Shown piece after piece: positions 1 through 64,000 of a stretch of 64,000 nt of DNA (position 1 is its first letter; every line of letters starts with the position of its first letter). The stretch spans positions 1-64,000 of the forward strand of contig OY978102.1 in NCBI GenBank assembly GCA_963854735.1, in the 5' to 3' direction. The stretch is from Marvania coccoides (lineage: Eukaryota > Chlorophyta > Trebouxiophyceae > Chlorellales > Chlorellaceae). The position numbers and the translations under genes were made by a program. Below the pieces are notes generated by a model. The model ran no database searches and had not been told where the DNA came from. It saw nothing but the letters and a program-made list of their open reading frames with translations.

Positions 1-352
1 CCTAAACCCTAAACCCTAAACCCTAAACCCTAAACCCTAAACCCTAAACCCTAAACCCTAAACCCTAAACCCTAAACCCTAAACCCTAAACCCTAAACCC
101 TAAACCCTAAACCCTAAACCCTAAACCCTAAAACCTAAAACCTAAACCCTAAACCCTAAACCCTAAACCCTAAACCCTAAAACCCTAAACCCTAAACCCT
201 AAACCCTAAACCCTAAACCCTAAACCCTAAACCTAAAAACTAAAACCTAAACCCTAAACCCTAAACCCTAAAAACTAAGCCCTAAAAACCTAAAAAACCT
301 AAACCCTAAAACCTAAACCCTAAAACCTAAACCCTAAACCCTAAAACCCTAA
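1..352. repeat. Telomere, CCCTAAA repeat (C-rich strand)
   Basis: This is an uninterrupted CCCTAAA array for about the first 125 bases. After that come degenerate units (CCTAAAA, CCCTAAAA, CCTAAAAA) mixed with canonical ones up to about 352. The C-rich strand reads inward, so the physical chromosome end is at the left. The 7-base unit is the TTTAGGG type known from land plants and trebouxiophyte algae. The interior variant zone is the usual decay pattern of proximal telomere repeats. Confidence 0.98.
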
Positions 353-872
353 TCCTCCCGGACCCGCTTCCCCGTGGCCCGCCGGCCGCATCGTCTGAAC
401 GCATGTTGGCGTGCACACTTTCGGCGCCTCTGCGCGTCCCCTCGAGGAGGCAACTTTTCAATTTCGAGATGCAATTACATTTTTGCGAAGGGAGTTCAAA
501 ATGCCGGGGTTTTCAACCTGGCCGCGTTAAAGCTCCTGGTTTTATTGCAACTCGCGAGTTTTTCTCCTCTCGTCTCCATATCACGTAGTTGCCCTTGCAT
601 CCAACAGCGATTTTCAATCTTTCATCCGAGAATATTATTCTTTTCGCTTGTCGGTACTTTCAAGAGCGTCGAATGGCTCAGATAGTCTTTCGACATTTGG
701 GCTGTCGCAATTCTTTGAATGTGGAAAACGAAATAAACAGCTTGCCTAAATGCTGTCAATTTGCTCCAAAATGCATTTCCAAGTGCACTGACTTTTATTA
801 GGTGTCTCAACAATTCAATGTATGTATTTGGGGGACAGAATTAAGTTAGGAAATTGCCGTACATAATTTTGT
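353..872. other. Subtelomeric spacer, no supported gene
   Basis: Only short reading frames with no family resemblance occur here, and the longest begins at GTG rather than ATG. I see no splice-linked coding structure, RNA gene or terminal repeat. It may be chromosome-end sequence shared with other telomeres, which the window cannot show. Confidence 0.5.
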
Positions 873-908
873 GTTTGGAGGTTTGGAGGTTTGGAGGTTT
901 GGAGGTTT
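873..908 (+). repeat. Short tandem repeat, 8-base unit
   Basis: About four to five copies of GTTTGGAG lie head to tail. They abut the left border of the dispersed repeat that starts at about 903. The second copy of that repeat at 62285 lacks the array, so it belongs to this locus rather than to the repeat family. Confidence 0.85.
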
Positions 909-1103
909 TACATATGGTTGTAACGTCTACTACCAAGGTTGGTGCAAGCCGACGTGCCACTCACCCCGCCACAGTAAGGCGGAGTACCCCCTTCCATCCG
1001 TGGGATCAACCTCAGGTACTGGGGGCGTACGGATACAGCATTACGCCGATACCGCACCGTCGCCCACAATGTAAGACTCTGGCCCCTGTCTTCCTGAGTC
1101 CCC
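903..1103 (+). repeat. Dispersed repeat, copy 1
   Basis: About 200 bases are closely matched by 62285-62495 in the same orientation. Both copies start with AGGTTTTACATATGG and end with TTCCTGAGTCCC. The central block from the CCGCCACAGTAAGGC segment to the end differs at only a few positions. The most diverged part is just after the left border, where copy 2 carries about ten extra bases. No long open frame is shared and I do not recognise the family. It could be the end of a transposable element or a structured non-coding repeat. Confidence 0.85.
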
Positions 1104-1785
1104 CACCGGCGCGACCGACATGAATAAAAGAAAGAGGAAAAAAAAATTGGGGAAAGCAGGACTCTCCGGACGGCAAACGGCCCGTCCGGTTTGGGGTTCG
1201 CGCTTGGGCAATGCTGGCCCGCCCAGCACCCCTCCCATCTACAGCGGTCACTCAACCCCTGGCTTAAGGGTTTATGGTGTACTACCCGGTGTGCTCACTG
1301 GAAATGTGGCACCCGCCATTTGTACCCGTCCGATAGAGACTACGATACCACGGGGAAGTGAAGCATCCGACGTCGCAGTGCAGTAAACAACCTGTAGTAC
1401 TATCGGTAATAGCTCGTGCGATTGGTTCACTATTAATTTTTCGCCGCAAGAATGATGGTAATTTTATATACCACCTTCACTATTCTCATGTACTAGAAAG
1501 GGAAGTTTGTAATTTTCTGCGCTACGCTATATATATTTTTTATTATTATTTGGTAAGTACCACGAAGATGCACAGCTTGTAATCTTGCAATTGTATAAAG
1601 GGCTCTTCAATGTACTACATATTTTTCAGGTGTCCATAGCTGCGGCGGTGTGCTCATAAAAGATTCGGAAGTAGGAGAAAAGTTACGATTGGGAAAGTAA
1701 AAATGTCAGTTTTCTTCATGGACAAGTAAGGACGGGGAGCCCATCCGGGTGCTGTCCTTAAAATACGTATTTAATTACATTCAAT
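1104..1785. other. Subtelomeric spacer, no supported gene
   Basis: Short frames only, with no conserved motif. It lies between the dispersed repeat and the retrotransposon remnant and may include more of either element, but no second copy is present in the window to delimit it. Confidence 0.4.
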
Positions 1786-2130
1786 GTGTATGTACAATGC
1801 CTGGGTTTACAAAAAAGAAACGTCGGAAAAAAATCGGGGAGGTGCAACTTTTTAGGGTTGCCGCATTCGCATCGGACATGCCGCTTGTGTGCTTCTGGTT
1901 CTTGCGAGGACGAAGAGCACATGGTTTTTCATTGCACATGCCCTTCGTTGGTAGCAATGCGGGCATCCTACCCATCTTTATTCCCTGACGCGCCATCTTC
2001 TTCTTCGTCTTCCCCTTATTCTCCTTTGAATCTTTTTCAGTTTCTGCAGCAAGCTCCGAAGCAGGTTGCTTCTTTCATTAAAGCCAGCCATGACGCTGGC
2101 GAGTACGAGAAGCTGCGTGGTTGGATATAA
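1786..2130 (+). mobile_element. 3' end of a degenerate non-LTR retrotransposon (zf-RVT tail)
   Basis: The frame ending at 2130 encodes a C-x2-C-x9-H-x4-C knuckle (CRLC, then EEHMVFHC) followed by a Leu/Phe-rich tail. That layout is typical of the zinc-binding tail after the reverse transcriptase of LINE-type elements in plants and algae. No reverse transcriptase or endonuclease domain lies upstream, so this is a 5'-truncated dead copy, the usual result of incomplete target-primed reverse transcription. Downstream is a T-rich 3' region and a short TGTA tandem repeat at 2308-2327 that could be the element's tail. LINEs near algal telomeres are known (Zepp in Chlorella), but I cannot assign this copy to a clade. 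Confidence 0.6.
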
Positions 2131-2909
2131 GCTTTTCTTTTCTTTTCCTTTGTTATTTTTTTCTCTTTTTCTTTTAGCGGTTGGTTTTTCTTTGGTCTTT
2201 CTTTATTCTCATTTTCATTCATCAATTTATTATTATTATTTCTGCTTGCACTTCGGTGCCAGTCTGCTATGTTGCCTTAGCTGCTTCTTTGTGCGGACTT
2301 TAAACCTGTAATGTATGTATGTATGTAACTATTTTTTTCCAGAGATAAGAAAATTAAACGAATAACAGGCTGTGGTTAAGAACCACGGGGGGAAAGAGCC
2401 AATAATCATATAGTATCGTTTAAAAGCACTTACGAATCCCAAAAGAAACGCGGAAAAAAGCGGATTGTGGTTTCTTCATGGCACAACTTTAGGATTTAAT
2501 GGGATTGAAAGCGGTGGGTTTCAACGATGTATCATTAATATATACGATATTCATTTGCACCATTTTATCAAATGGGCTTTTAAAAAATGGGATATACTCC
2601 ATGACCAGCGACCACAGCTGAATTGCCACCGGAAAGTTTCTAAAATCAACGGATTTCCACCCTCTACTTGCAGCGAAAGCACAGCAGCCAAAGTCAAACG
2701 AGCCCAGGCCTGCCAGTGATGGTATCGGTGAGGGGCGATCACCATATTATTTACCTCAAATTTCTCAACGCATCAAAATTTATTGCGTTTATGCATCTGC
2801 ATCGAAATTATTAAATACTCTATGATATAATTCAAGTGACCCCCCCCCCCCCCCCCCCCCCCGCAGACGTCGCCTCTGCCTGTAGCGGGGGAGGCAGCAG
2901 AGGAGCAGC
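2131..2909. other. Retroelement 3' region and spacer; 23-base C run
   Basis: T-rich sequence with the TGTA tandem repeat (2308-2327) comes first, then AT-rich DNA without a supported gene. A run of 23 C residues at 2840-2862 is followed directly by GCAG. It therefore resembles the polypyrimidine tract and acceptor of an intron ahead of the gene that starts near 2910. Confidence 0.5.
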
Positions 2910-5144
2910 ATGGAGCGACAGCCATGGAGGGCGAGGAAGATATGGATCAAGAAGGCACAGCTGCAGCGGGAGGTGGACGCATCAGCCACGGACCTGGAGG
3001 ACGGGATGACCAACCTGATCCCCAGCCTCGTAGATGATAACATGGTCAGCCTCTAGGATGAGCAAGACGGAGAGCCAACGCCTCCGTCTCACGCAGCGCT
3101 CCCCGCAGCGGAAGCAGCGTCCAAGAAGGAGGAGGTTGAAGAAACCCCCGAGCCTGCTGCCCCGCCCGAGGAGGCTCGGCCCGCGGCTGACGGTGAGATT
3201 TTATAATACTCGCCCAAAAATATGTGGAGAAAACCACCATTTAAATTAAACTCACAGCACACAGCACAGCACCACCATGCATTTCTTCATTTCATGTAGG
3301 CCTACAGCCTCCAACTGCCGGGCTGGCGATGCGAGGAGAGGGCCATCGGCTGCCGCTACCGCGTGCGGCAGGGGCACCATCGCAGCAGCCTGGGGGAGCA
3401 ACCACAAAGGAAGCATTAGGGCATGTGAAGCCCCGCGATGGTGGTGGATCAGGCAGCGAAAACTCGCGCTTGATGGCAAGTCTGAAAATCGGGGGTGAGA
3501 AAAAACTTACTAGATTTTCCTTCTCTTGATAGAGGACGCATTCCAATAGAGTCAACGTCTAGCATCGTACGTGCCGCCTCATTTTTCTACCTCTCACTGT
3601 GTTCTCTGACATCCACTTTTGCAGATTGCCAGCATCGTGAGGTGGCAGATGATGCGATGCGTAAAACAATAACTGTCAAACGCACGCACTCTGTGCAAGC
3701 AAGCCCCGTCACCGCGCTGACAGGGCCGAGCCCAAGCAGCCGTCCCCCGCCTGCAAAGAAGCCTGCTGTGCAAGAACCATCTCCTGCGCCAGCTTCGGAA
3801 GCGGGAGCGGCACCGCGGGTAGCAAACCAAGCGGCCCCCAAGCCCAGCATCGCTTCGTTACACAACTTCACGAGGGTAGGATTTGGTGGTACGTTTTTTC
3901 AGCACGGGCGCGGCTTCCTCCCCGGACCTGCAGCCTTTCACCGCAGCGTTCCGGCGCCAACTGCGAGGCCTATTGACAACCAAACACACCTACCGTCCCC
4001 TGCGAGCTCTGCATTGGCAGTCGATTCCATGCAGCAGCGGTCAGCTTCCCGCAGGCTGGATTTTCCAGAAAGTCCGAGGCCAATAGCTCACGCGGCACCG
4101 GCGGTGGCAGCAGCCGAAGATAGCCGGGCAGCGGATGCAACGGTGGGGCAGGTGCCTGTATAAGCACAAGCAGGGGGGGCATTGCGGCAGCTCACCGACC
4201 ACAGGACGTCGGCAGAGGCAGAAAGGGAGGTGCAGCCGGTTGGCGAGGCACTCGGTTGGCTCCGCCGCTGCCCATGAGCATGTCCCTGGCCCGCGGCGAT
4301 GGGGTTGGTGACGGTGCCGTGGCAGCAAGTGGTGTGGAGCCCCGACTAGGCGTCGAGGTTGGTTATAAAAAATTAATAAAAACATGCGGCTTTGTGTATG
4401 TTCTTACGGAAAATAATAAAAATCGAGAGCTTTCTCTGTTTTGGGGTCAGGCCCGGCTGCAGGCATGTGCAGCAGCAACAGCACCGACCAGAGAGGAGGC
4501 GGCAGGGCAACCTTCTGGCCACGACGGAGAGTTAGAGAAGAGGGATGAGGCCATTGAAGCAGACGAAGGTGAGAATCAAACTAGCTCAAGTTCAAACCTA
4601 ATTTTTTCTGTTATGTTCAATAAAATATCACAGAAATATATTAAAATCTTTACAGACCGTATTTAAGAAATTATTAATATTACCATATTATATATGTTCA
4701 ACATATGACATACATATTTACATAGGTATACATACGTTACAGGGTTGAAATGAAATATATATATACATATATATATATATATGTATTAACATTGCAACTT
4801 TTGCAAATGCAGGGCCAGGGCCGTCATCCGTCGGCGTGGAGAACCATGTGGTTCACCCAGAAGAGTTCGACATGCCAATGGGATACGATGATTATGGGAT
4901 GGGACACGAGGAATACAGTGATGGTCTGATCGAGGAGGTGGACTTGGAATACTCATCGAGTGACGAAGTGCCACCTACGGCGGAGGATCCTCCAGCAGAC
5001 TACGGCCCTGACAACGATGGCATGCTGGCCACCATGGAGGAGGTAGAGGAGCCAGCAGAGGTGGAAGAAGAGAAAGGAATGATTTTTTATATATGTCTAG
5101 AAGGGATGACCCTATTTATTTATTTATTTTATCCTTGGCTGTAG
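2910..5144 (+). CDS. Unrecognised disordered acidic protein, seven-exon model
   Basis: I do not recognise this protein. A phase-consistent model is 2910-2972, 3057-3192, 3300-3494, 3625-4151, 4205-4357, 4451-4568, 4813-5144, giving 507 residues. The internal exons have clear AG acceptors and mostly GTGAG donors. The product is rich in Ala, Pro, Ser and Glu. It has an acidic segment in exon 2, a basic and Ser/Pro-rich middle (exon 4), and an acidic, Tyr-containing last exon with many Glu-Glu pairs and MGYDDYGMGHEEY. There is no folded domain, signal peptide or membrane segment. The first junction is the weak point: between 2973 and 3056 the same frame stays open until a TAG at 3054, so the gene may instead start elsewhere or be a pseudogene. 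Its place next to subtelomeric repeats fits a fast-evolving gene. Confidence 0.4.
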
Positions 5145-5327
5145 TATGGCTGGTGAGAATGTAACAATACAAATAATAGAAGGATTGCTTTGTCCCTCAG
5201 CAGCAATCTTCTACTAATATTTATCAGCATTAGTAGCAGGAATTTCCCAACGCAGCGCGCGCAGGGCCACCGCGTGTACACATCAGCAATTGGCAGTCCA
5301 CGTGCTGCAGCTGTTCAACTGATCTAG
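5145..5327. other. Spacer left of the palindrome
   Basis: This holds the 3' flank of the preceding gene. No coding signal and no repeat matching the sequence right of the palindrome was seen, so no target-site duplication is evident. Confidence 0.4.
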
Positions 5328-5464
5328 CATCTCGATAACTAAAATTGAATGGATGGAACGGGTTGCGGCCCCTGTCCTGTATAAATTGTGTTTGCTTTGT
5401 GTGAAGTGTTACAAAAAAGGTCTTGTTGGTCCTCTTCCTGTTTCTCTCTCTATTTTAATACACA

Positions 5465-5824
5465 ATGGAAACTGCTAAAGCGTTCGTGGGCAGCTGCGGC
5501 CTGTGCAAACGCCCCGGCGTGCAGTTGACCCACGTCAACATTTCAAAACCGACACCCGGAAGGCACCCCAACCTAGCACGAGTTCGCACAGTCTGCCGGG
5601 TGCATGCCAGGGCCACCGACGAGACCTGCTGCTCTCTCTGTGCCCATTCGCTCGATCATGTCTGTGTAATATGTGATGTGTATGTTTTCATTTCATTTTT
5701 GGGGAAAACGAATGGGCACAGAGAGAGCAGCAGGTCTCGTCGGTGGCCCTGGCATGCACCCGGCAGACTGTGCGAACTCGTGCTAGGTTGGGGTGCCTTC
5801 CGGGTGTCGGTTTTGAAATGTTGA
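5465..5824 (+). CDS. Cys-rich small protein, left palindrome arm
   Basis: The ATG opens a 119-codon frame. Its first 62 residues are encoded within the palindrome arm, and the rest crosses the spacer into the antisense of the other arm. The shared part contains C-x2-C (CGLC) and later CCSLC, and the spacer adds CVIC, which suggests metal binding. No family is recognised. The TATA-like element is about 80 bases upstream. The part beyond about residue 75 is reverse-complement readthrough and probably not selected. It could be a real small protein or a chance frame in a hairpin RNA locus. Confidence 0.35.
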   Translation: METAKAFVGSCGLCKRPGVQLTHVNISKPTPGRHPNLARVRTVCRVHARATDETCCSLCAHSLDHVCVICDVYVFISFLGKTNGHRESSRSRRWPWHAPGRLCELVLGWGAFRVSVLKC

Positions 5825-5894
5825 CGTGGGTCAACTGCACGCCGGGGCGTTTGCACAGGCCGCAGCTGCCCACGAACGCTTTAGCAGTTTCCAT
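5688..5894 (-). CDS. Cys-rich small protein, right palindrome arm
   Basis: This is the mirror copy of the reading frame in the left arm. The first 62 residues are identical and it then ends after a short spacer-encoded tail (68 residues). It lacks the CVIC motif that the left copy gains from the spacer. Identity of the coding part against differences in the flanking arm suggests either recent duplication with gene conversion or constraint on the frame. Confidence 0.35.
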   Translation of the reverse strand: METAKAFVGSCGLCKRPGVQLTHVNISKPTPGRHPNLARVRTVCRVHARATDETCCSLCAHSFSPKMK

Positions 5895-6034
5895 TGTGTA
5901 TTAAAATAGAGAGAGCAACAGGAAGAGGACCAACAAGACCTTTTTTGTAACACTTCACACAAAGCAAACACAATTTATACAGAAGGACAGGGGCCGCAAC
6001 CCGTTCAATCCATTCAATTTTAGTTATCAAGATG

Positions 6035-6763
6035 GTAGCAAGGCCGCTCTACGCAACCTGCCACTGTCCCATACGTCGTGGCGGGGAAAATATCGAGATC
6101 AACGGGGCCAGCGCAAGAGCCAACCTGCGGGGCTGTTGAGCGTATATTTTTGTGCAGGTGGGTACCCACGAGCACGAACGACCCCCCTCCACACTTCCAT
6201 CTGCCTGCTCAGCATCGCCAGCTGGCGGCGCCGCCGCCAGCTAACGGCATCGACCGACGCTCTGTATGCGAGCAGCCAGACACCATCAAAACAGAACTTG
6301 GGGTATTATTTTGTGCCCCAACCCAACATCTCCTCCCAAGCAGCTCCACGCGGAGCACGGCAGCCTCGCTCAAGTGCTCGCAGGCAGCAGCAAGCACGCA
6401 AAGCGCCGCACCAACCACGATGACGAGCAGCACAGGCTCCTCGCAGATGGAGGGACAGCCTAGAGGGCAGCTTGATCAGCCCTCTTCTACAACGCCACCA
6501 CCCTGCGCCGCACTCAACCACCTGCTGGAGCCCCGCATCCACCTCAGGCGCTGCAGCCGGTGCAGGGCTGCCACTCCTCGCCACCACGGGTCATGCTCGC
6601 GCGCTGCTGCCCTCCGTCCGCCAGCGGTCAAAACAGCCCCTCCAAAAAAAAACGCGCTCTTACGTTTTTTTTTCTCTCTCTGTGGTTAGATAAACAGACG
6701 TAGCTCGCAATCAATTATATCAGTTTCGCAACAACAAAAAAAAACACGCAGAGCAATCGCGAG
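6035..6763. other. Low-complexity region upstream of the NUP43-like gene
   Basis: Frames rich in Pro, Ser, Thr and Ala occur (for example 6078-6689, opening with GTG rather than ATG). They show no conserved motif and I could not build a spliced model. It may contain exons of a second disordered gene like that at 2910-5144, or the 5' region of the next gene. Confidence 0.3.
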
Positions 6764-8037
6764 ATGGGACGGCCCCATCTAAGCAGACACTTCCTGGCTT
6801 CAAGCGCCAGTTCTTTGGCACAAATCCCGTTCGCTGTGGCCGGCCAAGCAGACGACGCTGGCGTTGCAACCACGCACAACTGCCTCGCGCTGACTGGATG
6901 GAACGAAGATGCGCAGGTGCGTGGAGACTTGGGATTTATATATTCAAACTGTTTTTGATCACTTTTTCCTCTGCGGCGGTCAAGTAAAGATTTCCGTCAT
7001 CTCCCATTTCTTCGAGTACTCGTCGTTACTTGGCCACGCATTCTTGCGTTCAACATTGTTTTCTCACAACCCCGTGCCTCTCCACCCCCAAATACTAAAA
7101 ACAACAGGCGTACCATCTCGCGCTCGCCGATTTTGCCGTGGGATACACCGCCAGTGACGTAGCGGGCACGCCCAGGTTCTCCATCCTCGCGTCCTTTTGC
7201 ACAGCAGCCGCCCCGTCCGCAGTTTCCGCCGCCGACTTGGGCGATGGCAGCGTGGCCCTGGTTACCGCTCTCGCCGACGGCAGCTTGTCGAGACTGCGCC
7301 TCCAGTGCCCCACCGCCCCTGGCTCTTCCCCCGAGACGATTGGCCTCACCGAGACGGATTTTGCTGGCGTAGACTTGCGCCGGTGGTGCACGCCCCACGC
7401 AGCGCCAGCGGCAGCTGTGGCCATCAGCGCAGAGTCGGGGCTTGTGCTGAGTGCTGGCGCAGATGGCAGCTTGGCCCTGACCAAGCTGGATGACGCAGGC
7501 GGAAGCTCAAGCAGCAGTACAGTGTCCCACACTGGCGCTTCGTTTTCGGCCTGCCGGTGGGCCAGCCCCTCCACCTTTGTGACCACGAGCTTGGCGGGGG
7601 CGGTGCAGGTTTGGGACAGGCGCACCACCTTGGCAGCAGCGCAGCACACTTTGAGGGGTCCACCTGGGCAGCCGCGCCAGCCGCTGCTGTCGCTCGAGGT
7701 ACACCCAGCGCAAGCCCACTCGTTCGCCTCTGGAGACGCAGCTGGAGGCATTGCGCTGTGGGATTTGCGGCGCGCGGGCAGCCAGGAGGGCCCGGTGGCG
7801 CGTGCTGCGACCTGTGGTGGTGGCGTGACTGGCCTGGCGTTCGACGCTGCCGGTCGCTTGCTGTGCTGCTCCAGCCAGGGCATGGTGGCGGTGGTGACCG
7901 ACGATGCCGTGCAGGTGCTGCACCACGAACCAGGGGCTGCGGTGCACGGGCTGGTCGTGGGCGCTGCTGGCGCTGCCTCCCAGATTTTTGCCCCGACAGA
8001 TCAAGAGGTGCTCCTGTTTATGGCGAATTTGATTTAA
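6764..8037 (+). CDS. NUP43: NUP43-like WD40 nucleoporin
   Basis: Two exons, 6764-6916 and 7108-8037, join in phase (CAG|GCG) to give 360 residues. The whole protein is a WD40-type beta-propeller. Recognisable repeat ends are VQVWDRR and IALWDLR. The latter follows a LLSLEVHP...ASGDAAGG segment that resembles the corresponding blade of NUP43, a subunit of the Y-shaped (Nup107-160) nuclear pore scaffold. The C-terminus (IFAPTDQEVLLF) also fits the closing blade of that family. Length matches the 350-380 usual for NUP43. The assignment rests on these blades, and another small WD40 scaffold protein cannot be excluded. The gene is convergent with the starch synthase gene. Confidence 0.7.
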
Positions 8038-8311
8038 ATATGTGCATGCAGTACGCAAGCCAGAAAAAACGAAAATCTCCAGTGATCAAGGGGAAAAGGA
8101 TTGGTTTCTTGTGAGCTGATGGAAAACCACGGCAGCATGTCTCGGTGGGTTGGAAAAGAAAAGAAATAAACGTTTAAGAAGAAAAACCGGTATGAAAAAA
8201 GTTATTCGAGAAAAAAAATCGGCTCAACACGACGACGCCCCGTTGCCTGACTCTCACCATCATCACCTCCGTGTCGCCTCACAGTTCTAATAATACTAGT
8301 ATTATACCAGA

Positions 8312-11300
8312 TTACTTCATCGCCGCGTAGTAGAGCTGGATGTAGTCGATGGCGGGCTTGTTCCAGCTCCAGTCCTGCCGCATCACCCGCTGCTGCAGCG
8401 ACCTGAACCAGGCGCGGTCGTTGTACCTGTACAAACGGTAAGAGAATAAATTCAGCACTACGCTTCCACACCACGACTCAACAGCTCAAACCCACCAGGC
8501 GTCCATCGCGCGGTTGAGGGCGTAGTCCAGCGCGCCCTCGTCGGTGCCGTCAAAGTTGAAGCCGTTGGTGGCATCCACGCCGTCTGCCTGCCAGTCGGTG
8601 GACCCCTCCAGCTCCCACGCGGCGCGTGCCTTGTCGTTGTCCACGTCAAACACGGTGTCCTTGAGGCCGCCGGTGGCGCGCACCACGGGCACGGCGCCGT
8701 AGCGCATGGCAATCATCTGGGTGAGGCCGCAGGGCTCAAACATGGAGGGCACCAGGATGATGTCGCACGCGGCGTAGATGAGGTGGCTCAGGGGCTCGTC
8801 AAAGGCGAAGCAGAACGCGGCGTTGTCGCCGCCGTACTGCGCGGCCAGCGCGTTGAACTCGGCCTGCACCTTGGGGTCGGGCGCAGAACCCAGCAGCACA
8901 AACTGCCCCCCACGGTCCAGGGTGCGGAACGCGGAGTGGGCGATGAGGTGGGTGCCCTTCTGCTTGGTCAGCCGCGTCACGACGCCCACCAGCGGCTTGT
9001 CCCCCCACCCGCTCAGGCCCACTCGCCGGCGCAGCTCCTCCCTGGCCGCCGCCTTGCCCGCCTCTGCGGTGTCTGCGGTGTACCCCACCGGCAGGAACGC
9101 GTCTGTCTCTGGGTTCCAGATGTCGGTGTCGATGCCGTTGCGGATGCCCATCAGCTTGGCGTTGTTGGGCGCCACCGCGGGGTTTCCCGCAATCTCCCAG
9201 GCGTAGGTGGGTGACACGGTGGTGAAGCGCTGGCTGAAGTAGGCCGCGTCGCCAATGGCAGCGGCGCCGTAGTTGAGGTTGTGGATGGTGAACACCACCT
9301 TGGGGCGCCACAGCCCGTACGAGTGGTACTCCGTCCAGTAAGACTTTGCCACCTCGGCAGTGGACCAGTCGTGGCAGTGCAGGATGTCGGGCTGGCGCTG
9401 CGTGCGCAGCAAAAATTCCAGTGCAGCGCGGGAGAAGAAGTTGAAGCGCGCGGCGTCGGATGCGCCCTGGTACACCGTGGAGGTGGCAAACAGCCCGTTC
9501 CCGGGCTCAATGAACCAGCAGCGCAGGCCCTCGACGATGCACGAGCTCACAAACACGCGGGTGCCCTCCCACTCGAACTCGGTCTCGTACTGGGTGCCGC
9601 CCAGCAGGGGGCTGGACAGGAAAAAGTCGTAGCGCGGGAGAATGACCTCCACCTGGTGGCCTGCCTCCTGCACAGCGCGGCCCAGCGCAGTGACGACGTC
9701 GCCCAGCCCCCCCACCTTGGCGATGGGCGCCATCTCGGCGGCAACGTGCACCACGTACAGCGGGGGCTCGCTCACCACCGACCCCTCCACTGGCAGCTGG
9801 TAGTCAAGCCCGCTGTTGTTGTCAAAGCGCCCGCCCTCCTGCGCGTCACTAAACACAAAGTCCACAGAGTAGGCGTCCTTGGGCACAGCGACGGAGGCGG
9901 AAAAGTGCTGAGCGCCTGCCGCGGGCGGCGTCATCTCGATGGGTCCCACTCCCTTGGGGTGGCGCCACCTGTTGTAGCCGCCCCGCAAAAACACCCGCTC
10001 TGCGCCGTTGAGCACCGTGTTGGCGGGGTTGTAGGAGATGGTGACCTCCTTGCCGGCGGCGGGGGTGGAGGGCTCGGTGAAGAGCACGTGCCGCATCATG
10101 CGGCGGCGCACCTCCTCTGCCTTGGAGCGGACGGCCTGGCGAGCAGCCTCGCGGGCAGCCTCGCGGGCGGCAGCGGCGGCCTCTGCGGCGCGGCGCGCGG
10201 CGGTGACGCCGGCCAGCACCTCCTTGCGCATGCCCTCTGCCCATGCCTCCACCGTGGCGGGTGCGGCAGGTGGCTTGGCCACCTTTACCCTGTAGTCTGC
10301 CCCGCCGTTGTTGTCAAAGTGCTCGTAGTACTGAACAACAAAGTCAAGGACGGCAGCGGCCCGAGGCACCTCCAGGGTGGCATGCCACCACTCCTCCTCC
10401 TCTGCAGAGCAGCAATGACACGAAGAATCCATTTTGAAAATAAATAAATGAATGTCGAACAGTTGGATTAAAAATAAAACTACTCACCACCGTCGTCTGC
10501 TACTGCTGCTTTGGGGGCGGCGCGCTCCAGCTGCACGTCCTGCACGTCCTTCCACCCGTTGTGGCCCACCTTGAGCACCAACCGCTGGTCCTCTGGGATC
10601 TCAAACCCGACGATGGGGCCAGCCAGGCGGTTGTACATCAGCGTCACCTTGCCGCCAGCCACGGCACAGGCAGGCGACGTACGCCACTGCGCTGCAGATG
10701 TGGCCGCGCCCTCCTGCCACCCAGCGTAGCAGTTTTTGAGCTCTGCCACGAGGTCGTCGGCGCGCTGGGCGTCGGCAGCCAGGGCGGCCTCCTCGCGCTC
10801 AGCGGCGGCCTTCTCAGCAGCCACGCGCTCGGCCTCCTTGCGAGCCAGGAAGGCAGCCTCCTGTTGAAATTAAAGAGACACAGAAAAACACAGTCTTGAT
10901 GCTCAGATCAGCGAGTAAACTACGCCACCAGTACATAAATAAACAAAATGGCGGTCTTCTCACCGCTCTCTCTGCCGCAGTGTCGATCCACTTGTCCTTG
11001 GTCATGGGGCCCTCCACCGGCAGGTGGTAGTTCTGGGCGGCGTTGTTGTCAAACGCGCCCTCTGCGTCGCTGAAGATGAAGTTCAGCTCGTAGGCCGCGG
11101 CAGGGACAGCAAAGGTCGCCTTCCAAAATTCAGTGCCTGCGTCGTTGAATCATGCTCCTCAGAATCCATGCATTTGAAACGAAAAAAGTGTGGGCAAAAC
11201 ACTACGGTACTGCGCTCACCCTCTTGCTTGGCGACCCCCTCGGCGGGCGCCATGTCCAGCCTGTCTGGCACCCCCCCAGCCGGCTCCAGCTCCCAGTTGT

Positions 11301-12720
11301 TGAACCGGGCGTGCAGCTGGATGCGGGGGCTGCTGCCCAGCGCCTCGGTCTGGGCGCGGTTGAAGTACAGCGTGCACTGCGCCCCAGCCACTGGGGTGGC
11401 AGGCACCGTTGCGTACAGCCAGTACATCTTCTCAGCCAGGGCCACAGCGGGATCGTGGGACTCGGCCTCCTTGGTGGCAGCAGCGCGGGCAGCAGCCAGG
11501 GGGTCAACCGCGGCCTTTTGGGGGGCTGCCGGGGCGCGCTTCTTGGGGGATGCGCTGGCAGGGGAGCGGGTGCGGGGCTTACGGCCACGCGCAGTGGAGG
11601 CGGTGGCGGTTATCTTGGCCTCGACGTCGGACCCAGAATCAGAACCAGGCGACTCTGAGTCCTTGGCGGCCACCGCTGCTGCTGCTGCTGCTGCTGGTGC
11701 CGCTGCTGAAGGTGCCGGTGCAGAAGGTGCCGCTGCTGCGGCCGCGGGCTTGACTTCTGCTGCACCTGGGGCGTCAAAGGTGAAGACCACCGCTTCATCT
11801 TTGGGCTTGCCACTGCCAGGCACTCCGCTGGCTGCCATGCTGGAGGCCGAGCCACGGTTGCCCACAGCGGGGGGCGGGTCTGCTGCAAACAAAAAAAATT
11901 ATGAGGGGAATAAAAATGGTCGACCCCAATAAAAAAATGACCACCATACCTGAGCTGCCAAACTTGAACACGAGGGTGTTGTCGCTCTCAACCTCAACCA
12001 CAGCAGCAACGCCACCGTCCTCCATCACGAGGGGGGCAGGCTGCCCCACTTTCTCCTCTGCAACGACCACTTCTTCTGGCTCCTCCTCCTCCACCACTAC
12101 TGCCGTCTCCTCCTCCTCCACCACTACTGCCGTCTCCACAGCAGCTCCACCCACCAGAGGGATGGCAACCCCCGCCTCCACGGCGCGGGCCGACAGCTCG
12201 GCGTGCTGCTGCATGAATTCCTCCTTCTTGGACGCGTCCAGGGCCTCCAGGCGGGCTGCCAGGGTGGAGCGAAGGGCGGCGTTCTCCTGGCGGAGGCGCT
12301 CAACCTCATCGCCAGCCTGCAAATCACAACTCGACCAAACTCAATGCAATGGGCATCTCGATCGCTGGTGATCAACCCTCCCCCCCCTCCCCCCCCCCTC
12401 CCCCGAATCCTATAGAGTTGTTGCATCACAAAATCGTACACAGCTCACCGATGCGTTCACCACAGCTGCAGCGGGGCGAGAGCGCAGCTGCGCCCGCCGG
12501 GTCGACGATCCATCACACACACGCCTGGCTGATGGAATTCCTGGTGCTGGAACGCTCCCTGCACAGCAAAATAAATTTCAGATCGATGCAACAAATCGTC
12601 GACACCCAGGCCACGCATTGGGTCACGTCGGTGCATCAAATTGTTGAAAAACGTACGGGCATTGCAATTGGCATTCAATCCGGCCCGACTGGCCAGGCTC
12701 AGAGCCTTGCCCGCAACCAT
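8312..12720 (-). CDS. SS3: Plastid starch synthase III (three CBM53 + GT5)
   Basis: Eight exons on the minus strand (12657-12720, 12449-12558, 11950-12316, 11220-11882, 10964-11136, 10488-10860, 8496-10401, 8312-8426) give 1256 residues. It transfers glucose from ADP-glucose to alpha-1,4-glucan ends in the plastid. The N-terminus is an Arg/Ser/Ala-rich transit peptide ending near RPAAAVVNA. A Glu-rich, Ala-rich linker carries a tandem ETAVVVEEEE repeat. Three starch-binding CBM53 modules lie at about 345-445, 525-625 and 700-790; the third ends in FDNN...YQLPVEG. The GT5 catalytic half starts near 805 with the ADP-glucose motif KVGGLGDVV. It continues through HCHDWSTAEVAKSYW, FTIHNLNYG and VTRLTKQKG to FEPCGLTQM and ATGGLKDTV. 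The C-terminus (QDWSWNKPAIDYIQLYY) is characteristic of SSIII. No key motif is missing. Confidence 0.97.
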
Positions 12721-13515
12721 GAGACTTTGAATCACTCTTGTGCGGATTACGCCCTTGCCGAGCTAGATCAAAACGAGATGGGTAAAATAAACTTTAATTT
12801 ACTATTGTACTGGGTGTCACAGAGTGTCGCCTTTTTTATTTTTTGTTGCTCCCTCCCTATCTTCTCCTCCCTGCTTTCCAAATCCATTATTGGCAGTTCT
12901 GGTGGGCCCCATGAAGGGCAGCGCATTTCCCATCGAACCAGAAATTTGCCACACTAGCAGCTGGCGGCGTGGTGATTGAATATCGGCGATTGGCATTTTG
13001 TTTTGTGCTTCTCCCCGCCATGCTTCTCCCCGCCGACGCCCTCTGCTGAATTATTCCACATACACATAAATACACATCCTTACTGTATTAATTCGAGCGG
13101 GTTCTATTGCTGACCAGGAACTCTAGTATCCGACCTGCCCTCGGCAAGGGTTGTAAAGCCCATCTCCTCGCGGAGGGCCGTGCAGCGACTGGCGACTTCT
13201 CAATATACGCCTGGGCTTGGATTTTTATATTTTTTATTCACAGCTTATTACACAGGTAACTAACGTACAGGGCGGCAACAGCATGCTGTTGGTTGTCAGA
13301 AGAAGAAACATATCAGATGGGGTGTTGTGTGCGTGAACAAGCAGTGCGTCACCGGCACTGCCTGCTATAGAAGAGGAAGTAAGAAGAAGTAAGAGGATGG
13401 AAGACTAGTGCTGCCATACATCGAAGAAGAACGAAAAGCTGCTGCTACACCTGCGCTACAATGGGGTTCAAACGAGAGAGAGGCCACAAAACGGAGTACT
13501 TCAAATACACGCATT
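12721..13515. other. 5' region of starch synthase III and spacer
   Basis: No supported gene. It contains the promoter side of the starch synthase gene and the 3' flank of the WD40 gene, both on the minus strand. I see no clear TATA box, repeat or RNA gene. Confidence 0.4.
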
Positions 13516-14825
13516 TTAAACGACGTGCCACACAGCCAGCTCGCCACCCTTGTCGCCAGACAGCAGCAGGCCTTGGCGCCCTGTGGCCAGCACCCCCACG
13601 CTGTGGTTGTGGGCATGCAGCGGCGGGGCTGCCTCATGCAGCAATCCTGGAGCCCACCGCCGCACCAGGTTGTCTGCGCCTCCAGAGAACAGCAGGCCGC
13701 CAGGGCCCAGCGCCAAGCAGTGCACTCGCTCCCCCGCGTGCGCTCCCTGCGCCACTGCCACGATCTCCAGCGAGTCTGCATCCCACGCCTTGACCGTGCC
13801 ATCGTAGGAGGCCGAGAATATGATGCCGCCGTTGAGCTCCAGCGCGGTGACGCGGTCGTTGTGCGCCTTGGGCCGGCAGGCAGCGGGGGTGAGCCCCCCC
13901 GCCTTGCCAATGTCAAACGAGCGGATGGAGCCGTCTGCCCCTGCCGTGAACAGCTTCCCCTTGGTGGCAGCCATGGCCAGGATGTCGCCGCGATCCACAG
14001 ATGTGGTGCTGACCAGCGAGGGCACCGCCCTGGCCATGTCCCACTGCCTGATGTCCTTGCACGCTGCGCTGAACAGCCACCGCCCCCCAGCGGTGGTCAG
14101 CGCGCGCACCCACCCGCAGTGCGGGTCCAGGTTCACCCCCGCCTCGATATGTGCGTTGGGAGGCACCCATGCCTGCAGCTGCTTGCCGTGGCTGCCCATG
14201 TAGAGCTGGTCCGCCACCAGGCCGTCGTCAGAGCGGCGGTCCAGCATGAAGCTGAACACAGGGCCGCCAGGGGGGGTCATGCGCAGCGTCTCCGAGTAGC
14301 CCGAGTTACAGAGCACGTCGCACCCGCCGTCGCTGGTCCACAGCGCCACCGACTTGTCCAAGCTGGCGGTGGCAATCTTCTTGGAGCCATCTGCGTATGA
14401 TGGAATGTAACGAGGGAGGGGAGGGGGGGGGGGGGAGCAAAGGGTTAAAAACTGGCTGCACACGTGGCCCGCACGACTGTGGAGAACAAAGCGACATAGT
14501 TTGTATCAAAAAAATAGCAATGCAGAACAAAATTGGGTGGCTCTGTCTGCGTCACCGACAATTCACCTAAATCTTCAAGGATGACCGCTGCGGTTATGGA
14601 GGCGGTGTGTGCAGGGATTCGGGCGCACAAAAGCGCCTCTTTTGCGTCCGATCGAGTAAACTCAGCGACGTTTGCAACAACAAACCGAGGAGCGCTCCTT
14701 CGTCCCAATCTGGCAGAAGCTGCCCGGCGACGCAAAGCAGCCGCCGAGGAAGTCTGATTAATGATGCATGCTTTTTTGTTGTTTACGAGGTTGCCGCGCG
14801 GTGCCGCCGGTGCCCTCAGAGCCAT
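13516..14825 (-). CDS. WD40-repeat protein with N-terminal targeting-like extension
   Basis: Two exons, 14567-14825 and 13516-14390, join in phase (GATTTAG|ATGGC) and give 377 residues. The first 55 residues are rich in Ala, Arg and Ser and nearly free of acidic residues, like an organelle transit peptide. The rest is a beta-propeller with recognisable repeats: TASLDKSVALW, FSAACKDIRQWD, FTAGADGSIRSFD, FSASYDGTVKAWD, FSGGADNLVRRWA and LSGDKGGELAVWHV. No partner domain is present, so the specific function is unknown. The intron acceptor lies beside a G-rich run (14410-14438), the complement of a C-rich pyrimidine tract. Confidence 0.85.
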
Positions 14826-15780
14826 TTGTTGAGTGAAGATAACAAAATAAAAAATTCGTTCGGGGGGGGAGCTCGGCCAGCGCCGGGCGGCTAGAGTTTG
14901 CTGACGACCATCGTAAATTGTGTTTGAATATGCGGATTTTGAGAAATTTTCAAATTGTAGGTCCTCGTGACACGAAGGAAGCTGCCCGCCCATTTTCTTC
15001 TGAGATTTGAGCGCAACTCACACGGGGGGGGTAGGGGGGGGGGATTCCGCCTTGCCACCAGCAGCCCGTGCAAGCGCGGTCTGCTGCATACAGCGCATCA
15101 ATTCACACCACCCCGTGCGCGCTGCGCTGCTGTCCCGCTATCGAATCTGCTCCTGTTGCCGTCGCCGCCAAGTGCGCTTTTCACCCGCACGGCAACTGTT
15201 CTCGCCATTTATCAAGCGCATGATATTCGCTCGCGGTCAATAATTGGCCGTTATACTATGTTTTCAATTTGAGCGGTGTGTGTCGAAAAAGATAAAAAGA
15301 TAAAAATTACATGCAAAGTGTATCCAATGGTGGTGGTTGTGGTGCCATACGAATGAAGTGAAAATCTAAAAACAAGGAAACATCTATATGAGAGAGAATG
15401 AAAAAATCTGGCCTGTGCCCCATTGCTATCATGCATTCATAGGAAATGGGACGAGGCGGGAAAAAGAAAAAACACCTATAGTGCACAAATAGAGCAAAGG
15501 AAAAACATTAAATGAATACTGTGGTGGGTGGGTGGGTGGGTGTCTCAGACGATTAAGACGAAGAATCAAAAGTACACGTTAATAAAATTGTACGAGTCGC
15601 AAGGAAACATAAATGGTGCGCTGAGGGCGGTGCTCACTGCTGGGCATTGGTCAGAACAAAGAATGAAGCCAAGTGCTGCACACTCTTCTATACCAGTAGT
15701 TAGTTGATTGGCAGTAGTGTACAAACCCCATGTGAAAATGAAGTTGGAAGTCGATCAAAATTGGGGAGGGAGGCGCTGCT
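14826..15780. other. Spacer between the WD40 and F-box genes
   Basis: About 950 bases with no gene I can support. It holds the promoter side of the WD40 gene and the 3' flank of the F-box gene. A GGTG tandem run occurs near 15526-15542 and G runs near 15026-15050. Confidence 0.4.
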
Positions 15781-17185
15781 TCACTTTTCACCTGTAGCTG
15801 CCTCGGTGTGCGGCGCGGTGGGCATGTCCTCAGACTTCCTCCGCAGCGCCTCAGCGTCGTCATGCTGCTGCACGTCGCGCCCCAGCTCAGGCAGCCCCGG
15901 GGCGGCAGGCTCCCCCGAGTACGAGTGCAGGCTTGAGAAGGAGGACGACGCGCGCAGCGTGGAGTGGTGGTGGTGATCGTCAGGGGTGCCGCTCTGCAGC
16001 GGCGTCTCCACCTGATGATGCTGGTGAGAGACAGCCATGGGCAAGGGCAGCACAGCTGCTGCTGGTTTCACCAGTCCCCTAGCCGCCGCTGCCGCTGGTA
16101 CGCCAGCGCTAGCTGCGGCAGCAGCCACGCGAGCCGCTGCTGGCACCGCCTCTGGCTCCATGTCGAGTGAAAGGCCGTTGAACGCGACTTCTTCCGCGGC
16201 GTTCGACCCTGTGTGCAGCACCTCGAAGGCGCCCTTGGCCCAGCTGGTCACTGCGAGCCGCACGTCGTGGTCGGGGGAGAAGTCCTGCTCGAAGCGCAGC
16301 TGGGAGGGGCCGCGGTAGGGGCGCTGCACCGGCTGCCCGTTGTGCCACGAGATCTCCTTGGCGTCCTCCGGGTACTGCAGCAGCACCTGCAGCCGCCCCC
16401 TGCGTGCCACCACATCCAGCACGGTGCCCCGCATTACGGGGGCCTTCAGCGGCAGCAGCGACCCGGCGGTGATCTGCGAGCAGAACCCCACGCAGCGCTT
16501 GTTGGGGGCGTCGGGCACGGCGGCGCACTTGTGCAGCGCGGTGTGGGAGGGCAGCAGGGTGGCGGGGATGGCGCCAAACTCCACGGCAGTGTTGCCGCGC
16601 ACGCGCAGGCGCCATCGCAGGATGGGCTGGTCAGCCGTGGACTTGGCGGACAGCAGCAGCTTGGGGCCCATGCCGGTGAGCCGCACGGTGGGAGGGACTG
16701 CAGCGCCGGTGGCTGAGGTGGAGTCGGGGGCGGTGAACGCAAAGCCCGCTGCCTCGCACCACGGGCGATCAAACCCGCAGCCGGCAGTGGCTTCCAGGTG
16801 GAGCCGCTCCTTCCAGTTGGCCTCCCTGCGCGAGCAAAGCATCAAGTGTGAGATGGTTGGAAACTTAGAAATCAAAAATTAAAAAAAATGCGAGTTTTGC
16901 ATGTCGCTGCCCTGCGATAGAATGCGTTTCTCACCTGAACCTAGAGGCGCAATCCAGGTCCCCGTTGCATCGATCGAGCATTTGTTCGCGAGCGATGTAC
17001 TCGGTAAGGCGGAGTCTTGAAATCGGGTCTTTGCGTGTGAAGAACGAGCTGGTGCGTTCCAAGTTGACGAGTGTCTGTGCATCTACGTTGCGGAGGATGG
17101 CAAACAGCGTAGCCTCCGGGAGCTGGAGCAGCGAGGGTGCGGGGTTGCTGGAGGGTTGCATCTTAGTTCTTGAGTGTGCTTCCAT
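15781..17185 (-). CDS. F-box protein
   Basis: Two exons, 16935-17185 and 15781-16825, join in phase (TTCAG|GGAG) to give 431 residues. The N-terminal 20-60 region is an F-box (LLQLPEATLFAILRNVDAQ, then LVNLERTSSFF), the surface that binds SKP1 in SCF ubiquitin ligases. As in many F-box proteins, the box is followed within about 50 residues by an aromatic motif (NWKERLHLEA). The remaining 300 residues are not Kelch, LRR or WD40. They read as a mixed beta region and end in a His/Ser/Ala-rich tail, so the substrate is unknown. A second in-frame ATG at 17161 keeps the F-box intact. Confidence 0.85.
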
Positions 17186-18083
17186 GTCACATTGACAGTG
17201 GACAGTGGGCATGTCTTGAAAAACGAAAACGTGAAATGAACGAGAATGAGAATGAGAATAGCGCATTTCCTTCCAATTTTATGTAGAGAGTCGTGGCTCC
17301 AGCGCGCCCAAAATCTCTTGAATGGGTGGCCTCGGAAGAAGCGAGTGAAAAGGGCGTGGAACCCGACATTTTCAGGAGGGCAAACACGACAGGCGGTCCT
17401 TGTGGCGCATTCTCAGTGCATTGCGGGCGTTTCCGGATAGGGGAGGCGCCCCAATGAGTGGGCGACGCGGCACCGCACCTCCCGCGGGGAAACCAAAAAA
17501 TGCTTTGGGAATGCAGGATGGGGTGTCGAGGGGTTGCGGTGCCGATGTTGGCATCAACATGGCAAGGCGCAACCAGGACGAAACCATGTTTGGTGGCTTT
17601 CTTTCTCTTTTGCTAAAAAGCGGCAGAAGGCGGCGCTGGGCGGGGTGCTGGGCGAGGCATGGCCAGTCGCGCACCACTGCCATGCAGTCAAGACATGCTC
17701 ATGCATCAATCTACGTGCTGGTGCATGGATTTCAAAGAATTTTAAACATCAGTCCTAGCGAAGAGGAAGATGTACAGCGGTTGTACAGGTTTTTCAGCCT
17801 GGGCCTCCAAAATGCAGTGTTTTTATAGTGAAACGGGTGTTTCTGTATATTTAGTCGACCACCAGATTAGTGGTGGAGCGCACGAAACAAAAGGAGTGCT
17901 ACTTCGGTATTGCGACCGGTCATCAATTTATTATTATATTTATAAATAGGGCCGGAGCTGAGTCCAGCAGCCGATCGAAGAACCGATTTAGCGGCCTGCT
18001 TCTCTCAAAGAGTCAATTTTAGCGGTTTGCTTCGAAGTCGGGTTTGATCGCTTTCAGCCCTCCCCCCCCCTCTCGACGAGAAG
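17186..18083. other. Divergent spacer, F-box gene / PLAC8-like gene
   Basis: About 900 bases between two divergent start codons. The longest frame (17400-17828, plus) opens with TTG, has no recognisable motif and is basic and low in complexity, so I do not call it. A pyrimidine-rich stretch with a C run (18060-18072) lies just before the downstream ATG. Confidence 0.4.
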
Positions 18084-19194
18084 ATGGACGCCTACAAGAA
18101 CAAGAATGCGGCCTGCGAGGTGCGCGACAAGTACTACACCAAGCACTGGCAGGTCCAGGTGTTTGAGACGATGGGCAACAGCCCTGGCTACTGCTGCTAC
18201 GCCACGTGGTGCCCCTGGTGCGCCTCTTACCAGCTGCGCCAGCGGGTGCTGCGCGGCGACATGAGTGAGTGGAGTGCATCGGAGCAGATTGCGGGTGTGC
18301 CCATGAGTACCTAACAAATTCTTCTTCTGCAGCCCGGTACCTCTGCTGCGGCGGCTACCTTCCGTGCAGCGGGCGCTGCGGCGAGGCCAAGTGCCCCGCG
18401 TTCTGCCTGTGCATGGAAGCCACGTGCTGCTTTGCGCAGTCGGTGGCCAGCACGCGGTGGATGATCCAGGACGAGATGCAGATCCAAAACACAAAGTGCG
18501 ACAACGTGAGTTGTAGAAGAGGGAGCCTATATATGCGTTTGTGCAGAGGGGGTGCTGCTCTTTTATCAGTCTTCTTGCGCTGCAGCACTCAAGCTGTTTT
18601 TTCTCCCTTCACAATCACCCGCAGTGCCTCATCGGCACCATGATTGCCCTCCAGTACCTCTCCTGCATCATATCCTGCGTGGCCATCTTCGTGGACAACG
18701 AGGGCGTTCGGCAGGCGGCGCACGTGAGTTTATTGGCGGGGGGGGTGGGGGGGGTGGGGGAGCTGTATCTAGCTGTATGAATGCATTCATGGTATCCCTA
18801 AAATTGCTCTTCTTCCAAGCAAGTACTTGACGCCAATGGCACTTCAGCAATACCATTCTGTCTCTTTCTTTTCGCACAGATCATCGACTGCATTGCGGAC
18901 GCAGTGTGGTGCAGCGTCTGTGGCTGCATGCAGACCCAGCACAAGGTGCAGCTGGACGCGCGTGACGCAGACCCCTCGCTCATCATGCCGCTCAGCCCCT
19001 ACATGGCCCCCATCCAGCAGGCCATGGGCGTCCCCGTGTACCCGCAGCAGCAGGGTGGCTACCCCGCCCAAGCCCCTCCCCCCGGGGCCTACCCTCCCCC
19101 ATCTGCCTACCCTCCTCCTCCCAGCGGCTACTCGGGCAACCCTCAGCAGCAGCAGTACAGCTACCCGCCCCCTGCTGGCTACCCCAAGTACTGA
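18084..19194 (+). CDS. Plant-type Cys-rich PLAC8-like membrane protein
   Basis: Four exons, 18084-18264, 18333-18505, 18625-18723 and 18880-19194, give 255 residues. The first junction restores DMTRYLCC, which is conserved in the plant family and confirms the splice. The body is Cys-rich (GYCCYATWCPWCASYQLR, RYLCCGGYLPCSGRC, CLCMEATCCFAQSVASTR, CSVCGCMQTQHK). A hydrophobic stretch (ALQYLSCIISCVAIFV) could span a membrane. The C-terminal 80 residues form a Pro/Tyr/Gln-rich tail of YPPP-like repeats. Land plants have an uncharacterised family with the same Cys framework, of PLAC8 type. Molecular function is not known. Confidence 0.85.
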
Positions 19195-19539
19195 AACTTA
19201 TAATTGGGGTTTGAGGATGGAAATTGCAACGTTTTTGTTTTGCAAGAGCACAGTAAAGAAATTTACACTACACCAAGAGTAGTTAATTATAATAATGGCA
19301 TTGCCTGGAAGTAGTTAAAACACGCTGCGACAGCAAAAGGTCCTCCCTTTGTCTCTGTTCATCATCATTGGAATTTTTATTTCTTACAAGAGCAAAAGCA
19401 CCCACGTTGATGAATTTAAATTAGCACATGATGCATTATTTTGCAACTGCACTGTAACCGCAGCGGATTTTTTATTTTGAGGTCCAACGAAGTTCGTTGG
19501 AAGCCTGTTGGAAACCACCCGGCTCGGAGCCCATTAAAT
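19195..19539. other. Convergent 3' flanks
   Basis: AT-rich sequence between two convergent stop codons, holding the 3' untranslated regions of both genes. No gene or repeat was seen. Confidence 0.5.
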
Positions 19540-21939
19540 TCATGCTTTTTGCACCTCGGCGGTTGCTGCGGCCGTCGAAGACGAAGGCATCAGCGTTGAG
19601 GTGCTGCCCATCAGCAGCTTGACGCCGCGCGCCATGATGCGCTGCACCAACCCGACCTGAATGTCCACCAGCAGCTCTTGCGCACCGGGGCGCTCCAGCA
19701 GCGCACGCAGCTGAGGCCCAGAGCTCGACAGCGCCGACCGCACCTGCCCAATAAATGCAATGGCCTCCCCAGGGCCAGGCAGCCCAAAGGGGCCCCCTCC
19801 CACCGCCAGCTGCGGCATGGGCACGGCCATGCGCCCAGCCCCCGTCGTCAGCATCTCCCACAGCAGCTCGGCCCGCCGCCGCTGCCGCTTCTCCTCCCGC
19901 GTGGCAGGCACCAGCGCCCTGGCGGTCTCCTTGCCAGCGCGCGCCTCCACCTGCTTGCGCGTGGCGTCTGCCGCCACGGCATCGACGAGCCGCACCACCT
20001 CCAGCGCAAGGGGCTTGCGCACCGGCCGCCCTCCCTCCGAGCACACCCACTCTGCCAGCAGCCAGATCTGGGCGGGGTCAAAGTCGGCGCTCTTGGAGCC
20101 CTCCCTCCACAGGTTCTCAACCCGGTTCCACCGCAGCCGCCCGTCCTTCAGCACCATGTCTTCGAACGATGCCCGCAGCTGGGGGGCAGGGTCGGTCAAC
20201 AGGCGCCGCGCCATGTAGGGGTACGCCGCCCCCAGCAGGTTATACTCGGGGTCGGCACTCAGCGCCAGCCCCTCCAGCACCGTCAGGCACCGCAGAATGA
20301 GGGCGTAGTAGGCGGGCACCCTGAAGGGGTACTGAAACAGCACGCCCCCCAGCCCATCCACCAGCGATTTGAAGTTGAGGCGGGACACCGAGGTGTTGTC
20401 CAGCACGTCGTCAAAAAAGTTGGCCAGCGCTGGGGCGATGGGCGTGGTGTCCACCGACGGGTCCATGAAATCCAGGGTGTAGTAGTCCATGCACATGGCC
20501 AGGTAGTCGCGGTTCACCAGGTGCACGACGTGGGCGATGATGGCGTAGCGTGCAGCGGGGGGCGCCTCGCTCATCAGCCCGAAATCCAGGTACACCAGCT
20601 TGCCAGAGGGCGTGGCCAGCAGGTTGCCAGGGTGGGGGTCTGCGTGGAAGAACCCGGCCTCCAGCAGCTGCCTCAGCGTGCACTCCACCCCCACCGTCAC
20701 AAAATCTACAATGTCAAGCCCTGACGCAGCCATGGCCTTGGCGTCGGTCAGCTTCACCCCCTCAATCCACTCCATGGTCAGCACCCGCCTGCTGGTGGCC
20801 TCCCACTTGATGCCAGGCACCCCCACCCTCGGGACGTGGGCATACAGCTTGCCAAACCGCTCAGCGTTGCGCCCCTCCTGCTGGTAGTCGAGCTCCGCAA
20901 ACAGCCGAGCCGCAAACTCGTCCACCAGCGGCACCAGCGGGGCAGACACGATAGTGACGTAGCGATCAAACGCCGTCATCAGGCGACGCAGCAGCACCAT
21001 GTCAATCGCGATGGCCTCGCCGATGCCGGGGCGCTGCACCTTGACGGCCACCACCTCGCCCGTGGACCGCAGCACGCCCTTGTACACTTGTCCCAAGGAC
21101 GCTGCCGCCACCGGCTCTGGCGACAGCGATGAGAAGATGGCGTCAATGGGGGCGCCCAGCTCCTCCTCGATGACAGCATGCGCCACGGCGGTGGGGAACG
21201 ACGGCAGGCGGTCCTGCAGCTCAATCAGCGTGTCCAGATAGGTCTTGGGCAGCAGGTCTGGGCGCGAAGAGAGCGCCTGGCCGATTTTGATGAACGCAGG
21301 GCCCAGGCCGCTGATCACGTTGAGCAGCTGGCGTGAGCGCGCGGGGGCGTTGGACTCAAGCTGCCCAGTGGCGTAGTCGGTCAGCACGGCCGTCAGAAAC
21401 CTTCCCAGCGAGGTGGCCACTCGAAAGGAGCGAGCAGTGAGCTCAGCGGGGCGCTGCGCCAGGCTGTCGGCCAGGCGATCGGGCTCGTACTTTGCGCCCA
21501 TGTCGCGCAGCAGCTGCGGAAGCTCGGGAGTCAGCTGGGTTAGCTGCATGGCTTCGACCTGAGATATGTATGGTTGTATGGGGGGACAAGGAAATATTAA
21601 TTGGGGAATTTGAGCTGAGATGTTGGAGGGTAGTTCTTCAGGAGTACTTCCGGTCAGTCAGTACGACGGAACCCAAGCATGCAAATCGCTCACCCAGCTC
21701 TTCTGGCCCATCTCCGTGAAAAACCACTCCCCAGCCTCTGTCTTTTCAAACTTTTGGGGAGACGTTTGCTGGACTGGAGGTGGCGTAGCGGCTGCTGCAG
21801 TGGCGACCGAGCGGCGCACCTCCCGGATGTTTGAGATCGCATTCCTCCGTCTTGCGGGCGCTCTGTGTTGCGTTGTAAATGGACTAAAACTGCACGACGC
21901 GCCAGCGTTGCTGGAGACTCGCTGCGCCAGGCTGGACAT
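19540..21939 (-). CDS. ABC1K/ADCK-type atypical kinase, plastid-targeted
   Basis: Two exons, 21694-21939 and 19540-21558, give 754 residues. The N-terminus (about 60 residues, Arg/Ser/Ala-rich) looks like a plastid transit peptide. The ABC1 domain shows the KxGQ signature (FIKIGQALSSRPDLLP), the Ala-rich nucleotide loop that replaces the Gly-rich loop (AAASLGQVYKG), the VAIK-like VAVKVQRP, the catalytic FFHADPHPGNLL and the metal-binding YLDFGLM. Such kinases regulate prenylquinone metabolism in plastoglobules and mitochondria. The YQQEGRNAERFGKLY and VLTMEWIEGVKLTD segments resemble plant plastid ABC1K members such as ABC1K5, but I cannot fix the subgroup. It is divergent from gamma-glutamyl hydrolase. 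Confidence 0.95.
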
Positions 21940-22272
21940 GACGGCGTGTGTAAGTTATTTTTATTAATGGCGCCAGTTTCATTACAAGCTCTCGAAAATA
22001 TCAAGTGGAGTAGGAGCAGCGCGCCAAAACCCAGCCCAAAACCTTTGTTGTTCCGTCAATCACGTTTTTTTTTGCGCTTGATGCCGCGGCGGCCGCTTTC
22101 TGGCGGTCTTGTTAATTTTTACTGCGTTTTAACAACGATCATTAAATCACCTGGAGCGCTCGGCTGCCCGAGATTCGCTGAGAGAATAATCAAACTCCAC
22201 ATTGGCAGCAGCTCCTTGACTCGACGAGATCCTCCGCCCTGCTCTGCAGCTGGTTCCTGTCCGCCCATACCA
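21940..22272. promoter_or_regulatory. Probable bidirectional promoter, ABC1K / GGH
   Basis: 333 bases separate two divergent ATG codons. The gap must hold both 5' untranslated regions and both core promoters. No TATA box is obvious. Confidence 0.5.
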
Positions 22273-23772
22273 ATGCGTCAGACCAGCGTGCTCCTGGCGG
22301 GCCTGCTGCTCCTGGCGGGCTGTGCCCTGGCATCGAGCCGTCGCCTGGAAGAGCTTGCTGTGCAGAAGTCGCAGGGGCCTGATTGGCAGAAGTTGGGCTA
22401 CAAAAACATGAAGCCCACCATTGGCATCCTGGCGCAGAGATGTGAGTTGCCAACCACGTTTGTCACACCTGCTGGAGCTGCTTTTTTGTCGTTCAATATG
22501 TACAGCGTCCAACATACAAATATGCTTGTTTTTCGCAGGCCACTCATGCCCAGGACGGTAAGCTCACCATACCTGACACGCCCGTGCCAACTCTCTTGTG
22601 TTTCCCCTTTTTTTTCTTCTCAACGCCACCACGTATTTCCTTCTTCGTTCCTTCGCAGCTCCTACATCGCAGCTGGCTTCGTCAAGTGGGTGGAGGCAGC
22701 CGGCGCCCGCGTCGTCCCCATCCGCTACTACCAGTCCGACCAGGAGCTGCACCGCCTGTTCACCCGCGTCAACGGCCTCATCTTCCCTGGTGGGCTCACC
22801 GACCTGTGGATGGACTCCCCCTACGTGGTGGCCGCCCGTAAGCTTTGGACCTGGGCCAAGGAAGAGAACGACAAGGGCAACGTGTTCCCCATCCACGGCA
22901 CCTGTCTGGGGTTCCAGCTGCTGCACATCCTGGAGTCGAACGTCTCATTCACCGACCTGCTGGTGGACACCGACTCGGTGGCCCACCCATCCACCCTGCA
23001 GTTCACCGAAGCCGCCGCTCAGTCATACATGTTTGGCGGCATGGCGCCCGATCTCATTGAGAAGCTGGGCGACCCTGCCCACAACATCTCCCTGGAGAAC
23101 CACATGTTTGGTCTGCCCCCTGCCAACTACGACAAGTGGCCCATCCTCAAGGAGAACTTCAACATTCTGACCACCGCAGAGGACCGCAACGGCGTGGAGT
23201 ACGTTGCCACCGCTGAGCACAAGCGGTACCCCTTCTTCGCCACCCAGTGGCACCCCGAGAAGCCCCCCTATGAGTTCGGCATGCAGGAGGTGCCCCACAC
23301 TCGTGAGGCCATCCTTGTGTCGCAGCACCTGGCCAATGTGTTTGTCGACTCTGCCCGCCGCTCCTCTCACACCTTTGAGTCCATCGAGGAGGAGCTGGAC
23401 GACCTCATCAACAACTACCGCGTGTACTTCTCCCTCAAGGACGAGAGCATGGAGCAGAGCTACGACGGTCCCGATTCCACAATATTCTTTGACAGGTAAT
23501 TTCTTCAGAGCATATTTTGTTTTTATCCGGCATTACTTTAGCGGCATTGGTATTCAAAGCTGGTTTCGATGCGCAGACCTGATGACGACCCGCACTCTGG
23601 TGCTGATGACCGCCCTGACGACAAGAACATGGGGCTGCTGCGTGCCCGCATGAGCGCTGCCAGGCGCAAGGAGTTTGACGGCCACTTCAACTATTTTGCC
23701 GAGAGGAAATGGGTGGCTGCCGGACAGCAGCAACAGCGCAGGCAAGGAACACTGAAGCTGGGAACTGAGTAA
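22273..23772 (+). CDS. GGH: Gamma-glutamyl hydrolase (folate polyglutamate hydrolase)
   Basis: Four exons, 22273-22441, 22539-22557, 22659-23495 and 23577-23772, give 406 residues. Exon 2 is a 19-base microexon whose inclusion is needed to keep the frame (QRCHSCPGRSYIAAGFVKWV). A signal peptide (LLAGLLLLAGCALASS) points to the secretory route, in line with the vacuolar or secreted location of plant GGH. The enzyme trims poly-gamma-glutamate from folates. The class I glutaminase-like fold shows GLIFPGGLTDL, the nucleophile Cys in HGTCLGFQLL and the catalytic His in TQWHPEKPPYEF. The C-terminal Asp/Gln-rich extension is longer than usual. Confidence 0.96.
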
Positions 23773-24241
23773 TTAAATAAAACTGCGAGTTTGTTCAGCA
23801 GAAGAGCTGGAGGCAAGAATTATTTTATATTTCGGTGTTTTTGCGCCTTTGGGCACCACCAAACATACATGATATTTATTTAACCGTACATATTTTATGA
23901 ATGATAGCTATAAGCTGACAGCTGCACGCTACTGCAATATATTATATTAAAAAAAAAAAAAAAAAAAAACGGTGACAAAAGACAAAAAGTTGGGCGTCGC
24001 TGACAATGGATTTCATGTTATACCGCGGCCCCCACCTCAGCGTGTGCTGCCTGCCAACCCTGGTACCCGATGCAGCTGCCCTCGAGCGGCAGCAGGTCGG
24101 GCCTGGGTATTTACAACACTGTGCATTCCCAACAGGAAGCATGGTGTGCGTGCCTGTCAAACTGTCAAACCACAGCACATTTTTCGTGGTAGCGCACCAA
24201 CACCATTTTGATTCGTTTCATTCCCTGGAACCGAATCAATT
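23773..24241. other. Convergent 3' flanks with a 22-base A run
   Basis: AT-rich spacer between two convergent genes. AATAAA occurs just after the GGH stop (about 23777) and could serve polyadenylation. A run of 22 A lies at 23949-23970. No gene is supported. Confidence 0.5.
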
Positions 24242-25277
24242 TCAAAGCCTGGCCCTCGTCTTGCCGCCGACTATTTTGCCTAGCCAGGCCTGTGCCGCTT
24301 TGGAGGCAACCGGGTCGCTCACCAGCAGCATCTGGTGAGAATTCTCAGCAGTAAGCGAGGCACGCAGGGATGTGCCCTCCGCGGTGGCTGACAGCTGTTC
24401 CTTGGTGAGCTGCAGCCCTTTCACCGAGGTCGCCAGCATGTCAGCAGCCATTCGCCGCGACGCTGCGTCAAGATCCTCCGCAGTGGCCACCAGCTCGTTC
24501 ACCATGCCCACGCTGAACGCGCGCTCTGCAGAAATTGGGCGCCCGGTGAGCAGCGCTTCTGAAGCGACCCCCAGCCCAGCAATGCGCGGCAAAAAGAAGC
24601 TGGTGCCCATGTCGGTACCGGTCAGCCCCAGCCTGACAAAGGCGGCGCTGAAGGAAGCAGCGGGGGTGGCAAGGCGGACGTCCGACGCTAGTGCCAGCGC
24701 CAGGCCAGCACCAGCAGCGGGTCCACCGACGGCAGCTATCACCTGCGGAATTAAATACATTATTTGTTATTTGTTAGCTCCCAGTGGCCGTTGAAATACA
24801 ATTATTCGCGAGTTCGCACCGGCTGAGGGATGCGGCGCAGCTTCTCAATGAGCCTGGACAGCAGCTGCTGCGAGCGCATGTCCTTATAATCCCATGCCCT
24901 GCCACCAATCCCCCTGTCGGCCGCCTTGATGTCCACGCCGCCACTGCAGTTATTACCCAATTTGTGGATTGTCAGACTAGAAAAGAAACACACACACACA
25001 CACAAATAAATGCCCCCCGCCGTTACCTAAAGGCCTTGCCAGCGGCTTTCAAGATGATGACGCGTGGGTGATCGTGGGGGAGGGGCTCGTGCAGCGTGAT
25101 GGGGTGCTCGCAAAGGTCCAGCACCTTGTGCAGCTCGTGCAGCATCTCCATTGAGACGGCGTTAAATGCGCGTGGGCGGTTTAGGGTAATCTCGAGCATT
25201 GCGCCGTTCCGGTCGCTTGAATCCAGCCGCAGTTGCAAATTCGCACATTCCAAGGCATCAAAGCGGCTTTGCGCCAT
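24242..25277 (-). CDS. Enoyl-CoA hydratase/isomerase family, likely peroxisomal
   Basis: Three exons, 25027-25277, 24820-24943 and 24242-24742, give 291 residues. The crotonase fold is clear: LNRPRAFNAVSMEMLHEL, the oxyanion segment KAFSGGVDIKA, PQPVIAAVGGPAAGAG and ALASDVRLATP. The protein ends in ARL, which fits the plant PTS1 pattern [SA][KR][LM], so it probably acts in peroxisomal fatty-acid oxidation. The position of the hydratase glutamate in FSAAFVRLGL does not hold Glu, while GTDMGTSFFLPR keeps an Asp at about the site used by dienoyl-CoA isomerases. An isomerase activity is therefore possible, but the exact reaction cannot be set from sequence alone. Confidence 0.92.
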
Positions 25278-25537
25278 CGTGTAGCGACCGTGTTTTTATT
25301 AATTTTGATCCGATTTCTACGCTTTTGAGACGAAAAAGAGTGCCCAGGCGCAGTAAGTGGGTGAAATATATTCAAGCAAATTTAGCAAATTTTTAAAATG
25401 TGTCTTCGTGGCCCTTTCAATAGTGAACAATTGATTTTAGACGCAGCCATCATCAATTTCGTTCGTTTCGTATGCTCAGTAGACGAATACTGTCGTTTTC
25501 TCCACATTGGTCGTTTACAAAGAAACAACGTGCACAC

Positions 25538-28500
25538 TCATTTCCGAGGCTGCCACATCGAGGGCGTCCCTCCAGCGGGCTTGGGCGGTGGAGTTTTCGC
25601 GGCGCCGCCAAACCCGCCAAAGCCACCGCCCTGCTGCTGCTGCGGCGGCGGCGGCGCTGCAAACGTAGAAAATCCACTCGGTTGGGATGCAAACGCCCCA
25701 AATCCGCCGCCTCCCGCAGCGGCTGCCTGCCCAAAGGCAGCAGATTGGCCAAACCCACTGGGAGCTGCCGCCGATGCTGCAGCGCCAAAAGCCGCAGGCT
25801 GGCCAAACCCTGAGGACTGCCCAAACCCCGAGGACTGCCCGAACCCTGTGGACGTCGCAGCAGAAGCGCCAAACAGCCCGCCTGGAGCAGTTGGCGCTCC
25901 AAATGCGGGAGTAGATGCAGGGCTGGCCGCTGCTCCAAACCCGCCACCCCCTATGGCAGCAGGATTCCCGAACGTCCCAAACGTGGTCGTGGTAGCAGAG
26001 GTAGTTGGGGCCGGCTTTGCGCCGAACGCTGCAGGGGTGCCAAACGGCGAGGCCGCGGCTCCAAAGGGACTGGAGGCGGCAGGGGTAGGTGCTGCGGAGG
26101 AGGAGGCAGTCGTCAAGGCTCCAAAAGGGGAGGATGCAGCAGCAGCAGCACCAGAGGAGGAAGATGATGCTCCGAATAGCAACGCCGCAGCTGTTGAAGC
26201 AGCAGGGCCGCCAAAGGGAGAAGTGGCTGCTGCTCCAGAAGACGATGGTGCTGCTGCTGCTCCGAATGACATTCCCTTGCCAAAGGGAGACGCTGCAGTG
26301 GGTGCGGCAGCAGGAGCGCTGGAACCGAAGCCAAAGGACCCAAACGCAGCAGCCGCAGAGCTCGTGGATGCTGCTGAAGAAGCTCCTGGAGCAGAGGTCC
26401 CAAAGGTCGAAGCGGCAGCGCTGCTAGCGCTTGAGCTGGCCTGCCCAAAAGGACTCGAGGGGGCTGCTGCGAGTGCAGCTGGCTGGGACGCAGGCGACAG
26501 CGCGAACGAAAAGGTGCCGCCGGTAGCTGGTTCTGGCTTCGTTTCCGTTGACGTGAAGGCTGCCAGCCGTGCCTGCGCCGCCTGCGCCGCGGCAGCGCTG
26601 GGAACAGGGGGCATTGCCGCCGAGGAAGAAGGAGATGGTTTGGCTGCTGCCGGTCTGGGGGCCGCCCCTGTCGTCGCCGCTGCCTTGTTTGCCAGGTCCT
26701 TGGCCGACGCCACCTGGGCCATGGAAGGCAGCGGGGGCTGGGCGGATGACGATGTCGCTGCTCTGGGCTTCTGTCCACCCAGAACCTGCTTCCCCAGCGC
26801 CGAGGCTGCCTTCATCTGGCCAAAGCTTGGCAGTGGAGGCTGGGATGGGCCTGCTGCCGCTGCTTTGGGCTTGGCAGGAGCGGTCGCAGCCGGTGTAAAC
26901 GACACCGCGGGTGCTGTGATGCGCGTCAGGGGCTCCAGGGACCTGGACGCCGGCGAAGCGGCAGCGGTGGCGGGCTTGGCCGTCGAGGGCGATGGCATCA
27001 CCGGCTTGGGCAGCTCTGGCAGCACCATTGGCTTGAGCGGCGGCAGCTGTGTTTTTGGCGGGGTCTGCAATGGTGCGCCTGCCCTTGCAGTGCCTGCTTC
27101 CACCACCCTCACTCCGCCGTCCACTCCTTTGCACCGCCGCAATACGTCACGAACCAACGGGGCGTTGGGGCCTGCAGCCAGGGGCCCAGGCGAGGGCGAC
27201 CGCACTGGGCTTGGGCTGGGCAGGCTCCTCCGGGTGTGCGGTGGCGATGGCGTGGCCCCTGAGAGGCGGCGAGTCACCGGGGAAGCGCGCAGGGGCTGCC
27301 ACTGGATGCGGCCCTTTTTCTTGGAGGAAAAGTCGACGTGCAGCAGCGGGGAGCTGTCCTGGAGGTCCAGCCGCGTGGTGGGGGAGGGCAGGCCTAGGCG
27401 GGGCACCCCATCCCTGTCTGCATACATTTTACGAGGCAATGGAACAAGTCAAAAAAACATTCAGCAACTCCCAATTTTATTTTCATTCCACTATGGCTTG
27501 ATATTCTCATACCTTGCCAGTGGCCATCAAACTCCAGCAGCAGTGCCTCTGTGGGCGCACTCGACAGCCCCGCCCTCCTCACACCCTCAGACAGCTCCAA
27601 CAATCGGGAGGCCTGAGCCTGAATGATGGCGGTCTGCGCGTTCACCGCCTCGTACAGCGACATCGCCTGGGCAGCGGGGTTGGCTGGGAAGAAGGCCCCG
27701 GCACCGCTGCCGCTCCTTGCCCGCTCCTCCAACCCAGCCAGGCACTCGCGAACCTCCTCCAACTTGCGACCCAGTGCGCGTAGGTGAGCCTTCGCGGCGT
27801 CCCGCACCGCCCCCAGCCTGGGTTCCAGGGGCTGCTGCCGCCGCAGCTTCTCTTCTTCCTTCAGCGGTGATGGCAAGGCCTTGGCAGCAGCAGCGTCGCT
27901 CTGGAACGCGGGCATGGCTTCTATCCGGGTGTAGCCCTCTTTCACGCCCGGCGCCAGCTCCCCAAACTTGTGCCGCAGCTCGGCCAGGGTGTCTGAGGCA
28001 GCAGCCACTCTGCCACGCAGCGCGTGCGTCCGCTTGCGCAGCTCCTCAAACTCCGCCTGGGAGGCTGGTACGCCAGAGGCACCACGCAAGGCGTCCGACA
28101 GGGCATCATGGGTGGCAGCCTCCAGGGATCGCGTCTCTGCCAGCGACTTGAGAAACTCTCGCTCAAGCCCCGCCACCTCCTCGCCTGCGCCCTGCAGGTA
28201 GGCGGTGGGGGGAGAAACCGCAGTGGTGGTGCGGGCAGGCTTAGGCGGCGGAGGAGACACTGCTGCCGGGGGCGCAGCAGGAGGCTTTGCTGCTGGTGAT
28301 TTTGCTGCCTCTTCCGCTTTCAAGGCTTGAGCCTGCTGCCGCTGCGCCGCGGTGGGCAAAGGCGGCTCAGACGCCCTTCTGGGAGGCGCAGATGCAGCGG
28401 TGGAGGTAGGAGCGGAGGTCAGGGTTGGGGCAAATAGCAGAGAGGCAGCGGCGGCGCTATCAAACGCAGGCACTGATGCTGGCTGCGCCGGAGCGCCAAA

Positions 28501-30359
28501 CAGAGAGCGCGCCGCCGAAGGCGCTGCTGCTGCTGCTGGTGGTGGTGGTTTTGATGCTCCAAACAGCGGTGGAGCTGCGGCAGCAGCGGTGGCTGGCGCG
28601 CCAAAAGCTGGAGCAGTGGTAGCAGCAGCAGCAGCAGGCTGCGTGGAAGGGGCGCCGAAGAAGATGGATGCGCCAGAAGGCGCTGCTGCCGGTGCTGCCC
28701 CAAATTCTGCTGCTGCTGCTGCTGCTGTCGTCGGAACGGGCTTGACCGTCTCCTCACTTGACTCTTCCTCCTCTTCCAAGTCGCTTTCGTCAGAGGGCAG
28801 CGCCGTGGCAGCGGCCTGGGCCTCTGCAACATCACCACCACCGCCTCTGAAAACAGCGCCCTCCTCTTTGACAGCCTCCTGCGGGGCTCCAGCCACCGGA
28901 AAAGTCACCTCGGGCACCGGCTCGGCTGTTGCCACTGCCACCACTGCGTCTTCTTTCATGTTTCCAAAGGTGTAGGCCCTGAGCACGCCGTCGGAGGTGG
29001 CCACCCAAAGCAGCGGCTGGGGGGGCAGGTCGCGCGCAGTCTCGTCGGTGGGGTGCTCCACCGCCACTTTAGTTGCCGTCAAATCCACCCCCACCCCTAC
29101 CACAGCGTTGTCTGTGTCCCCTGTGGCGTTGGGGATGCGGACTGCCAGGCGGTCGTCAGTGACGCCAACGCCCTTGGTCTCAACGCCATCCCCAGCCATC
29201 GCAGCCTTGATGTGGTCGTCGAAAGCGCGGGTGTGGGCGTACACAGTGGTGCCCCACTGCGGCACAGTCGCGGCCACCATGCTCTCTTTGTGGAGCGCCG
29301 ACGACTCCACGTTGGAAATAGCGAAAAACTCGGCAAAGGTGACGGCATTGTCGGCGCCTTCTGCTTCCCAAGACAGCAGCCCCACGGGTGCGAGGTCTGT
29401 TGGGCCACCCCCCTCCATCATCCTGCACACCGTCAATATTTTCAGAGCGCCAACCCAATGAACACCCTCGACAGCCAGCGCCTGGTCGTCCTCCTCAACA
29501 ACGTCGCAAGACTGCAGCTTGAAGGCGACCGCAGGAGCTCCGTGTTCGTCGGGGCTGCACAGCGACACCCGGTCTGCTGCACCAACGGCCAGCTGCGCGC
29601 CATCGGGGCACCAGGCAATGCACGCAGCGCCTTGAGGCACATAATCGAGGGGTGTGCTGCGACCATCGGCCACATTCACCAGCACAACGGCGCCCGACTG
29701 CAGCAGAGCTGCGTACTCCGTGGCCTGCCCGCTGCTGGAGGGGCGCCACTTCACCGCTGAAATGCCTGCTTCGCCCAGGCTGTCCACGCGCAGGCGCTTG
29801 GCAGCGGCGCCGCTGCTGACCAACTCGGCCGTGGAGTAGATGGCCACGTCGGTGCCGCACCCCAGCGCCAGCAGCGATGCGTCTGGGGAGAGGGCAATAG
29901 AAGTGGCAGCGCCAGGCAGCACCGCAGCGGCGACGGCAGCGGCGTCCTTCAGAGGCATCGCCCTGCGTGTGGTACATGTTTTTGAGCCAGTACAGCCCTC
30001 GACGCACAAAGGAAAATGCAAAGGAAATTATGCAAAACACTCACTCGTCGCTGGTGTCCCATTTTTGAAGGTTGCCCAGCAGGTCGGTAGAACGAGCGAC
30101 GTACGTGGCTGCGGGGCAACATTGAAGAGAACGGCTTAGTTGAGCGACCTGCAAACAGGACAGCACACCAAAGGCAGCTCTTACCTTGAGAGTCTGAGAA
30201 AACGATCACACCGTTGCGGCTGGCAACAGCAACAGCGGCGCCAGCCGATGGCGTTGCGTCGCTTGGATGACTGAACACGATCTCTCCCAGCCGCTTAAAG
30301 AAGAATCCCGACTCTTCATCGTTGTCTACCTCCTCCAAATTAACTTGAAACGTCAGCAT
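25538..30359 (-). CDS. NUP214: Nucleoporin NUP214 (beta-propeller, coiled coil, FG repeats)
   Basis: Four exons, 30185-30359, 30045-30108, 27513-29962 and 25538-27417, give 1522 residues. The N-terminal third is a propeller of the Nup214/Nup159 type (GVIVFSDSQG, IALSPDASLLALGCG, CIAWCPDGAQLAVG, LLWVATSDGVLRAYTF). In that family the propeller docks the mRNA-export helicase DBP5. An acidic and FG-poor linker with many FGAP/LFGA motifs follows. Then come a coiled coil (REFLKSLAETRSLEAAT, LRGRVAAASDTLAELRHKF, ALGRKLEEVRECLAGLEER) and a long C-terminal FG domain. The FG domain mixes SPFG, FG and near-perfect GFGQSS repeats. It acts on the cytoplasmic face of the nuclear pore. Plant orthologues (NUP214/LNO1) have the same order. 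Confidence 0.93.
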
Positions 30360-30649
30360 GGCAGCTTGGATGCGCCGATTGATGTAACTACCCGGTCATG
30401 ATTTTGATTATATATTTCAAATTGTGCGAATTACAACTGAACAAGTGTGAGCAGAAGAAGACTGCAATTTTTTTGAGTCGAAAGAGTAGCGCACAATCCT
30501 CGTTATTAATTTATCCAGATACACTATTCCAAATGTGTTCAATCGCAGCATTTGTTTTGGCCTGCCGCTGCTCCAATTTGTTTTTTAAATAATTAGTTGC
30601 AAACAAATTATAAGTCACATCAAGTTTTTGTTCGTTTGCCTGCGCAACC
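30360..30649. promoter_or_regulatory. Probable bidirectional promoter, NUP214 / NAD synthetase
   Basis: 290 AT-rich bases between two divergent ATG codons. They must contain both promoters. No defined element was recognised. Confidence 0.5.
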
Positions 30650-32858
30650 ATGTCGCAGCAGCGCCTGGCCGTGCTGGCAACATGCAACCTGGGGCAATGG
30701 GCGATGGACTTCAGCGGCAACCTGCAGCGCATCAAGGAGTCCATAGCAGTGGCTAAACAAAAGGGGGCTCGATACAGGGTGAGCTGCGCTCTGCTCTATG
30801 AAAATTCACGCTCTGCACAACCCCTGATTTTTTGCTGATTTTTTACGCCGCCCCTGCTGCCAGGTGGGCCCTGAGCTGGAGATCCCTGGCTACGGCTGCG
30901 AAGATCACTTTCAGGAGCAGGACACCATCGAGCACTCCTGGGAGTGCGTGGCCGACCTGCTGCGTGGCGAGCACACCGATGGCATCGTGTGTGACGTGGG
31001 CATGCCCGTCATGCACCGCGGCGTGCGCTACAACTGCCGCGTGTTTCTGCTCAACCGCCGCGTGCTGCTCATCCGCCCAAAACTGCACCTCGCCAACGAC
31101 GGCAACTACCGCGAAACGCGTTACTTTGCCACCTGGAAGCGCCGCCGCGCCGTGGAGCAACACGCCCTGCCCCCGCAGATTCAGGGCCTCTCCGGACAAG
31201 ACGCCTGCCCCTTTGGGGACGCAGCGCTGCAGTTCTCGGACGCGCTGCTGGCGGCGGAGACCTGTGAGGAGTTGTTCACCCCGCAGGCCCCCCACATCGG
31301 CCTTGCCCTTGTGGGCGTTGAGGTGATCACCAACGGCTCTGGCAGCCACCACCAGCTCCGCAAACTCAACCAGCGCCTGGACCTCATGATGAGCGCAACA
31401 GCCAAGGCAGGAGGCGTGTATCTGTATGCCAACCAGCAGGGGTGCGACGGCGGTCGCCTCTACTACGACGGCTGTGCCTGCGTAGTCGTCAACGGGGAGC
31501 TGGTGGCCCAGGGGCGGCAGTTTTCGGTGAAGGAGGTGGAGGTGGTCACCGCCTGCGTGGACCTGGACTCGGTGGTGTCCCACCGCGGCGCCGTGGCCAG
31601 CCTGCAGGAGCAGGCCAGCGCTGCTGAGCCCATCCCTCTGGTGCGCGTGCAGTTTGCGCTGTGCGCTGACCCTGCAGCCGCGCTGCTGCCCAGCCTGCCC
31701 GTGCAGCCGCTGTATTTGACGCCAGAGGAGGAGATTGCGCGGGGCCCCGCGTGCTGGCTGTGGGACTACCTGCGACGGTGCGGCGGCAGCGGGTTTCTGC
31801 TGCCGCTGTCTGGCGGCGCAGACAGCTCCTCGGTGGCCGCTATCGTGGGGTGCATGTGCCAGATGCTGCACGCATCTGCGGTTGAAGAAGGGGACGAGGC
31901 GGTTTTGGCAGACGTGCGGAGGGTGGGGGGGTACGCTGCTGGCCAGGCACCGGTGTCGGCACAAGAGCTGGCCAACAGGCTGCTGACGACGGTGTACATG
32001 GGCACCGAAAACTCGAGCGTTGAGACCAGGTCTCGAGCCGCGGCGCTGGCGTCCCAAGTGGGTTCCTACCACCTCAGCGTGAGCATCGACATTGTGGTCA
32101 CTGCACTCACAAAGCTGTTTGCCGTCATCACCGGCAGGACGCCGCAGTTTAGAGCCCGAGGGGGCAGCGCCGCTGAGAACCTGGCGCTGCAGAACATCCA
32201 GGCGCGGCTGCGCATGGTGCTGGCGTTCATGCTGGCACAGCTGACGCCGTGGGTGCGGGGCAGGGGGGGAGGCTTCCTGCTGGTGCTGGGCAGCGGCAAC
32301 GTGGACGAGGCGCTGCGGGGGTACCTCACTAAGTACGACTGCTCTGCGGCAGACATCAACCCCATTGGGGGGGTCAGCAAGGCCGACCTGCGGCGGTTCC
32401 TCAGGTGGGCAGCTCAGCAGCAACCCACGGGGCTGGGGTACTCCGCCCTGGAAGAGGTGGAGGCAGCCCCCCCCACCGCGGAGCTCGAGCCGCTGGGTGA
32501 CGACGGCACTGTGGCGCAGACGGATGAGGCAGACATGGGCATGACCTACGATGAGCTCACAGTGTTTGGGAGGCTGAGGAAGGTAGCGAGGTGCGGCCCT
32601 GTCAGCATGTTTCGTTCGCTGATGCAGACGTGGCAGGGGGTGCACTCTCCCGAGGTGGTTGCAGCCAAAGTGAAGCACTTTTTCCGGTCGTACGCCATCA
32701 ACAGGCACAAGACCACGGTGCTGACGCCGGCCTACCACGCGGAGAACTACTCGCCCGACGACAACCGCTTCGACCACCGCCAGTTTCTGTACAACGTGGG
32801 GTGGACGTGGCAGTTTTCGGCTATTGACCGCCTGGTCAAGCAGTTTTCGAAAAAATGA
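30650..32858 (+). CDS. NADSYN: Glutamine-dependent NAD+ synthetase
   Basis: Two exons, 30650-30778 and 30864-32858, give 707 residues, the usual size of the eukaryotic enzyme. It amidates deamido-NAD (NaAD) to NAD+ with ATP, using ammonia from glutamine. The N-terminal nitrilase-type glutaminase shows [30 protein letters not shown], the [14 protein letters not shown] segment and [16 protein letters not shown]. The synthetase domain has the PP-loop SGGADSSS, the GTENSS segment and [19 protein letters not shown]. The C-terminus ends in the conserved [11 protein letters not shown] region. Cytosolic, with no transit peptide. Confidence 0.97.
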
Positions 32859-33189
32859 AAACAGATTACTCACTTGTGATTTTATATGTATCGCGTATGT
32901 ATGTATGTTCTGTCGCTTTTGGCAGCATACACATTTTAAAAGCAAACAAAAACAATAATAGAACAGAGCTTGGTAGAAAAGACGCAAGGAAAACGGCAGT
33001 TCATGTTTTAAAGGCATGGTAGGCCATGATTCGTTTCGCAATGAACAATGTAAAAAAACCAGAAAAAATCGAGGTTGCAAATGGTGCACAATAATTCAGT
33101 CCGTTTGAGAAAAAACAAAACAAAACAGAAAAAACTGCCTTCCCGTCTAGCATGCAGCCCAACGAGATGCCTTTGGCTGCAGGTAGGAC
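32859..33189. other. Convergent 3' flanks
   Basis: AT-rich sequence between convergent stop codons with several A runs. No gene or repeat recognised. Confidence 0.5.
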
Positions 33190-35038
33190 CTATATGAAAG
33201 CACTAACCCACTCTGGGAGGTCCAGTTCTTCATTCTGCAGCCATAAAGAAAAGAGAAATAAACATCAGCAGAGTGCGCCGGTCGAAAAGCATCGTCAAAA
33301 ACTTACAGCTTGTGGGCTGAGAATAACTCCCATCAACTTCACTTTGTGCTCCCCTGAGCTCGTCGCATTCAGCACGCTAAATCCAATCTCGCATTTCTCT
33401 GCCCTGGAAACATCCACGGTGTGGAACGACAACTGCGACACCTTCAAGTCATGGTGGCCATCCACCGTTGAGGGTTCGCATGTGCAGTATCGGCACAGAA
33501 CACGCATCTTTCCCATGTGCTGGTAAGATTTGAGGTAGGCCAAATACAGCCGTGCGGGCTTTGTCTCTTTTGAATCAGTAACATTGCCGCCACCGCCATC
33601 CACTCCCTACAAAAAAGGAAGAAAATAAAGCAAGCTTCAGTTATTGGACTACAAGCAGCAATTACAATACAAACAGCGACACAGTGATTCTACCAGCAGC
33701 AGAAGCTGAGGTATCAGCCGAGTTTCACTCTTGGCGCTACCAAAGGGAGGAGGCAATGAATGCATGAAGGTGAATAAAAAAGATAAAAAATAAAACTCTC
33801 GCTCTCACCTGCATTGTGTTGAGCCTGATGACCGCGGTTGAGTTAGCCGCCGTCGCCACCATCCCCCATTTTTGCTTAATTTCGGTGCCTTCATTGCGCC
33901 ACGTGAATCCCCTGGTGCTGACGAAAACGCCTTTGAAGGCGCCCTCAATCATACACGTTTCCACACTGGGCGGCAAGTTTCCGGGGTACATGGGGGGTGT
34001 CAACGGCTGGAAGATGCTGGCCACCTCTCCTTTTGTCAGAGGCTGCGACTGCAGGCCTGCAGCTGCCCTACTGAGCAGCCCAATCACCAGGTCGGCAACG
34101 TAGCCATGCCCCCGCGTGTTGGGATGGCGCGGGTCTGCCATCCAGTTTGTCTCGTTCGACAGATTTTGACCGTCCTTGTCCCACATGAGCGTGCGGGTGG
34201 ACAGCCAGGGCAGGTGGTAGTACTGCACGTAATGGGTAGTGAATGGGTAGTGAATGGGATGACTCAAAACAGAGAATGCAACAACTGAAATAACAATGCT
34301 TACCTGCGCAAAGACGCCGATTTCGTCGTCGCCGTGGTAGCGGTACAACACCGGGAAAATTTGCTTGGCCTCCTCATCAGGCCACCGCATGAACACAAGC
34401 TCGATGACAGCAGGTCGACTGGGAAGCGCGAGTAGCCGGCGCAGTAGTCGTTCGTGCCCCCTTCGCAGCGGGCTGTTTCCCTTGGTTTCGTAACCATCTT
34501 CGTCGTTCACGTTGTACTCTACGATAACAAGGTCAGTGTGGCTGGGGACATAACGGTTCATGCACAATGACATGTAGGTCGACGGCGTGGCAGGTACGCC
34601 AGCGTTGACTGTCGTGTGGTTGGCGTAGGGGAAGGTCCCATTGATCCACCTGAATACTCGCGCTGCGTAGTCGTTGACGCCAATCTCGGAAGCGCCGTGC
34701 CCCCAGGTGATGCTGCCGCCAACGGCCACAGCTGTGATGGGCTTGCCCTGAATCAGCTTGTGCATCAACCGCCGCGTGCGTGCAAGGTCTCCATAACTCA
34801 CGATGCCTTTTTGCAGCGTATAGTATGGAAATGCCGGTTGGTACCCTGTGTCGTTCACCCACTTGCTGCTGTTCAACCAGTGCACTTTCGTCTGGTTATC
34901 GATCGAAAGAAACGAGTACGATGTGTAATTCAGCAGATATGTGACCACATGGCTGCTGGCAGGGGAGACCAGAAGTAGACAGCAGCTCGTTAAAAATATA
35001 GAAATGAGAACGACTGTTGTAATTACGCTGCGCCACAT
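33190..35038 (-). CDS. Membrane-anchored SGNH/GDSL-type hydrolase
   Basis: Four exons, 34304-35038, 33809-34222, 33307-33606 and 33190-33234, give 497 residues. Residues 5-27 (VITTVVLISIFLTSCCLLLV) form a signal anchor or signal peptide. The SGNH fold is indicated by block I AVAVGGSITWGHG (nucleophile Ser near residue 108), an NAGVPAT segment supplying the Gly, VEYNVND supplying the Asn, and DPRHPNTRGHGYVADL holding the Asp/His pair near 276. A beta-rich C-terminal domain with Cys pairs (CRYCTCEP) follows. NxS/T sites occur in the N-terminal half, which fits passage through the ER. Related enzymes deacetylate or de-esterify glycans or lipids. The substrate is unknown. Confidence 0.85.
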
Positions 35039-35519
35039 CGTTGGAGAAATAAATTAAACTACAGCAGCGCCGATCTCAATTGCTACCGACTCATGAAGAA
35101 TGCAAATTTGAAAAAGATTGCATTTTTTGGTAAACTAATTTTAAGAGCACATCACCGCGCTGCAGACAGCAAAATCTAAACAGTAACCGTTGGTGTACTG
35201 AGAAATTTCCGAGTTAGTTAGTTCATCTAATGCAGTTTCCCCCCCCAAAGGAGGTTGAGATGTGAAGGTGGGTTTATTTTTAAAAAGTCACGGCCTGAAG
35301 CCAGAATAGCAGTACCTTTGCGTTCCTTAATGATTTAATATGCGGTGCATACCCGTGGAAGCGCGAGTATCAGCGTAAGAATGCTGTGTTTAAAATGTGT
35401 CGCCTACCGGAAACATGGGTCAGCTTTCTTCAATGTCAAGGAAGCTGAGCAACACAAAATCTGCGGATGACAGCTGACTAGTTGTGTCTTTCGTATTGAC
35501 TGTTATCCAGCAAAGCGTA
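35039..35519. other. Spacer between two minus-strand genes
   Basis: About 480 AT-rich bases holding the promoter of the SGNH hydrolase gene and the 3' flank of the next gene. No coding structure or repeat was seen. Confidence 0.4.
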
Positions 35520-37500
35520 CTAACCCCCCTTGCTCAGCTGGGTCGCCATCTCAATCGTCCGCTCCAGCATGTCCTCCAGTCTGTCCACCGCCAACACTGC
35601 CTCCAGCTGCGCAAGCCCACCACTCGCTGCCCCCTGTTTCTGACGCAACCTCCCGATCAGGCGCGAGATGCAGGCCTTGAGGGGCAGCAGGTCCTTCTCC
35701 AGCATCGCTGCCAGCCGTGCAGGGGCTGTCGCAGGGCACGCAGCCCCGCCTGCCGCCCTCTGAAGCAGCGCAAACCGCACCACGCTGAGCGCAGCCGCCA
35801 TTACGTCTACGTGCTGCAGCACCTGCGCCTCGGTGGACCACCCCGGGTGGTGCCCATGGCGTAGCCACGGCTCTGCCAACAGCAGGACAGCCTGCTGGGA
35901 AAAGGGAGGGTCGGGGATGGCGGGGGAGATCTCCAGCCGCAGCCGCTGCAGTGCCACTGTCGCTGCAGCAGTGGAAGGCATCTGCGAACACAGAGATTGT
36001 TATTTTTTGCTATTGTCGAACTTGAACTAATTAAAATATGCATACGGCGGCAATTCATTCATGCAATGTATTAAACAAGGCAAATGCATGGCTTCCATTA
36101 TTTCGTTTATTTATACCATTTTTTTTTTGGTTGCGCCTACCTGCATCATCTGCTGCAGCGCCTCCATGCGCGCCGGCGGCGTCATTGCATCCGTGAGCAC
36201 CATCAGGGCCTCGTACGCGCAGTTTCGCACAATCTCCACAGGGTTGTGGGACATAACATCCACAAGGGTCGACATCACAGGCAGTGCCGCAGCCATATGG
36301 CCTTCCTCCAGCTGCACAGGCCCAAAGGGGTTTGCTGCCAGCTGTCGAGAAAAATGCTGCACAGCCAACAGGGGCAGCAGCGCCAGGGGCACGCTCTTGT
36401 GGCGAGCAGCGGCGTCGGTGAGGGAGTTGACGGCGGGGGAGAGGAGCGCCAGCGTTCTGCCCGCTGGGGCAGGACAGCACAGCGAAATTTCAGAGGGAAC
36501 AGACATGGGGGTGGAAGACTTGAAGAGCGCGCAGCACACCGCAGCGCCCAGGCCCACCCCCGGGTCTGCTGGTCCACCACTCCCTTCAGCGTGCGCGCAT
36601 GTGGCAGCGAGGGCATCCAGGCTGTGCACCCCCAGGGGCGCCAACTTTGAAAGAGTGGCCTCAGCGCCAGAAACGAGGCCCTCCAAAGCGCCCTGAAACC
36701 GCATCGTCTTGCCGCTTAGAGTGGCTTGTGCTTCTGGCAGCGCTTTTGCCACTGCAGCGTCCGCCTGCGCCAGGTTTGCTGCCGCTTCGAGCGCTGCACC
36801 CGCTACCTCCAGCGCAGCGCAACAAATGAGCGCGCTGCCCCGCTCCCGCTCCTCCAGCGTCGTGCCGTTGCTTTCCGCCAGTGCTGCTTCCACCGCGATC
36901 TCCAAAGAGTCGATGAAACCCCGCAGGGCCGCCGCTTGCGCGGGCGGCGATGAGTCACCCCCAAGTGCCCCGCAGCACCACTGCACCGCCACGGAGAGGT
37001 GCTCCTCCAAGAACCGGATCCACCGCCGCTGGATGCGGCGCAGCGTGCGCGCCAGCTGCTGCAAAAGGAAGCTTTGCAACTCTATGGCAGCGGCGGGCTC
37101 ACTGCAAAACAACAAACATGGGCGAAGAAATAGTAGGCATTCATAGCGGGCTTGAATAAAGACAAAGAAAACAAATGCCCCGGTACATTACACACTCTTC
37201 ATCAGCAGTAGGAGTGGTTAATGCTGCGGCCAGGGCTGTGAACATTTCTCGTGGCGGGCACCGCGTCACCGTCTCGGCTATGGCTGCACGGGAAGCCTCG
37301 CCACAGGCCTTGGAGAGGCCAGCAACCCGTGCCAACGTGGGCAGGGCATCGAATATCACGTCGTCGAGTTCCTGGCCGCCCTCTGGCGTACACAGTCCGG
37401 TGCAAATATTTCGAAGCAGCTGTTCTATAACCTCGGCCTGAGGCGGGTGCCTGGAGGCCGCTACGTCAATCTGAACAAAGCTCTCAATTATGGATGCCAT
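35520..37500 (-). CDS. Alpha-helical repeat protein, possibly glomulin/ALF4-like
   Basis: Three exons, 37196-37500, 36141-37101 and 35520-35981, join in phase and give 575 residues. The sequence is almost wholly helical with HEAT-like pairs, for example LPVMSTLVDVMSHNPVEIV then RNCAYEALMVLTDAM and RMEALQQMMQMPSTAAATVA. This block (a 'region of vertebrate/plant glomulin in which local chromatin of short helices repeats') resembles the C-terminal helical repeats of glomulin and plant ALF4, which inhibit RBX1 in cullin-RING ligases. No other motif, signal or membrane span is seen. The link is based on helical pattern and a few segments, so another HEAT-repeat family remains possible. Confidence 0.5.
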
Positions 37501-37732
37501 TTTGAGTGTTTGAAATGGGCAGAAATTGAGAGGGAGGACTGAAAAATGGAGATTAAAAAAGCAACCGTCCCCATTTTAAACTGCGCTCATTATTTTTCAA
37601 TGTTGGGAAATACCCAGCATTACGTTTACCTTCAATAGCTCGTCAAACGCAGATACGCTGTTTAATTTTGCAAAGTTTTTTTAAAATAATTGACAGAATT
37701 TTATTATTTCTTTCAGCCCGCAAAGTTTAGCC
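37501..37732. promoter_or_regulatory. Probable bidirectional promoter, glomulin-like / MTP18
   Basis: 232 bases between two divergent ATG codons, AT-rich. Too short to hold two separate conventional promoters. Confidence 0.5.
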
Positions 37733-38644
37733 ATGCCCAATATAAAAATCATGAATAATGCGCATTTGAAAGCGCCCAGTAGCGCAGGATGCCCCGCTGT
37801 TGGTAGGCAGGCCTCTCGCCGATCCTCAGTTGTGGCTCCAAGAGCCCAGCAGCAGAAACGCGACGCCCCCCCAGGCCAGCAACAAAATGATTTGAAAGTC
37901 AACCTGTTTGAGACGGCAGGCACGCCTGAGGACCGCAGCAGCTGGGAACCTTTTGGCGGAGGCAACCCTGTGGCCTCGTTCATTGCCACCGTCGACTTCT
38001 CAGAGCCCTCCAGCTTCGACGGCGAGGAAAAGACGGAGTACGACCCCCTTCGCGATGGTCCTCTGCGGTACTTGGGGTACGCCAACGAGCTGGGCGAGGC
38101 GTTTGCAGCGTGGCTGTTTCCTGGCGGCGTTCCACTCTCCTACGCAATCGCCATCGGCTACGTGCTGTTTGACACCGTAGACAAGTACAACAAGACTCTG
38201 AGCGACGCGCAGGCCAAGTTGTCTGCTCGGTCCCTCCCCCCCAGCGTTGATCTTTCACGGCTGGTGGGCGTAATTGGAGCAGAGAGGGGCGTAGACACGC
38301 TGGCGTGGCAGCTCATTGCGTCGGTGGCTGCGCCTGGATACACAATTCACACCGTGGTGGCGGCGGTGACGTCGCTGCTGAAGGCAGTGGAGGCGCAGCC
38401 GGCGGTGGCGGCAGCGCTGCAGCAGGCGCCTGCTGAGCTTGTTGAGGTGGCCAATAAGAGCTTGCCCACCGCGTTGGGGCTGTTGACCATTCCTTTCATT
38501 GTCCACCCCATTGACGGCGCGGTTCACGCACTGCTGAACGCGACGCTGCGACCAGCCATGCGGAGATATGTGTGCCAATCAGGGGGCAAGGAAGCGGGGC
38601 TGGCGGTGTGCAAAGATTGCATTGATAAATTGGCGTCTGAATGA
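37733..38644 (+). CDS. MTP18/MTFP1-family membrane protein
   Basis: A single exon encodes 303 residues. The MTP18 (mitochondrial fission process 1) family signature is plain: DGPLRYLGYANELGEAF, VPLSYAIAIGYVLFDTVDK, DTLAWQLIASVAAPGYTIH and TALGLLTIPFIVHPIDGAV. In animals the family is an inner-membrane protein that influences mitochondrial fission and integrity. Plants and algae have homologues of little-studied role. The first 45 residues (Ser/Arg/Gln-rich, RRSSVVAPRAQQQ) look like an organelle transit peptide and may direct it to plastid or mitochondrion. No introns, unlike most neighbours. Confidence 0.93.
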   Translation: MPNIKIMNNAHLKAPSSAGCPAVGRQASRRSSVVAPRAQQQKRDAPPGQQQNDLKVNLFETAGTPEDRSSWEPFGGGNPVASFIATVDFSEPSSFDGEEKTEYDPLRDGPLRYLGYANELGEAFAAWLFPGGVPLSYAIAIGYVLFDTVDKYNKTLSDAQAKLSARSLPPSVDLSRLVGVIGAERGVDTLAWQLIASVAAPGYTIHTVVAAVTSLLKAVEAQPAVAAALQQAPAELVEVANKSLPTALGLLTIPFIVHPIDGAVHALLNATLRPAMRRYVCQSGGKEAGLAVCKDCIDKLASE

Positions 38645-38903
38645 ATTTCACTAATGTTTATTTTATTTTATTAAACTGGTTTGTTAGTTTCTACGTCAAT
38701 TTAGTATCTATTTGATTTTATACAACAAAAACAAAGGTTAAACCTGCTTTAAAAGCTGCAAACTGCCAGTGTACAGTATAAATAATAAATTAGATTAGTA
38801 GCAGTTCATATGTATGTATTCAAAAAAAAATGGGGGCATGCTTCCCGTTATATCTCCACCAACAAACTCCCAACTTTACTCTGACACGTGGCCCGAACGT
38901 CCA

Positions 38904-39188
38904 TCATTTTTGGTGCCCACATCCCGCGGTCCTCCGACAACCACCGTCTTCAGCTGTAGCTTCGCCGCCAGTTGCGCGCACGTGAACCGCTGCGTCTCCC
39001 ACAGCGGCTCCAGGGCTCTCCGGATCTTCCCCCATTGCTCTCGGGGAGCGTCTCTCGTCGATGACCAGGCTGACAACGTGTTTGCTACCGAAATCGACTC
39101 TGGACAGCTCATCGATGGCGGCGACCCTCACAGTGGTCTCTGGGCGGGCCAGCTCGGTCTGGCGCGCGTATTCCTTGGGGTTGCTCAT
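38904..39188 (-). CDS. Small hypothetical protein B (intronless paralogue)
   Basis: The 94-residue frame starts MSNPKEYARQTELAR and contains AAIDELSRVDFGSKH. This matches the start and the SIEDLSRADLGSTH segment of the small gene at 39547-39893. No known domain. After about residue 50 the reading becomes Gly/Ala-rich. An overlapping frame (39112 down to 38876, e.g. WGKIRRALEPLWETQRF) looks more protein-like, so a frameshift, an unseen intron or decay is possible. Confidence 0.4.
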   Translation of the reverse strand: MSNPKEYARQTELARPETTVRVAAIDELSRVDFGSKHVVSLVIDERRSPRAMGEDPESPGAAVGDAAVHVRATGGEATAEDGGCRRTAGCGHQK

Positions 39189-39546
39189 ATTTGTATGTGT
39201 CGGAGTGGGTTTGAACTCAGAAAATTTAAATTGAATTTCCTCCCCTTCTATATGCCCTTTTTTTGAACGCCATTGGGTGTTTTCTATTTTCCACGTCAGC
39301 ATCCAGCCCCATTCCCCTTTCACAAATTTCAAACGCAGAAGTTGGAAATGCATCCGCCATGCACGCAGAAGTGTAGTTCCTTGCTAAAAGATAATTCACA
39401 TTTCACGCTTCGGTTTGTCCTCTGCGGTAGCAGGCTTGTCCCCGTGGAAGGGGCTTTGCTTCCTCGCCTCCCGGGCCAAAGCAGGCCAAAGCGTGCAGGA
39501 ACCACCTCCTGGGCGTGTGCAGCAAGGCGCTCGTCCACAACCATTC

Positions 39547-39893
39547 CTACTCGATAATGAATTCAAAGTCAGAAGAGCAGGTGAGTGCGATGTCTTTCCT
39601 GCCAGAATCCCAGCGAAATTCACAACCACGAGGCTCGTGCATGGCGTGGGTGCTGCCCAGGTCGGCCCTCGACAGGTCTTCGATTGATGTGACTAAGAGT
39701 AAGGCATCGCCTAGGATACTCAAATAAAATGGAAACTGCTGGGTTGGCGTTCGATTGCGTGCATGATATGAAAATTGAAAGTAAGCAATAAAAAACAAGA
39801 ATAATAACTGGGGTGAATCGGGCAAAGCACCAATTTGTTCTCCTTCTCACCTGTGCGAGCTGCCTCCGTGTCCCTCAGTCGGTCTTTGCTCAT
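39547..39893 (-). CDS. Small hypothetical protein A (two exons)
   Basis: Exons 39851-39893 and 39547-39710 join in phase (CACAG|GCGAT) to give 68 residues, MSKDRLRDTEAARTGD followed by VTSIEDLSRADLGSTH and ending FEFIIE. The first 40 residues align with the intronless frame at 38904-39188, making the two tandem paralogues. Function unknown. A further frame downstream (39329-39544) contains VVDERLAAHAQ, similar to VIDERRS in the paralogue, so the true gene may have another exon. Confidence 0.4.
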
Positions 39894-40084
39894 GGTGACT
39901 GAATTGATGGCATTACAAGCATATAAAAAGAAAATCTATGCGAAATTTTCAGTTTTAACATTGAAAATTCTGGCTTGGAAGCTGTAGCGAAGCTGCTGCG
40001 TTGATTTTTTTTCCCCCTCGTCAATCATCTATCAATGGGGCCACCTAATTCAGTCATCCAAATAATCCAGCCATCCATCCAAAA

Positions 40085-41429
40085 TCAAAGCCTGGGAAGA
40101 ATCCCAGCCGCGTCCAGCACCGCGTTCATCCCCGCCAGCCACGCCTTGCGCCCCTCCTTTAGCCACGCGTCGTACGAGGCCATGGCATTCACCTCCGCCA
40201 GGTCCAGCCAGCAGTCTGGCCCGGGGTCGAGTTCGAACCCGGTGTACTTGATGAGGAACTGCTGCTGCGGCCTGCCCCTTCCCTTGCCCCTGCCAGCTTT
40301 CTTCTGATCGAGGCTGTCAACGTCGCGCTGCGCCACGATGCAGTCCACGTGCCACTCCCCGTCCTCCGTCTCCTCGTACTCGCCGTTCACCTTCCACGTT
40401 TTGATGTCGAGGTCGGCGCCGCTCTTGCACACCCTGTCCAGCAGGATGAGTTTCTGCGAGTAGATGCGGTAGGCGTCGCCGCCCACGGTGGCACGGTCAG
40501 ATCGGAAAACGTCGATGCGCTTCCTGCTGGTCTTGTCTTTGACGGTGCTGGTCGCCATCTTGTCGCTATGGAGCAGCAGGCAATTCTCGAGGCCTGACGA
40601 GGCGGCACCGGCAGTGCTGCGGGAGCGGGGGCGCGCATTTGCCGAGGAGGGCCCAGCGCCGCTGCTGTCCACCCTGGGCCTGTCCTGGCACGAGGGGCTG
40701 GCCCTGTCAGGGACCTGCGTGGCGAGGGACTGAGAGGCGGCCCTGGGGGCGCTGGACTTGAACGCCACCTTCCTTACCGAGGGGGGATTCGGCACGAGGG
40801 GGCGGGCAGCATTGTGGTTGATCTTCACCGCAACAGCAGCCACTTTGGGCCTTTTGGCTGCGGGAGGGGAGGTGGCGGGGGACATGGCGGGGGTGGTCGT
40901 CCTACTGTGGAGCTTCTCCACCTCTGCCAAGCTCATCAACCTCGACGTCTGTCCCTGCACGCGCGACACCGGCTTGTCCTTTGCTGCTGCCTTCTTTTTG
41001 GCTGGCTTCTTCTCAGCAGCAGTAGTGGCGCACCGCGTGACAACCAGCTTGGACCTGTCAAAGCCAGCCTGTGCAATCATAAGGAAGCAATCAGTGGGAC
41101 AATTGTCGGGGGGTCCCGACGCTGAATGCAACGAAAACCAAAGGAATACGCACCTTTTGCAGCATTATTACCTCCGCATTGACCCAGTCTTCTTCGACAA
41201 ACTCTTCAGTCGCGATGTCCGCGACCTCGGCATCCCCCATGGTGCTGCTGGCGCCGCCATCGGACCATTCGACGCAGAACACCATCCGCAAGGCGAAAGC
41301 GGGGATTGCTCCCGCAGTTGGTTCACCCAGGTGGTAATTTTCGGCGAACTTGACGACCCCCTGCCGCCCATCTTTGGTGACGACCTTTCTGCCGATGTAA
41401 TACGAATCGTAGTCGCCCAAATCCGGCAT
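40085..41429 (-). CDS. Chromodomain-like protein divergent from the chromomethylase
   Basis: Two exons, 41154-41429 and 40085-41068, give 419 residues. The N-terminal part (YIGRKVVTKDGRQGVVKF) reads as a small beta domain, perhaps Tudor-like. A long Lys/Ala/Pro/Ser-rich disordered linker follows. The C-terminal 150 residues end in a chromodomain-like unit: WHVDCIVAQRDVD, a basic loop GRGKGRGRPQ with an AT-hook core (RGRP), then QFLIKYTGFELDPGPDCWLD. That last block corresponds to the YLVKWKGF...TWEP strand-helix region of chromodomains. It shares a 550-base divergent promoter region with the chromomethylase, which suggests co-expression and a role in reading or guiding chromatin marks. No enzyme domain. 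Confidence 0.6.
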
Positions 41430-41466
41430 CTGACGGTTCAGGCAACGATTGATAAAATATTAAATA

Positions 41467-41501
<35 letters not shown>

Positions 41502-41979
41502 TTGTGTTGATGAGTGCAGCACCCTCCGCGGCTTGGCAGGGTGCAGACGGCGGTTTAAAAAAATAAAAAAAAAATGCAGGCCATCGGCGCAAGGTCTTTT
41601 ATTTTCAATTTCCTTTGCTTTCAAAACTTTTGAAAAATGTTTGAAACATTTTTTTTTGGTTCCAACCGAAATTTTATAACGGGCCCCACAGTTCACTTCC
41701 AAATTATAATAAATTTAGCTGATATTGTGCAGCACGGTAAACACCCGCCGCATCCAGCGGTTCTCTGCTGTTCAAATGGAGAGCAGTCAAGAACTTCTAC
41801 CTTCGGAAGGATCCTACCTTCGGAAGGTAGGATCGTTTCCCACAAAGTTTGCTTCCCTCCTGTCTCTATCGCTATCTACAACCATCGCTGACATCGCTCC
41901 ACCGCATTCTCACACCTAATGCTCAGACTCGGAAATCACCGATGTTTCTCCCTCCCAACCGCCACCACCTTTTGATGTG
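41430..41979. promoter_or_regulatory. Divergent promoter region with poly(dA) tract and palindrome
   Basis: It lies between the chromodomain gene and the chromomethylase. A 30-base A run (41468-41497) sits 38 bases before the chromodomain ATG and could exclude nucleosomes. A perfect 12-base inverted repeat with a 1-base centre lies at 41810-41834 and contains a second copy of CTACCTTCGGAAGG, also found at 41797-41810. The chromomethylase frame stays open upstream of its ATG to an AG at 41926, so a 5' exon may lie here. Confidence 0.6.
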
Positions 41980-44900
41980 ATGGAGCCCTGCACGGTGAAC
42001 GATATTCGAAAGCTGGACCTCGAGCGCAACGGCAGCTGGTGGCTGGGGGACCCCCTGGATCCCGCTGTCGCCGCGGGGAGGTACCCCCACCGCCAGCAGG
42101 TAAACTATGAGGCGCTCTCCGTCGTCGCGCGCAAAACTGCCGCCAAGAACGCAGCCCGCGACATCGAGGAGCTGCTCGACATAGACCACAGCTTCCACCC
42201 GCCTGCGATAGCCCACTTCGAGGCCATCCGATTGGAGCACCTGGATGAGGACGAGGCGGAGGCTCTGCCGCGGGAGGGTCCCACCTACGACGTCCACCTC
42301 AACGACTTCGTCCTGGTGTCCATACGCGTAGACGATGCCAACCATCACACGAAAGTGAAAAACGCCAAGGCCCAGGTGGTGGAGCTGTACGCTGCTCCCG
42401 ACGGCTCCCGCCGCGTGGTGGTGCACTGGTTCTACGACGCCGTGGAGACCGGGCTGGTCTCCAAGGACGGCCTGTTTGGGGCCATGGAGATCGACGACAG
42501 CCAGGTGTGGCGTGAGCGGTGTCGTGGCACCTCGTCCTGGAGGACCGACTACGACGTTGCCTTCATCACTGGCCCCATCCTCATCCACCGCGTGCACCGG
42601 GGAGACGGCAACCCCCTCCCGCCCCCGCAGCGTGGGCACTACTGGTGGTCGGAGGAGATGGAGCAGCAGTTCTTCACGTATGAGCTGCCGTTGGAAGAGA
42701 TGCGCAGCAAGGAAACGTGGGCCGGCAAGGAGCGCGTCCTCCGCAAGATGGACGTGTTTTGCGGGGCGGGGGGGCTGGGGTACATGGGCCAGCAGGACCT
42801 GGGTCGGCTTAAGATCGTCAACCAGTGGGGCATTGACTACGATGCCGACATGGCTGCCACCTTCAAGGGCAACTTCAGGAGCGCCCACGTGGTGTGCAGC
42901 GGCAGCGACGAGTGGCTGGTGCTGTGCCAAGAGGTGTTTGCGCTGTACAGCACCCTCGCCAACGCAGACCCCAGGCTCAAGGCCATCATGGACGCTCCGG
43001 CGAGCGAGGCCAGCAACGCACAGGACGACGACAAACTGGTCGCCCGGCCACGCAGCCTGGTGCTGGAGGGCACACACAGCGGTAAAAGTGGGGAGGCAGA
43101 GGTTGGTGCTGAAGGCGGTGACGATGGTGAGCATGAAGAGCCTGAGGAGCCTGCCGACAGTGACACCCGCGCTTTCAAGCGGCCTCGCACAGACACTAAC
43201 GGCGCAGGTCCCTCCGGTTCCAAGCCTCCGGCTGCCACGAAGAAGAAGAAGCAGACCGTCAATGGCAAGAGCAGGGCTGCTGCTGCCGCGCCTGTGCTTT
43301 TTTCCCCTCTCCTGTCCGACGACGACGACTCGGGCAGCGATTCTGGCGACACAGCAGATGGGGAGGACGTCGTGTCCGAGCTGGTGGCTGTGCGCTTGGT
43401 GGATTGGGCCGATCGAAAGTGCAAGCAGTCTGGTGTCGCGAGCAACCAGCTCAGCGAGTTCATCGGCCCGGAGTGCCGGTACCTTGAGTTCAGGGTGCGG
43501 TGGAGGGGGCATGCGGAGGACGCCGACACCTGGGAGCCGCTGCAGCACCTCGACAAGTGCCCCAAAGTGGTGGCAAAGTTCATGCACCGCCTGCGCGCCA
43601 ACCAGCTCATTCCTTTCCCTGGCGACGTCGACATGCTGGTGGGCGGGCCTCCCTGCCAGGGCGTGTCTGGCAACAACCGCCACGCCGCGTACACGGACAT
43701 CCTGAAGGACCCCCGCAACCGCCAGCTGCTCGTGTTTCTGGAGATGGTCAAATTCTGGAGGCCCAAGTACTTGCTGATGGAGAACGTGCAGGACATCTTG
43801 AAGAAGGAGAACGGCGCGTACATCAAGTACGCAGTGGCGCAGCTGCTGAACGAGCAGTACCTGACGCGGCAGACCATGGTGGCGGCGGGCATGTACGGGG
43901 TGGCCCAGGGCAGGTGGCGGGTGTTCCTGTGGGCTGCGCACCGCGGGGAGCAGCTGCCTGCGTTCCCCGAGCCCACCCACAAGTGCCCTGACTTTCGGTG
44001 CACGGTGTGCGACTTTGCGCAGAAGACCGTGATGGGGTCCCTGAGCCCCGCCAGCGCGGTCAACGCGTACCCCCCGGTGCTGCTGGGCGACGTGCTAGGA
44101 GACCTCCCCGAGGTGAGCAACTTTGAGTTGGGGGACAGGAGCGACTGGACGTGCGAACCGCAGACTATCCCGCAGGCGTGGCTGCGTCGTAAGCCCATGC
44201 CGTGGGCCACCACGGTGGAGGACCGCCTGCAGTTTCACGCCGAGTACAGCAGCGGCGGCCGCAAGCTGAACGAGCAGCTGCTGGCGATTGGCGAGAAAAA
44301 GGGGCTGACGGCGCTGGGCAGGGAGTTCATGTGCGGCAAAAACCCTCTGGTCAAATCGAAAAACCCAAACAAGCGCATGCGCACTGACGGCATGGACTCT
44401 GGCACCTTCACCTTTGAGACCATCCAGGCGTCGCTGCTGTCGCTGGTGCCTGACCCTACCGAGCGGGAGGTCGTGTGGAAGACGCTCAAGTCGTCGCGGG
44501 ACGGGTACGCCAACACCGTGGGTCGCGAGGTGATGGCCAGGCTGCGCGAGTACTTTGCGCACGGTGCTGACGCCCACGGCGGCCTCCCTGACCACCGCCC
44601 GCTGTGCTGCAACACCGATGACTACCTGCGCATGAAGGGGGTGCCGGAGCGGCGGCATCTGACCGACGAGAGCAGCTACCGCGACCTGCAGGGCGTGGTG
44701 GTGCACTGCGGCACCCACACCACCTGCGCTGGCCACACCCACAACGCGCGCGACGAGGGCAAGTCCAACTGCGCAGGGGGTGGAGCCCATGACAAGGCGG
44801 GGAAAGCGAGCAGAGGGACGAAGGAGGGCAGGGTGGACCAAGCAGACGCAGACGGCTGGCGGGGGCCTCGCTTGCTAGGTAATACCCAGGGGGGAGGGAG

Positions 44901-45562
44901 GAGGGAGGATTGTTATTTTTTTATAGTATATTCTTGTATACCTAGCTGATGCACTTCACTGCGTATCCATTACATGCCCTACAGGGTGCCCCTCCCACAC
45001 CGTGCTGATGTCCACCGGCGACCTACTGTGCCCCCGCTGGTGCATCACCTTCAAGGGCGGCAAGGGCTTTGCGCGCACAGCCTGCTTCGGGCGCGTCCAC
45101 GACCACGAGATCGTGGCCACCGTGGTGGGCCGCGCGGAGCCCCACGACATGCGCATCGTGCACCCCAGACAGGACCGGGTGCTCACCATTCGAGAGATGG
45201 CGCGCTGCCAGGGGTTCCCAGACTACCACGTCATCTGCGGGGAGGTGCCCGTCAAGAGGGGGGTGAAGTGGGTGCGCAACGTCGGCCTCAAGCAGCGGTA
45301 CCAGCAGATGGGCAACGCGGTGTCGCCCGCTGTGGCCGCCGCGCTGGGCCGCTGCCTGGCGCTGGCGGCGCTGGGGGAGAGCCCGCCCGGGGAGCCGGTG
45401 GTTTCGGTCCCAGATCCGGCGTACGACGCGTTGGTGGAGGAGATGGAGGCCGACGCCATTGGCTTCTACTACGAGGGGCTGAGCGCAGCGGAGAAGGCGG
45501 CCATCCCCATCCCCTGCAGGCTGCTGCTGGACGGGGCAGCGGGTCTGGCTGGAGAACCCTAA
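41980..45562 (+). CDS. CMT: Chromomethylase-type DNA (cytosine-5) methyltransferase
   Basis: Two exons, 41980-44878 and 44985-45562, give 1158 residues. The order is that of plant chromomethylases. A BAH domain at about 105-225 (NDFVLVSIRVDD) comes first, then motif I DVFCGAGGLGYM near 259. A chromodomain (EFRVRWRGHAEDADTWEP, about 500-530) is inserted next, followed by motif IV VGGPPCQGVSGNN with the catalytic Cys near 557, motif VI MENVQDI and motif VIII QGRWRVF. A target-recognition region follows, and motif X MGNAVSP lies near 1074 in exon 2. The enzyme methylates non-CG cytosines in histone H3K9-methylated chromatin in plants. An acidic, Lys-rich linker (about 350-470) separates motif I from the chromodomain. 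All core catalytic motifs are present. Confidence 0.96.
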
Positions 45563-46119
45563 AGCCACAGAGGAGGGCGAGGGGCTACGTTTAACGACTG
45601 ATGACGATTTTGCAGACGCCTCTGACGAGATTGATGGTGCAGAAGACGGTGACGAATGATGACAGGACGAAACACCGACTGCTTGACAATAAAATCGCTG
45701 GAAGACTGTGTGCAGCAGCATCTAAATGACTTTAAAAAAAGGAACTGTAAATAGAAAGAAGAAAAAAGAGACGAAAACTTTTGTGGTTGCAAGCAGAGGA
45801 ACATGCATGATCATAATTTTCCCTTTTCGCACAGGAGAGAAGAGAGGAAAAACAAAGGTATCAGCGACAGAAAGAAAAAGGGGCACGGCAGGTGCGCTGC
45901 TGCAAATGAAAATTAGTACTTCAAAAAAATAACTGGGGGAAGAAACGTCATTTTTTTGAAGGGAGGAAAAACTGGCTGGGAAAGATAAAAATATTAAAAA
46001 AGAAAAGTGCGCTGCTGCTGCTTATGCTGCTGCAGACCTCTACCAAAGTGGAAAGAAAGCTTACTTCTTAGCTGGCTGCTGCTTGGATACTTGGCCCCGA
46101 ATTTCAGGGCAAATCTGTA
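45563..46119. other. Convergent 3' flanks
   Basis: About 560 bases of A-rich sequence between the chromomethylase and the zinc-finger gene. Just after the stop, an Asp/Glu-coding frame runs to 45658 and could reflect an alternative 3' exon. Otherwise nothing recognised. Confidence 0.4.
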
Positions 46120-46753
46120 TCAATCGTCCACAACTAGCGCAGCTGCCGCCGCGGTCCTCGCGGCCTGGTAGCTTCTGGCAACGCCCTGCAGCTGCGCCAC
46201 CACCGCGTGCGCCAGCCCCGCGCCCGTCAGCCCAGTCACCAGGTGGGCCTCAACCCCCGCTCTCAGCGCAACCTGAGAAGGCAGCAGGGGGCGGGCCAGG
46301 GTGGAGCCGCACACCGCCCGGTGGGGCGCGTACGCCAGCGCGGCGCAGCGCTCGCTGCAAAAGGGCGTCACCCTGCAGCCCGGACACCACAGCGGCTGCG
46401 GGGCGCCCCGCATGCCCAGCACAGTCCCACAGGCGGCGCAGCGCTGGTGCAGGGGGCCTCCGTCGGCTCCCAGCTTGGCTGCCACCGAGACCTCCGCGGG
46501 GGAGCGTCCGTCCAGGCCCTTCATTGCCGCTGACGTGCAGTACGCATCCACCGCAGCGTTGAACGTCTCCTGCCGCCGTGCGCCCTCTTCCAGGGTCACA
46601 GACTCGCCACCAGGGTGGCCATCCGGTAGGAAGTCGACGCTCATGGCGGCGTGGTAGAAGGCGGGGTCCAGCAGGCCTGCCTCCACCAGCGCAGTGGCCA
46701 CCGCCCTCACAGGCGGGAGCCCCCGCTGTGGCAGCGCCTGCTGGTGCTGCTGG

Positions 46754-46842
<89 letters not shown>

Positions 46843-48660
46843 AAACTGCTGGTGGTGGTGGTGGTGGGTGTGCGCCCCCATGCCATGAGGAGCGCCGCCC
46901 AACGAGGACTGCCCACGCATCATCTGCTGATGCTGCTGCATCTGCTGCTGTTGCTGTTGTTGTTGTTGTTGTTGTTGCTGCTGCTGCTGGCGCCGCCTCT
47001 GCTGCATGGCCAGCTGCTCCTGCTGCTGGCTGAAGCTGAGCTGCCCGATGGCCTGCTGCACCTGGTACGCATCCACAGCGGACTGCATGCCCAGCGCGGC
47101 CAGCAGCTGCGCCTGCAAAGCGCCTTCCTCAAAGGGCCCGCCGCTTTGCTGCTGAGGCGACTGCGGCATGGCAGCCGCGTCTTGCTGCTGCTGGCGGGCA
47201 GAGGCCAACGCTGCAGGGCCGTAGACATCCAGGCCCAGAGCACCCTGGTGGTGTCCGTCCCAGCCCCCGCTGCTGTTGCTGCCGCCGTTAGCAAACCCGT
47301 TATGGTGCTGATTGTGCTGTTGGTGGGCTGCCGCTGCAGCCGCCAACGGCGACATCACGCTAGCAGCAGCAGCTGCTGCTGCCACGCTGTGGTCTCCTCC
47401 CAGCTGCAGCGGGGAGGGCGGCGGCGGGGGAGGGGGCGCCGGAGTCTGTTGCTGCGGGGCCCCCAGCGGCAGGCCACTGCTTCTCGTCCCTGCTTGCTGC
47501 TGGTCCTGCTCTGCTGCGGAGTTCAGCAGCGGGGTGGTCACCTCCGCGACTGCTGCTGCCAGGGCGGCCTCCCACTGCTCTGCTGCAGCGGTGGGGGCCT
47601 CGGGCTGAGGCGCCTGCTGTGCTGGCGGCGGCGCCGTCTCAGCGTCGTGCTGCGGCTGCAGAGCGGCGGACGAGGGCGTCGCTGGCGTCGCCGGCGGCGC
47701 TGCCGCAGCAGCAGCAGCAGCACCCTCGTCGTCGCCATTTTGCTGCAGGTTGAGCAGCGCAGCCCTGAAGGAGACCCCAGTGGTGGGGGGCGAAGCTGCA
47801 GGAGGTGCTGCCGCAGCAGCTGCTGGGGGTGGCGCCCTTGGCGGTGCTGCAATGGCGGCTGAGGGCGTGGGCGCCGCCGCAGCCGCTGCATCCGCGTGGC
47901 CGTTTGCCGCTGCGTTCTCCTTGGCAGCAACAACGACGGTGACCACAGTGCGCTTGCCGTTGGCAGGAGCTGCTGCTGCTGCTGGCTCAGCGGGGGGTGT
48001 CTTCAGCTTGATGGCCAGCTGCTCCGGGGTGGGGTTGGCGATGGGGTCTGCGGGGCGTGGCAGGTTTGCTGGGATGGCAAATGGCGGGTGCGGGAACTTG
48101 CACTTGTTCATGTCGCACTGCCCACGAACCCACTCGCGACAGGGCGGCGCCTGCCCACAGCGGCACGAGTCCCACAGCTTGAGCACGCGGCCGCACTCGC
48201 AGTGCCAGTGCCCCATCCAGGTGATGATGCACATCTCCTGGACGCCGGCAAGTTCAGCAGCCAGGGCGGCAGGCGCCTGGGCAGCGGCTTTCGCTGCGGC
48301 AGCCGGGGGGTTCGCGATGGGGTCAGCTGGGCGAGGGAGGTGCGCGGGGATGGCGAAGGGCGGGTGGGGGAAGCGGCACTTGGGCAGGCTGCAGTTGCCG
48401 CGGACGTACTCCCTGCGGGGAGAGGGAGGGGAATAACGCTGTGTTAGGGCAAGCTTCAAGTTGGAACTGGGGGCCAAGGCGGCAAGTAACTGAACAGAAA
48501 CCGCCATTGCTAAATATGAGATCTGGTACCTGCAGGGAGAAGCTTCTCCACATGAGCATGAATCCCACAGCTTGTTCAGCTTTCCGCAGCTGCACCGCCA
48601 GTCGCCCTGCCAGCCGACGATCGCAGGCGACTGGGTCGTCGCGGAACGCGGCGGGGGCAT
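46120..48660 (-). CDS. CCCH zinc-finger / polyQ / MYND zinc-finger protein
   Basis: Two exons, 48530-48660 and 46120-48412, give 807 residues. The N-terminus holds two copies of a Cys-rich module. Each is WxCxCGxxxKLWDSCxCG followed by a CCCH finger (PCREYVRGNCSLPKC and PCREWVRGQCDMNKCKFPH, C-x7-C-x4-C-x3-H), which is muscleblind-like spacing and suggests RNA binding. An Ala/Pro/Gln-rich disordered middle follows, with Q runs, a His run and a tract of about 30 Gln. The C-terminus has a MYND-type finger (CAACGTVLG, CPGCRVTPFCSERC, then H and C) for protein contacts. The 117-base intron is open and a multiple of three, so its retention would add 39 residues. I know no named family with this architecture. 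A post-transcriptional regulator is a reasonable guess. Confidence 0.8.
46754..46842 (-). repeat. CAG/CTG trinucleotide run coding polyglutamine
   Basis: About 30 uninterrupted CTG units on the plus strand, read as CAG (Gln) in the minus-strand gene. A second, interrupted Gln run follows at about 46940-46995. Pure CAG runs of this length are prone to length change between strains. Confidence 0.95.
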
Positions 48661-49107
48661 ACCCAATTAAGCCTGCAAAGCAGCGTTTGGGGTTTCTGAT
48701 CAGAAAAATTGAAAAAAGTTGTTAAGGCGAAGATCAGGCGTGGCAACAACTGCAACGGTACGCCTGCGCAGTGCTTCTATAACAACAGCGCGATGGCCGA
48801 CGAACCTTTCAACACACGCTTTTTAAAGATGTTTTTATGTTTGATGCATCAGTGGGGGAGCCAACGCGGGTTCGGCTGATGATCGAAATATGATAAAACA
48901 CACAGACAAAAGTTTTTTTTCTGTACAGCTACCAGCATCTGGAACTTGTCCACTCTCCTTGGCAGCACCGGGCCTACTCGTGCTGAGCCCGAAAGTGAGA
49001 ACTTTCGCTTACTTTTTTTTTGGTACACTTTTTTAAGGTCTGTTCTCTGAAAAAATCAAAATAGAAAAATTCAGGCATGCTTCAAACTCCGAGATGACGT
49101 CTCCTCA
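48661..49107. other. Spacer between two minus-strand genes
   Basis: 447 bases with the promoter side of the zinc-finger gene and the 3' flank of the MFP1-like gene. No coding or repeat structure recognised. Confidence 0.4.
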
Positions 49108-51900
49108 TCAGCTCTCAGCCATGCCATCCTCCTCCTCGACGGCTGCCACGGCCGTCACCTTCCTGGGCCGCCCACGCTTCTTGGGCGCGGGGGCAGCGCC
49201 GTCCTCTCCCGCCCCGTCAGCAGCAGGCGCCTCTCCCGCCCCGTCTTCTCCAGCCACCGCCTTTTTCCTGGGCGCCCGCTTGGGCTTGGCGGTGCGCAGC
49301 TCCTCCAGCTTGGCCTTGGCCAGGTGGAAGTCTGCTTGCAGCGAGGCCAGCTGCGCTTCCGCGCCCGCCCTCGCGCGCTCCTCAGCGGCGGCAATCGCCG
49401 ACAGCTCGTCGCGCAAAGCGGTCGCAGCACGCTCTGCTTCGCTTCGCGCCGCGCGCTCTTCCATCAGCGCGGCACGCGACTCTTCCGCCGCCATCTGACT
49501 GGCCACCATATCCTCCTGCACCCCCCTGATGATGCTTTCCAGCTTGGTCACGGCAGACACAGCGTCGTCGCGTGCTGCCCGCTCAGCTGCCACTGCGGCC
49601 TGCGCCGCGTCGACGGCGTTCGACGTCTCAGCCAGCTTCTGGCGGTACGACGCGTCCTGGTTCTGCATGTTGGAGGCCAGGGTGCGATTTTTTGTCTCCA
49701 GGTCGGAAATCGCTTTGCGCAGCTCTCCTGCGTCCCTCCGCAGCGCCATGACCGAGGTTTGCTCCGCCTCCACGCGCTCAGCGGCCGCCTCGTACTCCGT
49801 GCGCAGCGCCTCCACCGCCTTGCCCAGCTCCTCCTTCTCTGTGCGCTCCCTAGACAAGACGTTGGCCAGCCCCGACAGCTGGCTCTGCACCGCTGCCAGC
49901 TCCGAGCGCACGGTCACGGTCTCGGAGCGGGCGGCGCTGGAGGCCTTTTTCTCTTCGGCAAAGGCCTGCTCGGCCGCAACCGCGCGAGCCGTGAGCTCCT
50001 TCACCTCCGCCTTCAGTCCCTCCGCTTCAGTACGCACAGCCTCCAGCTCAGCGCGAGTGGCCTCAGCGCCGCGGGCAGACCGCACCAGCTCCTGTTTGGC
50101 GACCTCCAGCTCGCTGTGCAGGTTGGAGATGAGCCCCCTGGCGTCTCCCAGCTCTGCCTGCGTGGCAGCCAGCGCCCGGGCGGCCTCCTCACGCTCGGCA
50201 GCAGCAGCCGCGGCAGCCCGCTGCGCCACCGCTGCCTGCTCTGCCGCCTGCGATTTCATCACCGCCATGGCGTCCTTCAGGCTCAGCGTCTCTTTGCCGA
50301 TGCGCTTGATCAGGTCGGCCTGCTCAGCAGACGCCTTGCTGGCGCTCGTCAGGTCAGCTTCCAGAGAAGCGGATGTGGCCTCCAGCTGCGCCACGCGCGC
50401 GCGCTCCTCCGCCAGCCCCGCGTCCAGCTCTGCGTTGGCAGCTTCAGTCTCCGCCTGGGCCTCAATCACCGAGGCAAGCTCCTGCTGCACTCGAGTGGCG
50501 TCGCCCTCCAGGCGGGCCACCAACGACCGCTCCTTGTCGAGAGCGTCGCTCACGTCGGTCAGCTGGCGCTGCAGCTCCGTGGCCTCAGCGTTGGCAGCGA
50601 ACTTGGCCGCACGCTCTGCGTTGAGCGCCTCAGCCGTGGCAGCAGCCTCCCGCCGCATCGTCTCAGCCAAGCGCTGCTCCGCTTCCAGCGACTGGTTCAC
50701 CAGGCGACGCTCCCGCTCCGCAGCCTCCGTGGCAGCGCGCTCCAGGGTCAGCTGTCGAGCCGCATCGCTGGCCGCCGCAGATGCCTCGCGCTTGAGCTTG
50801 TCCGCCAGCTCCTGCTCCTTTTGCATCGCCGTCTCCACCGCCGTCACCTTGGTCTGCAGGTCTGCCACCGTGGCGCGCTCCGTCTTCAGCTGCGCCTGGT
50901 ACCCCGCCTCTGCCTCGGTGGATGTGTTTTTCTGAATGGTGAGGTACCCTCCCAGCGCCCCCGCAGCGATGATGCCAAACACATTCAACACAGCGAGGGG
51001 GCTGGAGCCCTCCTCTTCCTTGGTTCCTTCAGCAGCCACAGCCGCAGGCAGCTTGGCAGGCGCTTCCTGCTTGGGGGCAGCAGGAGCAGCGACTACGGCG
51101 GGGGCGGGGGCCGGCTTGGGGGCCTCGACCGCCACTGCTGGTGCCACTGCAGCAGGCTCAGCTGCTGGTGCTGGCGCCGGCGTGGGCGCTGGCGCGACCA
51201 CACGGGGGGCTGCCCCTTCAGTCAAAGCCTTCTGAGAGGCCTCCAGCTCAGCGCGCAGGCGCTCGTTTTCTTTGGCTTCGCGGCGCAGCTCGCGGATGAG
51301 CTCGTTGCTGGAGGAAGAGGGGGAGGCCACTGCTGAGGGGGCGGTGGCCAGGGCGTTGGGTGAAGATTTGAGGTCAGGCAGGGATGCGCCGCGGGAGGCC
51401 AGGATGGTCTGAAGCTCCGCTGCATTACCCTGAGACTGAGCCCGCAGGCTCTCGGTCTTGGCCAGCGCGGGGGAAGGGAAGAGAGCCTGCAAGAAATAGG
51501 GCAACGGCCCGGCCCGTGAGGTGGTTGGCACACACAAAAAATGGAATGTCATATGAGAAAGCAGTAAACCGAGGCGGGGGCTGGGCAGCTGGGGCCGAGA
51601 CAGTGATGAGCGGCGCATTAGATGCGCTCGACATTGCCAGCCGCTGGGAAGATCACATTCGATAAGCAAATTTGAGCCTGCTGACATCGCACTCACCAGG
51701 CTTGCAGCGGCCAATGCGCCCAGCAAAGCGCGTGTTTGCATGTTCACGACATGCTGCGGCTCGGCATCGCCCGCATTGCGTGGCTTATGGCCCGCAATTG
51801 CCGCTGTCACACCAGTTTTTCGAAACCTCGGCACTCGGCCACCGCTTGGGCGATGGAGCAGCGCGCTCCGCTGCGTTCCGATGGCCTGCATCTGGTTCAT
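49108..51900 (-). CDS. MFP1-like plastid coiled-coil protein with AT-hook
   Basis: Two exons, 51697-51900 and 49108-51486, give 860 residues. The ATG at 51900 is used because the longer frame opens with TTG. The N-terminus is a bipartite plastid signal: a basic stretch, then a hydrophobic segment ending in an AxA-like site (LALFPSPALAKTES). A Pro/Ala linker and a membrane segment (VLNVFGIIAAGALGGYLTI) follow. About 500 residues of unbroken coiled coil come next. The basic C-terminus holds an AT-hook (KKRGRPRKV). This layout matches plant MAR-binding filament-like protein 1, a thylakoid-associated, DNA-binding nucleoid and starch-initiation factor. With starch synthase III in the same window, a plastid starch or nucleoid role is plausible. 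Confidence 0.75.
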   Translation of the reverse strand: MNQMQAIGTQRSALLHRPSGGRVPRFRKTGVTAAIAGHKPRNAGDAEPQHVVNMQTRALLGALAAASLVSAMSAGSNLLIECDLPSGWQCRAHLMRRSSLSRPQLPSPRLGLLLSHMTFHFLCVPTTSRAGPLPYFLQALFPSPALAKTESLRAQSQGNAAELQTILASRGASLPDLKSSPNALATAPSAVASPSSSSNELIRELRREAKENERLRAELEASQKALTEGAAPRVVAPAPTPAPAPAAEPAAVAPAVAVEAPKPAPAPAVVAAPAAPKQEAPAKLPAAVAAEGTKEEEGSSPLAVLNVFGIIAAGALGGYLTIQKNTSTEAEAGYQAQLKTERATVADLQTKVTAVETAMQKEQELADKLKREASAAASDAARQLTLERAATEAAERERRLVNQSLEAEQRLAETMRREAAATAEALNAERAAKFAANAEATELQRQLTDVSDALDKERSLVARLEGDATRVQQELASVIEAQAETEAANAELDAGLAEERARVAQLEATSASLEADLTSASKASAEQADLIKRIGKETLSLKDAMAVMKSQAAEQAAVAQRAAAAAAAEREEAARALAATQAELGDARGLISNLHSELEVAKQELVRSARGAEATRAELEAVRTEAEGLKAEVKELTARAVAAEQAFAEEKKASSAARSETVTVRSELAAVQSQLSGLANVLSRERTEKEELGKAVEALRTEYEAAAERVEAEQTSVMALRRDAGELRKAISDLETKNRTLASNMQNQDASYRQKLAETSNAVDAAQAAVAAERAARDDAVSAVTKLESIIRGVQEDMVASQMAAEESRAALMEERAARSEAERAATALRDELSAIAAAEERARAGAEAQLASLQADFHLAKAKLEELRTAKPKRAPRKKAVAGEDGAGEAPAADGAGEDGAAPAPKKRGRPRKVTAVAAVEEEDGMAES

Positions 51901-52219
51901 GGGATTCAAAATGGGTCAAATGCGGTTGCGTTGGGTGAAGGGAAGACAAGATTTAGCTTTTACCAAAACCTTTCTTGAGAAGACCCAGGCCTGTCGTTGA
52001 CGAATGCCGAGCTCCTGTTATTAATATAAATATATTATACGCATAATTTAAATCAAACAGATCGCAGTGCGAGCGCCAGCCGTGCCGATGGTTTTAACAA
52101 CATAGTTTTTATTTTTTATTTTTTTAAATCAAGCCGAGATCGCTGCTTTTAATCCCTAAACTCCCTGAATTCATTTTCAGCTCTTTGACGCAAGTTCATT
52201 ATCTGCAGCAGCGGCGACG
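51901..52219. other. Divergent spacer, MFP1-like / histone deacetylase
   Basis: 319 bases between divergent start codons, AT-rich in the middle. It is probably a shared promoter region. No defined element seen. Confidence 0.45.
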
Positions 52220-54093
52220 ATGAGTCGGAAACAAAAGGTGAGCACCAGGTTTTGGCTGTGGGCTACGTATTCCCACTCTGTTCGGCCGGCTCCTTCCTTT
52301 TTTCCCTACTCTGCGGTGCCGGAACCGCAGTTCTCACCTCTCTCCATCACTCGCGTTGGCCCCAGGTCGCGTATTTTTACGACCCAGACATTGGCCAATT
52401 TTATTACGGCCAAGGGCACCCCATGAAGCCCCACCGCGTGCGCATGGCGCACTCCCTGCTGCTGCATTACGGCTTGTACTCTCAAATGGACTGTTTCAGG
52501 CCGCGCCGCGCCGAGGTTTCCGACATGACGACCTTCCATGCTGAGGACTACGTTTCTTTCTTAAAAACCGTCACGCAGGACAAGGAGGCGGAGCTGCGGT
52601 CGGGGCTGGAGGTGTACAACCTGCTGGAGGACTGCCCCGTGTTTGACGGGCTGTGGAAGTATTGCCAGATTTACACCGGGGGGTCCATCGGGGCGGCGGT
52701 GAAGCTCAACTACGGCGCTGCAGACGTGGCCATAAACTGGGCGGGAGGGCTGCACCACGGCAAGAAGGCGGAGGCCTCAGGGTTCTGCTACGTCAACGAC
52801 ATCGTGCTGGCCATCCTGGAGCTGCTCAAGTACCACCAGCGCGTGCTCTACATCGACATCGACGTGAGACCCATGCTCGCAGTATATTGCCTAGTTATAA
52901 CTCCGTTTAGTTTGCTTTTGCTGGAGGAAATGAAAGCGCACTATAAATTCATGCATTCTAAACTATTTCCCCCCCTATCAACGTGTCGCAGGTCCACCAC
53001 GGCGACGGCGTTGAAGAGGCCTTTCTCACCACCGACCGCGTGCTCACGCTGTCCTTCCACAAGTTCGGCGGCGGGTTCTTTCCGGGCACGGGCGACATGG
53101 CCAACACGGGCCACGGGCGGGGCCGGCACTATGCTGTGAATGTTCCGCTGAGGGACGGCATCACCGATGCAGCCTACGCATCGATATTCGAGCCGGTGGT
53201 GGAGGAGATCGTGCAGCGGTACCGCCCAGAGGCCATCGTGCTGCAGTGCGGCGCTGACTCACTGGCTGGCGATCGCCTTGGTCTGTTCAACGTGTCCTCA
53301 GCGGGGCACGCTGCCTGCGTGCGCTTTGTCAAGTCGTTCAACCTGCCGCTGATGCTGCTGGGTGGGGGAGGGTACAAGATCATCAACGTTGCGCGGTGTT
53401 GGGCCCTTGAGACTGGAGTGGCGCTGGGGGTTGAAATGGACGATGCCCTGCCAGCCTCAGAGTACTACGAGTGAGTAACTAGGGGCCGTGGAACTGACAG
53501 CAGAGCGGCTAATACAACCCAATTCCTTGTGTCCCCATCATTTCCTTTAATACCCCCCCCCCCCCCCCCCCCTTCCTCCATTCCAAAATTTCAGCTACTT
53601 TGGCCCCTCCCACCGCCTGGCCGTGGAGCCCAAGCCCTCGATGCCCGACGCCAACACTCGCGAGTACCTGGACGCCCTTCGCGTGCGCGTCATGGAGCAC
53701 CTCAGGAACATTGACCATGCGCCCAGCGTGGCATTCCACGAACGCCCCCCCGACGGGATGGACCTGGACGAGATGGAAAACATGGGGGGCAGGGCAGCGG
53801 GCAGCAGGCCGCAGATGTGGGGCGGCGAGCGGGACGCAGAAGAGGAGGAGGCTTACGCTCGGCAGCGCGAGCGGGACGCTGAATTCGATGCGCAGTTCAG
53901 GATGAACGGCGGAGGAGCTGGGGGTGGCAGGGCCAGGATGGACATGTCTTTCCGGGACGCTGATAATGGTTCTGGCGGGGCGGTGTCCCCCAAGCACAAC
54001 ACAGGCGGGGGCGGGGGCAGCGGGATGCGGTCGCCAAGGCCGCCGTCAATGCTGCGGCCGCCCTCCGAGCCACAAAACAACCAAGGTGCATAG
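52220..54093 (+). CDS. Class I (RPD3-type) histone deacetylase
   Basis: Four exons, 52220-52237, 52366-52863, 52992-53470 and 53595-54093, give 497 residues. It is a Zn-dependent lysine deacetylase of the RPD3/HDAC1 class (plant HDA6/HDA19). The first exon codes only six residues. Catalytic features are present: [20 protein letters not shown] at the N-terminus, [21 protein letters not shown] with the His pair, [14 protein letters not shown] with the Zn-binding Asp/His, [15 protein letters not shown], and [15 protein letters not shown] with the catalytic Tyr. The C-terminal 120 residues are acidic then Gly/Arg/Pro-rich and disordered, as in HDA19. Intron 3 has a 20-base C run in its pyrimidine tract (53553-53572). 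Confidence 0.97.
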
Positions 54094-54572
54094 CTGCATT
54101 GCGTGTGTGTGGTGTCTTCAATTGCGATCCGCGTATTATTTATATTGCTAGAGCGGTTTGACGGCGTCTCTCATTTCATGACTCATATGCCCAATATACT
54201 CCGAGGATAATTAAGCTCGTCTTATTTCATGATGTAATTGGCTGCCTTATACTGAAATAATGGGAAGAAGTAGTCTTTACAAAGCATCAAAGTCGTCTGA
54301 GAAGCAAGAAAGATCTAGTGAGTTGGCGTCAAATATGGTTTTCGATCAAAAAATGGCCCGCTTGTTGAGCGACTTGGGCATTGCACCAAGTCAATGAATA
54401 TCGAAATGCGTTATGAATCGACTGTTGAAAAGGCTCCCCCAATGGGGACCTGCTATAAGTTCCCATGCTGCTGCCGCAATGTTAGTTTTAGAATACAATA
54501 CTCCTGCTGTCAAAAAAAAAAATTGCCATAAAGAAAGATACAAAGAATCGTGCCACCCGCCCATCTCAGTTC
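54094..54572. other. Convergent 3' flanks
   Basis: 479 bases between convergent genes, with no coding structure or repeat recognised. Confidence 0.4.
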
Positions 54573-56403
54573 TTAGTGTAGCTTGAGCGCCGCCGCCTTG
54601 GCCATGATGCCCGGCATGACCGCCTCCTTTGTGTACAGCAGCTCCGTGTTCTTCCTGGGGTTCACCACGTTGGGGAACTCCAGCGTCAACTCCTGGCTGC
54701 CAAACAGAATGTTGTCCACGCACTCCACGCCCAGCATCAGGCTGTGGTCCTGGTTGGCCACCTCGTACTTGTAGGACCCGAAGCGGCCGCGCGACCAAAT
54801 GCCGGCCTGGCGCAGCCACGGCAGGGCCTGCTTCAGCACGGCGTCGCGGCCCACGGAGGGAGTGGGGTAGCCGTGCTCCAGGCGTCGGTGGTACAGCGAC
54901 ACCACCTCGTCGCCAGGGGCCATCAGCTGCGTGGCCACAGCGCCCAGCAGCGTGTCCAGCACGATGCGAGACCACTGCCCTCCGCCCAGCGCCACCTCGT
55001 CCTGGGCCACAGGCTTAAACTCCGACTCCGACACCTCGAACATCAGCGACCAGTAGGGCCCAGGGCGGGGGTCGGAGGTGGCAGTGGCGCTGCCGTCGGC
55101 GTGGCATAGCGTGGGCAGCGCGGTGCCTGCCTGTGGGCAGTTGTTCTCCGCGTAGTGCGAGAACACGGTGCAGCGGTAGAAGGGGCAGTTGTCCTCGGGG
55201 AAGTAGAGCCAGCACTTGAGGCCGTGGGGGCATTCCCCGCGAATGCCAACGCCGATGATGTGGGAGGAGGAGTGGGTGAGGCCGTCCGCAAGCTCAGGGC
55301 GGCCCAGCCACCGCAGGGTGCCGTCCAGCGGCAGCGTGGAGATCAGCGACTCGTACGCCACCTTGCTGCCGTCGGTGAAGCTGACCACCTTGGCGTCTTT
55401 GTCGATGGCCACGGCAGAGGCGTTGTAGCGCTGACGCTCGGTCGGCAGCAGCTTGGCGACGCCCTTCCAGATGCCACCGGTGCCGCCCGAGGTGGGGAAC
55501 CTGAACACGGCGTTGGGTCCCCACCCCGCGTCCTCTTTGTTGTTGATAACATTGGAGATGGCTCGATCAACGTCCACGGTGGCCACCCGCTCCCCCAGCC
55601 ACTCGCACTGCATCGCGGTGGTGGGCACAGCCCACACCTTGAAGTTGTAGGGCCGCATGAACAGGTCCGCGATGCCGGAGCCCATGACCCGCAGGATCCA
55701 CTCATCAAAGTTGGCGGGCTTGCCGGTGGCGGTGGCGTTGGCCACCTTGGCCTCCACCACGCCCGTCAGGCACTTGATCTGGTCCTCTTTGTCCAGCGCG
55801 GAGATGTTGTTCTGGAAGGGGTAGGCAACCCACCGGTTTTTGAGCCACACGTAAGACACCCGCTCCAGCGTGCTCCAGGCCTCGGGGCCCGACCCCAGGG
55901 CGGCATCGAGCAGGTCGTCAAAGTACTGGTAGTGGGAGAAGATGACATGACCGCCCATGTCGAAGAGGAAGCCCTGGGGGGTGACGTCGGTGCAGGCAAG
56001 ACCGCCAGCCTCGGGCTCCTGCAAAGCAAAAAAAAAGGTTTCCAGGAGTGAGAAGGCGCGGGAAGGAGGTCGGTCAAATAGCGAGAGGTTAGTTGACTGC
56101 CCAGTTACGTAAGAGCGGGATGAGCGGCGGGTGGGAGAGACAGCTGTACAACGCACCTGGTCCACCAGCAGCCAGCTGGGGTGGCCCAGCTGGTTCAGCC
56201 GGGTGGCTGCGCCGAGGCCAGTGGGGCCGGCTCCGAGGATGAGCACGCCCACCTGCAATAGGCACCAAACGAAAATGATCGAACGACTGGATGCTTTCGC
56301 GTCACAGCTTGAGGGTCCTTGATTGAGCAAACTGCATTGCTCAGCGCTTCCAAGAGTGTTCAAGGGCTTCACTTACTCGCTCAACGCCGTTTTCAGCTGC
56401 CAT
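54573..56403 (-). CDS. UDP-galactopyranose mutase
   Basis: Three exons, 56377-56403, 56157-56252 and 54573-56018, give 522 residues, close to the size of eukaryotic UGM. This flavoenzyme interconverts UDP-galactopyranose and UDP-galactofuranose. The FAD-binding Rossmann motif is GVLILGAGPTGLGAATRL. It is followed by the second flavin segment (DMGGHVIFSHYQYFDDLL), the RPYNFKVWAVPTTAM segment characteristic of eukaryotic UGM-like proteins, and the C-terminal flavin-contact block (GRFGSYKYEVANQDHSLMLG). No signal peptide, so cytosolic. It implies galactofuranose in glycans of this alga. A related FAD-dependent amine-oxidase-like enzyme is less likely. Confidence 0.88.
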
Positions 56404-56773
56404 TTCGAATCCCGCTACAGTTCGGTGGGAGCTTGCAAGCTGGACGAAGGGATGCTGTGCAAGGACCCGCTATTAGATTTTATTAAAAACAAGATCAATT
56501 TGGCAAGAACAGAACACGTCGGCGCTCCTCTTCGGTCAAATCCAAATTGTGTTGGCAAGAAATTTTCAATTTGTTGGATCGCACCCAAATTGGCTTCTAA
56601 AACAAATTTGTTATTAATTTCGTGCCATCAAAGCTCGAATAATTGCCGCCAGCGCAGCCTGGTACCCCCAACTCGCTGGTTTTATTCATCTCCAATTTGT
56701 TTGCCGCCAGTCAAGGAGCTTGAAATTGACAATTCGATTCATTCATTAACGCATGCATTGAGTTACCATCGCA
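56404..56773. promoter_or_regulatory. Probable bidirectional promoter, UGM / mS29
   Basis: 370 bases between two divergent ATG codons, AT-rich, with frames that lack any conserved motif. Confidence 0.45.
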
Positions 56774-58399
56774 ATGAGCTTGCTACGCCAGTCGCTCTTG
56801 GCACAGCGGGTGATGGCTTCAATCACGGGCTTGAGGGCACCCTGGGGCACAAGCGACGGGGCGGCGGGGGCTGTCGCACTCCCCACGATATGGCAGCACG
56901 TGTTCTTCTCCACCGAGGCGGGCAGCGGCGAGGGTGCCAAAGCGGAGAAGCCCAAAAAACGCGGTCGCCCGCCCAAGGCCAAGGCTGCTGCTGCTGCTGA
57001 GGAAACCCCCAGCGCGTCTGCAACAGAGGCAGCGCCGCCATCGACTTCAGCTGCAGCAGCAGCAGCGGCAGAACCAACCCCGGCTTCTTCTGCTGCAAGC
57101 ACACCGCCAGCAGCAGCAACAACACAGCTGCAGCCTTCACAGACGACGCCTCTTCGCCGCCCCAAGCACCCTGTGGAGGGCATCGCCACTGTGTCTTTCC
57201 TGCTGCCCCCTCGTGACCCCTCCACCCTTCACTCTGGGGCCACCGTTGCCGACCTTTTCCCTTCCGCCACGTCAACCTCTGCCCCAGTCCCTGTGCGCGC
57301 CTACGTTGACGTTCCGCCTGGCACCCTCCCTGAGGCCGAGGCTGTGTTCTACCACGACCCCATCCTCACCGCAGACCGCATCAAGCAGCCTCACTACGGC
57401 TGCAAGGGCGTCACCGCCGAGTTCGACACCAACAAGCGCCGCGCCATCATGCACCGCGCAGCGCTGGCCAAGCTCGTTGACGCGGTGGCGTCGCAGCAGC
57501 ACCGCGCCGTGCTGGTGGACGGCTGGACGGGGTCGGGGAAGAGCGTTGCGCTGTACGCCGTGGCGGCGGCAGTGCGCGCAGCAGGGTGGGTGGTGATGTA
57601 CGTCCCCTCTGCTGCCGTCATGGTCGAGGGTGGGCGGTTTTACCGCAGCGACGTTGAAGGCGACCCCTTGTGGGACACCCCCGAGGCAGCCAAGCGGATC
57701 ATCACTGGCGTTGTGGACGCGCACGCAGACCAGCTGCGCAGCATGCCCAGCACGGTGCCTGGCGCGCCCACGCTGTACGACGTGGCGCAAGCGGGGCTGG
57801 CGGCGGGCGCCACCCCCCGTGCGGTCGTGGAGGCTGCCATTGCGCTGAAGGACGGCATCCTAGGGTACCCAGCTGGGGGCGAGGTGAAGGGCGCGGCTGT
57901 GATTGTGGACGGCTACAACACGCTGTACTCCCACACCGCCTACCACGAGCCCATGAGCCAGTTTCATCGCCGCTCCATCGGCTGTGACGAGCTCCGCCTG
58001 GCCACAGCTTTCAGGGTGCTGGACCCCACCCAGCCCCACCTGGCGGGCGGCACGGGCGCCTCCGAGAGCGTGGCCATCGCTGCGCCCACGTTTGGGGCGC
58101 GCGTGAGCCCCACGTTGGCACTGCCGCTGGCGGCCAACACGCTCACCGTGAGGGTGCCTCGCTACGACCTGGGGGAGGTGGCAGTCGTGGCTGCGGTCGC
58201 CGCAGCTGGCAACGCCATTCCCGGGGTGCCCTCTGAAGCTGCGTTGCGTCGTGCTTTGGCGCTGACCAACGGCAACGCCAAGGAGTTGAGGGAGCAGCGG
58301 GCGACGCTGCTGCTGGAAGAGGGGCCGCTGGGGCTGTCGATGGGGTACAAGGTGGCGGCGCTGCAGAAAAAGGCATACAGCCTGGCTCTGGATGCGTGA
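56774..58399 (+). CDS. DAP3: Mitochondrial ribosomal protein mS29 (DAP3)
   Basis: A single exon encodes 541 residues. The N-terminus (MSLLRQSLLAQRVMASI) is an amphipathic, basic mitochondrial presequence. A 90-residue Ala/Pro/Gln-rich linker follows and contains an AT-hook-like KKRGRPPKAK. The C-terminal 360 residues are the DAP3/mS29 P-loop GTPase-like domain of the small mitoribosomal subunit: Walker A DGWTGSGKSVALYAV, then AAGWVVMYVPSA, and Walker B-like AAVIVDGYNTLYSHTAYHE. A Leu-rich helical C-terminus follows. No intron. The AT-hook is not a standard feature of the family. Confidence 0.9.
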   Translation: MSLLRQSLLAQRVMASITGLRAPWGTSDGAAGAVALPTIWQHVFFSTEAGSGEGAKAEKPKKRGRPPKAKAAAAAEETPSASATEAAPPSTSAAAAAAAEPTPASSAASTPPAAATTQLQPSQTTPLRRPKHPVEGIATVSFLLPPRDPSTLHSGATVADLFPSATSTSAPVPVRAYVDVPPGTLPEAEAVFYHDPILTADRIKQPHYGCKGVTAEFDTNKRRAIMHRAALAKLVDAVASQQHRAVLVDGWTGSGKSVALYAVAAAVRAAGWVVMYVPSAAVMVEGGRFYRSDVEGDPLWDTPEAAKRIITGVVDAHADQLRSMPSTVPGAPTLYDVAQAGLAAGATPRAVVEAAIALKDGILGYPAGGEVKGAAVIVDGYNTLYSHTAYHEPMSQFHRRSIGCDELRLATAFRVLDPTQPHLAGGTGASESVAIAAPTFGARVSPTLALPLAANTLTVRVPRYDLGEVAVVAAVAAAGNAIPGVPSEAALRRALALTNGNAKELREQRATLLLEEGPLGLSMGYKVAALQKKAYSLALDA

Positions 58400-58651
58400 T
58401 GCACCAAACATAACAGAAACGACATAATGTTATTCGAGGGCATGCGAGGAATTTTTAAGAGAGCCCGAATCATGCAGTGGTTTGGCGTTTTACTGTTATT
58501 AATGATGTAACCAGTTTTTCAATACAAGTGCAACGCAAATACAACGTAAAATTACAACAGCAGCAGGTTCATTCAAAGAGGGAAAGAGTTCATTGAGCAA
58601 CACAGAAAATTGAGAGTATGTTTCAATTGGTCTCATTCATCCAGGCCATAT

Positions 58652-59671
58652 TCATGAAGGCGGCAAATCAACAGCGCTACCTTCTTCTTCTGCTCCCCCC
58701 ATTGTCTGGTGGCATGCGCAGGGCAATTTCCGCGGCCATGGCTCGCTTAGAACCCGCTCTGCCAGCGCCTCCCACGGCGCGTACCGAGCCTGACGCGACA
58801 GCGCCGACGCTCCCGACGTTGACGTCATCACCCACACCTCGGTGGCATCCACAGGCAATGGCCAACCAGTAGGAAGCACGCGCTGGCGTCCTACCTCTAT
58901 GGTCTTGGGACACCGCGCCGACTTTGTGATTCGCAACACATACCCCGCAACCGCAGCAGCGTTTCCTGCAGTCTGCGGCTTTTCTTTGCCAGCTCGTCCG
59001 CCCTCAAACAACTCCACAAACTGGCGCTTGCCGGAGAACGCGACAACCACCGGGGCACCGCATTTGCCGCATGTGCACCCCACGCTGGCCTCCGCGCGCT
59101 TTACATGGGCCGCGAGCCTGTCGTAGAAGGGCCGCCGCCACGCGTCAAAGTCTTTCTTTGTGAATTTTGAGCTGTCGGTGCCTGGGAATCCGCTGCCCAC
59201 GTCGGTGAAGCCCACTCCAGCAACGGCAGGCATCTTGGCGTCGTCCACAGCTCCTCTGATTTGGCTGGGCGGGGCCAGCCCCGTGTCCGCCAGGATGCGC
59301 CACATGAAGTTGGATTTGTTTGCGTAAAAATGGCCTTCCCGCCAGGCCGTTTCTGACGGGTTGTGGCCAATGATGATGAGGCGGAGCGGGTTTGACTCGA
59401 GGTACTCCAGCGCCAGCCCCTTGGTGCCATGTTTTAGCTTGGTTTCAGGGCGTTCAGCAGTAGGCTTGGTTGCTTGCCGCTGTGGAGCTGGTGCCGGGTG
59501 CGATGGCTCGGGGGCGCTGCGTTTCTTGCCCACGAATTTAAACGCCTAAATGAGGTATTTGAAAACGAAGGATTCGCCCGTAATGAGGGGCCGGTGGAAA
59601 CATAAATTGAAGTGAAAACCATCAAAAAAAAAAGGGCAAACCTCGAAGGGAAGGGCGGCTTTTTGCTGCAT
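58652..59671 (-). CDS. TDG/MUG-type uracil/thymine-DNA glycosylase
   Basis: Two exons, 59642-59671 and 58652-59545, give 307 residues. The short first exon supplies the ATG (MQQKAALPFE), because the main frame otherwise opens with GTG. The uracil-DNA glycosylase fold of the MUG/TDG family is shown by LRLIIIGHNPSETAWREGHF, which keeps the Asn of the GxNP active-site motif, and YANKSNFMWRILADTG. The intercalating-loop region is VMTSTSGASALSRQARY. The family excises U or T from mismatches with G, including products of 5-methylcytosine deamination. A Lys/Pro-rich N-terminus suggests nuclear location. It fits a genome with active cytosine methylation. Confidence 0.85.
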
Positions 59672-60377
59672 GCTTTGATCGCTTTGATCGCTTTGATCGC
59701 ATTAATGCTTGAAATAAGAGTCGAAAGTTGACATCATATCATTTTAAATTTTAAATTTTAAACTTTTGTCGTTAAACTTCCACGCGTGCATGGCCTAAAA
59801 TTTGTATTCTCGTCTGAAAAATGTGTGATTACAGCTTGTGAGCTGTCGCCTTTAAAAAAAACGGGTTTTGAAGCTTATCCCTCTTAAGTAGCTTAATATT
59901 AATATTGGGCGACAATATGTCGGCTTCCAGAAATGTGGACGACACGACGCTGTTCGAGGTCTCATGCGGTTGAATAAATAAATTAATGTCAGGGGCATTG
60001 CCAAGTTCACATCAGCATTTTTGAACTTGCCTTTGAGCGTTGATCGCTTCGTTGTTTTTCGAAATATTGAAGCCCAAAGCTCCAACCCACCGCCGCAGCA
60101 CCAAGTGAGACTCGACGAGTTCATTGAATTTATTGGGAATTTTAGTTTAGTTGAGCAGTGCAGCGCTTTCAGGGCCCGTTTTGCGAAATTGTCTTTCGTG
60201 GTGGGTGCTGGACGGCTTTCCGGGCAAGACGATCTCCTCGTTTTCCGTTGGCTGTCGCTCTTGACTGAGTTCCAAGGGGGGGTAAAGTAAGTTTTGCATT
60301 GATTCAGATTCTCAAAGAGAATATATGGCCTCACAACCCACCAGGTATTTTTTTTTCCTTTGCTGCAGAGTGCCGCG
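59672..60377. other. Divergent spacer; likely 5' UTR and UTR intron of the beta-helix gene
   Basis: AT-rich from 59672 to 59900, with a 9-base tandem repeat CTTTGATCG three times (59673-59699) and an ATTTTAAA tandem run (about 59742-59765). A frame from 60021 to 60290 opens with TTG and has no motif. GTAAGT near 60288 and a pyrimidine-rich TGCTGCAG near 60368 could bound a 5' UTR intron of the downstream gene. Confidence 0.4.
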
Positions 60378-62050
60378 ATGACCCCACCAGCTGTGACAGC
60401 CATTCTCTTATTCTTTCTAGCATTAATATGCTGCTCTAAGGCCTCAGCGATGGGCCTGAAGCCGCAGTCCCCGGTGTGCAAAATGTTTAAGTTTGCGCGC
60501 TATTTCAGGGCGACCACCTTTGCCAAATTCCAATGGTATGGCCAGAGAGCACAGGCAGGAGACATGATTGAGCTGATGCCTGGAACGTATAAGATTGGCA
60601 GCGGGGCTATGAACCCGGAGAATCCGGGGCAAGGTTATTCGGTTGACGTTGACGAAGACGGGGGAAGGGGCCCCACAATGGCCGTAAACGGCACTATTTT
60701 CAAGCGCATTGGGCAGAAAAACAAGCGCATCGTGTTTTGTGGCACCCCTGGATTCACCGTCATCGATGGCCAAGGCAAAATGCTCGCTCAGTCAGCAATT
60801 CGCATTGTGCAGTCGAAATTCGTGGTTGTCGCGGGATTTAGCCTGGAGTATGTCCTCAAAGGTGTGTCGTTTGTCCTTTCTATCCATTCAATCAATCGTC
60901 TTTCAAACACTGCGTATCTTTCTTCTTCTCATCAGGTCTGGATGTCCAAGCAACGTCATATTCGACTTTCAGTCACATTGCGACTAGGCAGACGCTGCAG
61001 GAGGGCATCAGGTTGAGATACAACAGCCAGGTGAGTATCATGTCTTCCGTATTTACATCCTTTTCAGTTATATTGACTTAATTATTTTCATTTCCTCGCA
61101 GCACAACGTTGTTGAGTACTGCAAGATCACCTTCACTGGCGTTTTATACAAAGGTTACGGGGAGGGGTGCTACATTGGAACCTCCAAGGTAGGATCTATT
61201 TATTTTTTCTGAAACTTGCAGATATCCTTTCAATCCAACGCAACATGTCGACTTCCTTCCCCATGCAATACAGAAAAACAGCGTTGATTATGGGCTTCCG
61301 CCTGATAGGTCTGACCACAATATCATTAGACACTCAAAATTCGGGCCTGGTATCACTGGGGAAGGTGTGTGACTTATTTTTCTGCGGGAGAGATTCACAA
61401 GTAGATTGAACAGAAAGAGTCGGTAGATTCACCGACATCTTCATCTTCTCATTTTCAACATTCGTGCAGCCATTGACATCAAAGAGTTTACTCGCTTCGG
61501 ACAAGTTCTGAACAACAAATTCGACGGCATGTCGCTGTCTGGCGTAAATGGTGCTCGCTCGTGGGTGGCAATTAAAGGCGAGGCAAAAAAGAACGTCAGC
61601 GAAGCAATCCTTGCCCTGTTTTCGTTATACCCAAATTCATCGTTTTTAATCTCGACCTCTTCTTTTCCAGGCACCTACTGGGTCATCAACTACAACATTG
61701 GCCAGGGATTGGCTCTTCGCGGCGCTGCTGGGTTCCGGTTAATTGCCCCTGCGCCAGGAGAGGGCTCGCACAACTCTTTCGTTGCCAACTACTGCTATGG
61801 ACTGACTAAAGGGAGATACTGCTTTTACGTCAGCCCTGGTACCTACGAAAACAGCATCACCTGCACAAATTACAATTTTCCGTTGCCCAAGCAAGAATTT
61901 TCCGAGGCCAAGTACGGCAATTTCAACGCCACATGCGGTGTCGAACGGCGTGCTGCTATCGTAGAAAATGTCCCTTCGGTGATGCCCAACTATAAAGTGG
62001 CCAAACTGGAATTGGGGACCGGCGAAACGGCCAGGCCTGTTTGGGATTAA
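60378..62050 (+). CDS. Secreted right-handed beta-helix-like protein
   Basis: Six exons, 60378-60861, 60936-61030, 61102-61188, 61274-61364, 61470-61577 and 61671-62050, give 414 residues. The N-terminal LLFFLALICCSKASAM is a signal peptide. The body resembles pectate-lyase-like beta-helix proteins: GDMIELMPGTYKIG, KRIVFCGTPGFTVIDGQG and RIVQSKFVVVAGFSLEYV. Later coils include LRYNSQHNVVEYCKITFTG and NIIRHSKFGPGITGE, and several Cys occur in the C-terminal third. The last intron starts with GC (AAAG|GCGAGG) and is open and 93 bases long, so it may be retained. Substrate unknown; a polysaccharide-binding or lyase role in the cell wall is an inference. A tandem paralogue starts at 63764. Confidence 0.75.
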
Positions 62051-62284
62051 TTTCTTTTTCTGAAGCTCTCTGAATTGTGTTTGGTAGTGCTGCTACTGTC
62101 AGCCACAGAACAACCGTCTAATATTTTAAAATGCCGATTTTATGGGGAGGGTGGGTATTGAATACATTTTGTTATTTTGGGTTTGACCATTTTTTTTATG
62201 TCCACCCTGCCTTTTGTTTCCTCCTTCCACAGTCCAAGTTTTTTAATTTACTCGTTAAATTTTTAATCTGATGCTAGAGTTTCA

Positions 62285-62495
62285 AGGTTTTACATATGGT
62301 TTAACGTTCTCCTACAGAAGGCGCTCCTATAGAGACCTGCAAGGCAACGTGCCACTCCCCGCCACAGTAAGGCAGGGTACCCCCTTCCATCCGTGGGATC
62401 AACCTCAGGTACTGGGGGCGTACGGATACAACATTGCGCCGACACCGCACCGTCGCCCACGATGTAAGACTCTGGCCCCTGCCTTCCTGAGTCCC
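62285..62495 (+). repeat. Dispersed repeat, copy 2
   Basis: Same orientation and borders as the subtelomeric copy at 903-1103, with a few substitutions and about ten extra bases near the left end. It sits between two tandem beta-helix genes, showing that the family is not confined to the chromosome end. Confidence 0.85.
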
Positions 62496-63763
62496 TCAAT
62501 GGAAAAAAAATTATCAAAAGTTTGTACCATTTACTGCACAGCCACGTGGCAGATGCTGCATGAGAGCTGTAATGGAGGGGAGTGGCTTTAACGAATGCCT
62601 GATGTTTTATAGTCAAGAGCATGATTAAGGGCTGAATGTGTGCAGTGCGGCTGTACAGTGCTTCAATGAGTGGCACCGGGGAACGGGATGTCTGCTCTGT
62701 GTTGCAGCCCGCATGTGCCCATCGTAAATAATTGTTGGGGGAGTGGGGGGGGGAGTGGGGGGGGGGGGGGGGGGGGGGCATTAGAAATAGCTATACGAGG
62801 GCAGTCCGGATACAATGCATGGTTTTTCTTTGCCAGGCTGCCGCCCATTTTGTCAAAATGTATGTTTAGAGACCTGGTAGCCAGACGCGCGCCACGCATT
62901 TGAAGCAGCATGTTCTACATTTTAATCGGTCTGGTCCATGCTGATCAGTGGGCTCTGCAGCAGGCCAGACTCACCGCTCTAGAGGTCAACGTTGTCTGTC
63001 TCGGTCAGACTCCAATGTGGAGCACACCACCGCGAGAATGAATAGTTCGCTAGCTGCCATTTCTAAGTGGAATTCACAATTCGGAATGCTAATACGTTCG
63101 AATTCTAAATAAATGCATAACTCGATTATTTGCATCCAGCCTCTGGTCTGCCAATTGTTTTGCTGTGTTGATGTTTGGCATTCAAAATTACAAATTCGCC
63201 ATTATAAACCGTTGTATTTTGCCTCGTCGAGCCTCTCGTAGTCCTGCCATCTTTCTTCATTTCAAGAGGTTCTGCTTTTTTGTCAGTACACATATATTTA
63301 ACCTCCAAGCTCCTCGTTTGCATTTTTTTATATGGCTCGCATTGGCTATTGGTGCTTCTTCTCATCTATCTCTCTACCAGGTTGGTTGAGATTAACAAGA
63401 TCACATACTTTAGAATTTCATAGGCAGGCTTACAATCGAAGGCTCACTACTCTCCGAGTATCATTTAAATATGCATTGTTTAAAATTGAGGAGTGCGCGC
63501 ATCGCAGGAACTCGATTATCTCATTTTAACTTACCACGACCCCCCCCCCCACCCCCACCCCCCACCACCACACACACAAGGATAGGTACGGTTTTCTATG
63601 ACAAATGGATGAAACAATGCGTGACACAGCTCCCACCCCGCCAGTTAAGACAAACACAAGAACCAAACCAACCGTCTTCTTTAAAGACTACGTGCCTTCC
63701 GTTTCTTCTTAAACCGGCGTTTCAGTCAGACTCCGGTCTTTTTTGCTTCCAAAGACGAGAAGA
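62496..63763. other. Spacer between tandem beta-helix genes; G and C runs
   Basis: 1.27 kb without a supported gene. A G-rich stretch at 62736-62778 includes a run of about 22 G. A C-rich stretch lies at 63540-63564. The last 200 bases should hold the promoter of the gene at 63764. Confidence 0.45.
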
Positions 63764-64000
63764 ATGCAGTCTGTTTTCGTCGTTGTTGTTTTCATCGCTG
63801 TGCTCAGCTTGCACACCGCCTGGGGGCAGTTGACGCCTTTGAGTGGGATTTGTCAAAAGTTCAACTATACACGGTAAGACATTTGAATGAAAAACTGAGG
63901 TTAATTGCCACTCGAAAGCAAAAATAATTGCTGAGTCTCTGCCGGTGTTGTTGATGTTCAGGTACTTCCGAATCTCTTCATATGCCGAGTTGCAGTATTA
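63764..64000 (+). CDS. Secreted beta-helix-like protein, paralogue, cut by window edge
   Basis: Exon 1 is 63764-63873, and exon 2 starts at 63962 and runs off the window. The signal peptide (VFVVVVFIAVLSLHTAWG) is followed by CQKFNYTR|YFRISSYAELQYY. This matches CKMFKFARYFRATTFAKFQWY of the gene at 60378-62050, so the two are tandem paralogues. The intron after the CxxF...R motif is absent from the first paralogue. The 3' portion lies beyond the window. Confidence 0.75.

Follow-up and report, generated by a model that had tools for sequence, protein, structure and literature searches.

About 5 kb from the telomere of contig C6 (OY978102.1), this green alga carries a recent inverted duplication, of a known kind, of a subtelomeric gene fragment. 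In the preferred interpretation, the palindrome derives from a truncated member of a Cys-rich gene family, of which the promoter region, 5′ leader and exon 1 have been inverted onto themselves, and we place the probability of such an origin at roughly 0.85. In addition, the predicted folding of a transcript crossing it, together with the Dicer and Argonaute genes found in the genome, suggests that it may be an incipient siRNA locus. The window analysed here is the first 64 kb of this contig, within a 22.46-Mb genome of 15 contigs.

The palindrome and its position

The first ~350 bp of the window are telomere repeat, which places a chromosome end at its start. The palindrome is formed from arms of 327 and 330 nt, separated by a 58-nt spacer (Table 1), and is real: arms of ~330 bp at ~99% identity, and the fold z-score given below, put it far beyond chance. 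The arms are distinguished by four substitutions, at left-arm positions 5327, 5333, 5355 and 5443, and one 3-base indel between 5376 and 5377, leaving an inner 207 bp (5444–5650) identical in both. A first-pass annotation of 5328–6034, made from sequence alone, had described arms of 323 and 326 nt around a 58-base spacer, with three substitutions and one 3-base indel, all of which is exact within those limits (5333, 5355 and 5443, with the indel at 5376/5377). Similarity extends four bases further outward, adding the substitution at 5327. The arm alignment also agrees that every difference lies outside the coding part and that the inner frame is the same in both arms, with none of the five differences falling inside the 186-bp frame (5465–5650). 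The TATA-like box that had been reported for each arm corresponds to a TATAAA on either strand.

Table 1. Features of the palindrome and of related loci. Positions are those of the window unless a contig (C1, C2, C4 or C9) is named; a point marks features without a strand.
Feature	Position	Strand	Basis
Telomere repeat CCCTAAA (TTTAGGG type)	1–352	.	Sequence; 7-bp tandem array 1–352
Left arm: TATAAA, 5′ leader and exon 1 of the Cys-rich family	5324–5650	+	Arm alignment
TATAAA of left arm, 80–85 bp before ATG	5380–5385	+	Sequence
Part of the putative read-through transcript, folding into a single hairpin	5406–5953	+	RNA folding
Exon-1 frame METAKAF...CGLC...CCSLCAHS-LD	5465–5656	+	Translation
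21-mer with one difference to the C1 paralogue (C/T; G:U pair for the antisense strand)	5616–5636	+	
Spacer, the predicted hairpin loop, 58 nt; stop codon on minus strand	5651–5708	.	Arm and family alignments
Right-arm frame: 68-aa ORF ending ...CCSLCAHSFSPKMK, stop in spacer	5691–5894	-	Translation
Right arm: inverted copy of the left-arm segment	5709–6038	-	Arm alignment
TATAAA of right arm, 80–85 bp before ATG	5974–5979	-	Sequence
Family locus, source of the query protein	C1:3375654–3375821		
Family locus	C2:3000567–3001501		C1 protein match
Family locus (C4-left)	C4:9434–10344	-	C1 protein match
Family locus (C4-right)	C4:2208240–2208437		C1 protein match
Family locus	C9:1286051–1286245		C1 protein match

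No other inverted repeat passed in a scan of 193,003 genome bases (arms of at least 50 nt, E ≤ 1e-5, with a low-complexity filter). When the filter was omitted, 33 inverted pairs of at least 40 nt were found in the window, and among the 25 of these that were listed, all except the two palindrome rows are 70–74% matches, mostly between CAG/CTG-type repeats. When the entire assembly was searched at the DNA level with the arms, no second copy emerged, and the only sequence returned was a stretch of contig C1, 62 bp at 81%, matched once per arm.

A Cys-rich gene family at contig ends

When the 62-aa frame was used as a protein query, one further locus was found, C1:3375654–3375821, at 38% identity (E 0.011). 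The gene there has a first exon MRRTTVKRGRCSQCG...DETCCSPCAQSLD, followed by a GT...AG intron and more exons, with borders placed by eye. The protein joined from these exons served as the family query and gave at least 14 matches at E ≤ 1, representing at least six loci, including the window. The five other detected loci are all less than 27 kb from a contig end (~26, 24, 10, 9 and 2.5 kb) and all five are directed toward it, a telomere-ward orientation shared by the right arm of the palindrome. Telomere repeats are present at four of the five contig ends, and the C2 end stops in sequence held in common with the ~306 bp tandem array of the right end of C4.

As several contig ends duplicate one another (C2 and C4-left at 98% over 5.4 kb, C4-right and C9 at 95.6% over 4.2 kb), the five loci are not independent. 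Similarity of the C9 and C4-right copies to the C1 protein is confined to its exon-1 part (residues 4–66 and 3–66). Window positions 351–12,000 were compared with the five other ends, and at E ≤ 1e-4 nothing was common to them except the match between the arms and C1. The C1 protein matches no Pfam family, and no homologue was found among the 7,994 candidates sharing most words with it, a search that remote relatives could escape.

Other genes accompany the family members. A second small Cys-rich gene (CSGCG...CRDCAE) follows the C1 family gene at a distance of ~2 kb, and has matches to NUDE_C and to the Elf1 zinc-ribbon, both below cut-off. Ku-type genes (Ku_N and Ku core), divergent from the Cys-rich gene, occupy C9:1284019–1285496 and C4:2206288–2207706, ~3–11 kb from the contig ends. 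Remnants of this Ku partner were detected by tblastn beside the C2 and C4-left copies, and by eye beside the C1 copy; another Ku match, at C4:2112526–2114122, lies in the interior of its contig.

Origin of the palindrome

Alignment of exon 1 and its upstream region revealed a leader, start context and exon border common to the family, with the centre of the palindrome near the exon 1 border. The left end of the spacer holds a few further exon 1 bases: of the six bases past the left arm, five agree with the C1 exon (CTCGAT against CTCGAC), compared with two of six past the right arm. Since the left side continues the exon and the right does not, the left arm is probably the original copy, a judgement resting on these six bases. 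Only exon 1 was recovered when the C1 protein was searched against the window by tblastn (E ≤ 1), although the later exons evolve fast and a diverged remnant could escape such a search. The apparent lack of later exons in the window points to a truncated copy inverted onto itself, rather than a pair of genes.

The following series of events can be envisaged. A truncated subtelomeric Cys-rich gene, retaining its promoter region, 5′ leader and exon 1, would have served as the template for its own inverted copy, with fold-back or template-switch synthesis close to the border of exon 1 and intron 1 as the most likely mechanism, and the product would have been a head-to-head palindrome with a 58-base loop. 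The C9 copy contains a perfect 24-bp palindrome at its exon 1/intron 1 border, shortened in the C4-right duplicate, which is a hint, no more, that this border may be prone to fold-back copying. A palindrome of the breakage-fusion-bridge type was also considered and rejected, as the arms stop short of the chromosome end, giving way to unlike sequence at 5324 and 6038; no further inverted self-match was found beyond either position.

A putative source of small RNAs

The TATAAA and leader of each arm point inward, so that a read-through RNA would carry the exon in sense and then in antisense. A transcript starting in either arm and passing the loop would thus form a near-perfect hairpin of ~245 bp, given active promoters. 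In agreement with this, the part of such a transcript given in Table 1 is predicted to fold into a single hairpin with a stem of ~245 bp and one mismatch, at -541.6 kcal/mol against a shuffled mean of -183 (z-score -54.6, 100 shuffles). The hairpin and a pair of convergent messages would be alternative outcomes of the same promoters, as the choice between them would be decided by whether transcription ends in the loop, which could hold such an end.

Both central components of a small-RNA pathway were identified. One Argonaute locus was found (PIWI; C1:121853–122943), and carries the residues that we take to be the slicer tetrad. A Dicer gene is situated ~4 kb upstream on the same strand (both within C1:112000–123000), with Dicer_dimer and two Ribonuclease_3 domains, a Helicase_C match that narrowly passes its cut-off and a PAZ match that narrowly misses its own; the frame upstream of it, where the N-terminal helicase half is expected, gave no Pfam match. 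Three more single RNase III matches occur in the genome (C2:1239853, C2:1522098 and C1:3367346). A search for RdRP had no matches here, and equally none in any of 14 control genomes, hence this absence is uninformative; RDR-like genes have been reported in some chlorophytes (PMC7994812, from excerpts). With this machinery, the most likely working consequence would be that Dicer processes the hairpin to siRNAs, which are loaded into Argonaute and target the palindrome locus and, in the most favourable case, the C1 paralogue as well; we rate this sequence of events at slightly under an even chance. The production of siRNAs from the palindrome, taken by itself, is given the same near-even standing.

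The C1 paralogue stands out as a candidate target through a 21-mer in each arm that differs at one position from its counterpart (C1:3375787–3375807). In 12 control stretches matched in length to that of C1, the best 21-mer differs at 4–7 positions. Across the genome, allowing up to three mismatches, the 21-mer matches only both arms, C1:3375787 (one mismatch) and C1:2230562 (two mismatches), and the backward control pattern finds two matches. In 400-bp stretches of the C4-left and C4-right copies the best 21-mer has six mismatches, and on this comparison of two further copies the hairpin would not be expected to silence the family as a whole. Among the residues identical between the palindrome and C1, 20 of 26 codons agree, five of six inside the 21-mer and 15 of 20 elsewhere, and this codon comparison showed no conservation of the 21-mer beyond protein homology. 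The near-match to C1 is what homology alone predicts, as the product of shared descent.

The suggestion of the first-pass annotation that a transcribed hairpin could feed a small-RNA pathway has therefore gained a single-hairpin fold, a Dicer gene near Argonaute and a 21-mer one difference from C1, with the reservation that this last match is no closer than descent would lead one to expect. Regulation of the C1 gene by siRNAs from the palindrome appears unlikely. A more elaborate possibility, to be regarded as equally doubtful, is that subtelomeric rearrangement has created a silencer of the very family that it duplicates: a newborn, self-driven siRNA gene, in which two inward promoters would each make the same ~245 bp hairpin, whose siRNAs would restrain the telomere-linked C1 copy, in a unicellular alga that may lack RdRP.

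The palindrome could instead be neutral debris: part of a gene, recently duplicated in inverted orientation within a subtelomere undergoing rearrangement, that is either not transcribed or has no effect. Long recent duplications are common to the chromosome ends, as seen for C2 and C4-left and for C4-right and C9, and the C9 and C4-right copies likewise show similarity to the C1 protein in the exon-1 part only. The retention of both TATAAA boxes and leaders, and an inner 207 bp without differences, sit less comfortably with this explanation, which is nevertheless a strong contender that we judge to be plausible, if short of probable.

Coding potential of the arms

The frame of the left arm continues past 5656 through the opposite arm, to a stop at 5822–5824, and is without a proper end; only the right arm has a closed short ORF. 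A protein search with this 68-aa ORF found no candidate relatives, and the one Pfam match to the palindrome protein is far below its cut-off. These results weaken the claim that the arms encode two convergent copies of one small protein: the frame corresponds to the first exon of a family with several exons, the later ones of which were not found in the window, and the left frame runs into the opposite arm.

It had also been proposed that constraint on the frame, or gene conversion, explains the absence of differences within it. The tests applied here use a non-coding difference rate of 4/141, derived from the four substitutions and treated as known. In the 47 silent sites of the frame 1.3 differences are expected and none is seen (P 0.26), a number so small that silent-site identity says nothing. 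Over the whole frame, where 5.3 differences are expected, the probability of seeing none is 0.005, and it is 0.018 when the non-silent sites are taken alone, both values being nominal, post hoc and based on five events. The probability that all five events fall outside the frame is 0.015, and that all fall within the outer 120 of 327 positions is 0.007, again post hoc. The nominal deficit in the frame favours constraint or conversion, on the strength of five events considered post hoc, but the clustering in the outer positions fits conversion or edge effects equally well, and constraint on the frame is thus a possibility rather than a conclusion.

This deficit, the identical frame in both arms and the closed ORF in the right arm are the features to be expected if both arms were functional genes, transcribed convergently and encoding a small Cys-rich protein, whose identity was maintained either by selection acting on the frame or by gene conversion. 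Such a pair is improbable, considering that it would consist of exon 1 only, with one of its frames lacking a proper end, no relatives found in the protein search, uninformative silent sites, and read-through transcripts that are self-complementary.

Artefact and transposon

Palindromes are a known class of assembly artefact, and a chimeric fold-back read, or another assembly or library artefact, could in principle have generated this one. The unlike flanks on both sides, together with the four substitutions and the indel that separate the arms, argue against a simple fold-back artefact, and the arms also stop well short of the contig end; an artefact is consequently considered very improbable. 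The long inverted arms and short centre also bear some resemblance to a fold-back transposon or MITE, with its long terminal inverted repeats, but such an element is scarcely credible, given that no second copy was found in the genome and that the arms consist of a host-gene leader and exon. In addition, no word of 6–8 bases is common to the ~27–30 bases compared at each end; the four words of 4 bases and the single word of 5 that are shared lie partly within the arms and are reckoned to be at chance level, so that a target-site duplication of fewer than 6 bases would not stand out.

Relation to known systems

Plant miRNA genes have been proposed to begin as inverted duplications of their target genes (Allen and colleagues; PMC3237417, from excerpts). 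As in this model of MIRNA and siRNA origin, the palindrome is a head-to-head, hairpin-forming fragment of a protein gene that resembles a gene elsewhere, in a genome with Dicer and Argonaute. It differs from the model, as excerpted, in its occurrence in a green alga, its subtelomeric position and the promoter-like region in both arms, and in that the parent copy was not found in the assembly, the nearest paralogue being 81% identical over 62 bp. In structure the palindrome fits the early stage of the plant inverted-duplication model.

Fold-back formation with a spacer has been described for human inverted duplications (PMC3907307, from excerpts), in which, as in the palindrome, the copies are parted by a non-duplicated spacer. 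The human examples in these excerpts are large duplications with spacers of 766–70,466 bp, in contrast to arms of ~330 bp and a spacer of 58 bp, and, unlike them, the palindrome has arms that end in unlike sequence on both sides. In Chlamydomonas, young miRNAs are associated with fairly long hairpins and imprecise processing, and the authors consider that inverted repeats can feed the small-RNA pathway and regard the majority of young miRNAs as probably neutral (PMC5511227, from excerpts). The palindrome resembles these as a long hairpin-forming sequence in a green alga, but the Chlamydomonas hairpins are known from small-RNA data, and the present one through its genomic sequence.

If siRNAs are made from the palindrome, it would illustrate, with few mutations so far, how a gene fragment becomes a small-RNA locus, and would do so in the compact genome of an alga for which one Argonaute locus and one double-RNase III locus were found. 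The model in which small-RNA genes arise by inverted duplication could then be tested outside land plants, and their origin would be tied to subtelomeric rearrangement. If no siRNAs are made, the locus offers a clean case of a small inverted duplication beside a telomere.

Other features of the window

Scans of the window with Rfam (at gathering scores) and for tRNAs found nothing. A bacterial-type promoter scan predicted no promoter, and the corresponding terminator scan predicted one terminator-like site against 1.2 expected; both models are bacterial and uninformative for an alga. Positions 1762–2130 contain a Cys/His-rich frame (CRLCASGSCEDEEHMVFHC), without a match in Pfam, which resembles what we presume to be the tail of a LINE reverse transcriptase. 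The window also includes a starch synthase gene on the minus strand, around 8486–10483, which makes a trebouxiophyte the likely source and is closest to proteins of green algae: an ENA protein at 81%, an entry labelled Picsp_1, presumably from Picochlorum, at 72%, and a Micractinium protein at 70%.
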